From: a virus
IMG/VR virus record: IMGVR_UViG_3300028595_000008
Location: 1-35,178 of that record
Direction: 5' to 3' (one strand)
Length of the DNA stretch: 35,178 nt
Numbering within the stretch: position 1 is the stretch's first letter; each line of letters starts with the position of its first letter. This document shows positions 1 through 35,178 of this stretch, one piece after another. Made by a program: the position numbers and the translations under genes. The notes under the pieces are model-generated. The model had not been told where the DNA came from. It made no database searches and saw only the letters and a program-made list of their open reading frames with translations.

Positions 1-53
1 ATCCACTTTACACAAGAGCCCTGCCCGGGCTCGACCGACACAAAAAGGATACA
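1..53. repeat. Terminal direct repeat, left copy
   Basis: These 53 bases recur exactly at 35126-35178, so the window closes on itself. This is the usual sign of a circular or circularly permuted phage genome assembled to completion. The repeat contains a small dyad, GAGCCC (16-21) with GGGCTC (27-32). It lies inside an IS200/IS605-like palindromic element, so a false closure through a multicopy repeat is possible; the complete-looking phage gene set argues against that. Confidence 0.9.
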
Positions 54-124
54 ACACATGGGCTTAAACAACAAAAGCGCCTTACATCCTCGCCCTGAAC
101 GGCGAGGCCTTACGGCGGTTCTGG
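1..124. mobile_element. Right part of a non-autonomous IS200/IS605-like palindromic element (PATE/MITE)
   Basis: Joined to 35051-35178 across the circular junction, this makes an element of about 200 bp with a subterminal hairpin at each end and no transposase. The right-end hairpin is CCTCGCC (88-94) with GGCGAGG (101-107), flanked by related GCGCC and CGGCG stretches. Hairpins of this kind are recognised by TnpA single-strand transposases of the IS200/IS605 family. The family call rests on remembered similarity to IS605-type ends and was not searched. A 24-codon ORF from 58 runs through the hairpin and is probably only its translation. Exact element ends are uncertain. Confidence 0.55.
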
Positions 125-144
125 TAAAATAGGATATGACGAAT

Positions 145-459
145 ATGAAACGATTCTTTTTCGCATTGTGTTTAGTAGTTTATTCAACGTGTTTCGGTGT
201 GCAGTGGGAGTGCCCGAAAGATATTGAGGTTCTCACCGCTGCATACAGTGAAGACATCATGTCGTTCAATGTGCGGACAAAACGATGGAATGACGATTTT
301 GTACCGATCACTTTCTATCTGTATGACAAAAACGGCTGGTGTATAGAGAGCCAACCAGCGAAGTTCATAAGATGCGATGATGATCACAAATATTATGCTA
401 TTGGACTGGACATGTACTTGTATCGTCGAGCGGTCAAAATGTGCATACGACAAAATTAA
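145..459 (+). CDS. Small exported protein of unknown function
   Basis: A 104-aa product that begins MKRFFFALCLVVYSTCFG, a short basic start followed by a hydrophobic core typical of a signal peptide with cleavage near residue 18. The remainder is polar with several cysteines and reads as one compact beta-rich domain. An in-frame ATG nine bases upstream (136) is less likely because AGGA (131-134) sits 10 nt from ATG 145 but only one base from 136. It is the first gene after the palindromic element and is followed 13 nt later by another probable exported protein. Position between the recombination and replication genes suggests an accessory gene. Function not recognised. Confidence 0.6.
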   Translation: MKRFFFALCLVVYSTCFGVQWECPKDIEVLTAAYSEDIMSFNVRTKRWNDDFVPITFYLYDKNGWCIESQPAKFIRCDDDHKYYAIGLDMYLYRRAVKMCIRQN

Positions 460-472
460 GGAAGCAAAGAGG

Positions 473-1315
473 ATGAGATATGCTTTCACTAATTTTATAC
501 GTCGCTGCTTGCTGGCTTGTGTTGGGTGCGGGCTGCTATGCCATAGTTCGTTATTTACGGGAGAGCTAGCTTACTATGCTGGCGATCCGATTGGCGTCAT
601 GACGTGGCAAGATTACTGTGGTGAGAACTGGCTTGGCGCTGGCGATACGGCTTCATTTGCTCTATGGGGTGATGAAATGCGTATGGACATATTGGATCAC
701 ATTGCGGTTTGCGATATTCAAGAAGAGCTTGCGCACTTGCGGCCGGATCCGAATTTTGAAGTGAATCCCGCGTGGTATTCGATTGACTGGAGCGCTTTAC
801 TCAAATCCGGCAAATGGCGCGCGTTTAATGTTGATGAAGCGTTGAGTGAACTCGAATTTGACGACATTTGCGGTCACTACACGCGATCTGAGTTAAATGC
901 GGCATTGAATGCGTTGCCGCCGATTCCGTCACGTAATCCGACACACTGCAACATTCCGACATCTGAGTTACGTGAGCTCTCAGCTATTGAGCATATTGCT
1001 GTCGCCAACAAAATCGCTGAGTTACGGCTGAAGGAAGCTGAGAAATTAACAGAGGCGTGGGATTTGGCGCTGAAGATACCAGATGACACAGTAAAAGCGT
1101 TGATTGCTGGCGCTATTGTGGGGTGTGGCGCTGCAAACGCGCCTGATCTACGGGTGAAAGCGCTCGTTGCTCTTGCTGCTGGTGCTTACGCCGGCGGTGC
1201 TGCTGCTGCTGTTGATACGTACGACGTCGCGAAAGAGGCATATATTAGTTGCAAATACGGGGTTCAGGCTGATTATTTGTGTGAATATCTTGCCAGCGCT
1301 GTGTGTCTGAATTAA
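473..1315 (+). CDS. Cysteine-rich probable exported or membrane-associated protein
   Basis: A 280-aa product. The start ATG 473 has AAGGAAG at 458-464; the open frame reaches back to 377 but that would overlap the previous gene heavily. Residues 5-30 contain a basic then hydrophobic cysteine-containing stretch (RRCLLACVGCGLLC) consistent with a signal sequence or membrane anchor. The central part is acidic and Trp-rich. Near residues 200-250 two alanine/glycine-rich hydrophobic segments (around VKALIAGAIVGCGAA and VKALVALAAGAYAGGAAAA) could be membrane helices with glycine-zipper character. I do not recognise the family. No endolysin or holin was found in the window, so a role in lysis or in the cell envelope is possible but unsupported. 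Confidence 0.65.
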   Translation: MRYAFTNFIRRCLLACVGCGLLCHSSLFTGELAYYAGDPIGVMTWQDYCGENWLGAGDTASFALWGDEMRMDILDHIAVCDIQEELAHLRPDPNFEVNPAWYSIDWSALLKSGKWRAFNVDEALSELEFDDICGHYTRSELNAALNALPPIPSRNPTHCNIPTSELRELSAIEHIAVANKIAELRLKEAEKLTEAWDLALKIPDDTVKALIAGAIVGCGAANAPDLRVKALVALAAGAYAGGAAAAVDTYDVAKEAYISCKYGVQADYLCEYLASAVCLN

Positions 1316-1340
1316 CGTAGCCCGAAAGCGAGAGGATGCG

Positions 1341-1451
1341 ATGTTTAGACGATGGAAGCGATTGTTACGTGTATGGGTTGACGGTTACAGCAAGACTTTC
1401 CGGTTTCGCCATGACATTCGTTCAAGTTTTTGGGATACGTGGTTTGACTAA
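1341..1451 (+). CDS. Very small basic protein (36 aa), translationally coupled
   Basis: The ORF runs ATG 1341 to TAA 1449-1451 and encodes a 36-residue peptide rich in Arg, Lys, Trp and Phe, beginning MFRRWKRLLRVWVDG, which could form an amphipathic basic helix. GAGG at 1332-1335 lies 5 nt before the ATG. The stop codon overlaps the next start as TAATG at 1449-1453, the arrangement expected for translational coupling, which is the main reason for calling it real. No function can be assigned. Confidence 0.45.
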   Translation: MFRRWKRLLRVWVDGYSKTFRFRHDIRSSFWDTWFD

Positions 1452-1687
1452 TGCTATGTGTGCAATGTGCGATGCGCAAGGGGTGGGTTGCGGAGACTCA
1501 TGCCGTTTACAGGAACGGCGAATGTCCAGAGTGTCACAAGTCGATGATCTTGACTCATGAGCGTAGCTATCTGAAACCGTGCGTTGCTGAAGATGCACGG
1601 CGAAGCAAATTAAACTGCAAATATTGCGGCAACACGTGGAGCAGTCCTTATGACCCGCCTTGTTGCCGCCGTGAGGCACGCAAATAA
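1451..1687 (+). CDS. Small zinc-ribbon protein
   Basis: A 78-aa product with paired cysteines CVQC (residues 3-6), CPEC (24-27), CKYC (56-59) and a terminal CC pair, consistent with two zinc-ribbon knuckles. The start is coupled to the preceding 36-aa gene by TAATG. Small zinc-ribbon proteins are frequent in phage early regions and can bind nucleic acid or protein partners, but nothing in the sequence tells which. The gene is followed by the roughly 400-bp non-coding control region. Confidence 0.6.
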   Translation: MLCVQCAMRKGWVAETHAVYRNGECPECHKSMILTHERSYLKPCVAEDARRSKLNCKYCGNTWSSPYDPPCCRREARK

Positions 1688-1737
1688 CCCTTCCTGCCTA
1701 TTTTAGACAGTGGGTAGTATATATACACCAACAAAGG

Positions 1738-1798
1738 CGCGGATCGCCATGCAGGTTGATTTTTACGGTTATGAGTATCGGTTAGCTAGCGATCCGCG
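1738..1798. repeat. Perfect 10-bp inverted repeat with 41-nt spacer
   Basis: CGCGGATCGC (1738-1747) is complementary to GCGATCCGCG (1789-1798). The spacer contains a 19-codon ORF starting at 1750 that I do not regard as a gene. The dyad may form a long RNA hairpin at the end of the upstream transcript, or serve as a protein-binding site. It opens the non-coding region before the replication-like genes. Confidence 0.5.
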
Positions 1799-1856
1799 AA
1801 CGCACTAGATGAGGTGTGCGTTGAGCACTATATGTAAGTTGCGAGCTTTAAATTGC

Positions 1857-1896
1857 AAAAAAAAAGCCTAGTGGTCAAATTTCATGACCACTGGAC
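1857..1896 (-). terminator. Rho-independent terminator-like signal on the minus strand
   Basis: Read on the minus strand, a stem of about 12 bp (TGACCACT paired with AGTGGTCA at its core, 1866-1877 with 1885-1896, one mismatch and one wobble) is followed immediately by nine T residues (complement of A 1857-1865). On the plus strand the same hairpin lacks a T tract. There is no minus-strand protein gene upstream of it nearby, so it would terminate an untranslated or antisense transcript crossing the repeat region. Confidence 0.5.
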
Positions 1897-1905
1897 TTTA
1901 AGACG

Positions 1906-1944
1906 AAAAACCTTCCACAACTGCCAAGTAACGTGAAGGTTTTT
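1906..1944. terminator. A/T-rich hairpin with T run, possible bidirectional terminator
   Basis: AAAAACCTTC (1906-1915) pairs perfectly with GAAGGTTTTT (1935-1944), with a 19-nt loop. The outer A-T pairs give a U run on either strand, so it could end the transcript of the upstream zinc-ribbon gene or a minus-strand transcript. The long loop lowers confidence. Confidence 0.4.
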
Positions 1945-1946
1945 CC

Positions 1947-2046
1947 GAACGGACCACGTAGAATCTAACGGAGTAGAATCTAACGGAGTAGACTCTCACG
2001 GACCAAAAATAACAAATATGTGTCATAGAGTCTACGTGGTTCGTTC
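1947..2046. promoter_or_regulatory. Iteron-like direct repeats inside a 16-bp inverted repeat: candidate replication origin or operator
   Basis: Three consecutive 15-bp units occupy 1958-1972, 1973-1987 and 1988-2002; the first two are identical (GTAGAATCTAACGGA) and the third differs at two positions. An A/T-rich stretch (2004-2020) follows. The block is flanked by an inverted repeat, GAACGGACCACGTAGA (1947-1962) and TCTACGTGGTTCGTTC (2031-2046), with one non-complementary position. The third iteron also pairs with AGAGTCTAC (2027-2035). Direct repeats next to A/T-rich DNA and upstream of winged-helix initiator-like genes is the layout of iteron origins, or of an autoregulatory operator. No DnaA box was recognised. 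Confidence 0.55.
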
Positions 2047-2084
2047 TTAAAAGTCACTAACATGAAACTTTTAGGAATCGACAC

Positions 2085-2333
2085 ATGCCTGTATATAGAT
2101 CAAAAAACCTTCCACATACATTTGACCCGCAGACTGCTTCTAAATTGGGTGTAACGGCAGCAATTGTCGAAGTGGCAATAGGGCAGCGTATAGCATATGA
2201 CGACGGTACATGTGACGATACGTCAACGATCGAGGGTGTCATTGAGTATTGTTACTATCTTAGTGAACACGATATCCGTGAAGCATTTCAGGCGTTAATA
2301 CAAGCTGGCATGCTAACGGTGGAGGCAGACTAA
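2085..2333 (+). CDS. Small winged-helix DNA-binding protein, replication-associated
   Basis: An 82-aa protein with AGGA 8 nt before ATG 2085. The stretch around residues 17-34 (SKLGVTAAIVEVAIGQRI) and the C-terminal segment (SEHDIREAFQALIQAGML, 59-76) have the pattern of a winged helix-turn-helix as found in phage and plasmid replication proteins and regulators. It lies just downstream of the iteron-like repeats and overlaps the next gene as TAATG at 2331-2335, so the two are probably co-translated partners. It may bind the repeats as a repressor or accessory initiator; that is inference. Confidence 0.6.
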   Translation: MPVYRSKNLPHTFDPQTASKLGVTAAIVEVAIGQRIAYDDGTCDDTSTIEGVIEYCYYLSEHDIREAFQALIQAGMLTVEAD

Positions 2334-3202
2334 TGACAGATTGCTTCACCGAAGAGTTTGAAGGCAACTTCACTATTATTCACAACGAGCTGATTCGCGA
2401 TTCAAACTTGAGTTGTCGCGCATTCAAGTTGCTGTGCATTGGATTGTCACACCGCAAAAAGTGGAAGTTTTTCAAAGAGCAGATTGCTACATGCTTCAAA
2501 GAAAGTAGCTACCAAGTTGATGAGGCAATGAAGGAACTGCGAGCACTTGGATATTTACACACGAAAGCAAAAAACAGTGAAGACGGAAAGTTTATAGGAC
2601 ACACTTGGTATTGGTTCCGAAAGCCGATCACGGATGCGGAATTCAAAAAAAGATACCGAAACACCGAAAATGCCGACTTCGGTGAAATAGGAGCGTCGGA
2701 AAATCCTGGTGACATAAGAAAACCAACTTACAAGAAAACCAACTTTAAGAAAGAACAACAACCGCCGAAGGCGGATTCGTCGGCTTCGCCGCCGGTTGTT
2801 GTTTTTTCTTGCCTAGAGAATTTGAATATTCGCCCTCAACTTAAGGCAAAGCTCAGCCGTCAGTATGACGAAGCAACTGTCGCCAAGGCCGTCGAAGTCT
2901 TGAACAACTCAGATCCCGATGACACGGAGGCGTTTCTAGTTGCAGCGATCAAGGAGGGCTGGGACAGTCCGCCTGATGAGGCGCAGCTGCTGGCAAAGAA
3001 CACCGCATATCTCACGAAACTCAGCGATTCTGGCGTCGATGGCAGGAAGCTTGGAGCCTACACTGTGACAGTACACCCCGAAGGGGTCATATTTCGACAC
3101 ACCCGACTAGACGGCAGCAAAAACAAAAGCTTCGATAGACGAGATAGGAGATTTATTGACAAAGTCCTAGCTTTCATCGAGAAATTGAAGACTGGAAATT
3201 GA
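2333..3202 (+). CDS. Replication initiator-like winged-helix protein
   Basis: A 289-aa protein. Residues 10-85 match the pattern of phage and plasmid replication proteins with a winged helix: an F-x-I-I-x-N-E-L-I motif, then LSCRAFKLLCIGLS, then a segment ending in AMKELRALGYL. A low-complexity Lys/Pro/Ser linker (about 130-160) separates it from a charged, helical C-terminal half that could contact DNA or a host replication protein. No polymerase, primase or replicative helicase is encoded here, so this protein and its 82-aa partner probably recruit host replication proteins at the upstream repeats. Assignment by pattern only. The linker region contains a strong RNA structure (see 2754-2808). 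Confidence 0.6.
   Translation: MTDCFTEEFEGNFTIIHNELIRDSNLSCRAFKLLCIGLSHRKKWKFFKEQIATCFKESSYQVDEAMKELRALGYLHTKAKNSEDGKFIGHTWYWFRKPITDAEFKKRYRNTENADFGEIGASENPGDIRKPTYKKTNFKKEQQPPKADSSASPPVVVFSCLENLNIRPQLKAKLSRQYDEATVAKAVEVLNNSDPDDTEAFLVAAIKEGWDSPPDEAQLLAKNTAYLTKLSDSGVDGRKLGAYTVTVHPEGVIFRHTRLDGSKNKSFDRRDRRFIDKVLAFIEKLKTGN
2754..2808 (+). terminator. Terminator-like branched hairpin inside the initiator-like gene
   Basis: AACAACAACCG (2754-2764) pairs perfectly with CGGTTGTTGTT (2793-2803), followed by further T residues to 2807. The enclosed GC-rich segment can form smaller hairpins such as CCGCC/GGCGG (2762-2774) and CGGC/GCCG (2781-2791). It sits in the low-complexity linker of the coding sequence, where amino-acid constraint is weak. 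It resembles an intrinsic terminator and could attenuate the transcript or be a transposed hairpin repeat. Confidence 0.45.
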
Positions 3203-3226
3203 CAATACACTGTGCTACATTATGGC
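3199..3226 (+). promoter_or_regulatory. Possible sigma-70-type promoter
   Basis: TTGACA occurs at 3199-3204, followed after 16 nt by TATGGC (3221-3226); an extended -10-like TGCTACATT lies at 3213-3221. The segment TGTGCTACAT resembles the TGTGCTACAAT upstream of the early operon at 32449-32459. The downstream gene starts at 3276. The -10 is poor for the TTGACA spacing, so this is tentative. Confidence 0.3.
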
Positions 3227-3275
3227 ACACGCTGATACTTAAGCGTTTACAACAACTCACAACAAAGGCCGATAA

Positions 3276-3587
3276 ATGGAGAAGCTATTGGTGCAACAGC
3301 TAGAAGATGGACTGTGGTATGTTGGATATTTTATGCCATACGATCAAGACGGCACACGAACGATAATTGGTGTGGAAGATACGGAACTTAAAGCGCTACG
3401 AAGCGCGATATGCAATTTAGCGCGTTGGCAGATACAGCTTACATGCCGTGTATATTCCGCGATCCACACACTGGGATGTGAGCCGGACATAGCGCCGATC
3501 GGTGTCACTGTTGGTGATGCAGCGTGTGAACGCGGGCCATGGACGCATTTAGTATACTACGGTGAAACGTGGGCACTAGGAAACTGA
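3276..3587 (+). CDS. Hypothetical protein
   Basis: A 103-aa protein of ordinary composition with several aromatic residues and three cysteines; no recognisable motif, signal sequence or membrane segment. It follows a 73-nt gap containing a possible promoter and starts at ATG 3276 with AAAGG about 7 nt upstream. Its end overlaps the next gene by 19 nt, suggesting co-translation with the nuclease-like gene. Confidence 0.6.
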   Translation: MEKLLVQQLEDGLWYVGYFMPYDQDGTRTIIGVEDTELKALRSAICNLARWQIQLTCRVYSAIHTLGCEPDIAPIGVTVGDAACERGPWTHLVYYGETWALGN

Positions 3588-3892
3588 GACATAAATTCAA
3601 CGCTAAAGCGGTCATTCGGCAGGGAAAACGGTATGACTCTAAGCTAGAAGGACGCTATGCCGCGAAGCTAGAACTCGCCCAAAAAGCGGGTGACTTGCTG
3701 TTCTTTTTGCGTCAGGTACCTTTCGATTTACCCGGCGGCGTCAAATACCGTGCCGACTTCATGGAGTTCTGGGCAGATGGAGAGGTTAAAGTCACAGACT
3801 GCAAAGGCATGGAAACCCAACTGTTCAAGCTTAAGAAAGCTCAGCTTGAGGAACTGTATCCTTTTCAGTTAAACATCGTGAAAGAGGCATAG
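3569..3892 (+). CDS. DUF1064-type phage nuclease-like protein
   Basis: A 107-aa protein with GTG start at 3569. The pattern N-A-K, YDSKLEGRYAAKLEL (residues 22-36), then RADFMEF, then VTDCKGMETQLFKLKK matches the DUF1064 family, small phage proteins with a PD-(D/E)XK-like arrangement: Glu in the SKLE helix, Asp in RADF and Lys in DCKG. Members are predicted endonucleases, often in replication regions, and may process branched DNA. Neighbours are small uncharacterised genes. Family recognition is fairly good; activity is not demonstrated. Confidence 0.7.
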   Translation: MGTRKLRHKFNAKAVIRQGKRYDSKLEGRYAAKLELAQKAGDLLFFLRQVPFDLPGGVKYRADFMEFWADGEVKVTDCKGMETQLFKLKKAQLEELYPFQLNIVKEA

Positions 3893-3905
3893 GTGTGGAA
3901 GCGCA

Positions 3906-4283
3906 ATGGCAGCGCAGCAAGACAATAGCGACAGTCGCGGGAACGCCCGAGCTGTTAACTTGGTTCGATTCCAAGCCACACCAAACGACAGAGGGTGCGG
4001 AATGGACAGCTACAAGCTCAGCAAATCTGAGGTACACCAGTTACTCACAAACTGGTACGACGAAGAGCTGCTTTCGGATTTCTATGAACAATTGGGCGGG
4101 TGCATCGAGGATATCGAAGACATCATCCAGCTTTCTCGAGAAAATGACACGCGAACGAAAATTCACGTATTGCGCTTCGCACTAAAATTCGGCACGCTTG
4201 TGCTGGATAACTATGAACCAATATTTGACACGCTATGCTTGATGACCGATCTCCTAAAACGCGAATGCGACGAGACAGAATAG
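3906..4283 (+). CDS. Hypothetical acidic helical protein
   Basis: A 125-aa protein. A later in-frame ATG at 4002, with GAGGG at 3991-3995, gives a 93-aa version beginning MDSYKLSKSEVHQLLTNWY that looks like a natural start, so the first 32 residues are uncertain. The product is acidic and helical. A different-frame ORF at 3895-4185 is Ser/Thr-rich and judged a shadow. No family recognised. Confidence 0.55.
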   Translation: MAAQQDNSDSRGNARAVNLVRFQATPNDRGCGMDSYKLSKSEVHQLLTNWYDEELLSDFYEQLGGCIEDIEDIIQLSRENDTRTKIHVLRFALKFGTLVLDNYEPIFDTLCLMTDLLKRECDETE

Positions 4284-4336
4284 ACGAACACACCACAATT
4301 GATAGCTGTTTTGCCTTTGGCCGTTTGCAGTGGATA

Positions 4337-4612
4337 ATGGCGTCGAATGCGCTGTACGACGTGCAAGTCAAAACGGAAGGATGCTTGCCTGAATATAACG
4401 AAGCGCGCAAAAACATACTGAAAGAATTAGCAGAGGCGATCAGCGATGCCATTGAAGAAGGGATACAGCCAAAAGAGTATTCACAAAAAAATATCAAAGC
4501 GGAAATGAAGGCGGGCAAACCTCAAAAACAGGCCGTTGCAATAGCTATGAATACGGCGCGCCAAGCGGCCAAGAAGGCCGGTAAGCCCTCTAAGGCTCCT
4601 AGGAGAAAATGA
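4337..4612 (+). CDS. Small phage protein resembling DUF6496
   Basis: The 91-aa product ends in a basic region with KAEMKAGKPQKQAVAIAMNTAR, a pattern close to DUF6496 proteins (a short E/M-K-x-G-K motif followed by K-Q-A-x-A-I-A). These are widespread small phage proteins of unknown function. The frame is open back to 4235 and earlier ATGs at 4235 and 4265 would overlap the upstream gene; none has a convincing ribosome site, so the start is uncertain. The last codons contain the Shine-Dalgarno of the next gene. Confidence 0.55.
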   Translation: MASNALYDVQVKTEGCLPEYNEARKNILKELAEAISDAIEEGIQPKEYSQKNIKAEMKAGKPQKQAVAIAMNTARQAAKKAGKPSKAPRRK

Positions 4613-4881
4613 TGAGTAAGTCTCCAGCGTGGCAGCGCAAAGAAGGAAAAAATCCTAAAGGTGGACTCAACGCAAAAGGTAGAGCGAGTGCGAAAAAGCA
4701 AGGCATGAATCTCAAGCCGCCGGTGTCAAAAAAACAGGCAGCCAAAAGTGAAGCAGCAGCTAAGCGTCGCAAATCCTTTTGTGCACGTAGCGAGGGTCAG
4801 CAAAAAAAGCACAATATTGACTGTAGAAAGACCCCGAAAAAACGTATTTGCAAGGCGCAAAAACGTTGGGATTGCGATTAG
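4612..4881 (+). CDS. Small basic phage protein of the DUF6321-like type
   Basis: An 89-aa, strongly basic product with SPAWQRKEGKNPKGGLNAKG near the start, then LKPPV and SFCAR. This motif order is familiar from small phage proteins of unknown function found near terminase genes. AGGAG (4601-4605) lies 6 nt before ATG 4612; an ATG directly upstream at 4609 is also possible. The Lys-rich, cysteine-bearing C terminus suggests nucleic-acid binding, without further evidence. Confidence 0.65.
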   Translation: MSKSPAWQRKEGKNPKGGLNAKGRASAKKQGMNLKPPVSKKQAAKSEAAAKRRKSFCARSEGQQKKHNIDCRKTPKKRICKAQKRWDCD

Positions 4882-4910
4882 CAAAACCACACAATTAACA
4901 GCAGAGTCAA

Positions 4911-5288
4911 ATGGGAAATATAAAAACAGAATTTACAATCGATGAAAACACAGATATTTGGACGTTGACCGTAGGCAGAGATCGACAAACAAACGAATGG
5001 TTTTTGTGCAGCTTTCCTGACACTGATTGTCAAACTGTGCTGGCCAGCGATGATCAAACCGATGTGATTAGTCTTCTGATGGACCACTTATCGGCTATTT
5101 TCTCAATCGACAGCGGTTGTGAGGATGAGCGACTGTTTTGGAAAGCTGTACAATCGGCACGAACAGACTGCAGGTATTTTAGACAAAATAAGATGGACTT
5201 TGACCATAAATCAGACGAACGTATAATTTTTTTTGATACTATAAATACATTTTTAGAAAAAGACTCATCACCGTCAGATGTCAAATGA
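4911..5288 (+). CDS. Hypothetical acidic protein
   Basis: A 125-aa acidic protein with mixed beta/alpha character and no recognisable motif. It begins at ATG 4911 with a weak purine stretch upstream. Its last 11 nt overlap the start of the next gene, so the two are likely co-expressed. The region lies between small basic proteins and the ParB-like gene ahead of the packaging genes. Confidence 0.55.
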   Translation: MGNIKTEFTIDENTDIWTLTVGRDRQTNEWFLCSFPDTDCQTVLASDDQTDVISLLMDHLSAIFSIDSGCEDERLFWKAVQSARTDCRYFRQNKMDFDHKSDERIIFFDTINTFLEKDSSPSDVK

Positions 5289-5487
5289 CTATCAAATAAA
5301 CGTTGTCTATGAAGATACGCAACAAATAGAGATCTACGTCGCCCCAGATCAAATAAACGATTTTTGTTCAGCCGTGGGGAGCGGAGTCGTTTGGTTTGAT
5401 TACGCACGAGGCGAAGGTATTTGGATAAATATCCACAAAGTGAGGTACTTCAGTGTCAAAAGCCCCAAGTTGGACGCTGCAGGTTAG
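5278..5487 (+). CDS. Hypothetical small protein
   Basis: A 69-aa product with a beta-rich pattern containing IEIYVAPDQINDF and GIWINIHKVRYF. It overlaps the preceding gene by 11 nt and its 3' end overlaps the GTG start of the ParB-like gene by 35 nt. Its TGAGG segment (5441-5445) provides the ribosome site for that gene. No family recognised. Confidence 0.5.
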   Translation: MSNDYQINVVYEDTQQIEIYVAPDQINDFCSAVGSGVVWFDYARGEGIWINIHKVRYFSVKSPKLDAAG

Positions 5488-5971
5488 GAAGCTCAGCGAC
5501 TTAATACCGCATCCCAAGAATCCTAGACAGATACTTGCTGAAGATCAAAAACACCTAGCCGTCTCCATGGATAAGTTCGGTCTCATCGACAAGCCGATAA
5601 TCAACTTAGATAACATGCTAATCGGTGGACACCAGAGGGTATATACACTGCAGCTATTTAAAGTGGACGTTTGTGAGTGTTGGGTTCCCGATCGCATGTT
5701 GTCACCTGAAGAAGCTGATGAGCTCAATATTCGTCTCAACCGCAATCAAGGCGAATGGGATTACGATATACTTGGCAATGAATGGGACCTTGAATCGCTT
5801 GTCGACTATGGTTTTGACCCAAAAGAGCTTGGCGTGGAAACTAAACCAAAAAAAGCGCCAAAAGTTCAAATTGTTTTCGAGTTTGCAGATAAAGACACGA
5901 TGCTCAACGCTCTGGAAAAACTAGAATCGGTTAATAACGAGTTAGGTGCTACGATGAAAGTGCGTGGTTAG
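5453..5971 (+). CDS. ParB/Srx-like nuclease-domain protein
   Basis: A 172-aa protein starting at GTG 5453, supported by GAGG (5442-5445) 7 nt upstream. Residues about 12-70 form a ParB N-terminal-like domain: LIPHPKNPRQI, a central SMDKFGLIDKPIIN and the hallmark GGHQR (residues 59-63). The rest is acidic and contains DEADELNIRLNRNQG-like sequence typical of phage ParB-like proteins. In many phages this domain is fused to or beside a DNA methyltransferase; none is seen here. It lies just upstream of the terminase genes, so a role in DNA modification, packaging or partition-like functions is possible. Confidence 0.75.
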   Translation: MSKAPSWTLQVRKLSDLIPHPKNPRQILAEDQKHLAVSMDKFGLIDKPIINLDNMLIGGHQRVYTLQLFKVDVCECWVPDRMLSPEEADELNIRLNRNQGEWDYDILGNEWDLESLVDYGFDPKELGVETKPKKAPKVQIVFEFADKDTMLNALEKLESVNNELGATMKVRG

Positions 5972-5972
5972 T

Positions 5973-6019
5973 CACACGAAATGTCGATTTCGTGTGCATG
6001 ATGACCGTATCGTGCACAC
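5973..6019 (+). promoter_or_regulatory. Two overlapping, mutually exclusive hairpins upstream of terS
   Basis: CACACGAAA (5973-5981) pairs with TTTCGTGTG (5988-5996). GTGTGCATGAT (5992-6002) pairs with ATCGTGCACAC (6009-6019) with one G-T wobble. The two stems compete for GTGTG at 5992-5996. This sits in the only gap between the ParB-like gene and terS, where a switch between early and packaging expression would be useful. Neither stem is followed by a T tract. Confidence 0.4.
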
Positions 6020-6044
6020 ATATTGACCGTTAAATGGTGATAAT

Positions 6045-6398
6045 ATGGGACGTATTCCAATTGCTCAAAAGCTAGACGATGATCAAGTTGAAAAGTTAGC
6101 ACGCAAGGGCATGACGATGGAGGAAATTGAAGATCTTTTTGGCCTTGGCGGCGGACATGTTGGACAATCGTATAGAGAAGCGTACAACCGCGGTACATCG
6201 CAAGTAAAGATGAGTTTGAGGCAGGCGCAGCTAGAGAAGGCGCTGGTGCACAAAGACACAAAAATGCTTATTCATCTCGGTAAGCACATCCTTGGGCAGA
6301 CTGATCGGCAAAAGTTGGAGCATTCTGGCAACGCTGAGATAGTCGTTCAATGGTTTGGAGATAATCAACCCAAAGTCTATGACAGCTCGGATTCCTGA
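6045..6398 (+). CDS. terS: Terminase small subunit
   Basis: A 117-aa protein with an N-terminal helix-turn-helix-like region (MTMEEIEDLFGLGGGHVGQSY, about residues 24-43) and a C-terminal segment KALVHKDTKMLIHLGKHILGQ that matches the MLI-x-LGK-x-LGQ signature of phage small terminases. It recognises genome concatemers and delivers them to the large subunit for packaging. Its end overlaps the large subunit gene by about 20 nt. GGTGA lies 4 nt before ATG 6045. Confidence 0.8.
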   Translation: MGRIPIAQKLDDDQVEKLARKGMTMEEIEDLFGLGGGHVGQSYREAYNRGTSQVKMSLRQAQLEKALVHKDTKMLIHLGKHILGQTDRQKLEHSGNAEIVVQWFGDNQPKVYDSSDS

Positions 6399-8517
6399 CT
6401 TAGTTCCGCGTGATTATCAACTACCGTTTTTCCAAAAAATGGACAACGGATGCAAGAGAGCCGTACTCGTCTGGCATCGTCGCGCGGGGAAAGAGATCAC
6501 GTGTTGGAACTACATGATCCGCCAAGCCTATTTTCACCGAAAGGGAACCTACTGTTATTTTTTTCCCACGACTCGTTTAGGACGACGAATTCTATGGGAC
6601 GGAAGCAATAAGGACGGCAAGAACTTTCTCAGCTACATACCCCCTCAGATTTTGGAAAGCGCTAACTCCGTTGAGATGAAAATCACTTTAAGTAACGGGA
6701 GTGTCATTCAAATCGTCGGAACAGATCATATCGAGAACGTCGGTATCAACCCTGTCGGATGTGTGTTTTCTGAGTATTCCCTACAAAGCCCTAATGCGTG
6801 GACGTTCACACGACCGATTTTACGTGAAAACGGAGGTTGGGCAGTCTTTAACTTCACACCGCGCGGCAAGAACCATGCTTATGACCTTTATCAAATGGCT
6901 AAGCATAATGAGGAATGGTATTGCTCGAAGCTATCAGTCGAGGATACAGGCATTCTGAGCGCTCGAGATATCGAAAAAGAGCGTGAAGAGGGGATGTCTG
7001 AGGACAAGATCCAACAGGAGTACTTCTGTAATTTTGATCGAGGTGTTGAGGGCGCTTACTATGCTCAGCTTCTCAATGCTGCTGAAAAAGATGGCCGCAT
7101 TGGCAATGTGCCCTATGATCCATCGGTTCCTGTTGATACTCATTGGGACCTGGGTGTAGATGACAGCACAGCTATCATATTCCACCAATCATGCGGCAAC
7201 GAGATTCATATCATCGACACCTATGAAGCGCACGGTGAAGGCTTGCAACATTATGCGAGAGTCCTTAAGCAAAAGGCAGAGGAAAATTGCTGGGTGTATG
7301 GAGCACATTACGGGCCGCATGATTTGCGTGTGAGAGAATTGGGTAGCGGAGCAAGAAGTCGCTTGGAAATTGCACGAGATTTAGGTATAAACTTTGAAAT
7401 TGTTCCAAACATTCAAATAAGTGATGGCATAGAACACGGACGCAACCTTTGGCCACGGCTCTGGATAGATCGAAAAAAGTGCTTACGATTTATAAAGGCT
7501 GCTGAAAATTATCACCGTCAATACAATGAGAAATTAAATGTTTACAGCGAGCGACCACTCCACGACTGGAGCTCGCATTGTTTTACTGGTGATACTCTCA
7601 TATGGACTCGTAGCGGAATGCAACGTATAATGGATCTACCTCAAACAGGTGAGGTAATGACATTAAACGGATGGAGCCATTACGAATGTCCACGAATCAC
7701 TCGACGAAATGCCAAGCTTGTGGAAGTGAAATTTCAAGACGGTACGAAGGTGAAATGTACGCCGGATCATTTATTTCTAACGAAAAGCGGGTGGAAATCC
7801 GCCGAGTCCCTGATCCGGGGTACCAAGATCCAATCTTGCTCGAGCCCGGAGTACAATACTTTCAACAAGGGCTGTACAAGCTTTGGCCAAATGAAAACTA
7901 CTATTCTAGAGGCGGCAAAAAGTTGCATCGAGCCGTTTGGATCGCGGCTTTTGGACCAATTCCAAAAGGGTGTCACATTCATCATAGAAATGGTGACACT
8001 TTCGACAACAGACTCAGCAACCTTGAGTGCATGGACGCCTCAGAGCACATGCAAAAGAACGCAGAGCACCGCAAGCATCATTCCGGTTTCACAGAAGCTG
8101 GACAGCAAAAAGCAAAAGAATGGCATCGCTCTGAAGCTGGGAGACGATGGCATTCAGAACATGCAAAACGCGCAAAAGGTTGGACAAAGTGGAAACGTGA
8201 GCCGCGACAATGTTTGGTATGCGATAAAACATTCGATTGTCTCATTCGTAAAAGCGGCAACCAGCAGAAGTTCTGTCACCCAAACTGCAAAGCCACTCAT
8301 TATAGACGGCGTAAAAGAGCTGAAGCAAGCTGATGATGTATGGTGTCTGACTGTCCCCGAGACTGAGCATTTTAGCCTACAAAATGGAGCAGTCGTTCAT
8401 AACTGTATGGACGCATATAGGTATCTTGCGATAACAATGAATCGTAGACGAAACGTTGGTAGAATGTCTGAGGAAGACGCAAATGCTCTCGAAAGTGCAT
8501 ACTACCGAAGAAAATAA
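6379..8517 (+). CDS. terL: Terminase large subunit precursor, interrupted by an intein
   Basis: A 712-aa precursor from ATG 6379 (a TTG at 6355 would add 8 residues). It carries the packaging ATPase: Walker A HRRAGK (33-38), Walker B GCVFSE (127-132), and a FNFTPRGKNHAYD coupling segment. The nuclease domain has acidic residues in HWDLG (Asp257), GPHD (Asp315) and, after the intein, MDAYRYL (Asp678). The conserved HDWSSH is followed by Cys401, the first residue of a 275-aa intein ending at Asn675, with Cys676 as +1 residue. After splicing the enzyme would be 437 aa, normal for the family. The enzyme cuts concatemers and drives DNA into the prohead. Packaging should depend on splicing. Confidence 0.92.
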   Translation: MTARIPDLVPRDYQLPFFQKMDNGCKRAVLVWHRRAGKEITCWNYMIRQAYFHRKGTYCYFFPTTRLGRRILWDGSNKDGKNFLSYIPPQILESANSVEMKITLSNGSVIQIVGTDHIENVGINPVGCVFSEYSLQSPNAWTFTRPILRENGGWAVFNFTPRGKNHAYDLYQMAKHNEEWYCSKLSVEDTGILSARDIEKEREEGMSEDKIQQEYFCNFDRGVEGAYYAQLLNAAEKDGRIGNVPYDPSVPVDTHWDLGVDDSTAIIFHQSCGNEIHIIDTYEAHGEGLQHYARVLKQKAEENCWVYGAHYGPHDLRVRELGSGARSRLEIARDLGINFEIVPNIQISDGIEHGRNLWPRLWIDRKKCLRFIKAAENYHRQYNEKLNVYSERPLHDWSSHCFTGDTLIWTRSGMQRIMDLPQTGEVMTLNGWSHYECPRITRRNAKLVEVKFQDGTKVKCTPDHLFLTKSGWKSAESLIRGTKIQSCSSPEYNTFNKGCTSFGQMKTTILEAAKSCIEPFGSRLLDQFQKGVTFIIEMVTLSTTDSATLSAWTPQSTCKRTQSTASIIPVSQKLDSKKQKNGIALKLGDDGIQNMQNAQKVGQSGNVSRDNVWYAIKHSIVSFVKAATSRSSVTQTAKPLIIDGVKELKQADDVWCLTVPETEHFSLQNGAVVHNCMDAYRYLAITMNRRRNVGRMSEEDANALESAYYRRK
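7579..8403 (+). other. Intein (275 aa) in the large terminase, class 1, Cys1 and Asn-Cys
   Basis: The intein frame is continuous with terL. Block A is CFTGDTLIWT at its start; block B contains CTPDHLFLT with the T-x-x-H signature; block F is WCLTVPETEHFSL; block G is AVVHN followed by extein Cys. All residues for standard splicing are present: Cys1, block B Thr and His, penultimate His, terminal Asn, and Cys +1. Between blocks B and F the intein frame (about residues 75-250) has no recognisable endonuclease motif and an unusual Ser/Thr/Gln-rich, low-order composition. In that interval a complete HNH gene is encoded in another frame. Joined extein sequence reads HDWSSH-CMDAYRYL, a canonical terminase nuclease motif. 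Confidence 0.92.
7686..8333 (+). CDS. HNH homing endonuclease encoded out of frame inside the terL intein
   Basis: A 215-aa protein encoded wholly within the intein DNA, shifted one base back (-1 frame) relative to terL. ATG 7686 has GGAG (7673-7676) 9 nt upstream; an in-frame ATG at 7671 would add 5 residues. Residues 80-125 are a clear HNH_3-type core: KKLHRAVW, FGPIPKGCHIHHRNGD (HIHH at 97-100), DNRLSNLECM and a final SEHMQKNAEHRK. A CxxC (9, 12) lies near the N terminus, and CLVC (176-179) with C197 and C201 forms a C-terminal zinc ribbon. The domain set is that of intron- and intein-associated homing endonucleases. It would cut intein-free terL alleles and promote conversion. Confidence 0.85.
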   Translation: MSTNHSTKCQACGSEISRRYEGEMYAGSFISNEKRVEIRRVPDPGYQDPILLEPGVQYFQQGLYKLWPNENYYSRGGKKLHRAVWIAAFGPIPKGCHIHHRNGDTFDNRLSNLECMDASEHMQKNAEHRKHHSGFTEAGQQKAKEWHRSEAGRRWHSEHAKRAKGWTKWKREPRQCLVCDKTFDCLIRKSGNQQKFCHPNCKATHYRRRKRAEAS

Positions 8518-8522
8518 GTATA

Positions 8523-8539
8523 GCGCCTAAATTAGGCGC
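8523..8539. other. Short palindromic hairpin after terL
   Basis: GCGCCTA (8523-8529) pairs with TAGGCGC (8533-8539) with a 3-nt loop, 5 nt after the terL stop. No T tract follows, so it may be a transcript-processing or stability element rather than a terminator. The remaining gap to the portal gene (8540-8640) is GC-rich with a repeated CCGGACC and no gene. Confidence 0.4.
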
Positions 8540-8640
8540 GCGGGGGACTGATCATCCTTGCCGGACCACCATCCGGACCGCGCATCCTTTTCCTGGTGGG
8601 GAAAAGACACTGAAGAACAGTGAAGACCACTGGAATTGGG

Positions 8641-10689
8641 ATGGCGGAAACAGATCGCGATATTCTCGAGCTTTTTGACGAGAACTATAACACCGCATGG
8701 CAGGCGTGGGATCCTTTCTTTCCTGAAGCCGAAATGGACATGCGGTTTTTTTTAGGCGATCAATGGGATGAATCTGAAAAGCGCTCTTTGCACGACGAGG
8801 GACGCTCGACCTTTGTATTCAATCGTATCCGTCGAGTTGTCAATCTCGTTACCGGCTATCAGCGCAAAAATCGCCTTTCCAGTGTTGTTGCTCCATTAGA
8901 AGATTCTGATCAAAAAACCGCTGATCAACTGAGTCAATTGCTGATGTACGTCATGAATGCTGATGATGGATATCAGGTTATTAGTGACTGTTTTGGCGGT
9001 GCGTTGAAAACGGGTTGGAATCTTGCCGGTCTGCATCTTGATTATCGAGACGATCCGATCAACGGCGACATTCGTTTCACTCGAGAGCCTTGGAACGGTT
9101 TTATTGTCGATCCCTACTTTACCAAGATGGATTTCAGCGACTGCAGTTATATCCTACGTCGCAAATACCTTCCTGTTGACCTGGTGGCCTCTCTACTTCC
9201 CAATGAGGAAAAAGAGATCTACGAAATTGCCGCGCTTGGATGGGAGCGTGATGACAAATTTACCTGGCTGCCTTACCAGCGACAAGGTAGCGGCAAAGAT
9301 TACATGTCGTATAGCGAGATGTGGCGGCTACGCTGGAAAAAGCAGCCGGTCATTGTCGACATGGAGACAGGTCAATACGCAGATTGGGAAGGCGACGATG
9401 AGGATTTCGTTAGACTTAAACTGATTCAACCCACGTATGAGCTGATTTCCAGACAACGGCAGTACGTACAACTTGACGTCATTGTCAACGATCAGGTGAT
9501 TCGAAAGGAAATTGATCCTTATGGGCTGAACGAATATCCGTTTGTTCCCTTTGTTGGCATTTTTGAGCCGGAAAGCGATCAGTGGGGTTTAAAGGTGCAA
9601 TCCCTCATTCGCTGTATGCGAGATCCTCAGCGAGAAACAAATCGTCGACGTTCTCAAATGGTGGATATTCTAGATTCTCAAATTAATTCAGGATGGATTG
9701 CGACCGAGGGTGCAGTCGTCAACCCGCGTAGTTTGTTTCAAAACTCACAGGGAAAAGTCGTCTGGCGCAACGCCGATGCCGCGCCTGGAGCTATTGAAAA
9801 AATTGCCCCCGCTCAAATTCCGCCGTCTATGTTCCAGCTACAACAGCAGTTCGATGCGGACATTACCGAGATTGCTGGTGTCAATGATGCCGCTTTTGGG
9901 CAGATTGAGTCGGCCAATGAATCGGGTGTCATGCAGATGTTGCGACAGGGTGCCGCAATCACCAATCTGCAAGATGTGTTTGATAATTTACGGCAGTCGC
10001 AACAGGCGTTGTCTCGAAAAGCACTGAAGCTCATCCAAACGTGGTCACCATCCAAAGTACAACGCATCATCAATGAGCTACCAACACAAGAGTTCTATAA
10101 CCAGCAATTCACCAAGTACGATTGCGTTGTTCAAGAAGGTGTTCTGACGGATACACAGCGCCAGATGTTCTTTAGACAGCTCATTGACTTGCAGGCCGCC
10201 GGCGTACCAGTGCCACCAGCGTTGCTTGCAAAAGCTGCGCCACTGCAGGGAAAGAGCGAATACAACGAAGCCATCGAACAAATGCAGCAACAGCAAGCGC
10301 AGGCCGCGCAGCAGCAGCAGCAAGTGCAGAGCGATCTGATCGCTGCACAGACAGATCTTGCAAAATCACGCAGCCTAGAGCAAGTCGCAGGGGCCAAGGA
10401 GCGATTCACGAGAAGTGTGGCGAACTTGGGTCTAGAAGACGAAAGAAACGCTCAAGCTGTCGAAAACCGTGCCGATGCGTCGATGAAACGAGTACAGACA
10501 GCCGCAGAGATTGAGAAGTTGGGTCTATTCAACGCGAGCACTTATCTCGACATTGTTGAGCGTTTAGATCGGCTAGAAAAAGGGCGTTCCGACGAGCTAA
10601 AGCAAGAGGACGTCGAAATATCAGCAGTGGCAGAGCAAGTGCAACAGCCATTGCCATCAGAGCAACAACCAGACGGAGTGATGAAATGA
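8641..10689 (+). CDS. Portal protein, P22-like
   Basis: A 682-aa protein from ATG 8641 (a GTG at 8620 would add 7 residues). Sequence signatures match the P22-type portal family: an N-terminal DENYNTAWQAWDPFF region, GRSTFVFNRIRRVVNLVTGYQRKNR, QTNRRR-like RETNRRRSQMVDILDSQIN and a long C-terminal Gln-rich coiled coil (about residues 540-650) resembling the barrel and tail of P22 portals. Twelve copies form the ring at the prohead vertex through which terL pumps DNA. The gene lies directly after terL and overlaps the next gene by ATGA. Confidence 0.9.
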   Translation: MAETDRDILELFDENYNTAWQAWDPFFPEAEMDMRFFLGDQWDESEKRSLHDEGRSTFVFNRIRRVVNLVTGYQRKNRLSSVVAPLEDSDQKTADQLSQLLMYVMNADDGYQVISDCFGGALKTGWNLAGLHLDYRDDPINGDIRFTREPWNGFIVDPYFTKMDFSDCSYILRRKYLPVDLVASLLPNEEKEIYEIAALGWERDDKFTWLPYQRQGSGKDYMSYSEMWRLRWKKQPVIVDMETGQYADWEGDDEDFVRLKLIQPTYELISRQRQYVQLDVIVNDQVIRKEIDPYGLNEYPFVPFVGIFEPESDQWGLKVQSLIRCMRDPQRETNRRRSQMVDILDSQINSGWIATEGAVVNPRSLFQNSQGKVVWRNADAAPGAIEKIAPAQIPPSMFQLQQQFDADITEIAGVNDAAFGQIESANESGVMQMLRQGAAITNLQDVFDNLRQSQQALSRKALKLIQTWSPSKVQRIINELPTQEFYNQQFTKYDCVVQEGVLTDTQRQMFFRQLIDLQAAGVPVPPALLAKAAPLQGKSEYNEAIEQMQQQQAQAAQQQQQVQSDLIAAQTDLAKSRSLEQVAGAKERFTRSVANLGLEDERNAQAVENRADASMKRVQTAAEIEKLGLFNASTYLDIVERLDRLEKGRSDELKQEDVEISAVAEQVQQPLPSEQQPDGVMK

Positions 10690-10895
10690 AAATGTACGAC
10701 AAAAAAGGCGGAATGGACCACAACCCAAAAGCCGCAAACGAGCGTTACATGCCAAAAGGTATGGGCGGAAAAATGATGGGCCACGAGAAGAAGCCAATGG
10801 GTCTGAAAGTTCCATGTGGTGATGGCATGAAAGGTCAAATGAAGCGCATGAGCAAAAAGGGATATCCCGACAAGGCTTTTGACTACAAATACTAG
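10686..10895 (+). CDS. Small Met/Gly/Lys-rich protein
   Basis: A 69-aa basic product with 12 methionines and many Gly and Lys residues, beginning MKMYDKKGGMDHNPKAANERY. GGAG (10675-10678) lies 7 nt upstream and the start overlaps the portal stop as ATGA. Such small basic proteins are often found beside portal genes in environmental podophages; function unknown. It may be a minor virion or assembly factor. Confidence 0.6.
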   Translation: MKMYDKKGGMDHNPKAANERYMPKGMGGKMMGHEKKPMGLKVPCGDGMKGQMKRMSKKGYPDKAFDYKY

Positions 10896-10904
10896 GACAA
10901 TCTG

Positions 10905-11282
10905 ATGGCACAAGAGTTACGTGAGACCGCACAGGCAATGCTAGAAAGCGACATGAAGGAAATTGAAAACATCCTGAATCGTCGACCAAATGGCACATTC
11001 TGGATCGTGGCGCATCACAAACCTATCCCAAAAGACCGCCTACAGCTGACCAGTGGTGAGCAAATCATTATGCGCGTAGTGAAAGACTACGATACCAAAC
11101 CTACACCTCAGCTGGGAACAATCGTACACACTGTCAAAAACGGTGAGATTGTCGATACCGAGGTAAATCTACACGATACCCCCATTGACTGGGCGACTGT
11201 TTCACATTTAGCTGGCAATGAAGCTATGCCATTTGTGCAAGAGCGACCCGATCTCAAGGGATCGTATGTGTATAACCAATAG
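10905..11282 (+). CDS. Hypothetical head-region protein
   Basis: A 125-aa protein located between the portal-associated small gene and the scaffold. The N terminus is helical and acidic (residues 1-25); the middle contains FWIVAHHKPIPKDRLQL and later beta-type sequence. No family recognised. Its place in a tightly packed head operon suggests an assembly or head-stabilising role. Confidence 0.6.
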   Translation: MAQELRETAQAMLESDMKEIENILNRRPNGTFWIVAHHKPIPKDRLQLTSGEQIIMRVVKDYDTKPTPQLGTIVHTVKNGEIVDTEVNLHDTPIDWATVSHLAGNEAMPFVQERPDLKGSYVYNQ

Positions 11283-11309
11283 TGCCGCCGACTAACGGGC
11301 GAGGTGATG

Positions 11310-11978
11310 ATGACTGAAGAACACATCGAATCGGGCGATTTGCAGCAGGAGGCCGCCGCTCCAACAGAAGCGATGCAAGAACAGGTTGAGTCGCAAGAGC
11401 AACAGCAGGATTTCGTTCCTGTTAGCGCTTTGCAGGCAGAACGCCGTGAGCGTCAGCAGATGGCTGACAAGCTAAGAATGCTTGAGGATCACTTTGCATT
11501 GATGCAACAGCAAACACAGGCTAGCCCGCAAAAACAAGAAGATGATTTTGGTCTTACCGATGAGGATGTCCTCACTGTCGGAGAGTTCAAAAAGGCGCTT
11601 CAGAAAGAGCGGAATAGCTATCAAACTGAGCTTGCTGAGCTAAAGGTGCAACGTAAGTATCCAGATTATGAAGAAGTGGTCACGAAGCATCTACCAGAGG
11701 TGCTGAAGGACAACCCAAGTTTGCGAACAACGCTTCAGAATGATCCAAATCGCTATGAACTTGCTTACTTTTTGGCAAAGCGCAGTACGGGCTATACCGA
11801 AAGCAACAAACAGGCAAAGAAATCTCAGGATGCTGAGAGAGCTGTGCAAAATGCACAGCGAGCCGGAAGCCTATCGGCGGTTGGTAGCTCGACAGCAGCG
11901 ACGCCACAGGTAAGCTACAAGAGCATGAGCGATGAGGAATTCAGAGCACAAGTTCAACGCAACCTGGGTTACTACTAA
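11310..11978 (+). CDS. Capsid scaffolding protein
   Basis: A 222-aa protein from ATG 11310 with GAGG (11301-11304) 5 nt upstream; ATG 11307 and GTG 11304 are alternative starts. It is highly charged with a Gln/Glu-rich N terminus, a central coiled-coil (ALQAERRERQQMADKLRMLEDH, beginning near residue 41) and a basic C terminus ending EFRAQVQRNLGYY. This composition and its place just before the major capsid gene fit a scaffold that templates prohead assembly and then leaves. The call rests mainly on composition and synteny. Confidence 0.75.
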   Translation: MTEEHIESGDLQQEAAAPTEAMQEQVESQEQQQDFVPVSALQAERRERQQMADKLRMLEDHFALMQQQTQASPQKQEDDFGLTDEDVLTVGEFKKALQKERNSYQTELAELKVQRKYPDYEEVVTKHLPEVLKDNPSLRTTLQNDPNRYELAYFLAKRSTGYTESNKQAKKSQDAERAVQNAQRAGSLSAVGSSTAATPQVSYKSMSDEEFRAQVQRNLGYY

Positions 11979-12000
11979 CGACAAGTGAAGGAATATAGCC

Positions 12001-12942
12001 ATGGCTATTACAAACACCGCAGCTTTGTCGCCGGCAGTACGTGAATATTACGATCGCCTACTGTTGATGACAGCTTACCCCGCTCTTATCCACACCCGTT
12101 TTGCTCAGCGTAGAATTCTACCTGAGAAGATGGGTAACCAAATTGTTTTTCGTCGTTACGCTCGTTTGGCAACTGTCCCCGTTCCGTTGACCGATGGTGT
12201 CACTCCACCGGGTGCGGCGCTTTCAGCAACAGACATCAAAGCGCAAGTCGATTTCTACGGAAACTTCGTGATGATCACCAACCAGGTCGAGTTGACTGTT
12301 GAAGATCGCGTATTGAACGAGGCGTCTCGTCTTTTGGCTCAAAATATGGGTCAAACGATGGATGAAGTCACACGTGACGTGCTTGCAGCGACATCATCGG
12401 TACTCGCATGCGCTAACGGTGTGAACGGCAACACGCCAACTGAACTGACAAAGGCTGACATCGATTCAGCCGTTCAGACGCTTTTGGGCAACGACGCTGA
12501 GATGATCACTGAAGTGGTGCAAGGGCGCGATGCGTTCGGAACATCACCGATTCGCCCAAGTTTTTGGGGTTTCATCGACACAGCATTGCTTGATGATCTT
12601 GAAGCTGTTGCCAACTTCCTACACTCTGCTAACTACCCGAATCAAAACGCGGTACAACCAGAGGAATGGGGAGCAACTGGAAACGTGCGCTGGCTCTACA
12701 CATCAGTAGGTAGTGTCAGTACTGCAAGTCCAGCCGTCTACAACAACTTCATCGTCGGTAAAGAAGCATACGCTGTTGTTCATCTAGGATCAGAAACTGG
12801 GGAGTTCTACGTTGAACCTCTAGGTTCAGCAGGCTCTGCTGACCCACTGCATCAGCGTGGAACCGTTGGATGGCAACATCCCTTTGTCGCAAGGATACTA
12901 AATGACGCCTTTATGTTGAATTTGCAGGCGACTCACTCCTAG
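12001..12942 (+). CDS. Major capsid protein, N4-gp56 family
   Basis: A 313-aa protein. The pattern begins with a short N terminus, AVREYYDRLLLMTAYPALIHTRFAQRR-like sequence, then MGNQIVFRRYARL and VPLTDGVTPPG, followed by VDFYGNFVMITNQVELTVEDRVLNEA, all hallmarks of the N4-gp56 major capsid family with a HK97-type fold. The protein builds the icosahedral shell. It follows the scaffold gene by 22 nt with AAGGA upstream. An HNH gene is inserted immediately downstream. Confidence 0.88.
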   Translation: MAITNTAALSPAVREYYDRLLLMTAYPALIHTRFAQRRILPEKMGNQIVFRRYARLATVPVPLTDGVTPPGAALSATDIKAQVDFYGNFVMITNQVELTVEDRVLNEASRLLAQNMGQTMDEVTRDVLAATSSVLACANGVNGNTPTELTKADIDSAVQTLLGNDAEMITEVVQGRDAFGTSPIRPSFWGFIDTALLDDLEAVANFLHSANYPNQNAVQPEEWGATGNVRWLYTSVGSVSTASPAVYNNFIVGKEAYAVVHLGSETGEFYVEPLGSAGSADPLHQRGTVGWQHPFVARILNDAFMLNLQATHS

Positions 12943-12963
12943 CAATAGGGGTTTTATGCTAAA

Positions 12964-13001
12964 CTCCGCGGGTTAGGTATTTAAGATACCAGCCCACGGA
13001 G
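12964..13001 (+). promoter_or_regulatory. Hairpin sequestering the Shine-Dalgarno of the HNH gene
   Basis: The segment folds into one long stem: CTCCGCGGG on the left pairs through to CCCACGGAG on the right, with a second inner stem GGTAT (12976-12980 region) against ATACC and a TTAAG loop. About 15 base pairs form with one mismatch and one bulge. The right arm contains four of the five bases of GGAGG (12998-13002), the ribosome site 5 nt before ATG 13008. Translation from read-through structural mRNA should be low. This parallels the ribosome-site hairpins known for T4 homing-endonuclease genes. Confidence 0.7.
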
Positions 13002-13007
13002 GACAAC

Positions 13008-13454
13008 ATGAAACGATGTAAAAAATGCGATCTGAAGAAGGAACTGCATGAATACTACAAATCCAACAAGACCAAGGATGGGTATCATAACTCATGCAAA
13101 TCATGTTGGAAAAAACGTCGTGCTAAACGGTATCTGGAAAACAAAGAGACGGTGCAAAAACAGTGTCGTGCGTACTATGTCAAGAATGCAGAGCATCTCA
13201 AGGCAAAGTCGCGGAGTCGCAAAAAAACTTATGAGGAAACTCGTAAGTACCGTGAAAAATACCCAGAACAGTATCGTGCCCACTATGCGGTCAGTAATGC
13301 TCTCAAGAGGGGCGATCTTACCAAAGCCGACACATGTAGAATATGCAACTCCAACGGAAAATTGCATGCACATCACGCAGACTACTCCAAACCACTGGAC
13401 GTTCTGTGGGTATGTGTTGATTGCCATGCAAAAATTCATTTAAAGGAGAGTTAA
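13008..13454 (+). CDS. Free-standing HNH endonuclease
   Basis: A 148-aa basic protein. The N terminus has a CKKC...CKSC zinc knuckle (residues 4-7 and 30-33), then a long Lys/Arg/Tyr-rich helix, then an HNH core: CRIC (about 108-111), LHAHHADYSKPLDVLWVC and CVDCHAKIH. This is a common free-standing phage HNH type. It sits between the capsid gene and the next virion gene, a typical intergenic homing-endonuclease location. Its last codons contain the GGAGAG that serves as ribosome site for the next gene at 13456, so the insertion has been fitted neatly into the operon. Confidence 0.85.
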   Translation: MKRCKKCDLKKELHEYYKSNKTKDGYHNSCKSCWKKRRAKRYLENKETVQKQCRAYYVKNAEHLKAKSRSRKKTYEETRKYREKYPEQYRAHYAVSNALKRGDLTKADTCRICNSNGKLHAHHADYSKPLDVLWVCVDCHAKIHLKES

Positions 13455-13455
13455 A

Positions 13456-14049
13456 ATGGCACAGATCAAAGTAGAAACTTGGACTAACCCAAGTACAGCA
13501 GTAGCAAAAGACTTCAACCTAGGGTTCGAAGTTGCTGAAGTTGTATCAATTGACATCACAAACGGCGGTTCTTGGCAGTGGCTGAACGGCATGGGCGACG
13601 GGTATTATCTCGACGTAGATGCTGGAACCGTCACAACGTCAAATGGTGCAACCCCACTAGATGAAGACGCCACGTACGGTAGCGCAATCAGTGCGTTTAC
13701 CAATGCTAACCCTGGTGTGATCACGGTAGCAGATGCTGTTCAAGGCGGTTTTGTTGCTGGTGACACAATCAAGGTCACTGGAATTGCGGAAAGCGGTTCG
13801 GGTGCAACGTTAAATGCTGAGTATACGATTGCTTCTATCAGTGGTAATGCATTGACTACAGCGACAGACACATCGTCAGGTGCTGTTTATGTGTCGGGTG
13901 GTAATGCTATCCGTGTAAGCAACGCTGCAAATGATGCAATCGCAGTACAGAACGTCGCACAGCGTGGAATCACTCTTGGAACAGGCATGGTTGGAGCGAA
14001 CGATGCTTCGATGATCGCAATTTTCAAGGGCGCTGAAAACGTCACTTAG
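13456..14049 (+). CDS. Virion protein with one copy of a repeated beta-domain
   Basis: A 197-aa protein. Residues about 77-154 (ISAFTNANPGVIT ... VYVSGGNAIRV) are the first of five copies in this genome of an FCCH-like beta-domain that is common in phage structural proteins. The flanking parts, Gly- and Asp-rich with VQNVAQRGITLGTGMVGAND, look like a small decoration or head-completion protein that follows the major capsid gene in N4-gp56-type phages. Removing the inserted domain would leave about 120 residues, which suggests the domain was acquired by an older small protein. Confidence 0.65.
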   Translation: MAQIKVETWTNPSTAVAKDFNLGFEVAEVVSIDITNGGSWQWLNGMGDGYYLDVDAGTVTTSNGATPLDEDATYGSAISAFTNANPGVITVADAVQGGFVAGDTIKVTGIAESGSGATLNAEYTIASISGNALTTATDTSSGAVYVSGGNAIRVSNAANDAIAVQNVAQRGITLGTGMVGANDASMIAIFKGAENVT

Positions 14050-14081
14050 TGATACTCCCGCCCTTTTTATGGGGGGTTAAT

Positions 14082-14195
14082 ATGACGAGTAACCCCTCAT
14101 ATATGAGGGGGTTACTCCTTACATTTGGAGTAGGACTCCTTACATTTGGAGTAGGACTCCTTACATTTGAGGTAAAGTATGAAGATTCCGTTTGA
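14082..14195 (+). CDS. Candidate 37-aa hydrophobic repeat peptide
   Basis: ATG 14082 is preceded by a strong GGGGGG (14071-14076) and opens a 37-codon frame to TGA 14193-14195, overlapping the next gene by 17 nt. The 21-bp tandem repeats are in frame and encode LLTFGVG heptads, giving an uninterrupted hydrophobic segment of about 20 residues (11-31) suited to a membrane helix, followed by the acidic KYEDSV. It could be a small membrane protein; it could equally be a chance reading of a repeat expansion in a leader region. Confidence 0.35.
   Translation: MTSNPSYMRGLLLTFGVGLLTFGVGLLTFEVKYEDSV
14087..14117. repeat. Near-perfect 14-bp palindrome
   Basis: GAGTAACCCCTCAT (14087-14100) pairs with the arm ending GTTACTC (14103-14117), with one bulged G. 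It would form a stable hairpin in the intergenic transcript, but only a weak T stretch follows, so termination is doubtful. Its right arm overlaps the first 21-bp tandem repeat. Confidence 0.6.
14114..14169. repeat. 21-bp tandem repeat, 2.7 copies
   Basis: Two identical 21-bp units at 14114-14134 and 14135-14155 and a partial third at 14156-14169. Each begins ACTCC and ends GGAGTAGG, so each can fold on itself (ACTCC with GGAGT). The repeat length is a multiple of three and keeps the overlapping 37-codon frame open. The last copy gives way to GAGG, the ribosome site for the gene at 14179. Confidence 0.85.
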
Positions 14196-14523
14196 AGAGA
14201 AGCACTTTGACAAACTGCCTATTGTAGGCCCGCAGCCTAAAGATGCAAAAGAAGAAAAATGGCTACGTGAAGTCATTAACATCGAGTTTCAGAATCGTGA
14301 AGAGCCTGGTCTCATGCAAAAGTTTCCGTATGGTGACACACGATGCAACATGACGCTTCAGCTGATGCACGGTGGTAACTATCGTTTACCGCGCCACGTT
14401 GTGCGGCACATCGAGTCGCGTGAGACGCCGCGCTGGGAATATCGCCCGGATGGTTCCGGATCCATGCAAAAACAAATGACCGGCACAACCGGACGTTTTC
14501 AATGCCGGCAGGTTTTTGGTTGA
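14179..14523 (+). CDS. Hypothetical head-tail region protein
   Basis: A 114-aa protein with GAGG 6 nt before ATG 14179. It contains EFQNREEPGLMQKFPYGD and MHGGNYRLPRHVVRHIESR, a pattern I associate with small proteins in podophage structural operons but cannot name. It lies between repeat-rich leader DNA and a gap holding two identical palindromes. Likely a minor virion or assembly protein. Confidence 0.6.
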   Translation: MKIPFEEKHFDKLPIVGPQPKDAKEEKWLREVINIEFQNREEPGLMQKFPYGDTRCNMTLQLMHGGNYRLPRHVVRHIESRETPRWEYRPDGSGSMQKQMTGTTGRFQCRQVFG

Positions 14524-14572
14524 TGTGCTACGTGTAGCACAGGTGTGAAAAGTATGTGCTACGTGTAGCACA
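14524..14572. repeat. Two identical 18-bp palindromes
   Basis: TGTGCTACGTGTAGCACA occurs at 14524-14541 and again at 14555-14572, each with 8-bp arms and a 2-bp centre; centre-to-centre spacing is 31 bp, about three helical turns. They fill the gap between two structural genes directly after a stop codon. They may be protein-binding sites or small RNA hairpins. The half-site TGTGCTAC also appears in the -10 region of the early promoter at 32449. Confidence 0.75.
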
Positions 14573-14583
14573 CTGGGGATGAT

Positions 14584-15714
14584 ATGGCTCAATGGGACTT
14601 AGCAGAGATACGGCAAAAGGTTCGCAACGTAAGCGGAAGGCTATCTGTCGATGAGATGTCCAACGATGAAATTGTCGAATACATCAACCGTTACGTACAG
14701 TATGAGTTTCCAGCGGAGGTTAAACTTGATCGCAATTACAGCTACTACGAGTTTAACACGGTAGCGAATCAGGCGACTTACACAGTCTCTGAGGACTACA
14801 CAAACTTTGATCCGAAAGCGTACATCGATAACATTGACTTAGCGTTTTACAGTGAACCGGACAAGTTTGAGGCGAACAATCCCTATAACATTACGCGGGT
14901 ACAGCCTTGGGCTCCGTTTTCAACAAGTATTAGTGGATTTACTAACGCCAATCCTGGCGTGATCAGTGTCGCAAGTACAACCGGACTCGTCGCAGGCAAC
15001 ACAATTACCGTAACTGGAGTTACCGAAACTGGTGGCGGAACATCCTTAAATGGGACGTACACTATTGCTTCAGTAACTTCTAATACCATTACAGTGACTA
15101 CAGATACATCGGCATACGCAACGTATAGCAGTGGTGGAATTGTATCTCTAAATATTACAGGTTATAGCACGACTTTAACAGGTATTCCGATTAGATCTGG
15201 AACCGTTATCGTAGAGGATGGTGTTGAGGTCTTTACGGACAATGGAAGTGGCACGCTGACTGGTGACCAAGGTGGTACGGGATCCATAAACTACCTAACG
15301 GGGGTTTTAAGCGTAACTTTCAACACAGCGCCTGTCACTGGTGTGGATATCAATGTCAGCTACGAGCAGTACCAAGCTGGCCGCCCAAGGGCGGTTTTGT
15401 TGTTTAACAACCAGTTTGAGTTGTATCCCATACCAGACAAAGTCTATCGATTTCGCTGTAAAGGGTGGAGCATACAGACGGTTACATCGACAGCGGGAGT
15501 TCTTGCTAGTTCTTTCTCCAATCCTAGCGATAGACCTTTGAAGGATCAATGGGGGCCAGCTATTGCTTACGGAGCTGCACGACGTATCCATAGCGACTAC
15601 GGCGAGATGGACGCTTATGCAGAGGTCACCGCGCTCTACAAAGAACAAATCAACTATGTGCTGAAGCGCACACATAACCAGCTGCTGGTCTCACGATCGC
15701 AGCCGATGTTTTGA
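14584..15714 (+). CDS. Head-tail connector-like protein with an inserted beta-domain
   Basis: A 376-aa protein. The N terminus (LAEIRQKVRNVSGR, DEIVEYINRYVQYEFPAEV, residues 7-46) and the C terminus (LKDQWGPAIAYGAARRIHSDYGEMDAYAEV and following helix) match the helical pattern of phage head-tail adaptor or tail-tube A-like proteins. In between lie an FCCH-like beta-domain (residues 115-190) and a further beta-domain with GTVIVEDGVEVFTDNGSG. Such proteins dock under the portal ring. The insertions make it much longer than a plain adaptor. Confidence 0.65.
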   Translation: MAQWDLAEIRQKVRNVSGRLSVDEMSNDEIVEYINRYVQYEFPAEVKLDRNYSYYEFNTVANQATYTVSEDYTNFDPKAYIDNIDLAFYSEPDKFEANNPYNITRVQPWAPFSTSISGFTNANPGVISVASTTGLVAGNTITVTGVTETGGGTSLNGTYTIASVTSNTITVTTDTSAYATYSSGGIVSLNITGYSTTLTGIPIRSGTVIVEDGVEVFTDNGSGTLTGDQGGTGSINYLTGVLSVTFNTAPVTGVDINVSYEQYQAGRPRAVLLFNNQFELYPIPDKVYRFRCKGWSIQTVTSTAGVLASSFSNPSDRPLKDQWGPAIAYGAARRIHSDYGEMDAYAEVTALYKEQINYVLKRTHNQLLVSRSQPMF

Positions 15715-15723
15715 GGGTAATCC

Positions 15724-16356
15724 ATGTCATTCGATGCAAGTAAACCGGCGAACGATGAAAAAATACGGAATTTGGGCACAGTCATACGCGCCAACTGGCT
15801 AGCCATTCAACAAGCGGACAGCACATTTCAGCCTTGGGCTGTCAATTTTGTCGATCGCAGTACAATTGTAGGAAGTAACACGCCCACAGCTATCACTGAT
15901 GTTGGTCAGGTGTATGCGCGTAACGACGGCAGTGAAACAGAGCTGTTTTGGCAGGATGATCAATCCAACGAGTTGCAGCTGACGACACAGGGTGAAATTG
16001 GTACAGCGGGCGCAAGTGGCACACGTTACCGATTCAGGGACTTCACCTATGACGGGACATTTCGTTATAGCTATGATGTGCTACCGACAGCGTGGGCTAA
16101 CATAGACAGCCTAGGAAATATTAACTCTCAGTTTAACGTCGCCTCTTGTGTTTTAAGTGGAACAGGTAATTATACGATTACGTTCGACACAGCCATGAAT
16201 GATGCAAATTATGTCGCATTAGGCACTGTTGTTGGTAATTCCGGGATAGCCGTGATCTCTGCACAAAGCACAACACAAGTTGTCATCACGACATATACTG
16301 CAGGCGGGAGTGCACAAATACGCAACTTTAATCTCTTGGTTGTTGGGGGAAGATAG
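15724..16356 (+). CDS. Tail structural protein, beta-rich
   Basis: A 210-aa protein that starts MSFDASKPANDEKI, a common opening for phage tail proteins of the type DATKPADN, followed by an all-beta Gly/Thr/Ser-rich body ending IRNFNLLVVGGR. GAGGG lies 8 nt upstream of ATG 15724. The stop TAG overlaps the GTG start of the next gene. Probably a tail fibre or tail-appendage component; not more precisely assignable. Confidence 0.6.
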   Translation: MSFDASKPANDEKIRNLGTVIRANWLAIQQADSTFQPWAVNFVDRSTIVGSNTPTAITDVGQVYARNDGSETELFWQDDQSNELQLTTQGEIGTAGASGTRYRFRDFTYDGTFRYSYDVLPTAWANIDSLGNINSQFNVASCVLSGTGNYTITFDTAMNDANYVALGTVVGNSGIAVISAQSTTQVVITTYTAGGSAQIRNFNLLVVGGR

Positions 16357-18518
16357 TGCAATATCAGCCTTATCTAATCGCTCCATTTAAGACTGGCTTG
16401 GAACTTGACACCGAGCCTTGGATGCTTCCGGCTGATGCGTTTAGCACAATCAACAATGCTCACGTTCATCATGGTGTCATCGAAAAACGAAGCGGTAGCA
16501 CTAAAATTGACGATTTTCCAGAAACGAATACTAACCTAGCGATTAGCAACATTTCGGCTGCTAACCCCGCGGTGGTGACCGTGACAAGTACAGCGGATAT
16601 TAGTGACGGGGATACGGTACGCATTATTGATGTCACGGGCACAATGTCCAGTCTCAATAACGGTACCTATACCGTGGCAAATAAAACAGCCACGACATTT
16701 GAGTTAGACGGAACAAATACAGTTGGGCTGACCTATACAAGCGGCGGTCAAGTGGTGTTCTTTCCTGGTGAAAGAATCATGGGAATCTTCAACTACATTG
16801 CGAGTGATGGCACAAAGGAAACGCTTGCTTTCACTCAAACCAATGTCGCCCGCTTTGACGGAACCTTAGAAATGTTCATTCCAATGGGTGATGCCACTGC
16901 TGGATATGTTGACGTGATGGCAGGCACGACCACGGACTATGTACACGCAGCAAATTGGGCAAGCGCAGCAAGTAGCACAGCAGCGCCTCTCTACCGGCTC
17001 TATTTTTGTAACGGGCGTGCCTATAATGCTGGACCGCCTGTTGTGGATGGCATTCGCTATTATGATGCTTCCTCAGATAATACAGTTGCCTTTCGACCGC
17101 CCTTAAGTGCAACCCGTTTTCTTGACGGCGCGACGTTTTTGTTCGTGCTCAACAATCGCTTGCTTGCTTTAAGCACGATCGAAACTGACACAGGCCCTGT
17201 CACTACAAGCTACCCTCAACGCGCTCGATGGTGTCGACCTGGTGTACCTGGAACGCCTGGGGGCTTTGGTAATGAGTGGTATGATACTGTCGCTGGGCGT
17301 GGTGGTTACGCCGATGCTCCTACTGGCGATCATATCGTTAGTGCTCAGCAAATCGAAAATCAAATAGTCGTGATGTTTACTAATTCAATTTGGACTCTAA
17401 GACCGACTCCAGACCCCGCTCGACCCTTCGTGTGGGAGCGAATTAATAGCATCAAAGCATGCAAAGGGCGATTTTCTAGCATTGCGTATGACCGCACGGT
17501 GGTCAGCATTGGTGACAGGGGCATTGTCAGTACTGACCTGAGTGAGACGCGGCGAGTGGACGAGCGCATTGAGACCTTTGCTCAAGAAGAGGTCAATAAC
17601 GCTGAGTTTGATAAGACCTACATGCAGCGTAATTTTTCGAATCGTCGCATGTGGATGTTGTACGCTAGTGAAGATAGCACAGAGGCAGACGCAGCGCTAA
17701 TTTTTGATGAAGAAAGCGCGGCGTATAGCACGTACACCATTGCGATGAACGTTCTAGGTCACATTCAATTTACGCAGGATGAGGCATTAGACGATTTTGA
17801 TGAAGACGCAAGCATCGATCAGGAGGGCGACAACACCTTACGCAGCTACTTTCAGGATAACGGTGAATCGTTTGCGGGAGGGGATCGATTAGGAGTTATT
17901 CACTTACTTGATGACACTAACACGGATAACGGCACAGACTACCAAATGGAGCTAGAAAGTGCCGCGTGGAACCCTTTCGCAAAGCAAGGCAGTCGCGCCC
18001 AAATGGGCTATGTCGATCTGTTTGTAGACGTCAGCGAAAGCGCGTACCTCAATGTCGAGTTCTATAAAGACAATCAAAACAGCCCCTATCGCAGCTCTAG
18101 AATTAGCCTATTGCCAGATGTGAGAGAACTAGCGCCTGTCACGCAAATCAACATCAAGGCAACACCATCCAATGGAGTCGAAGTCATGGCTCCAGATCAT
18201 GGCTTAGCGACTAATGATGAAGTGTACATTTACGGTGTCGAAGGCATGACATCGATTAATGGGGGACCATGGACCATTACTGTGGTAGACAAAGACCAGT
18301 TTGATATTGCCGTCGATGCGACCAACTTCAATGCGTATACGACAAATGGAATCGTTGCAGAGCGCAGCAGCTACGCAACGAAGGTGTGGAAACGCGTCTA
18401 CGCGGGCGGTGTCGGCTATCAGCACTACGTAAATGTGACCAGTGAGAGCGATGATAGTGGCATACGAATACATGCCTTTACCCCGTGGTTTCGCTCACGC
18501 GGGAGGCGCATGACATGA
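16356..18518 (+). CDS. Tail-tube or DNA-stabilisation protein, beta-propeller-like
   Basis: A 720-aa protein with GTG start at 16356 (GGGGGA upstream). The start PFKTGLELDTEPWMLPADAFSTINNAHV and VIEKRSGS resemble tail-nozzle or packaged-DNA stabilisation proteins that close the portal channel. Residues 62-136 and the segment at 18147-18366 near the C terminus are two copies of the FCCH-like beta-domain. The middle has repeated WxxP and GD motifs typical of a propeller. The gene position after the connector supports a tail-tube role. Family call is by pattern and synteny. Confidence 0.65.
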   Translation: MQYQPYLIAPFKTGLELDTEPWMLPADAFSTINNAHVHHGVIEKRSGSTKIDDFPETNTNLAISNISAANPAVVTVTSTADISDGDTVRIIDVTGTMSSLNNGTYTVANKTATTFELDGTNTVGLTYTSGGQVVFFPGERIMGIFNYIASDGTKETLAFTQTNVARFDGTLEMFIPMGDATAGYVDVMAGTTTDYVHAANWASAASSTAAPLYRLYFCNGRAYNAGPPVVDGIRYYDASSDNTVAFRPPLSATRFLDGATFLFVLNNRLLALSTIETDTGPVTTSYPQRARWCRPGVPGTPGGFGNEWYDTVAGRGGYADAPTGDHIVSAQQIENQIVVMFTNSIWTLRPTPDPARPFVWERINSIKACKGRFSSIAYDRTVVSIGDRGIVSTDLSETRRVDERIETFAQEEVNNAEFDKTYMQRNFSNRRMWMLYASEDSTEADAALIFDEESAAYSTYTIAMNVLGHIQFTQDEALDDFDEDASIDQEGDNTLRSYFQDNGESFAGGDRLGVIHLLDDTNTDNGTDYQMELESAAWNPFAKQGSRAQMGYVDLFVDVSESAYLNVEFYKDNQNSPYRSSRISLLPDVRELAPVTQINIKATPSNGVEVMAPDHGLATNDEVYIYGVEGMTSINGGPWTITVVDKDQFDIAVDATNFNAYTTNGIVAERSSYATKVWKRVYAGGVGYQHYVNVTSESDDSGIRIHAFTPWFRSRGRRMT

Positions 18519-19072
18519 TTCCGTCGCAGATTGTCCTTCCCTATCATGAATTCGACATCCAAGATCGCAAGTTGGCGGCTTACATCAAAGAGCTGATCGT
18601 ACAACTAGAGCGTGCCTATGAAACTACAGCGCGCAACGTCAACGGTGACATACGCAGTGATCAAAGCACGCAAACACCCGCTTTCACGCCAACGATCCGA
18701 TCCAGCAACAACGATCAAGGCACGATCACCTACACGCATCAAACTGGCTGGGTTTTTAGGCAGGGTTTGCTTGTCGATGTCTGGTTTGATGTGCAGTGGA
18801 GTGCAGCAAGTGGAACACCCACGGGAAATTTGATCTTAGATTTGCCTTACGAAGTGGCAAACAGTAGTAACAAGCCATTTGTAGGCACGTGCCAAGCAAG
18901 TAACATCACTTTCACCAATGACTATGCCGTGTGTAACGCTACACCCGATACACGCGAGTTAACATTTTGGGATTGTGCTAGTGCAACAGCGACTGCACAA
19001 ATAGCCTTTGATTCATCAGGACAGGTAATAGGCCATGTCAGATACATTGGAAAAGCTGAAGAAACAACCTGA
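18515..19072 (+). CDS. Tail appendage or fibre-like protein
   Basis: A 185-aa protein; ATG 18515 overlaps the previous stop as ATGA with GGAGG 8 nt upstream. An N-terminal helix (RKLAAYIKELIVQLERAYETTARNV region, residues 16-35) is followed by an all-beta domain with TPTIRSSNNDQGTITYTHQTG and a C-terminal jelly-roll-like sequence. Likely a trimeric short appendage attached to the tail. Its 3' end overlaps the acetyltransferase-like gene by 38 nt. Confidence 0.6.
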   Translation: MIPSQIVLPYHEFDIQDRKLAAYIKELIVQLERAYETTARNVNGDIRSDQSTQTPAFTPTIRSSNNDQGTITYTHQTGWVFRQGLLVDVWFDVQWSAASGTPTGNLILDLPYEVANSSNKPFVGTCQASNITFTNDYAVCNATPDTRELTFWDCASATATAQIAFDSSGQVIGHVRYIGKAEETT

Positions 19073-19598
19073 CTTCGAGTCTTTGCGATTTATGCGGGTA
19101 TTTACGCCCGATCACATCCCGAAGCATCTCGTAAAACAGGTGAAATACCGTGATTGGAGCGTCGATGAGTGGTATGCCTATCAACGTTCAATATGTACGG
19201 AAACGGTAAATGGAAAGTTAAACATCAATCCTCTGAACCATCTGTATGTCATCGCCAATAAAGACAACGAAGTCGTTGGCTATTTTTGGGCAGAAATTAG
19301 TGTGCTAGAACAGTCATTGGTCATTCAAACCTTCTCCATGAATCAAGATTATTGGTGTCGTGGTAAAGCGGTGAGATTACTTGAAGAACACGCCAAAAAA
19401 ATTAAAGAAGAGGTTAACCTGAGAAAAATTTATTGGGTGACCAACTACCCAAAAACTTTCGAACGGTATGGCTTCAAAGTGAGTAAAAACGTGCTTATGG
19501 AGTACGTAGGAGAAACAGAGAATGGGAAAGACATTCATGGGGGGGAGCTCAGTCAAGAATGTGCAGACGATGCTTCCTCAGCAGCAGCAGTTCCTTGA
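19035..19598 (+). CDS. GNAT acetyltransferase-like protein
   Basis: A 187-aa protein. The segment HLYVIANKDNEVVGYFWAEI followed by YWCRGKAVRLLEEHAKKIK and KIYWVTNYPKTFERYGFKVSK has the beta4-alpha3-beta5 order of a GNAT fold, with the position normally holding R-G-x-G-x-A reading C-R-G-K-A. GNAT-like proteins are common among virion genes in podophages, with unknown targets. The last 77 nt are shared in a different frame with the following gene, and the C-terminal tail encoded there is low in structure. Confidence 0.65.
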   Translation: MSDTLEKLKKQPDFESLRFMRVFTPDHIPKHLVKQVKYRDWSVDEWYAYQRSICTETVNGKLNINPLNHLYVIANKDNEVVGYFWAEISVLEQSLVIQTFSMNQDYWCRGKAVRLLEEHAKKIKEEVNLRKIYWVTNYPKTFERYGFKVSKNVLMEYVGETENGKDIHGGELSQECADDASSAAAVP

Positions 19599-20010
19599 AA
19601 ACGTTTTTGGACAAACGCAACAACAGGCTCCTCAAGCATTGTTAGAGGCGTTGGGTGGGCAAGGCCCCTTAGAAGAAAACGTGGCCTTTCAGCAGCAATA
19701 TGTTGATCCAGCAATGCTAGCGTTCGAGCGAAGTATCTTACCGGCAATTGAGAGTAGTGCAGCGTTTTCCGGTGCCTCTAGCAGTAGTGCACTCAATCAA
19801 GCACTTGCTCAGGCAGCACAAGACACCATGACGATGCTAGGCGGACAGTACGGACAGATGCAAAACCAGCGACAAATGCAGGCTCTAGGTCTTCTCGGTC
19901 AGTTAACAGGGCAAAAAGCGTTTGAACCTGTGGTGCAACAACGATCCGGAATATTGGGACCATTAATCAATGCTGGCGCTAAAGTTGGTGCAGCGTACCT
20001 TGGAGGTTAA
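19522..20010 (+). CDS. Putative internal virion (ejection) protein
   Basis: A 162-aa Gln/Ala/Leu-rich helical protein with MLPQQQQFLENVF near the start and a Gly-containing hydrophobic tail, LINAGAKVGAAYLGG. Small Gln-rich proteins of this type precede larger ejection proteins in P22- and N4-gp56-type podophages. It is followed 2 nt later by another of the set. GGAG lies 9 nt before ATG 19522. It overlaps the acetyltransferase-like gene by 77 nt. Confidence 0.6.
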   Translation: MGKTFMGGSSVKNVQTMLPQQQQFLENVFGQTQQQAPQALLEALGGQGPLEENVAFQQQYVDPAMLAFERSILPAIESSAAFSGASSSSALNQALAQAAQDTMTMLGGQYGQMQNQRQMQALGLLGQLTGQKAFEPVVQQRSGILGPLINAGAKVGAAYLGG

Positions 20011-20012
20011 GC

Positions 20013-21182
20013 ATGGCCTTAACAGTCTTACCAGATCCTAGTGGATTAGGTCAGGGCATTAGCGATATCGGTGGAGCCCTAGCGAGTGTACTGCAAAGTC
20101 AGCAACAAAAACAAAAGCGCCTTGATCTTGCAGAATTGTTGAAAAACACAGATTTGACACAGCAAAAGGCGGGCCAAGGATTTCTGGAACGAGCTCTTTC
20201 TCAAAATATACCGCCTGAAATGGCAGTTGGTGTGTTGCAGCAAGCGTTAGCTATGCCACAAGGCGGTGTCGCCATTCCGGAGCAATCCGGCCAAATGAGC
20301 GATTTATTGCAAAAACTTGGATTAGATGCTGACTATGCGGATGCATACTCTGATCTGTATTTTAGAGTTCCACAGGGAGCGCAAACAGCGTTAACCAAAA
20401 ACATAGGTGAAGAGATTGAACGTGCACGCGGCAGGCGTGGCGGACAAGAGGATATTCAGGATGACGCTGTTTTTCCCGTAATTAATCCATTCGAAGGCAT
20501 GACGTCAAAAGAAGCGGCACAGTTTCGTTTGCAATATCGCAAAGAAAATGAGCCAATTCGAAAAGAAGCCAATCAAAAGCTAAAGGCTTTGTCGTTAGAG
20601 CAACGTAGTATTGACCAGCTTAAGCGTATCAACGAGAAAGGAACGTTACCTGAAGGGTTAGGAAGGCTCAACGTCAATTTTTCGACTGGTGAGTTGCGTA
20701 TTCCATTTGCCGCCAACCCTGACACACAGCTTTTTGTAAAAACAATTCAGGATTTTACCACAAAAGCAAAAGATACCTTTGGTGCTCGAGTCACCAACTT
20801 CGAACTTGGTCAGTTTCTGAAAAGACTACCAACATTAGCCAACACAGCAGATGGCCGACGCGCTATTATTGAACAAATGCAAGCCCTAAATGATTTGAAT
20901 CGAGTACAAAACAAAGCTTTACGTGACGTCTATGCACATTATGGGTCTGGCAACATCACACCAGAACAAGCGGAAACTATCGCTGAGCAAATGATTCAAG
21001 AAGAAACAGCGCAGATTGTGACACGTCTAGAACAAGCTTCGCTAGCGCCGCAACTCAACGCGGCTATTCAAAATGTACGGCCCGGTTTTGTCATTGTGAT
21101 TAAAGATGGGCAAATCAAACAGGTGCCACAGGAAAACTTAGAACGCGCTCAACAGTTAGGGTGGACTGCATATGAACAATAA
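20013..21182 (+). CDS. Putative internal virion (ejection) protein
   Basis: A 389-aa, mostly helical, Gln-rich protein with GGAGG 6 nt upstream of ATG 20013. The N terminus ALASVLQSQQQKQKRLDLAE, the long central coiled segment around residues 170-330 and lack of signal sequences fit a protein stored in the capsid and injected with the DNA. It overlaps the following gene by 11 nt. Role inferred from position and composition. Confidence 0.6.
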   Translation: MALTVLPDPSGLGQGISDIGGALASVLQSQQQKQKRLDLAELLKNTDLTQQKAGQGFLERALSQNIPPEMAVGVLQQALAMPQGGVAIPEQSGQMSDLLQKLGLDADYADAYSDLYFRVPQGAQTALTKNIGEEIERARGRRGGQEDIQDDAVFPVINPFEGMTSKEAAQFRLQYRKENEPIRKEANQKLKALSLEQRSIDQLKRINEKGTLPEGLGRLNVNFSTGELRIPFAANPDTQLFVKTIQDFTTKAKDTFGARVTNFELGQFLKRLPTLANTADGRRAIIEQMQALNDLNRVQNKALRDVYAHYGSGNITPEQAETIAEQMIQEETAQIVTRLEQASLAPQLNAAIQNVRPGFVIVIKDGQIKQVPQENLERAQQLGWTAYEQ

Positions 21183-22536
21183 CGATGCGCTAGGTTTTAC
21201 TGAAGCTGATCTAGGTATGTTAGAAATCGAACAACCTGGAGTTGATGGCCCAAGTGATGATACTTTGCTACGGAAAGCTGGAATGGTTGCAAGTCGTGGG
21301 GCTGAAGCATTGGCAGGCTTGCCTGGAGATATTCAGCAGCTATTAGAGTCTGCTAGTAGCGGACTGATACAATATGCAACGGGAGTTGATGTTAGTCCAG
21401 CTTTTGAGCAAGCACAACTCGTCGGTGGACGGTTTCCGACAAGTGCCGACATACGTGAAACAGTCGGTGAAGCGACTAACTATGCGTTAGAACCACGTTC
21501 AGAAATGCAAGAGCTAGCCGGCAACATTGCTGGAGACTTTGCGACACTGGCTATTCCGGTGAAAGGAAAAATACCTTTTGCGAGAGCGCTAGCAACAAGC
21601 ATTGTCGGCAACGTTGGTTCTCAAGCTGCAAAAGATCTTGGTTTTGAAGAGGGCGGACAAGCGGCAACCAAAATTGGCCTTATGATTATGGCGGGAATGC
21701 TAGGCAAAGGACGTGGCGTTAAGGCATATACTAACAATCTCTATAAACAGGCTGAAAGTGCTGTGGAACAGGGTGCGACTGTTTCTAGTCGTGGCATTGA
21801 GCGCAATATTCTAAAATTAGAAGATATGCTTAGTAAAGGAATTGACACGCCAAGTAAAACCGCCGTTCGTAAAGTCATGACTGACATGAGCCAAAAAATA
21901 AAAGACGGCGAAGTACTCGTTGAAGATCTCATGGCCTTCAATCGTGATATCAATGAAATTGCTGGCGATCCCGCATTATTAGAGCGTGGCAGAAAGTTCT
22001 TCAATACCTTGCGTGGTGATGTCAAAAAAGGACTAGAAGAATACGGCAAAACGAATGCCGATTTCATGAAGTATTACAGCGATGCCAATCAAGCATTTGC
22101 CGGTCTCAAATACGGTGACAAAATTAAAAGTTTCGTGCGTGGAGCTGTACGCTCTGATAAGTTCCCTTATGCTATGGTAGCTCTAGGTTATGAGAGCGCC
22201 ATTTACCCTACAGCAGCATTAAAAAGTGCAGCAGGTCTGGCTGGTGCAGGTGCTGCTGTTTATGGAGCGGAAGTTGTACGCAGAGTAGCAACCAACCCCG
22301 CCTTGCGTAAGCACTATTTAGGCGTTGTTAATGCGAGCCTAAAGGGAAATCGTCAAGCGCTACTAAGAAACATGAATTTGCTCGATAGAGCTTTAAAAAA
22401 ATCGATCGATGAGGAACCGTTAGAGGTGCTTGAGGTTGAGGAATCAGAACAGCGTGTGCAACCAGTAGCACAAGAAAATTCGCAACCTGAAGATCGAAGT
22501 ATTTTAGGGCGTTTGTTTCGCCCAATCATTGCATAG
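21172..22536 (+). CDS. Putative internal virion (ejection) protein with membrane segments
   Basis: A 454-aa protein. The first half contains Gly/Ala-rich hydrophobic stretches (GRFPTSADIRET to AGDFATLAIPVK and IGLMIMAGMLGKG), then helical repeats, then a hydrophobic segment LKSAAGLAGAGAAVYGAEVV near residues 343-363. Hydrophobic ejection proteins can form a channel through the host envelope. No lytic transglycosylase motif was seen. It is the last of the three-gene set. GAGGAGA upstream of 22549 lies just after its stop. Confidence 0.6.
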   Translation: MNNNDALGFTEADLGMLEIEQPGVDGPSDDTLLRKAGMVASRGAEALAGLPGDIQQLLESASSGLIQYATGVDVSPAFEQAQLVGGRFPTSADIRETVGEATNYALEPRSEMQELAGNIAGDFATLAIPVKGKIPFARALATSIVGNVGSQAAKDLGFEEGGQAATKIGLMIMAGMLGKGRGVKAYTNNLYKQAESAVEQGATVSSRGIERNILKLEDMLSKGIDTPSKTAVRKVMTDMSQKIKDGEVLVEDLMAFNRDINEIAGDPALLERGRKFFNTLRGDVKKGLEEYGKTNADFMKYYSDANQAFAGLKYGDKIKSFVRGAVRSDKFPYAMVALGYESAIYPTAALKSAAGLAGAGAAVYGAEVVRRVATNPALRKHYLGVVNASLKGNRQALLRNMNLLDRALKKSIDEEPLEVLEVEESEQRVQPVAQENSQPEDRSILGRLFRPIIA

Positions 22537-22548
22537 AGGAGACAAACT

Positions 22549-23397
22549 ATGCCCGTAGATAAGAATGATCGTGCCTACACAGGCCGTGTGATAGCGTCAG
22601 ACAAAGTTGCTGGCCTATGTCAATTCGCTACAGCTGCTGAGGCCGCCGCCGGCTTTCGCAAAGATCGCGCTATCCCTGTTAACCGTTTTGCTAACGCTCT
22701 CGGTGATCCAAAGCGTCTGTTTGACAGCTTCAACGTCGAGCCTCTATCCGCTGCTGTTGGCGGTGGCGCTGCTACGGGGACTGCTGGCGATGAGAACATT
22801 CTGTACAGCGGCGCGAACGCGTACGAGTACAGCCCAAAGGGCACGCAAACAATTCTAGCGCCAAAGCTTGGAGCTGCTGGCCTTGATATCAATTTGGACC
22901 AGACAGACAACGATGGCATTGAAATTGTTCCTGGCAGTAATAGCCTAATTGGCCGCTACGCTAAGACAATTGGCACAGACAAGGCCTTCGAGTTCCGCGT
23001 TAGCCTAAGCATCGCCGATGTATCCGGTACTGATGATTGCCTAGTCGGCTTTCGCAAGGTGCAGGCCTACCAAGCGAACGTCGATGACTATACCGATATG
23101 GCAGCGTTCAACATTGAGTCTGGTGACATAAAGATTGAAACGATCCTAAACGACGCGGCTACCAGCACAACAGACACCACACAGAACCTTGCTGACGGTG
23201 GTTCAGTGGAACTAAAGGTGCGCGTATTGTCTTCAGGGTCTTGTGAGTTCTTCATCGATGGTGCACGGCCAACGGTCACCGCAAACTTTACGTTCGACAG
23301 CGGGGATGTGGTAGTTCCATTTATCTTTTTCCTAAACGCTTCCGATGTTGCAGGTGCCGTACAGCTCCTAGAACTAGAGTGCGGACGAGTACTTTAA
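22549..23397 (+). CDS. Beta-rich virion protein, decoration or fibre-like
   Basis: A 282-aa protein. An N-terminal segment (PVDKNDRAYTGRVIASDKVAG) is followed by an Ala/Gly-rich linker (GGGAATGTAGDEN) and a jelly-roll or concanavalin-like domain with DGIEIVPGSNSLIGRY, FEFRVSLSIADVS, FFIDGARPTVT and VPFIFFLNAS. The layout suggests attachment to the tail through the first part with an exposed lectin-like domain. GAGGAGA precedes ATG 22549. A terminator follows. Confidence 0.6.
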   Translation: MPVDKNDRAYTGRVIASDKVAGLCQFATAAEAAAGFRKDRAIPVNRFANALGDPKRLFDSFNVEPLSAAVGGGAATGTAGDENILYSGANAYEYSPKGTQTILAPKLGAAGLDINLDQTDNDGIEIVPGSNSLIGRYAKTIGTDKAFEFRVSLSIADVSGTDDCLVGFRKVQAYQANVDDYTDMAAFNIESGDIKIETILNDAATSTTDTTQNLADGGSVELKVRVLSSGSCEFFIDGARPTVTANFTFDSGDVVVPFIFFLNASDVAGAVQLLELECGRVL

Positions 23398-23403
23398 CCT
23401 CTG

Positions 23404-23446
23404 GGGCGCTCGCTCCTTGTGTCTTTCATGGTGAGCGCCCGTTTTT
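23404..23446 (+). terminator. Rho-independent terminator
   Basis: GGGCGCTC (23404-23411) pairs with GAGCGCCC (23433-23440), followed by GTTTTTC. The 21-nt loop is longish but the GC-rich stem and T run are convincing. It separates the head-tail-ejection transcript from the tail fibre block, allowing lower expression of the latter by read-through. Confidence 0.7.
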
Positions 23447-23458
23447 CATGGAGATATT

Positions 23459-23779
23459 ATGGCTAAGTTGACACCAGTAGCTTTGCAAGAAAAGGCTTTC
23501 GGAAGCATTACCAACAGCTACACAGCTATTGGTTCAGCTATCGATAGCAGCTTGCGTATCATTTATTTCGCTAATAACACTGATGCGACCCTATACGTTT
23601 CGTACGACGGTACAAATGATCATCATAAGATTGCGCCTAGTAGTGGACGTGCTGTTGATTGTGTGACTAACCGAACTGGCGATGAAAACGTCTACGCCTC
23701 TGAAGCTGGAACAACTTTCTATGTAAAGTATGTGTCGGAGCCTACTAGCGGTGAGATCGTTGTGGAGGGTTACGCATGA
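23459..23779 (+). CDS. Small beta-rich virion protein
   Basis: A 106-aa protein with repeated beta strands (RIIYFANNTDATLYVSYDG, FYVKYVSEPTSGEIVVEGYA). It resembles a small tail or fibre accessory domain. ATGA overlap with the next gene at 23776. Starts 12 nt after the terminator T run with GGAG upstream of ATG 23459. Confidence 0.6.
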   Translation: MAKLTPVALQEKAFGSITNSYTAIGSAIDSSLRIIYFANNTDATLYVSYDGTNDHHKIAPSSGRAVDCVTNRTGDENVYASEAGTTFYVKYVSEPTSGEIVVEGYA

Positions 23780-24546
23780 GCAATATTTCATATAGCGGTG
23801 GGGGTGGCAGTGGCCTTCCTTCTACCACTGGTCTTCTACCTGGCGGACAGCTGATTAACGGATTTAGCGGCGCAGAGTGGTTCGATCCTAGAAAGCATAT
23901 CATCATCTATGACGACTTTTGCGCGGGCCGCAATTGGAGCTGGATTGGGTGGGACGCCGACAGTAACGGCGGTACTGTACGAACTAATGCTGACGGCAAC
24001 ACTGGAATGCCGGGGTATTTCCAGCTTGAGACAGACGGAAGCACAAGCGCCGCTCCATTTCTTCATCTTGGTGAATTTGGTGGATTCGGGGCATTCTTGC
24101 TTGGTGGCGGACGCATGTACTACCACTGGATTATCAAGCTAAGCGCACTAAGTGATGCAACAGACACCTATACCGTTCAAGTTGGCCTAGGTGCAACACA
24201 AGGCAGCGCTCAGACAGACGCTGTTTACATGAGCTACACACATGGCACGAATAGCGGAAACTGGCAAGGTAATTGTGTGGCGGCAAGCACTGCATCAACA
24301 GCCAATGGCGATATTGCAGCTAGCACAGACATTCAGGTTATTGGCATGGAAGTGAATGCAGATGCATCGAGCGTTGCGTTCTACGTAGACGGTACGGAAA
24401 TAGCGAATAGCCCTATCACTACCAATATCCCTACCGTTAGTAACATTTCCCCTTACGCAATCATTGAAAAAAGCGCTGGAACAAGTGAGCGAGAACTGTA
24501 TTTGGATCAATTTTACCTATTCCAAGAGCTGACAACGCAGAGGTAA
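23776..24546 (+). CDS. Lectin-like tail fibre protein
   Basis: A 256-aa protein starting with a Gly-rich linker (YSGGGGSGLPSTTGLLPGG), then a concanavalin-like beta-sandwich containing IIIYDDFCAGRNWSWIGWDAD, YYHWIIKLSAL, VAFYVDGTEIANSP and YLDQFYLFQEL. Domains of this layout bind host surface glycans in many phages. GGAGGG lies upstream. Receptor role is inferred. Confidence 0.65.
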   Translation: MSNISYSGGGGSGLPSTTGLLPGGQLINGFSGAEWFDPRKHIIIYDDFCAGRNWSWIGWDADSNGGTVRTNADGNTGMPGYFQLETDGSTSAAPFLHLGEFGGFGAFLLGGGRMYYHWIIKLSALSDATDTYTVQVGLGATQGSAQTDAVYMSYTHGTNSGNWQGNCVAASTASTANGDIAASTDIQVIGMEVNADASSVAFYVDGTEIANSPITTNIPTVSNISPYAIIEKSAGTSERELYLDQFYLFQELTTQR

Positions 24547-24549
24547 CGC

Positions 24550-25119
24550 ATGACCTTCACACCTGGACAATTTCGCCCGTTTCATTTAGGTGAAAAAAAC
24601 CGCCAAGTCTATGACAACACAAATGACTGGGCTCCCCGTGCGCTAAACGACGCCAATGGCAATCCTCTTTATCTTGGAATCGCTCAACCTGGTACGCAGG
24701 AACAGGAACAAAAGTGGCAGATTCGAAAGATCGACTATGATGCCAATCAAGGCGTTGTAAGAGTTACATGGCCACAAAATAGCGAAGGCAACGCAAGTCG
24801 TAACTTCGAGTTCATTTGGCAAACTGATACGACTGTCGCCATTACCGGCATTACACAGGCCAATCCTGGAGTTGTCACAACAGGCTCCGCACATGGATAC
24901 AGCGACGGTGACTTTGTGATCATCGAAGGGGTGGTAGGCATGACGGAAGTCAACTACGATAATACAAGCGGAACGCTGTATATCGTCGCAAACTCAACGG
25001 CGACGACATTTGAACTGACCGATATTGATGGCGCTAATGTAGACACCAGTGCATTTACAGCATACTCTAGCGGCGGCACGGTCACAGCAGCTAATTTCGC
25101 TAACTACACATACTCGTGA
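24550..25119 (+). CDS. Tail fibre-associated protein with FCCH-like beta-domain
   Basis: A 189-aa protein. Residues 1-95 have RQVYDNTNDWAPRALNDANGNPL and a beta domain; residues about 98-183 (ITGITQANPGVVT ... YSSGGTVTAA) are the fifth copy of the repeated domain found in three other virion genes. It is preceded by GAGGTAACGCATG (24540-24552), a junction repeated before the next gene. Confidence 0.6.
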   Translation: MTFTPGQFRPFHLGEKNRQVYDNTNDWAPRALNDANGNPLYLGIAQPGTQEQEQKWQIRKIDYDANQGVVRVTWPQNSEGNASRNFEFIWQTDTTVAITGITQANPGVVTTGSAHGYSDGDFVIIEGVVGMTEVNYDNTSGTLYIVANSTATTFELTDIDGANVDTSAFTAYSSGGTVTAANFANYTYS

Positions 25120-25127
25120 GGTAACGC

Positions 25128-26333
25128 ATGCCGTATAAATTCAATGTCTTTACCGGCAACTTCGACCTGGTTAGCGGGGGAGGTGGCGGTGGTAGTGGCG
25201 ACGTTGTCGGACCAACGAGCTCGACAGATAACGCGTTTGCTCGGTGGGATGGCACAACTGGCAAGCTGCTGCAAGACAGCACAGCAGCGACGCTTGATGA
25301 CAGCGGAAACGCGGCTTTTAACAGCATGACGCTTACCACCGATCTTTCTGTCGCTAACGGCGGCACAGGCGCAAGCACACTCACAGATGGCGGTATCCTA
25401 CTTGGCTCAGGAACTTCAGCGATTACAGCTACAGCGCAGCCTACTGACGGACAGCTTTTAATTGGCAGTACTGGCCTAGACCCTGTGCTAGCGTCACTGA
25501 CGGCTCCCGCAGCGGGTATCGATATCACTGGCGGGGCTGGAAGTATCACCTTCGCACTTGCAGACGATTTAGCCGGATTAGAAGCGTTGACAGGCAACGG
25601 CGTTGTGACACGCACATCGTCTGATACGTACGCGACGAATACGATTGCAGATCGATCAGTCGTCGTAGGAGATGCAGGCAACACACTGCAAGGTATTGGC
25701 CCATTAACTGACGGGCAATTGGTGATTGGTGCGACCGGCGGAGATCCGGCGGCGGCAGCGATCACAGCAGGCTCGGGTATTAGCGTTACGAATGGAACGA
25801 ATAGTATCACGATTGCAGCGACAGGCGGGGGATTGTCGCCACGCGAATACTGGTTTGACGCTGCAAGCCTACAGCCGTTGGAAACAAATACAGCGCCGTT
25901 AGAAATGCTTAGCGGAACCAACAAGATTATATTCGCTCGAGCGATAGATGACACGACAGAAGAGTATTGTAACGGCAAAATTTATGTGCCGTCAGCTTTA
26001 GATACGAGTGGAGACATTACACTTAACTACTACGTGTTTGCTAAGACAGCGGCAGCAAGTCGAAATGTAGGATTGACGTTCGGCTACAGCTGGATAGCTG
26101 ATAGCGAAGATTGGGATGCTGCTGGATACACCGATCTGGACACTGGAGCCACGTCTATTAATGCAACTCAAGATAATTTAACACGCATAACAGATACGGT
26201 ATCTGTCTCAACAGCCGGTGCATCGGCGAATGACATCGGATTTATTCGATTCAGCCGTGACACCGGAGTTACAGATGACTTAAGTGGAGACCTGTACTTT
26301 CTTGGAGTCAATATAGCGATAGATCAAGCATGA
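25128..26333 (+). CDS. Tail fibre protein
   Basis: A 401-aa protein with a short basic N terminus (MPYKFNVFTGNFDLV), a Gly/Ser linker, then fibre repeats such as LSVANGGTGAST, TDGQLLIGSTGLDPVLA and TDGQLVIGATGGDPAAAA, and a C-terminal beta domain. The GGTGAST motif and the repeated DGQLLIGSTG units are typical of phage fibre shafts. Its antisense strand holds a long chance ORF. Probable receptor-binding or chaperone-like fibre component. Confidence 0.75.
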   Translation: MPYKFNVFTGNFDLVSGGGGGGSGDVVGPTSSTDNAFARWDGTTGKLLQDSTAATLDDSGNAAFNSMTLTTDLSVANGGTGASTLTDGGILLGSGTSAITATAQPTDGQLLIGSTGLDPVLASLTAPAAGIDITGGAGSITFALADDLAGLEALTGNGVVTRTSSDTYATNTIADRSVVVGDAGNTLQGIGPLTDGQLVIGATGGDPAAAAITAGSGISVTNGTNSITIAATGGGLSPREYWFDAASLQPLETNTAPLEMLSGTNKIIFARAIDDTTEEYCNGKIYVPSALDTSGDITLNYYVFAKTAAASRNVGLTFGYSWIADSEDWDAAGYTDLDTGATSINATQDNLTRITDTVSVSTAGASANDIGFIRFSRDTGVTDDLSGDLYFLGVNIAIDQA

Positions 26334-26575
26334 GAGCACATATTATACGTACTCATATCGACGGTTCTAGCAGCGTCTTTCGTAAAATCGACGTGACATC
26401 GCAACAGCATGCCGAAAAATATCTCACAGACGTGCTGCAATACGAAATAGGTGACATGGATCGCATCGCAATCGAAAAAACAAGGGCCGAAAATCCAGAA
26501 ATTGACCGTTATTTTGTCCGTTATCACATTGAATTCCCAAAATTTCACACAATTGTAGGGGTAGGTCATGGCTAA
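26330..26575 (+). CDS. Hypothetical small protein in fibre cluster
   Basis: An 81-aa, His- and Arg-rich protein with mixed alpha/beta pattern (RAHIIRTHIDGSS, RYFVRYHIEFPKFHT). The start overlaps the previous stop as ATGA and its end overlaps the next start by 8 nt, which supports real translation. Fibre genes often have small chaperones nearby; this could be one. Not recognised. Confidence 0.55.
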   Translation: MRAHIIRTHIDGSSSVFRKIDVTSQQHAEKYLTDVLQYEIGDMDRIAIEKTRAENPEIDRYFVRYHIEFPKFHTIVGVGHG

Positions 26576-27269
26576 CGGTAGAGCGAGCAGTGAGTTCAAT
26601 AACTCGAGCAGCGAATATCTACAAATTCCCAATGGCTCATCTGGACCACATGACGATCTTGATGGCGGCAACACGTTTACACATAGTGTTTGGCTTAAAC
26701 TGGCAGCGACCGGCGGCGGAAATAAAAAAACGGTGCACATTGGTATAGAGACCACGTTTGAAGGGTACTATGCGGGATCTGAGAGTTCTGGCAGCCAATG
26801 GGGATATGTTATCCATGATAATACTAGCTTCGAAGTGCTCACATCATCGACAAATTTCAACACCAATTGGCATCATCGACTCAGTACAAGCCGCGCAAAC
26901 AATGATCACGAGCTGTATCTCGACGGAATTAGTCGAGATACATCGACAACAAGCCGCAATCCGATCGATTGTAACATTAGCAACATAGCAGCGCGTGATA
27001 ATGCAAGCGGACTTGGTGAATATTACGACGGTTACATGGCCTATGCCGCTGTTTATGAGACCGGATTCACCGCGGATAAAATGGGCGATATTATTTACAA
27101 TCCGTGGAGCTACGTCGACGGGATTATCTGGTTTCCTAATCTACTGGCTGACGGCAGTGTTGTCGGGGACTTTGTGGATCAAAGTGGTAAGGGATATGAT
27201 CCAGTGAATGGAAATGTACCAAGCGCGCAAACAGATGGGCCGCCGGTTTATCATTGGGGAGCAGTATAA
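26568..27269 (+). CDS. LamG/concanavalin-like lectin fibre protein
   Basis: A 233-aa protein with the features of a Laminin_G_3-type sandwich: SSEYLQIPNG, FTHSVWLKLAAT, WHHRLSTSRAND with HELYLDGISRDTSTT, and a closing DGYMAYAAVYETGFTADKM. These domains bind polysaccharide in phage fibres and in bacterial adhesins. The gene ends with TAATG coupling to the next gene. Confidence 0.75.
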   Translation: MANGRASSEFNNSSSEYLQIPNGSSGPHDDLDGGNTFTHSVWLKLAATGGGNKKTVHIGIETTFEGYYAGSESSGSQWGYVIHDNTSFEVLTSSTNFNTNWHHRLSTSRANNDHELYLDGISRDTSTTSRNPIDCNISNIAARDNASGLGEYYDGYMAYAAVYETGFTADKMGDIIYNPWSYVDGIIWFPNLLADGSVVGDFVDQSGKGYDPVNGNVPSAQTDGPPVYHWGAV

Positions 27270-27526
27270 TGGCTAATGTAGCAATTCTAAACGAACAAGG
27301 TGAACTCGTGCGCTATCTGCAAAGCGCTCACACCCCGGATTACATCAATCGGTCTGATTGTCTGATCAATCCAAGTCAAGAGACACTCGATAAATTGCCG
27401 CGTGCACAACCGGCAGTAGAAAAACAAGAACCCGAAGCGACGCTTAGTCAAAAAAAGCTCTATGGAATACTTAAACACCTCAAAGAACAAGGTATTGACC
27501 TTGGGCCCATGGGAGATGAACTATGA
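27269..27526 (+). CDS. Small protein in fibre cluster
   Basis: An 85-aa protein beginning [35 protein letters not shown], followed by a Pro/Glu linker and a C-terminal helix. TAATG overlap at 27267-27271 and ATGA overlap at 27523 with the next gene. The N-terminal pattern resembles small tail-assembly proteins that accompany fibre genes; call tentative. Confidence 0.6.
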
Positions 27527-28575
27527 GCGTTGGACCTGGAACACAGTATGAAAATCCTATTCGCTATGTGGGACCTGGAGCCGATCTTGTGCCAATCGTT
27601 CGCGTAAGCCGACAGCCAACAACCACAGATAAAAAATTTCCAATTGGTCAGATGTGGATCATCGGCAACAATCCCTCAAGCGGAAGTGTGGGTGATCTCT
27701 GGTATCTGCAAAAGTTTGTAAGCGGCGATGCAATTTGGAGAGAGTTCGACGGCCTAGCGAATCTGTCCGGTACTGGTCTAGTCACAGCGACAGCTGCTGA
27801 CACGTACACCACAAGAGAAATACAGGCCGGAAGCAACAAAATTAGCGTCACAAACGGTGACGGGGTATCCGGTGATCCGACGATAGACGCTACAGAAGCT
27901 AACTTCACGCTCGATAATCTTGGCGGAACTCTCAGTGAGACAAAAGGCGGAACCGGCGCTAGCACATACACGACGGGTGATATCCTTTATAGCGACTCAT
28001 CTAATAGCTTAGACAAGCTAGCGATAGGCACTAATGGACAAGTGCTAGGAATCACTGGGGGTGTGCCGGCCTGGGAAAATAAGCAATGGAATCTCATTAG
28101 CACAGCGACGCCTAGCACAGCGGCTAGCGTTGAGTTTACCGGTCTATCGAGCACTTATAAGTTCTATATGATCTGGTATCGGCTGACTGTAAGCACAGAC
28201 GGAACTAGCTTGGAGCTACGCACGAGCACAGATGGCGGCAGCACGTACGATAGCGGCGCGAGTGATTACACATACAGCGTGACAACAAGCGGAACTGCAG
28301 CCGCGGGTATTACAGCGGATCACATTCGTATATTAGAGGGTATCGGATCGGCTTCCGGTGAGTTTTGTTGCGGAACCATACACATTCATGACCCGGCTAG
28401 TGCAACGCCGTGCGGCGTCACAAGCATGGGCGGCTTTCGCTCGACATCCGGCAGCTGGAGAAACAGCCCGTCGGGCGGCTGTCGGTTTGCTACTGCTGAT
28501 GTTGATGCTGTGCAGTTGCTTCCTGGCGGCGGTACAATTACCGGTGAAGTCTATTTATATGGAGCGTACGCATGA
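27523..28575 (+). CDS. Tail fibre protein
   Basis: A 350-aa protein. The N terminus holds [24 protein letters not shown], followed by fibre repeats such as [20 protein letters not shown] and [20 protein letters not shown], and a C-terminal beta domain with cysteines and Gly-rich sequence. The GGTGAST motif is shared with the fibre gene at 25128. Likely an adhesin or receptor-binding fibre. Confidence 0.75.
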
Positions 28576-28790
28576 TCAAGTATGTTGATGGAAAACCTGT
28601 AGAAATGACTGAGCAAGAGATTGCTGAGTTTGATAAGCGAAAAAAAGACATTGCGGCGCAAATCGAACGCAAACAACAACTTAAGAATAATCAGCGTGCC
28701 GGTATAGACAAAATACTTGAAAACGCGACACTAGGCGATGAGCAAGAAGCTGCACTGAGGGACCTTTTTTATGCGCTCATCAATCTATAG
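28572..28790 (+). CDS. Small helical protein after the fibre gene
   Basis: A 72-aa protein beginning [23 protein letters not shown], followed by a Lys/Gln-rich helix and [12 protein letters not shown]. Proteins with this start are common directly behind fibre genes in Gram-negative phages and may act in tail assembly. It starts with an ATGA overlap with the fibre gene. Its 3' end overlaps the next frame if that gene starts at 28771. Confidence 0.65.
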
Positions 28791-28842
28791 AGACCTGAAA
28801 CAGATGGCTGCAGAATGCGGCATCAAAACAAAGGGAGATGTT

Positions 28843-29016
28843 ATGAGATACGGATCAGCAGCACTTCTATTAATTTTAATCACGTTTATCGGATGCGCTA
28901 AACTGAATCGTTACGTTGGTTTACCAGATGATCATCCGATTGAAGAACAAATTGAAGATCATATTAACGACACTCTCAATGTTGACGTTGATTTTACGCC
29001 CGATAGTAAAGAATAG
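28843..29016 (+). CDS. Small lipoprotein or membrane protein
   Basis: A 57-aa product from ATG 28843 (GGGAG 5 nt upstream) begins MRYGSAALLLILITFIGCAKL, a hydrophobic helix ending in a lipobox-like FIGC, then an acidic tail with LPDDHPIEEQIEDHI and DVDFTPDSKE. A longer version from 28771 (81 aa, also with a purine-rich site) is possible. A similar GLxDD-N/H-P-x-EE ... D-x-TP-x-S-x-E pattern is frequent in small phage membrane proteins. It might be an outer-membrane spanin-like component; not proven. Confidence 0.6.
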   Translation: MRYGSAALLLILITFIGCAKLNRYVGLPDDHPIEEQIEDHINDTLNVDVDFTPDSKE

Positions 29017-29077
29017 AACTTTCTTTACAACATAAGATATATTATCGGCCTATGATATCAACTTTTAACTTCTGTCG

Positions 29078-29311
29078 TTAATTTTCTCTTGCATGAACCC
29101 ATAACGTTGGCTCTGCTTCATTAAATCGATCCTTTGCAAGCCCTTGCTTGATCTCGTCAATTTCCGCTCGAAGCGTTGAAAGCTGTTTCTTTAGCTCTGA
29201 GTTTTCGCGAAACAGCTTGCGTCGCACTTTGTCACTGCTGACGCGTAGCTTCTCTAGCTCTACAATGAGCACGTGACCTTCTAAATGCGGTAATGCGTAA
29301 ATTTCACTCAT
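29078..29311 (-). CDS. Small coiled-coil protein
   Basis: A 77-aa minus-strand product from ATG 29311 beginning MSEIYALPHLEGHVLIVEL, then a Lys/Glu/Leu-rich coiled coil (KLFRENSELKKQLSTLRAEI) of about 40 residues. The start overlaps the stop of the preceding minus-strand gene (8 nt). A longer frame to 29374 exists but lies inside that gene. No function assigned. Confidence 0.55.
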   Translation of the reverse strand: MSEIYALPHLEGHVLIVELEKLRVSSDKVRRKLFRENSELKKQLSTLRAEIDEIKQGLAKDRFNEAEPTLWVHAREN

Positions 29312-29570
29312 CAGCTTCATCTTTTGAGTTTTTCCAGAGCATGTATTGAGTAAGGGCATTGTGATAGTACTCACATAGAAAATCGCACATCAGTCGAAGC
29401 TGTTCCTCTACATCGTGAGGGCCGGCCATTTGTTCAATCGTGTGATTCGCCGCTGCTTTTAGGTGTGCGTCAACTGCAGCGCGTCTATCTTCATCGATGT
29501 TGTCTTCTTTTAAGATCTTTTCATCGACAGCTCCATAAATATGCATTAGCTCATGCGTGCGATTGCTCAT
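29304..29570 (-). CDS. Hypothetical early protein
   Basis: An 88-aa helical minus-strand protein (MSNRTHELMHIYGAVDEKIL ... FLCEYYHNALTQYMLWKNSK). Its ends overlap or abut both neighbours (4 nt with the zinc-binding gene at 29567), as expected of one operon. No family recognised. Confidence 0.55.
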   Translation of the reverse strand: MSNRTHELMHIYGAVDEKILKEDNIDEDRRAAVDAHLKAAANHTIEQMAGPHDVEEQLRLMCDFLCEYYHNALTQYMLWKNSKDEADE

Positions 29571-29881
29571 CTGCTTGCCTTTTGTTTTTCTATCATAACC
29601 TTTAAGTCAAGAAGTCTAGCGAGTTCTTTGGTAACCTTCAGTTGTTTTTCACGCGCTTGTTTAATTTGTGCGTCTAACTGACGATACTGCATCAAACAGC
29701 CACAACTTGAAAGCGCTCCCTTTTCCTTTGATCTAAGAAGAGAACTATAATCCCGGACTACTATATTACCACATCCGCAACAACAATTCCACTTTCCCCA
29801 TTGGTTTGTTTCTTCTAATAGTTCTAAGTATCCGATTCGCATGCCGGGCTGTAATGCTGATTGACCGCGTTTTTTTGCCAT
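29567..29881 (-). CDS. Zinc-binding phage protein with SCGC motif
   Basis: A 104-aa minus-strand protein. The order G-x-R-I-G-x-L-E-L-L, WNCCCGCGN (residues 31-39) and LSSCGCL (57-63) matches a small zinc-binding domain found in many phage proteins, sometimes fused to endonucleases or DNA-binding arms. The C-terminal half is a basic helix. Neighbours are the integrase-like protein and small operon members. A nucleic-acid-binding role is plausible. Confidence 0.65.
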   Translation of the reverse strand: MAKKRGQSALQPGMRIGYLELLEETNQWGKWNCCCGCGNIVVRDYSSLLRSKEKGALSSCGCLMQYRQLDAQIKQAREKQLKVTKELARLLDLKVMIEKQKASR

Positions 29882-29886
29882 ATCTG

Positions 29887-30432
29887 CTAAATTTCCTTTG
29901 CTGCTTTGCGTTTCTTGTCCATTTCGCGAAGGTATGTCACAACTTTTTGAGGCTCGTTGTCCAGCGTCGCGCCATGCTTGATAAGATAGTTGATTCCAGC
30001 GCTAAGGTGTGCATACTTGCGAATGACAGTCTGTATTTCTGGCCTTTTAAGTATCCCCGTTTCCGGCCTATCCTTCGCTCCCTTAATGCGTATTTCTGTA
30101 TTTAGAATCGTCAACGCGTGTTGTAGGAACTCATCATAAGTGACATCTCCTATCAGTCTATCTATCAGCGGGCCGAACCATTTTGATGTTACTTGGCATT
30201 CTCTGGAGTCTTTACTGTACTTTGCTTCTAGTGCATCTCTCAGCGTGTACATATCGCGGTCTTTGGCATTGAACAGGCGCGGCTCTTTATGGATGCGCTC
30301 AGTGTATGCAGCCCACAGCTCAGCGGTTTCTCTGTCGTCAAACGTTGCAGCCTTTTGAAAATCCTTGAGACGTATGGAAGCCCTGTATCTGGTCTCTCCA
30401 TTTTTTCCAGTGCGCCCTTTTATCGTAGCCAT
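29887..30432 (-). CDS. Integrase-like N-terminal domain protein lacking a catalytic domain
   Basis: A 181-aa minus-strand protein. The first 50 residues (RTGKNGETRYRASIRLKDF, ATFDDRETAELWAAYTERI) are a good match to the arm-binding domain of tyrosine integrases, with following TLRDALEAKY. The remainder (about 80-181) shows no R-H-R-Y catalytic residues and is helical. It may be a DNA-binding regulator or directionality factor derived from an integrase. The 5' end of the gene overlaps the helicase by 95 nt. No full integrase was found in the genome. Confidence 0.65.
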   Translation of the reverse strand: MATIKGRTGKNGETRYRASIRLKDFQKAATFDDRETAELWAAYTERIHKEPRLFNAKDRDMYTLRDALEAKYSKDSRECQVTSKWFGPLIDRLIGDVTYDEFLQHALTILNTEIRIKGAKDRPETGILKRPEIQTVIRKYAHLSAGINYLIKHGATLDNEPQKVVTYLREMDKKRKAAKEI

Positions 30433-31750
30433 GTTCCCCCATCAGCTTGTCTTTTAACAGTAGATATCCAGCTTGCGGCATCGTGATGTTGTCTAAGTGC
30501 GGTATATTCGCCTCTTGCAACCTCTTCATCTGTGACGGCGTGGCCGCTAAATCATCTAAGGCTATGTAAGGGCGAAACGGCTCGTATTCCACATCCGTAA
30601 CGCTCGCCTTTTGTTCGCCTATATTGTCCGCCGCCTCAATTAGTGACTGGCCGCTTTCAGCGATAAGCTCTCGAGAGTCGTTGAGTGCCAATCCGCCAAG
30701 CACGTTAAACGAACAGATGTTGTGCACTTCGTCGGTCATGTCGTAGACGAGACAGTACTTTTTCCCTGGGTGTGGCCGTACACCTCTACCCATCATCTGG
30801 CAATAAAGAGCCTTGGATTTAGTTGGTCTAGCTAAAACAACCGCTTCAATGCTGGGCTCATCGAACCCCTCAGTGAGTAGCTGGCAGTTACAAAGAATCC
30901 GTATCTTGCCGCATGCAAAGTCCTTTAATATGCGCTTTCTCTCACGCTTTGACATGTCACCGTAGATTGCCTGCGCCGCCTCACCATCAGCTTTAAGCCT
31001 AGCGGCAAGCGTTTGCGCGTGACGTACAGAAAGACAAAACACAATAGTCTTTTTGTCTTTTAGCGACTGTGTGCACGTTAGGCCGATTATCTGATCACGC
31101 TGCTCAGTCTCGAGCTGTCTTAAAGAGACCGGCGCAATGTCACCCATGTGAATTTTCACATCTCTTAACCTGCAGCCCGTGCGCACGCGATAACACCGAA
31201 GGTCTACGAGATGACGCGCGCGCATGAGCTCCAGCAACGTTTTTTGATAGCTAAGCGTGTCGTACACCTCTAGCAAGGACTTGCCATCTAAACGCTCAGG
31301 TGTCGCCGTAAGACCTAACACCGGCACACCCTTGGCTTTGTAATGTTCGATCAGCTCTTGAAGTCCATCACTACGGGATCGATGTGCTTCATCTACTATC
31401 AAGATAGATGGGCGTAAGCCCTCTAGCTTACCCTCTCTGAGTGCAAACGTCGCTGATTGCGTTGTCATCACGCAATGATCAAAGTCTCGTCGCCAATAGC
31501 TACTATGTTTGCGAAATATGACACTGTCTTTGCAAATTGTAAGACCTGTCTCTTCTACTTGCTCTGTAAGTTCGCGTGTCGGCGCTACGATGAGCGCCCT
31601 ATCTGCACGCTGTTTGATGATGTGCCAAAAGATAACAGTCTTACCCGATCCTGTCGGCAGCTGCACGAGTTGCGCGGCTAAACCGTCATCGAATCCACGA
31701 ATTACAGTATTCACGCACTCGTTTTGATAAGAACGAAGCTTAAACGTCAT
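30338..31750 (-). CDS. SF2 DEAD/DEAH-type helicase
   Basis: A 470-aa minus-strand protein with motif Q region LRSYQNECV, motif I PTGSGKT (32-38), Ia PTRELTEQV, motif II DEAH (120-123), motif III TAT (148-150), and C-terminal motifs IV (TIVFCLSV), V (LLTEGFDEPSI) and VI (QMMGRGVRP). This is the architecture of phage UvsW/RecG-like and SSL2-type branch-migration or unwinding helicases. It would remodel recombination or replication intermediates made by the ERF and exonuclease pair encoded opposite. The start overlaps the preceding gene by 11 nt. Confidence 0.88.
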   Translation of the reverse strand: MTFKLRSYQNECVNTVIRGFDDGLAAQLVQLPTGSGKTVIFWHIIKQRADRALIVAPTRELTEQVEETGLTICKDSVIFRKHSSYWRRDFDHCVMTTQSATFALREGKLEGLRPSILIVDEAHRSRSDGLQELIEHYKAKGVPVLGLTATPERLDGKSLLEVYDTLSYQKTLLELMRARHLVDLRCYRVRTGCRLRDVKIHMGDIAPVSLRQLETEQRDQIIGLTCTQSLKDKKTIVFCLSVRHAQTLAARLKADGEAAQAIYGDMSKRERKRILKDFACGKIRILCNCQLLTEGFDEPSIEAVVLARPTKSKALYCQMMGRGVRPHPGKKYCLVYDMTDEVHNICSFNVLGGLALNDSRELIAESGQSLIEAADNIGEQKASVTDVEYEPFRPYIALDDLAATPSQMKRLQEANIPHLDNITMPQAGYLLLKDKLMGEHGYDKRAHWKKWRDQIQGFHTSQGFSKGCNV

Positions 31751-32027
31751 TGCACTTTATTTCAGCGTTTTGTTTTTCTGTGTAAATAACGCTCTCAAAA
31801 TTTTCTAAATCTAATACTGTTGAATCATTACATAGAAACTTGTGAACTTTATCGCGAATCGCATCCGCGGCTTCCTCAATCTCTTCAAAAAAAGCGTCAC
31901 GACAAATGTATGCAGCGCTGTCACTGTTAATCGATACCAACAGCTTTGCATCATCTTCTACTTCAATCACAATCTTTTTGATATTCAATAAGTTAAAGAA
32001 CGTGTTCTTGTGTCTGATCCACTTCAT
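31740..32027 (-). CDS. Hypothetical early protein
   Basis: A 95-aa acidic minus-strand protein starting MKWIRHKNTFFNLLNIKKIVIEVEDDAKLLVSIN. The start is 2 nt after the upstream stop (TAA 32032-32030). The end overlaps the helicase start by 11 nt. The beta-strand opening and helical C-terminal half are reminiscent of small phage regulators; no family is recognised. A longer frame reaching 32087 was rejected because it overlaps the upstream gene. Confidence 0.55.
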   Translation of the reverse strand: MKWIRHKNTFFNLLNIKKIVIEVEDDAKLLVSINSDSAAYICRDAFFEEIEEAADAIRDKVHKFLCNDSTVLDLENFESVIYTEKQNAEIKCNDV

Positions 32028-32029
32028 AT

Positions 32030-32380
32030 TTATTTGCTTGTTATCTGCTTTTTTCTTTCCCTTAAGTCCGCGAAGGATGGCGGCCAATAGGAAATAAGTA
32101 CGCGGCCAGTCGATCTTTTTTCTTCTTTCAAAAGTCCGTATTTGATCAATGTGTCTAAGTGTTTACGCGTTGTTTTCGGAGTGCAATCTGCTAATCGTGA
32201 CAGATGCGCTTGTGTCGCTTTTGATCCGCCGATTTCGTGATCATACGTGATTGAGATCTCTCCCCATATGATTTTAGCTGCGGGCGGTATGTCAATATCA
32301 TCCCAAATACATAGCGGTATGAAACAGCCGCTTGGGTGTCTGAGTGTCGGTCTATATAGTATATCAATTTCATCGCTCAT
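32030..32380 (-). CDS. Winged-helix early regulator or replication protein
   Basis: A 116-aa minus-strand protein from ATG 32380 (a GTG at 32398 adds 6 residues). Residues around 67-97 (KATQAHLSRLADCTPKTTRKHLDTLIKYGLLKEE) form a clear helix-turn-helix and wing. The preceding CIWDDIDIPPAAKIIWGEIS is the usual lead-in of phage replication-type HTH domains. It is the first gene of the minus-strand operon and lies beside the divergent control region, so autoregulation and control of the plus-strand early operon are plausible. Confidence 0.65.
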   Translation of the reverse strand: MSDEIDILYRPTLRHPSGCFIPLCIWDDIDIPPAAKIIWGEISITYDHEIGGSKATQAHLSRLADCTPKTTRKHLDTLIKYGLLKEEKRSTGRVLISYWPPSFADLRERKKQITSK

Positions 32381-32492
32381 ACATTTAATATAGTGCACGT
32401 GTCTTTTTTTGTCGTGTCACACTTTTTGCTTGTATTGTTGTGTATAGTTGTGCTACAATTGCTTGCGGATAGGCAACAATAGGAGATATGCC
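32381..32492. promoter_or_regulatory. Divergent early control region
   Basis: On the plus strand, TGCTACAAT at 32451-32459 is an extended -10 with TTGTAT (32430-32435) 18 nt upstream; transcription would start near 32466, ahead of AGGAG (32481-32485). On the minus strand, TATATT (complement of 32387-32392) could serve as a -10 for the helicase operon. An A/T-rich spacer with GTGCACGTG lies between. An early regulator such as the adjacent winged-helix protein may bind here. Confidence 0.5.
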
Positions 32493-32804
32493 ATGTGGGA
32501 AGAATATTTACGCGATACAGGCAACTTACCCGACACTGACGATGTTGAGGTCATCGAGCATCACCTTGATTATATCAGCTATAGTGACTTGAGCTTTGGC
32601 GACAAGATGGGTCTCCAAGCTCTGATCACAGAGCAATATGATGACCTTCTTGATTCTGAAGGGCCGGTTAAGATAGCGGGCTTTCTGTACGACGTGAGTC
32701 GCGTGCTGAAGGAAGTCGACGAAATCGAATATCGTCAGGGTCTTCTAAACTATGTTGACAGTCTGATTATTGACGGCGAACTTCCTACCTATGTTGAGGT
32801 GTAA
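32493..32804 (+). CDS. Small acidic early protein
   Basis: A 103-aa, strongly acidic protein (MWEEYLRDTGNLPDTDDVEVIEHHL ... VDSLIIDGELPTYVEV). It starts at ATG 32493 with AGGAG 7 nt upstream and is the first gene of the plus-strand early operon. A short acidic first early protein could be an anti-defence or host-takeover factor, but nothing specific is seen. Confidence 0.6.
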   Translation: MWEEYLRDTGNLPDTDDVEVIEHHLDYISYSDLSFGDKMGLQALITEQYDDLLDSEGPVKIAGFLYDVSRVLKEVDEIEYRQGLLNYVDSLIIDGELPTYVEV

Positions 32805-32805
32805 C

Positions 32806-33033
32806 ATGAATAAACAACTGAGAAATCATTACATCATGCAAGACATTGCGCGCCAATTTCTGAGTGCGTGCGATCGTTGGGAGTTCATTGCCGGCAGGAT
32901 GCTAGACGATGTCCATCCCGACGTAAGTGATCGTTTTTTTGCTCACTGGGATCGCGGCGAACGTGTACAAGCTATGGCTATTGTGGAATGGATCGACGAT
33001 TATGACTTTGATCAGCTAGAGGCAGTATCATGA
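32806..33033 (+). CDS. Small early protein
   Basis: A 75-aa protein from ATG 32806 (MNKQLRNHYIMQDIARQFLSACDRW), rich in aromatic and acidic residues. GAGG (32796-32799) lies 6 nt upstream. The open frame extends back to 32770 inside the previous gene but that start is rejected. It ends with an ATGA overlap into the next gene. Not recognised. Confidence 0.55.
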   Translation: MNKQLRNHYIMQDIARQFLSACDRWEFIAGRMLDDVHPDVSDRFFAHWDRGERVQAMAIVEWIDDYDFDQLEAVS

Positions 33034-33296
33034 CATACGACTTTGACAATGTAGGTGAAGCGGTATGGGCTCTTGTTGAAGAGCTCTACCAAGCTGAGAA
33101 CGCCTTTGATTCTAACCGCATTGACGTGGCTATGGATTACCTATGCTTGGAGCATGGCATTAGCTTAGGTCAGCTTGATGGCGGCCTTAACGCTGTGCAT
33201 TACAATAATCTCAAGTCTAAGCGTGAGCGTAGCGACTTGTTTAACTATATGGCTGGGTACACACGCGCCCAAGCTGAATACGCATGCGGAGGTTAA
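33030..33296 (+). CDS. Small early protein
   Basis: An 88-aa acidic, helical protein (MTYDFDNVGEAVWALVEELYQAENAF ... AGYTRAQAEYACGG). ATGA overlap at the start; its last codons provide the GGAGG for the ERF gene. No family recognised. Its place in the recombination operon suggests a role in early replication or recombination. Confidence 0.55.
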   Translation: MTYDFDNVGEAVWALVEELYQAENAFDSNRIDVAMDYLCLEHGISLGQLDGGLNAVHYNNLKSKRERSDLFNYMAGYTRAQAEYACGG

Positions 33297-33298
33297 TC

Positions 33299-33970
33299 AT
33301 GCAGAGTGAAAACATTAACGAACTAGGCGCGGCTTTGGCTAAAGCTCAAGCTGTGATTACAGGCGCTAAGCAAGATAAAAAGAACCCATTCCTGAAAAAC
33401 AATTACGCTACATTATCGAGCGTTTGGGATGCTTGTCGTGCCCCATTGACGGACAACGGTCTTTGTGTTGTGCAGACTACAGAATACAATGAACAGGGTC
33501 AGCTCGTTCTAGCTACTACCCTGATTCACTCGTCTGGTCAGTGGCTGAAGGGTTTCACTCCGATTCTTGTACAAAAGCAAGATGCTCAGAGTATGGGTAG
33601 CGCGATTACGTACGCTAGGCGTTACTCACTATCGGCTATTGCGGGCGTTGCTCCTGATGATGGTGAAGATGACGGCTCACAAGCTACGAGTCCTAGGGGT
33701 AATGCTAAAGAAGGGCAACCGATCCAGAAGAGGCAGCCGGCACAGGAGAAGCCGAAGGTAAGCGCGGGTGTGATCAGCGAGAAGCAAGTGAATTTGCTGT
33801 ATGCGCGGCTCAATGGAAACGATGACATCAAGCAACAGATTGAAGGGCGCTTGGAGTCTCAGGGCATCGAGAACTATAAGGACATTCCCCGTGAGATGTT
33901 CGATCGAATCATCAAGTTCATCGACGGCGAGATCGCCAAGAAAACGGAGGCTGCATCATGTACACACTAG
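33299..33970 (+). CDS. erf: ERF-family single-strand annealing protein
   Basis: A 223-aa protein from ATG 33299 (GGAGG 6 nt upstream). Residues 5-120 match the ERF core: INELGAALAKAQAVI, KKNPFLKNNYATLSSVWDA, PLTDNGLCVVQT and MGSAITYARRYSLSAIAGV. The C-terminal third is a Pro/Gln/Lys linker followed by a small helical domain. ERF proteins anneal complementary strands during phage recombination and genome circularisation. It is paired with an exonuclease two genes downstream, a Red-like module. Confidence 0.9.
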   Translation: MQSENINELGAALAKAQAVITGAKQDKKNPFLKNNYATLSSVWDACRAPLTDNGLCVVQTTEYNEQGQLVLATTLIHSSGQWLKGFTPILVQKQDAQSMGSAITYARRYSLSAIAGVAPDDGEDDGSQATSPRGNAKEGQPIQKRQPAQEKPKVSAGVISEKQVNLLYARLNGNDDIKQQIEGRLESQGIENYKDIPREMFDRIIKFIDGEIAKKTEAASCTH

Positions 33971-34164
33971 GTTTATTCAGGAATAAATATTGCGACTCAC
34001 ATGCGCTGCGCGTAATGTCAAAATTTTCAAGATGCGAACCTGATGCCGAAATAACACTTACTGAAGATGAGTACAATGAATGGGTAAGAGCTGAGTTGGC
34101 TTTTGCCAAATGGCAAGATAGATTTGATAAAATTTTGAGAGATAAGGACGAAACGAATGTTTAA
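33958..34164 (+). CDS. Small protein between the recombination genes
   Basis: A 68-aa protein with GGAGG 7 nt before ATG 33958, overlapping the ERF gene by 13 nt and the exonuclease gene by 8 nt. It contains ITLTEDEYNEWVRAELAFAKWQDRF and is helical in its second half. The double overlap supports co-expression. Function unknown; perhaps a partner of the exonuclease. Confidence 0.55.
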   Translation: MYTLGLFRNKYCDSHALRVMSKFSRCEPDAEITLTEDEYNEWVRAELAFAKWQDRFDKILRDKDETNV

Positions 34165-35014
34165 GACAATCGAGCTAGAACAAGGATCTGATGAGTGGCA
34201 CGCGTTTCGTGCTGCTCACGTCGGAGCATCGGATGCGCCGGTGATTATGGGGGTTAGTCCATACAGCACGCCCTATCAGTTGTGGCGAGATAAGCTAGGT
34301 CTGAATGAGAAGACGGATAACGCCGCTATGGCAAGAGGACGAGCGCTAGAGCCACACGCACTGGACGCTTTCTGTTGTTGGATAGGACAGAGATATACAC
34401 CGCGTGTGTTGGAGAGCTCTAGCAACCCGTGGATGAGCGCATCGTTAGATGGGCTATCCGAGTGTCAAGGATACGCGGTAGAGATCAAGTGCGTCAAGCG
34501 TGAGTTCCATGAGATGGCTTTGAATGGTCAAGTTCCGGACTGTTATTTCCCTCAGCTACAGCATCAGCTTGCCGTGACGGGTCATGACTTCATGTACTAT
34601 TGGAGCTTTGACGGTCAAAAAGGCGCGTGTGTCAAAGTTGAGCGCGAGCAAGATTACATTGACCTGATGATTGCGAACGAGCAAGCGTTTTGGGAGAGTC
34701 TAGAGTCTTTGACACCGCCGGCTTTGAGTAATCGTGACTACGTCGATATGTCTAACAACGCAACAACAGCTGAGCTTTGTGCTGAGTATGCGCTGTTACT
34801 TCAGCAGCACAAAGAGATAGAGGCTCAACTTAAGCAAGTTAAGCAAACGCTTATTGATCACTGTCAACAGCCTTCAGTATGCGGCTCTGTGCGCTTGATG
34901 CGTTCATTTCGCAAGGGAGCGATTGATTATAAGAAAGTGCCGGAGCTTCAAGGCGTCGACTTGGAGCCCTACCGCAAGCGCGGCTGTGAGGTCTGGTCTG
35001 TGAGGGTAGGCTGA
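34157..35014 (+). CDS. YqaJ-type (lambda Exo-like) recombination exonuclease
   Basis: A 285-aa protein. Hallmarks are GASDAPVIMGVSPYSTPYQLW (about 23-43), RALEPHA with Glu65, SASLDG with Asp98, VEIKC with Glu109 and Lys111, and YFPQLQHQ after it. These are the PD-(D/E)XK catalytic and supporting residues of YqaJ viral exonucleases. The C-terminal 90 residues form a coiled coil and a basic domain. It would resect double-strand ends to give single strands for the ERF protein. The gene is the last of the operon, followed by the palindromic element. Confidence 0.9.
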   Translation: MFKTIELEQGSDEWHAFRAAHVGASDAPVIMGVSPYSTPYQLWRDKLGLNEKTDNAAMARGRALEPHALDAFCCWIGQRYTPRVLESSSNPWMSASLDGLSECQGYAVEIKCVKREFHEMALNGQVPDCYFPQLQHQLAVTGHDFMYYWSFDGQKGACVKVEREQDYIDLMIANEQAFWESLESLTPPALSNRDYVDMSNNATTAELCAEYALLLQQHKEIEAQLKQVKQTLIDHCQQPSVCGSVRLMRSFRKGAIDYKKVPELQGVDLEPYRKRGCEVWSVRVG

Positions 35015-35050
35015 TGTTCGTTTCATTTTTAGAATATGTCATATGCGGAC

Positions 35051-35178
35051 TGTTGACATCCTCCCCTCGCTAAAGCGAAGGGGATTCTTGCGACCTAAAT
35101 CCTATTGCCGGAGTACAGATTCAGGATCCACTTTACACAAGAGCCCTGCCCGGGCTCGACCGACACAAAAAGGATACA
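35051..35178. mobile_element. Left part of the IS200/IS605-like palindromic element
   Basis: It begins near TGTTGACATCC (35051) and contains the hairpin CCCCTCGC (35063-35070) with GCGAAGGGG (35075-35083, one bulged A), followed by GATTCTTGCG. Such a TTGACATCCTCCCC start with a subterminal hairpin is a recurrent end of IS200/IS605 elements. No tnpA or tnpB gene is present. It continues into 1-124. Confidence 0.55.
35126..35178. repeat. Terminal direct repeat, right copy
   Basis: This 53-base block is identical to 1-53; see that entry. The sequence preceding it (35015-35125) holds the exonuclease stop, a short A/T-rich stretch and the left hairpin of the palindromic element, with no further gene. 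Confidence 0.9.

What the first reader, a model, noticed from the sequence alone, without database searches (positions are those of the whole stretch)
7579..8403. A homing endonuclease gene hidden in a second reading frame of a terminase intein
Seen: terL contains a complete intein frame (blocks A, B, F, G; Cys1, His-Asn, Cys +1). Entirely inside it, shifted one base back on the same strand, lies a 215-codon ORF (7686-8333) with its own GGAG site, an HNH_3-type core (HIHH...DNRLSNLE) and zinc-ribbon cysteines. Both frames stay open for over 210 codons, which is unlikely by chance (on the order of 1 in 10^4 to 10^5 under even codon use). Ordinary full-length inteins carry the endonuclease in frame, fused to the splicing domains. 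Here it is a separately translated product, while the intein frame reads a featureless linker over the same DNA. Inference: the endonuclease gene invaded a mini-intein out of frame, so the linker is a passive translation of it, and the essential host gene forces that second frame to remain open. This decouples endonuclease dosage from terminase and splicing. I do not know of a described family with this layout; a literature check is required.
Basis: partly seen in the sequence, partly recalled or inferred. Interest (0 to 1): 0.95.

Follow-up and report, generated by a model that had tools for sequence, protein, structure and literature searches.

The report
Out-of-frame endonuclease hidden inside terminase intein
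A self-splicing insert in a phage's DNA-packaging gene carries, in a second reading frame of the same DNA, a gene for a DNA-cutting enzyme that probably copies the insert into other phages; the same layout recurs in well over a hundred viruses and in laboratory phages, so it is a real and largely overlooked kind of mobile element.

Summary
terL (6355-8517) holds an intein (7579-8403) with all splicing motifs. An HNH_3 endonuclease ORF (7671/7686-8333) lies inside it, one base back. For this locus alone the open double frame is only mildly improbable (about 1%, not 1 in 10^4-10^5). Comparison settles it: the same layout and relative frame occur in about 175 terL inteins (not dereplicated) from viruses, proviruses and isolated phages; none has the nuclease in frame or in the third frame. 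The nuclease is under purifying selection; the intein linker is neutral (omega about 1). The first ~57 codons overlap the splicing domain, and there both frames are constrained. An unrelated nuclease (Endonuclease VII) sits out of frame, same offset, in another terL intein, including that of Mycobacterium phage Chandler, which was shown to splice in 2016. A near-identical terL lacks the window's intein, so it is probably mobile. Relatives with stops in the linker are split inteins with the nuclease between the halves. Closest known: ShiLan out-of-frame HNH (no intein), in-frame HNH inteins, fractured genes. A 2025 actinophage-intein preprint I could not read may already describe the layout.

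The parts
6355..8517 (+). terL, large terminase subunit gene with the intein read through in frame (true start codon not determined; the listed ORF begins at a TTG)
   Evidence: open frame of 720 aa; phrog_2 terminase large subunit
7579..8403 (+). intein, 275 codons, inserted between HDWSSH and CMDAYRY of the TerL nuclease motif
   Evidence: PF14890, TIGR01445 and TIGR01443 above cut-off, empty site in L095
7756..7782 (+). intein block B, CTPDHLFLT; this DNA also codes for the N-terminal part of the HNH protein in the other frame
   Evidence: sequence; conserved in 44 relatives
7671..8333 (+). HNH endonuclease ORF, one base back from the intein frame; 220 codons (215 from the ATG at 7686)
   Evidence: PF13392 E 1.3e-16, phrog_15471, purifying selection in relatives
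7672..7675 (+). GGAG, Shine-Dalgarno-like site for the ATG at 7686
   Evidence: sequence; SD of 4 nt or more at the conserved start in 39 of 47 relatives, against 5 of 49 at an internal conserved ATG
7668..7841 (+). doubly constrained stretch: intein N-terminal splicing domain in one frame, HNH N-terminal extension (CxxC) in the other
   Evidence: four-class substitution test in relatives; conservation in both frames
7851..8327 (+). HNH core in one frame; neutral, disordered linker in the intein frame
7917..8054 (+). HNH_3 catalytic domain (LHR..W to HIHH..DNRLSNLE)
   Evidence: PF13392
8211..8291 (+). zinc-ribbon cysteines of the HNH protein (CxxC...CxxxC)
   Evidence: invariant Cys in alignment A3
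8335..8403 (+). intein blocks F and G, ending in HN

Best explanation
It is a mobile intein whose homing endonuclease is encoded out of frame. The ribosome that makes terminase reads through the DNA as TerL-N, Hint-N, a disordered linker, Hint-C and TerL-C; the Hint domain then splices itself out to give working TerL. A second ribosome starts inside the intein and reads the same DNA one base back, making a free HNH protein. That protein most likely cuts intein-free terL at the conserved HDWSSHxxDAxRY site, so that repair from the intein-bearing copy spreads the whole element. Shown by sequence: complete splicing motifs, HNH and Hint folds, conserved start codons, purifying selection on the nuclease, a neutral linker with no stops, the precise empty site, and recurrence in many genomes. 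Inferred: splicing, separate translation and cleavage by this particular element, and that a complete free-standing HNH gene with its own stop codon could settle in an essential gene only out of frame, in the frame that has fewest stops.
For: Same layout and frame in 85 viral or phage loci, 29 bacterial or archaeal genome contigs and 61 further viral loci: 0 in frame, 0 in the third frame. No stop in the intein frame across 85 HNH genes, where 2.2 per gene are expected after synonymous permutation; free-standing homologues have 1-12. Four-class substitution tests in three sets: nuclease omega 0.24, 0.46, 0.42; linker omega 1.05, 0.97, 1.05. Conserved start codons: SD enrichment in group 1; in group 2 the ATG is formed by a GGA-TGG codon pair, 14 of 14 against 4 expected, but 6 of 46 in group 1, which starts elsewhere. 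Hint fold confident, best PDB matches DnaB, gp41-1 and DnaX inteins. Empty site in a 92-95% identical terL. Endonuclease VII analogue at the same offset; the Chandler TerL6-f intein splices in a reporter (PMC5050341); intein-free terL about 98-99.5% identical in related phages. Stops in free-standing or split HNH genes: 107 in this frame, 282 in the other.
Against: No experiment on this intein or this HNH protein. Independent translation rests on start and SD conservation; a -1 frameshift entry upstream of the start is not excluded for every member. Homing is inferred from distribution; a packaging role of the HNH, as for HK97 gp74, is possible. The substitution tests use few independent pairs (8, 11, 3) and an approximate method. 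The survey was seeded by nuclease similarity, so it does not estimate how common this is among all terL inteins, and the loci were not dereplicated.
Confidence: 0.85

Rival explanations
1. The HNH is made as a TerL-N/Hint-N/HNH fusion by -1 ribosomal frameshifting, not by its own start.
For: The HNH frame is the -1 frame relative to terL in every contiguous member.
Against: The HNH frame usually has a stop shortly before the conserved start, so the frameshift window is short, and in some group 2 members it is nil. Start codon and SD are conserved, and the group 2 start is kept by codon choice. Frameshift signals were not searched for.
Confidence: 0.07
2. The HNH protein serves DNA packaging, like the HNH proteins encoded next to terL in HK97-type phages, and is not a homing enzyme.
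For: Free-standing members of the family lie next to terL in several phages.
Against: Near-identical relatives of the window's terL lack the element. The element occupies the intein's canonical endonuclease site, and its distribution is sporadic.
Confidence: 0.1
3. The open second frame is a chance or relic ORF with no function today.
For: In this locus alone an open frame has about a 1% chance given codon usage.
Against: About 175 loci with the same frame, conserved catalytic residues, and purifying selection on the nuclease frame.
Confidence: 0.02
4. The HNH lies in a group I intron or the frames are an assembly error.
For: Phage HNH homing genes often lie in introns (general knowledge).
Against: No Rfam intron match; complete intein motifs; the same frames in many independent assemblies and in isolated phages.
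Confidence: 0.01

Closest known systems
[quoted passage not shown]
   Same: HNH gene in a second frame of an insertion that stays open in the host-gene frame; sporadic distribution; proposed homing.
   Different: The authors found no intein or intron splicing domain there and propose that the insert stays in the protein. Here a complete splicing domain is present and the host is an essential gene.
Canonical full-length inteins, including in-frame HNH_3 inteins (CL131 dCTP deaminase, PMC6293099) and LAGLIDADG TerL inteins (PMC5050341)
   Same: Hint splicing domain in a host gene, nuclease between blocks B and F, homing.
   Different: There the nuclease is in frame and fused to the splicing domain. 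L018 and L048 carry both types in one terL.
Fractured genes: split inteins with a nuclease gene between the halves (Dassa et al. 2009, doi 10.1093/nar/gkp095; cited in papers read, text not held)
   Same: Host gene, intein halves and nuclease encoded together at one site. 22 relatives of this element show that arrangement.
   Different: In the window the intein is contiguous and would splice in cis. By its title Dassa's nuclease was a new family; here it is HNH_3.
Actinobacteriophage inteins with 'non-canonical architecture' (Gosselin et al., bioRxiv 10.1101/2025.01.02.630785; not held, not read)
   Same: By its title, and by a citing sentence about overlapping reading frames in actinophages (PMC11855218), it may describe this layout.
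   Different: Not known; actinophages are only one part of the range found here.
Mycobacteriophage TerL6-f intein, Chandler gp6 (PMC5050341)
   Same: TerL intein with an out-of-frame nuclease at the same offset; splicing shown in a reporter.
   Different: The nuclease is Endonuclease VII and the site is the ATPase C-motif. Endonuclease VII is not mentioned in the paper's main text.

Membership tests
Intein | Splicing motifs: nucleophile at residue 1, block B TxxH, C-terminal HN, +1 Cys/Ser/Thr | tested here: met
Intein | Hint fold | tested here: met
   AF2 pLDDT about 95 for both halves; Foldseek matches to solved inteins, E 2.5e-6, gp41-1 TMt 0.85
Intein | In-frame insertion in a conserved motif, with intein-free homologues | tested here: met
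Intein | Protein splicing activity | not testable with these tools
   Shown by others only for the analogous Chandler TerL6-f intein (PMC5050341)
Canonical homing-endonuclease intein | Endonuclease in frame, fused to the splicing domain | tested here: not met
   Nuclease one base back in the window and in about 175 loci in all
HNH homing endonuclease | HNH catalytic core plus zinc ribbon | tested here: met
   PF13392 E 1.3e-16; conserved Cys; I-HmuI best structural match, Z 7.0 over 77 residues, which is middling
HNH homing endonuclease | Sporadic distribution between close relatives | tested here: met
   Empty-site relatives of the window; analogue in Pipefishvirus phages
HNH homing endonuclease | Cleavage of the empty target and gene conversion | not testable with these tools
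   needs bench work
ShiLan-type element | Out-of-frame HNH in an insertion open in the host frame | tested here: met
   definition from PMC11855218
ShiLan-type element | No detectable splicing domain | tested here: not met
   Intein domain present
Fractured gene with split intein | Host gene and intein broken into two ORFs with a nuclease between | tested here: not met
   Contiguous ORF in the window; met in 22 relatives
Group I intron ORF | Intron RNA around the ORF | tested here: not met
   No Rfam match in the window

The most novel reading that the evidence does not exclude
Inteins with an out-of-frame endonuclease are a general, repeatedly evolved class in phage terminases, with at least two unrelated nuclease families in the same relative frame. 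The class bridges free-standing homing genes, contiguous inteins and naturally split inteins, and in the window's group the nuclease has gained a new N-terminal segment written over the splicing domain, with both readings under selection.
Probability: 0.5. Interest if true: 0.88.

Novelty: new variant of a known kind. Interest (0 to 1): 0.8.

Why it matters
Textbook inteins carry their homing enzyme as an in-frame domain. Here the enzyme is a separate gene overprinted on the intein, so the nuclease and terminase can be expressed at different levels, while the essential host gene forces the second frame to stay open. This is a clean natural case of gene overlap in which one frame is neutral but may not contain stops, next to a stretch in which both frames are selected. 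It offers a simple route to naturally split inteins: once the linker is only a passive translation, one stop codon leaves two intein halves with a nuclease gene between them, which is the fractured-gene layout seen in relatives. It also means that annotation pipelines miss the nuclease in many terL genes, including phages kept in teaching collections, where pairs with and without the element make the homing question directly testable.

Tried and rejected
A close-relative scan of IMG/VR with the 275-aa intein frame found nothing; that search reaches only close relatives and picked mostly linker peptides. Group I intron: no Rfam match. Idea that the SD of the HNH is enforced by a GAG codon in the intein motif GEVLT: weak enrichment only (26 GAG of 35 Glu codons against 24 of 42 expected), not claimed. 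Single or multiple origin of the embedded state: trees of the HNH core are poorly resolved; labels need 14-23 changes but strong branches force only 1-3, so undecided. Direction of change between contiguous and split forms: most split loci fall in one moderately supported clade together with free-standing genes, with a few scattered; direction not settled. Sequence search of the HNH family against PDB chains: no meaningful match. Papers: searches for an out-of-frame nuclease in an intein found only the ShiLan paper and a genome announcement; Dassa 2009 and the Gosselin 2025 preprint are not held.

Full report
Observation. terL of this phage contig (an IMG/VR virus record) is one open frame, 6355-8517, and reads through an intein at 7579-8403. 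The intein has Cys1, block B CTPDHLFLT, a C-terminal HN and +1 Cys; it matches PF14890 (E 2.8e-10) and scores above the cut-offs of NCBIfam's intein_Nterm and intein_Cterm. One base back on the same strand an ORF of 220 codons (7671-8333) encodes an HNH_3 endonuclease (E 1.3e-16; phrog_15471).

Chance. For this locus alone the open double frame is not very improbable: with the window's codon usage the HNH protein leaves the intein frame open in 0.9% of back-translations, and after permuting its own synonymous codons in 20%. The comparative evidence is what decides.

Recurrence. The 80 IMG/VR loci most similar to the HNH all hold it inside a long terL ORF, always in the same relative frame, with the third frame closed. 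The window and four public phage records bring this to 85: gut scaffold MT838676, Tetrasphaera phage TJE1, Rhodobacteraceae phage LS06-2018-MD07 and Acinetobacter phage Highwayman. In nearly all of them the intein keeps Cys1, HN or SN and +1 Cys, Ser or Thr. In GTDB genomes 29 of 52 examined HNH loci show the same layout, in contigs binned as bacteria and archaea, three of them with only one intein half detected. A broader alignment gave 61 more among 79 new viral loci, all at a terL-like D-A-x-R-Y or comparable site. In total about 175 contiguous cases (not dereplicated), none in frame and none in the third frame.

Selection. Nucleotide differences between independent close pairs were sorted by their effect in each frame. 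In the HNH core the nuclease frame is constrained (omega 0.24, 95% interval 0.15-0.33) and the intein linker is neutral (1.05, 0.78-1.38). In the stretch over the intein's N-terminal splicing domain both are constrained (0.57, 0.36-0.77 for HNH; 0.42, 0.32-0.52 for the intein). Outside the HNH only the intein is constrained. Two further sets repeat the linker result: other HNH inteins 0.46 and 0.97, Endonuclease VII inteins 0.42 and 1.05. These tests are approximate and rest on 8, 11 and 3 pairs. Not one of 85 genes has a stop in the intein frame, where 2.2 per gene are expected after permutation; free-standing relatives have 1-12.

Structure. AlphaFold gives a confident Hint fold for residues 1-90 and about 237-275 and low confidence (about 35) for most of the linker; the best solved matches are DnaB, gp41-1 and DnaX inteins. 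The HNH model is confident from about residue 30; I-HmuI, an HNH homing endonuclease, is the best match (Z 7.0 over 77 residues, 2.7 A), a middling score.

Translation start. In the window's group the HNH start sits at intein nucleotide +86 (or +101/+107) with an SD of at least 4 nt in 39 of 47; an internal conserved ATG has one in 5 of 49. In the second group the start is at +218, where a GGA-TGG codon pair of the intein makes the ATG: the Gly codon is GGA in 14 of 14 against 4 expected, while in the first group, which does not start there, it is GGA in 6 of 46 against 7.2 expected. Relatedness makes these counts less than independent. Frameshift entry is not excluded for all members.

Mobility. 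The closest terL (92-95% identical) has no intein: CACGACTGGAGCTCGCAT|TGT in the window, CATGACTGGAGCTCGCAT|TTC in L095. The closest HNH lies in a terL with only 30% extein identity. Within the window's group the intein sits at four neighbouring codons of the HDWSSHxADAxRY motif, never at the one where +1 would be the conserved His.

A second nuclease family. The first intein of L127 holds an Endonuclease VII gene (PF02945, E 1e-20) out of frame, at the same offset; 8 of 8 IMG/VR relatives agree, as do Mycobacterium phages AlanGrant, Athena and phi1_186018 and Gordonia phages Nordenberg and Affeca. RefSeq's annotated intein of Mycobacterium phage Phlyer contains it, and Chandler's intein is 761/762 identical to that. 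Kelley et al. 2016 showed that the TerL6-f intein of Chandler gp6 splices in a reporter (PMC5050341); Endonuclease VII does not occur in the main text of that paper. Many related phages have an intein-free terL about 98-99.5% identical; in Yahalom the joined site is intact. So published data already show splicing for one intein of this architecture, and the pairs for a homing test exist.

Why this frame. A complete gene with its own stop codon cannot be inserted in frame in an essential gene without ending it. Of the two other frames, the one used has far fewer stops in free-standing or split HNH genes (107 against 282). This explains the constant frame without requiring a single origin. It is inference.

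Link to split inteins. 22 relatives, including Brochothrix phage BL3, have TerL-N/Hint-N, HNH and Hint-C/TerL-C as separate ORFs. In nearly all, the Hint-C part keeps the usual frame relation to the HNH while the N part varies. Others have a free-standing HNH next to an intein-free terL. The HNH tree mixes these states but is poorly resolved, so order and number of changes are open.

Known or new. The ShiLan element (PMC11855218) has the out-of-frame HNH but no splicing domain. In-frame HNH_3 inteins exist (PMC6293099). Fractured genes are known from Dassa et al. 2009 (not held). No held paper describes an out-of-frame nuclease inside a splicing intein, but Gosselin et al. 2025 on actinophage inteins with 'non-canonical architecture' could not be read, and the ShiLan paper cites it for overlapping frames. 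I therefore rate this a new variant of a known kind and do not claim first description.

Noticed in passing
L013 2196-2604; L117, L123, L126, L128, L143, L144, L149, L151-L153, L158, L160; L236, L242, L247, L249, L254, L257, L259, L261, L262: Split terL inteins with the HNH gene between the halves; the Hint-C half usually keeps the same frame relation to the HNH while the Hint-N half varies.
   Followed up: partly
L127 1920-2979; L188-L195; L275-L278, L281, L282, L284: Endonuclease VII genes out of frame, same offset, inside terL inteins at the ATPase C-motif, including phages Chandler, Athena and Phlyer.
   Followed up: yes
window 7561-7578 and L014-L062 insertion sites: Within one group the intein sits at four neighbouring codons of the HDWSSHxADAxRY motif (20, 6, 13, 10 cases), with at least 14 changes on the Hint tree as drawn.
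   Followed up: partly
L159 1730-2744 and 3176-4130: One terL with two inteins, each with an out-of-frame HNH gene, at different sites.
   Followed up: partly
L018 1509-4886; L048 3-3383; L109 1859-4990; L163 444-4817: terL genes with several inteins, mixing in-frame LAGLIDADG-type nucleases with the out-of-frame HNH type in L018, L048 and L163.
   Followed up: no
window 5453-5971: 172-aa protein that matches the ParB-like N-terminal part of phage DNA methyltransferases, without the methyltransferase part.
   Followed up: no
window 377-1315, 20013-21182, 21172-22536: Long ORFs without any PHROG match at E 1e-4.
   Followed up: no
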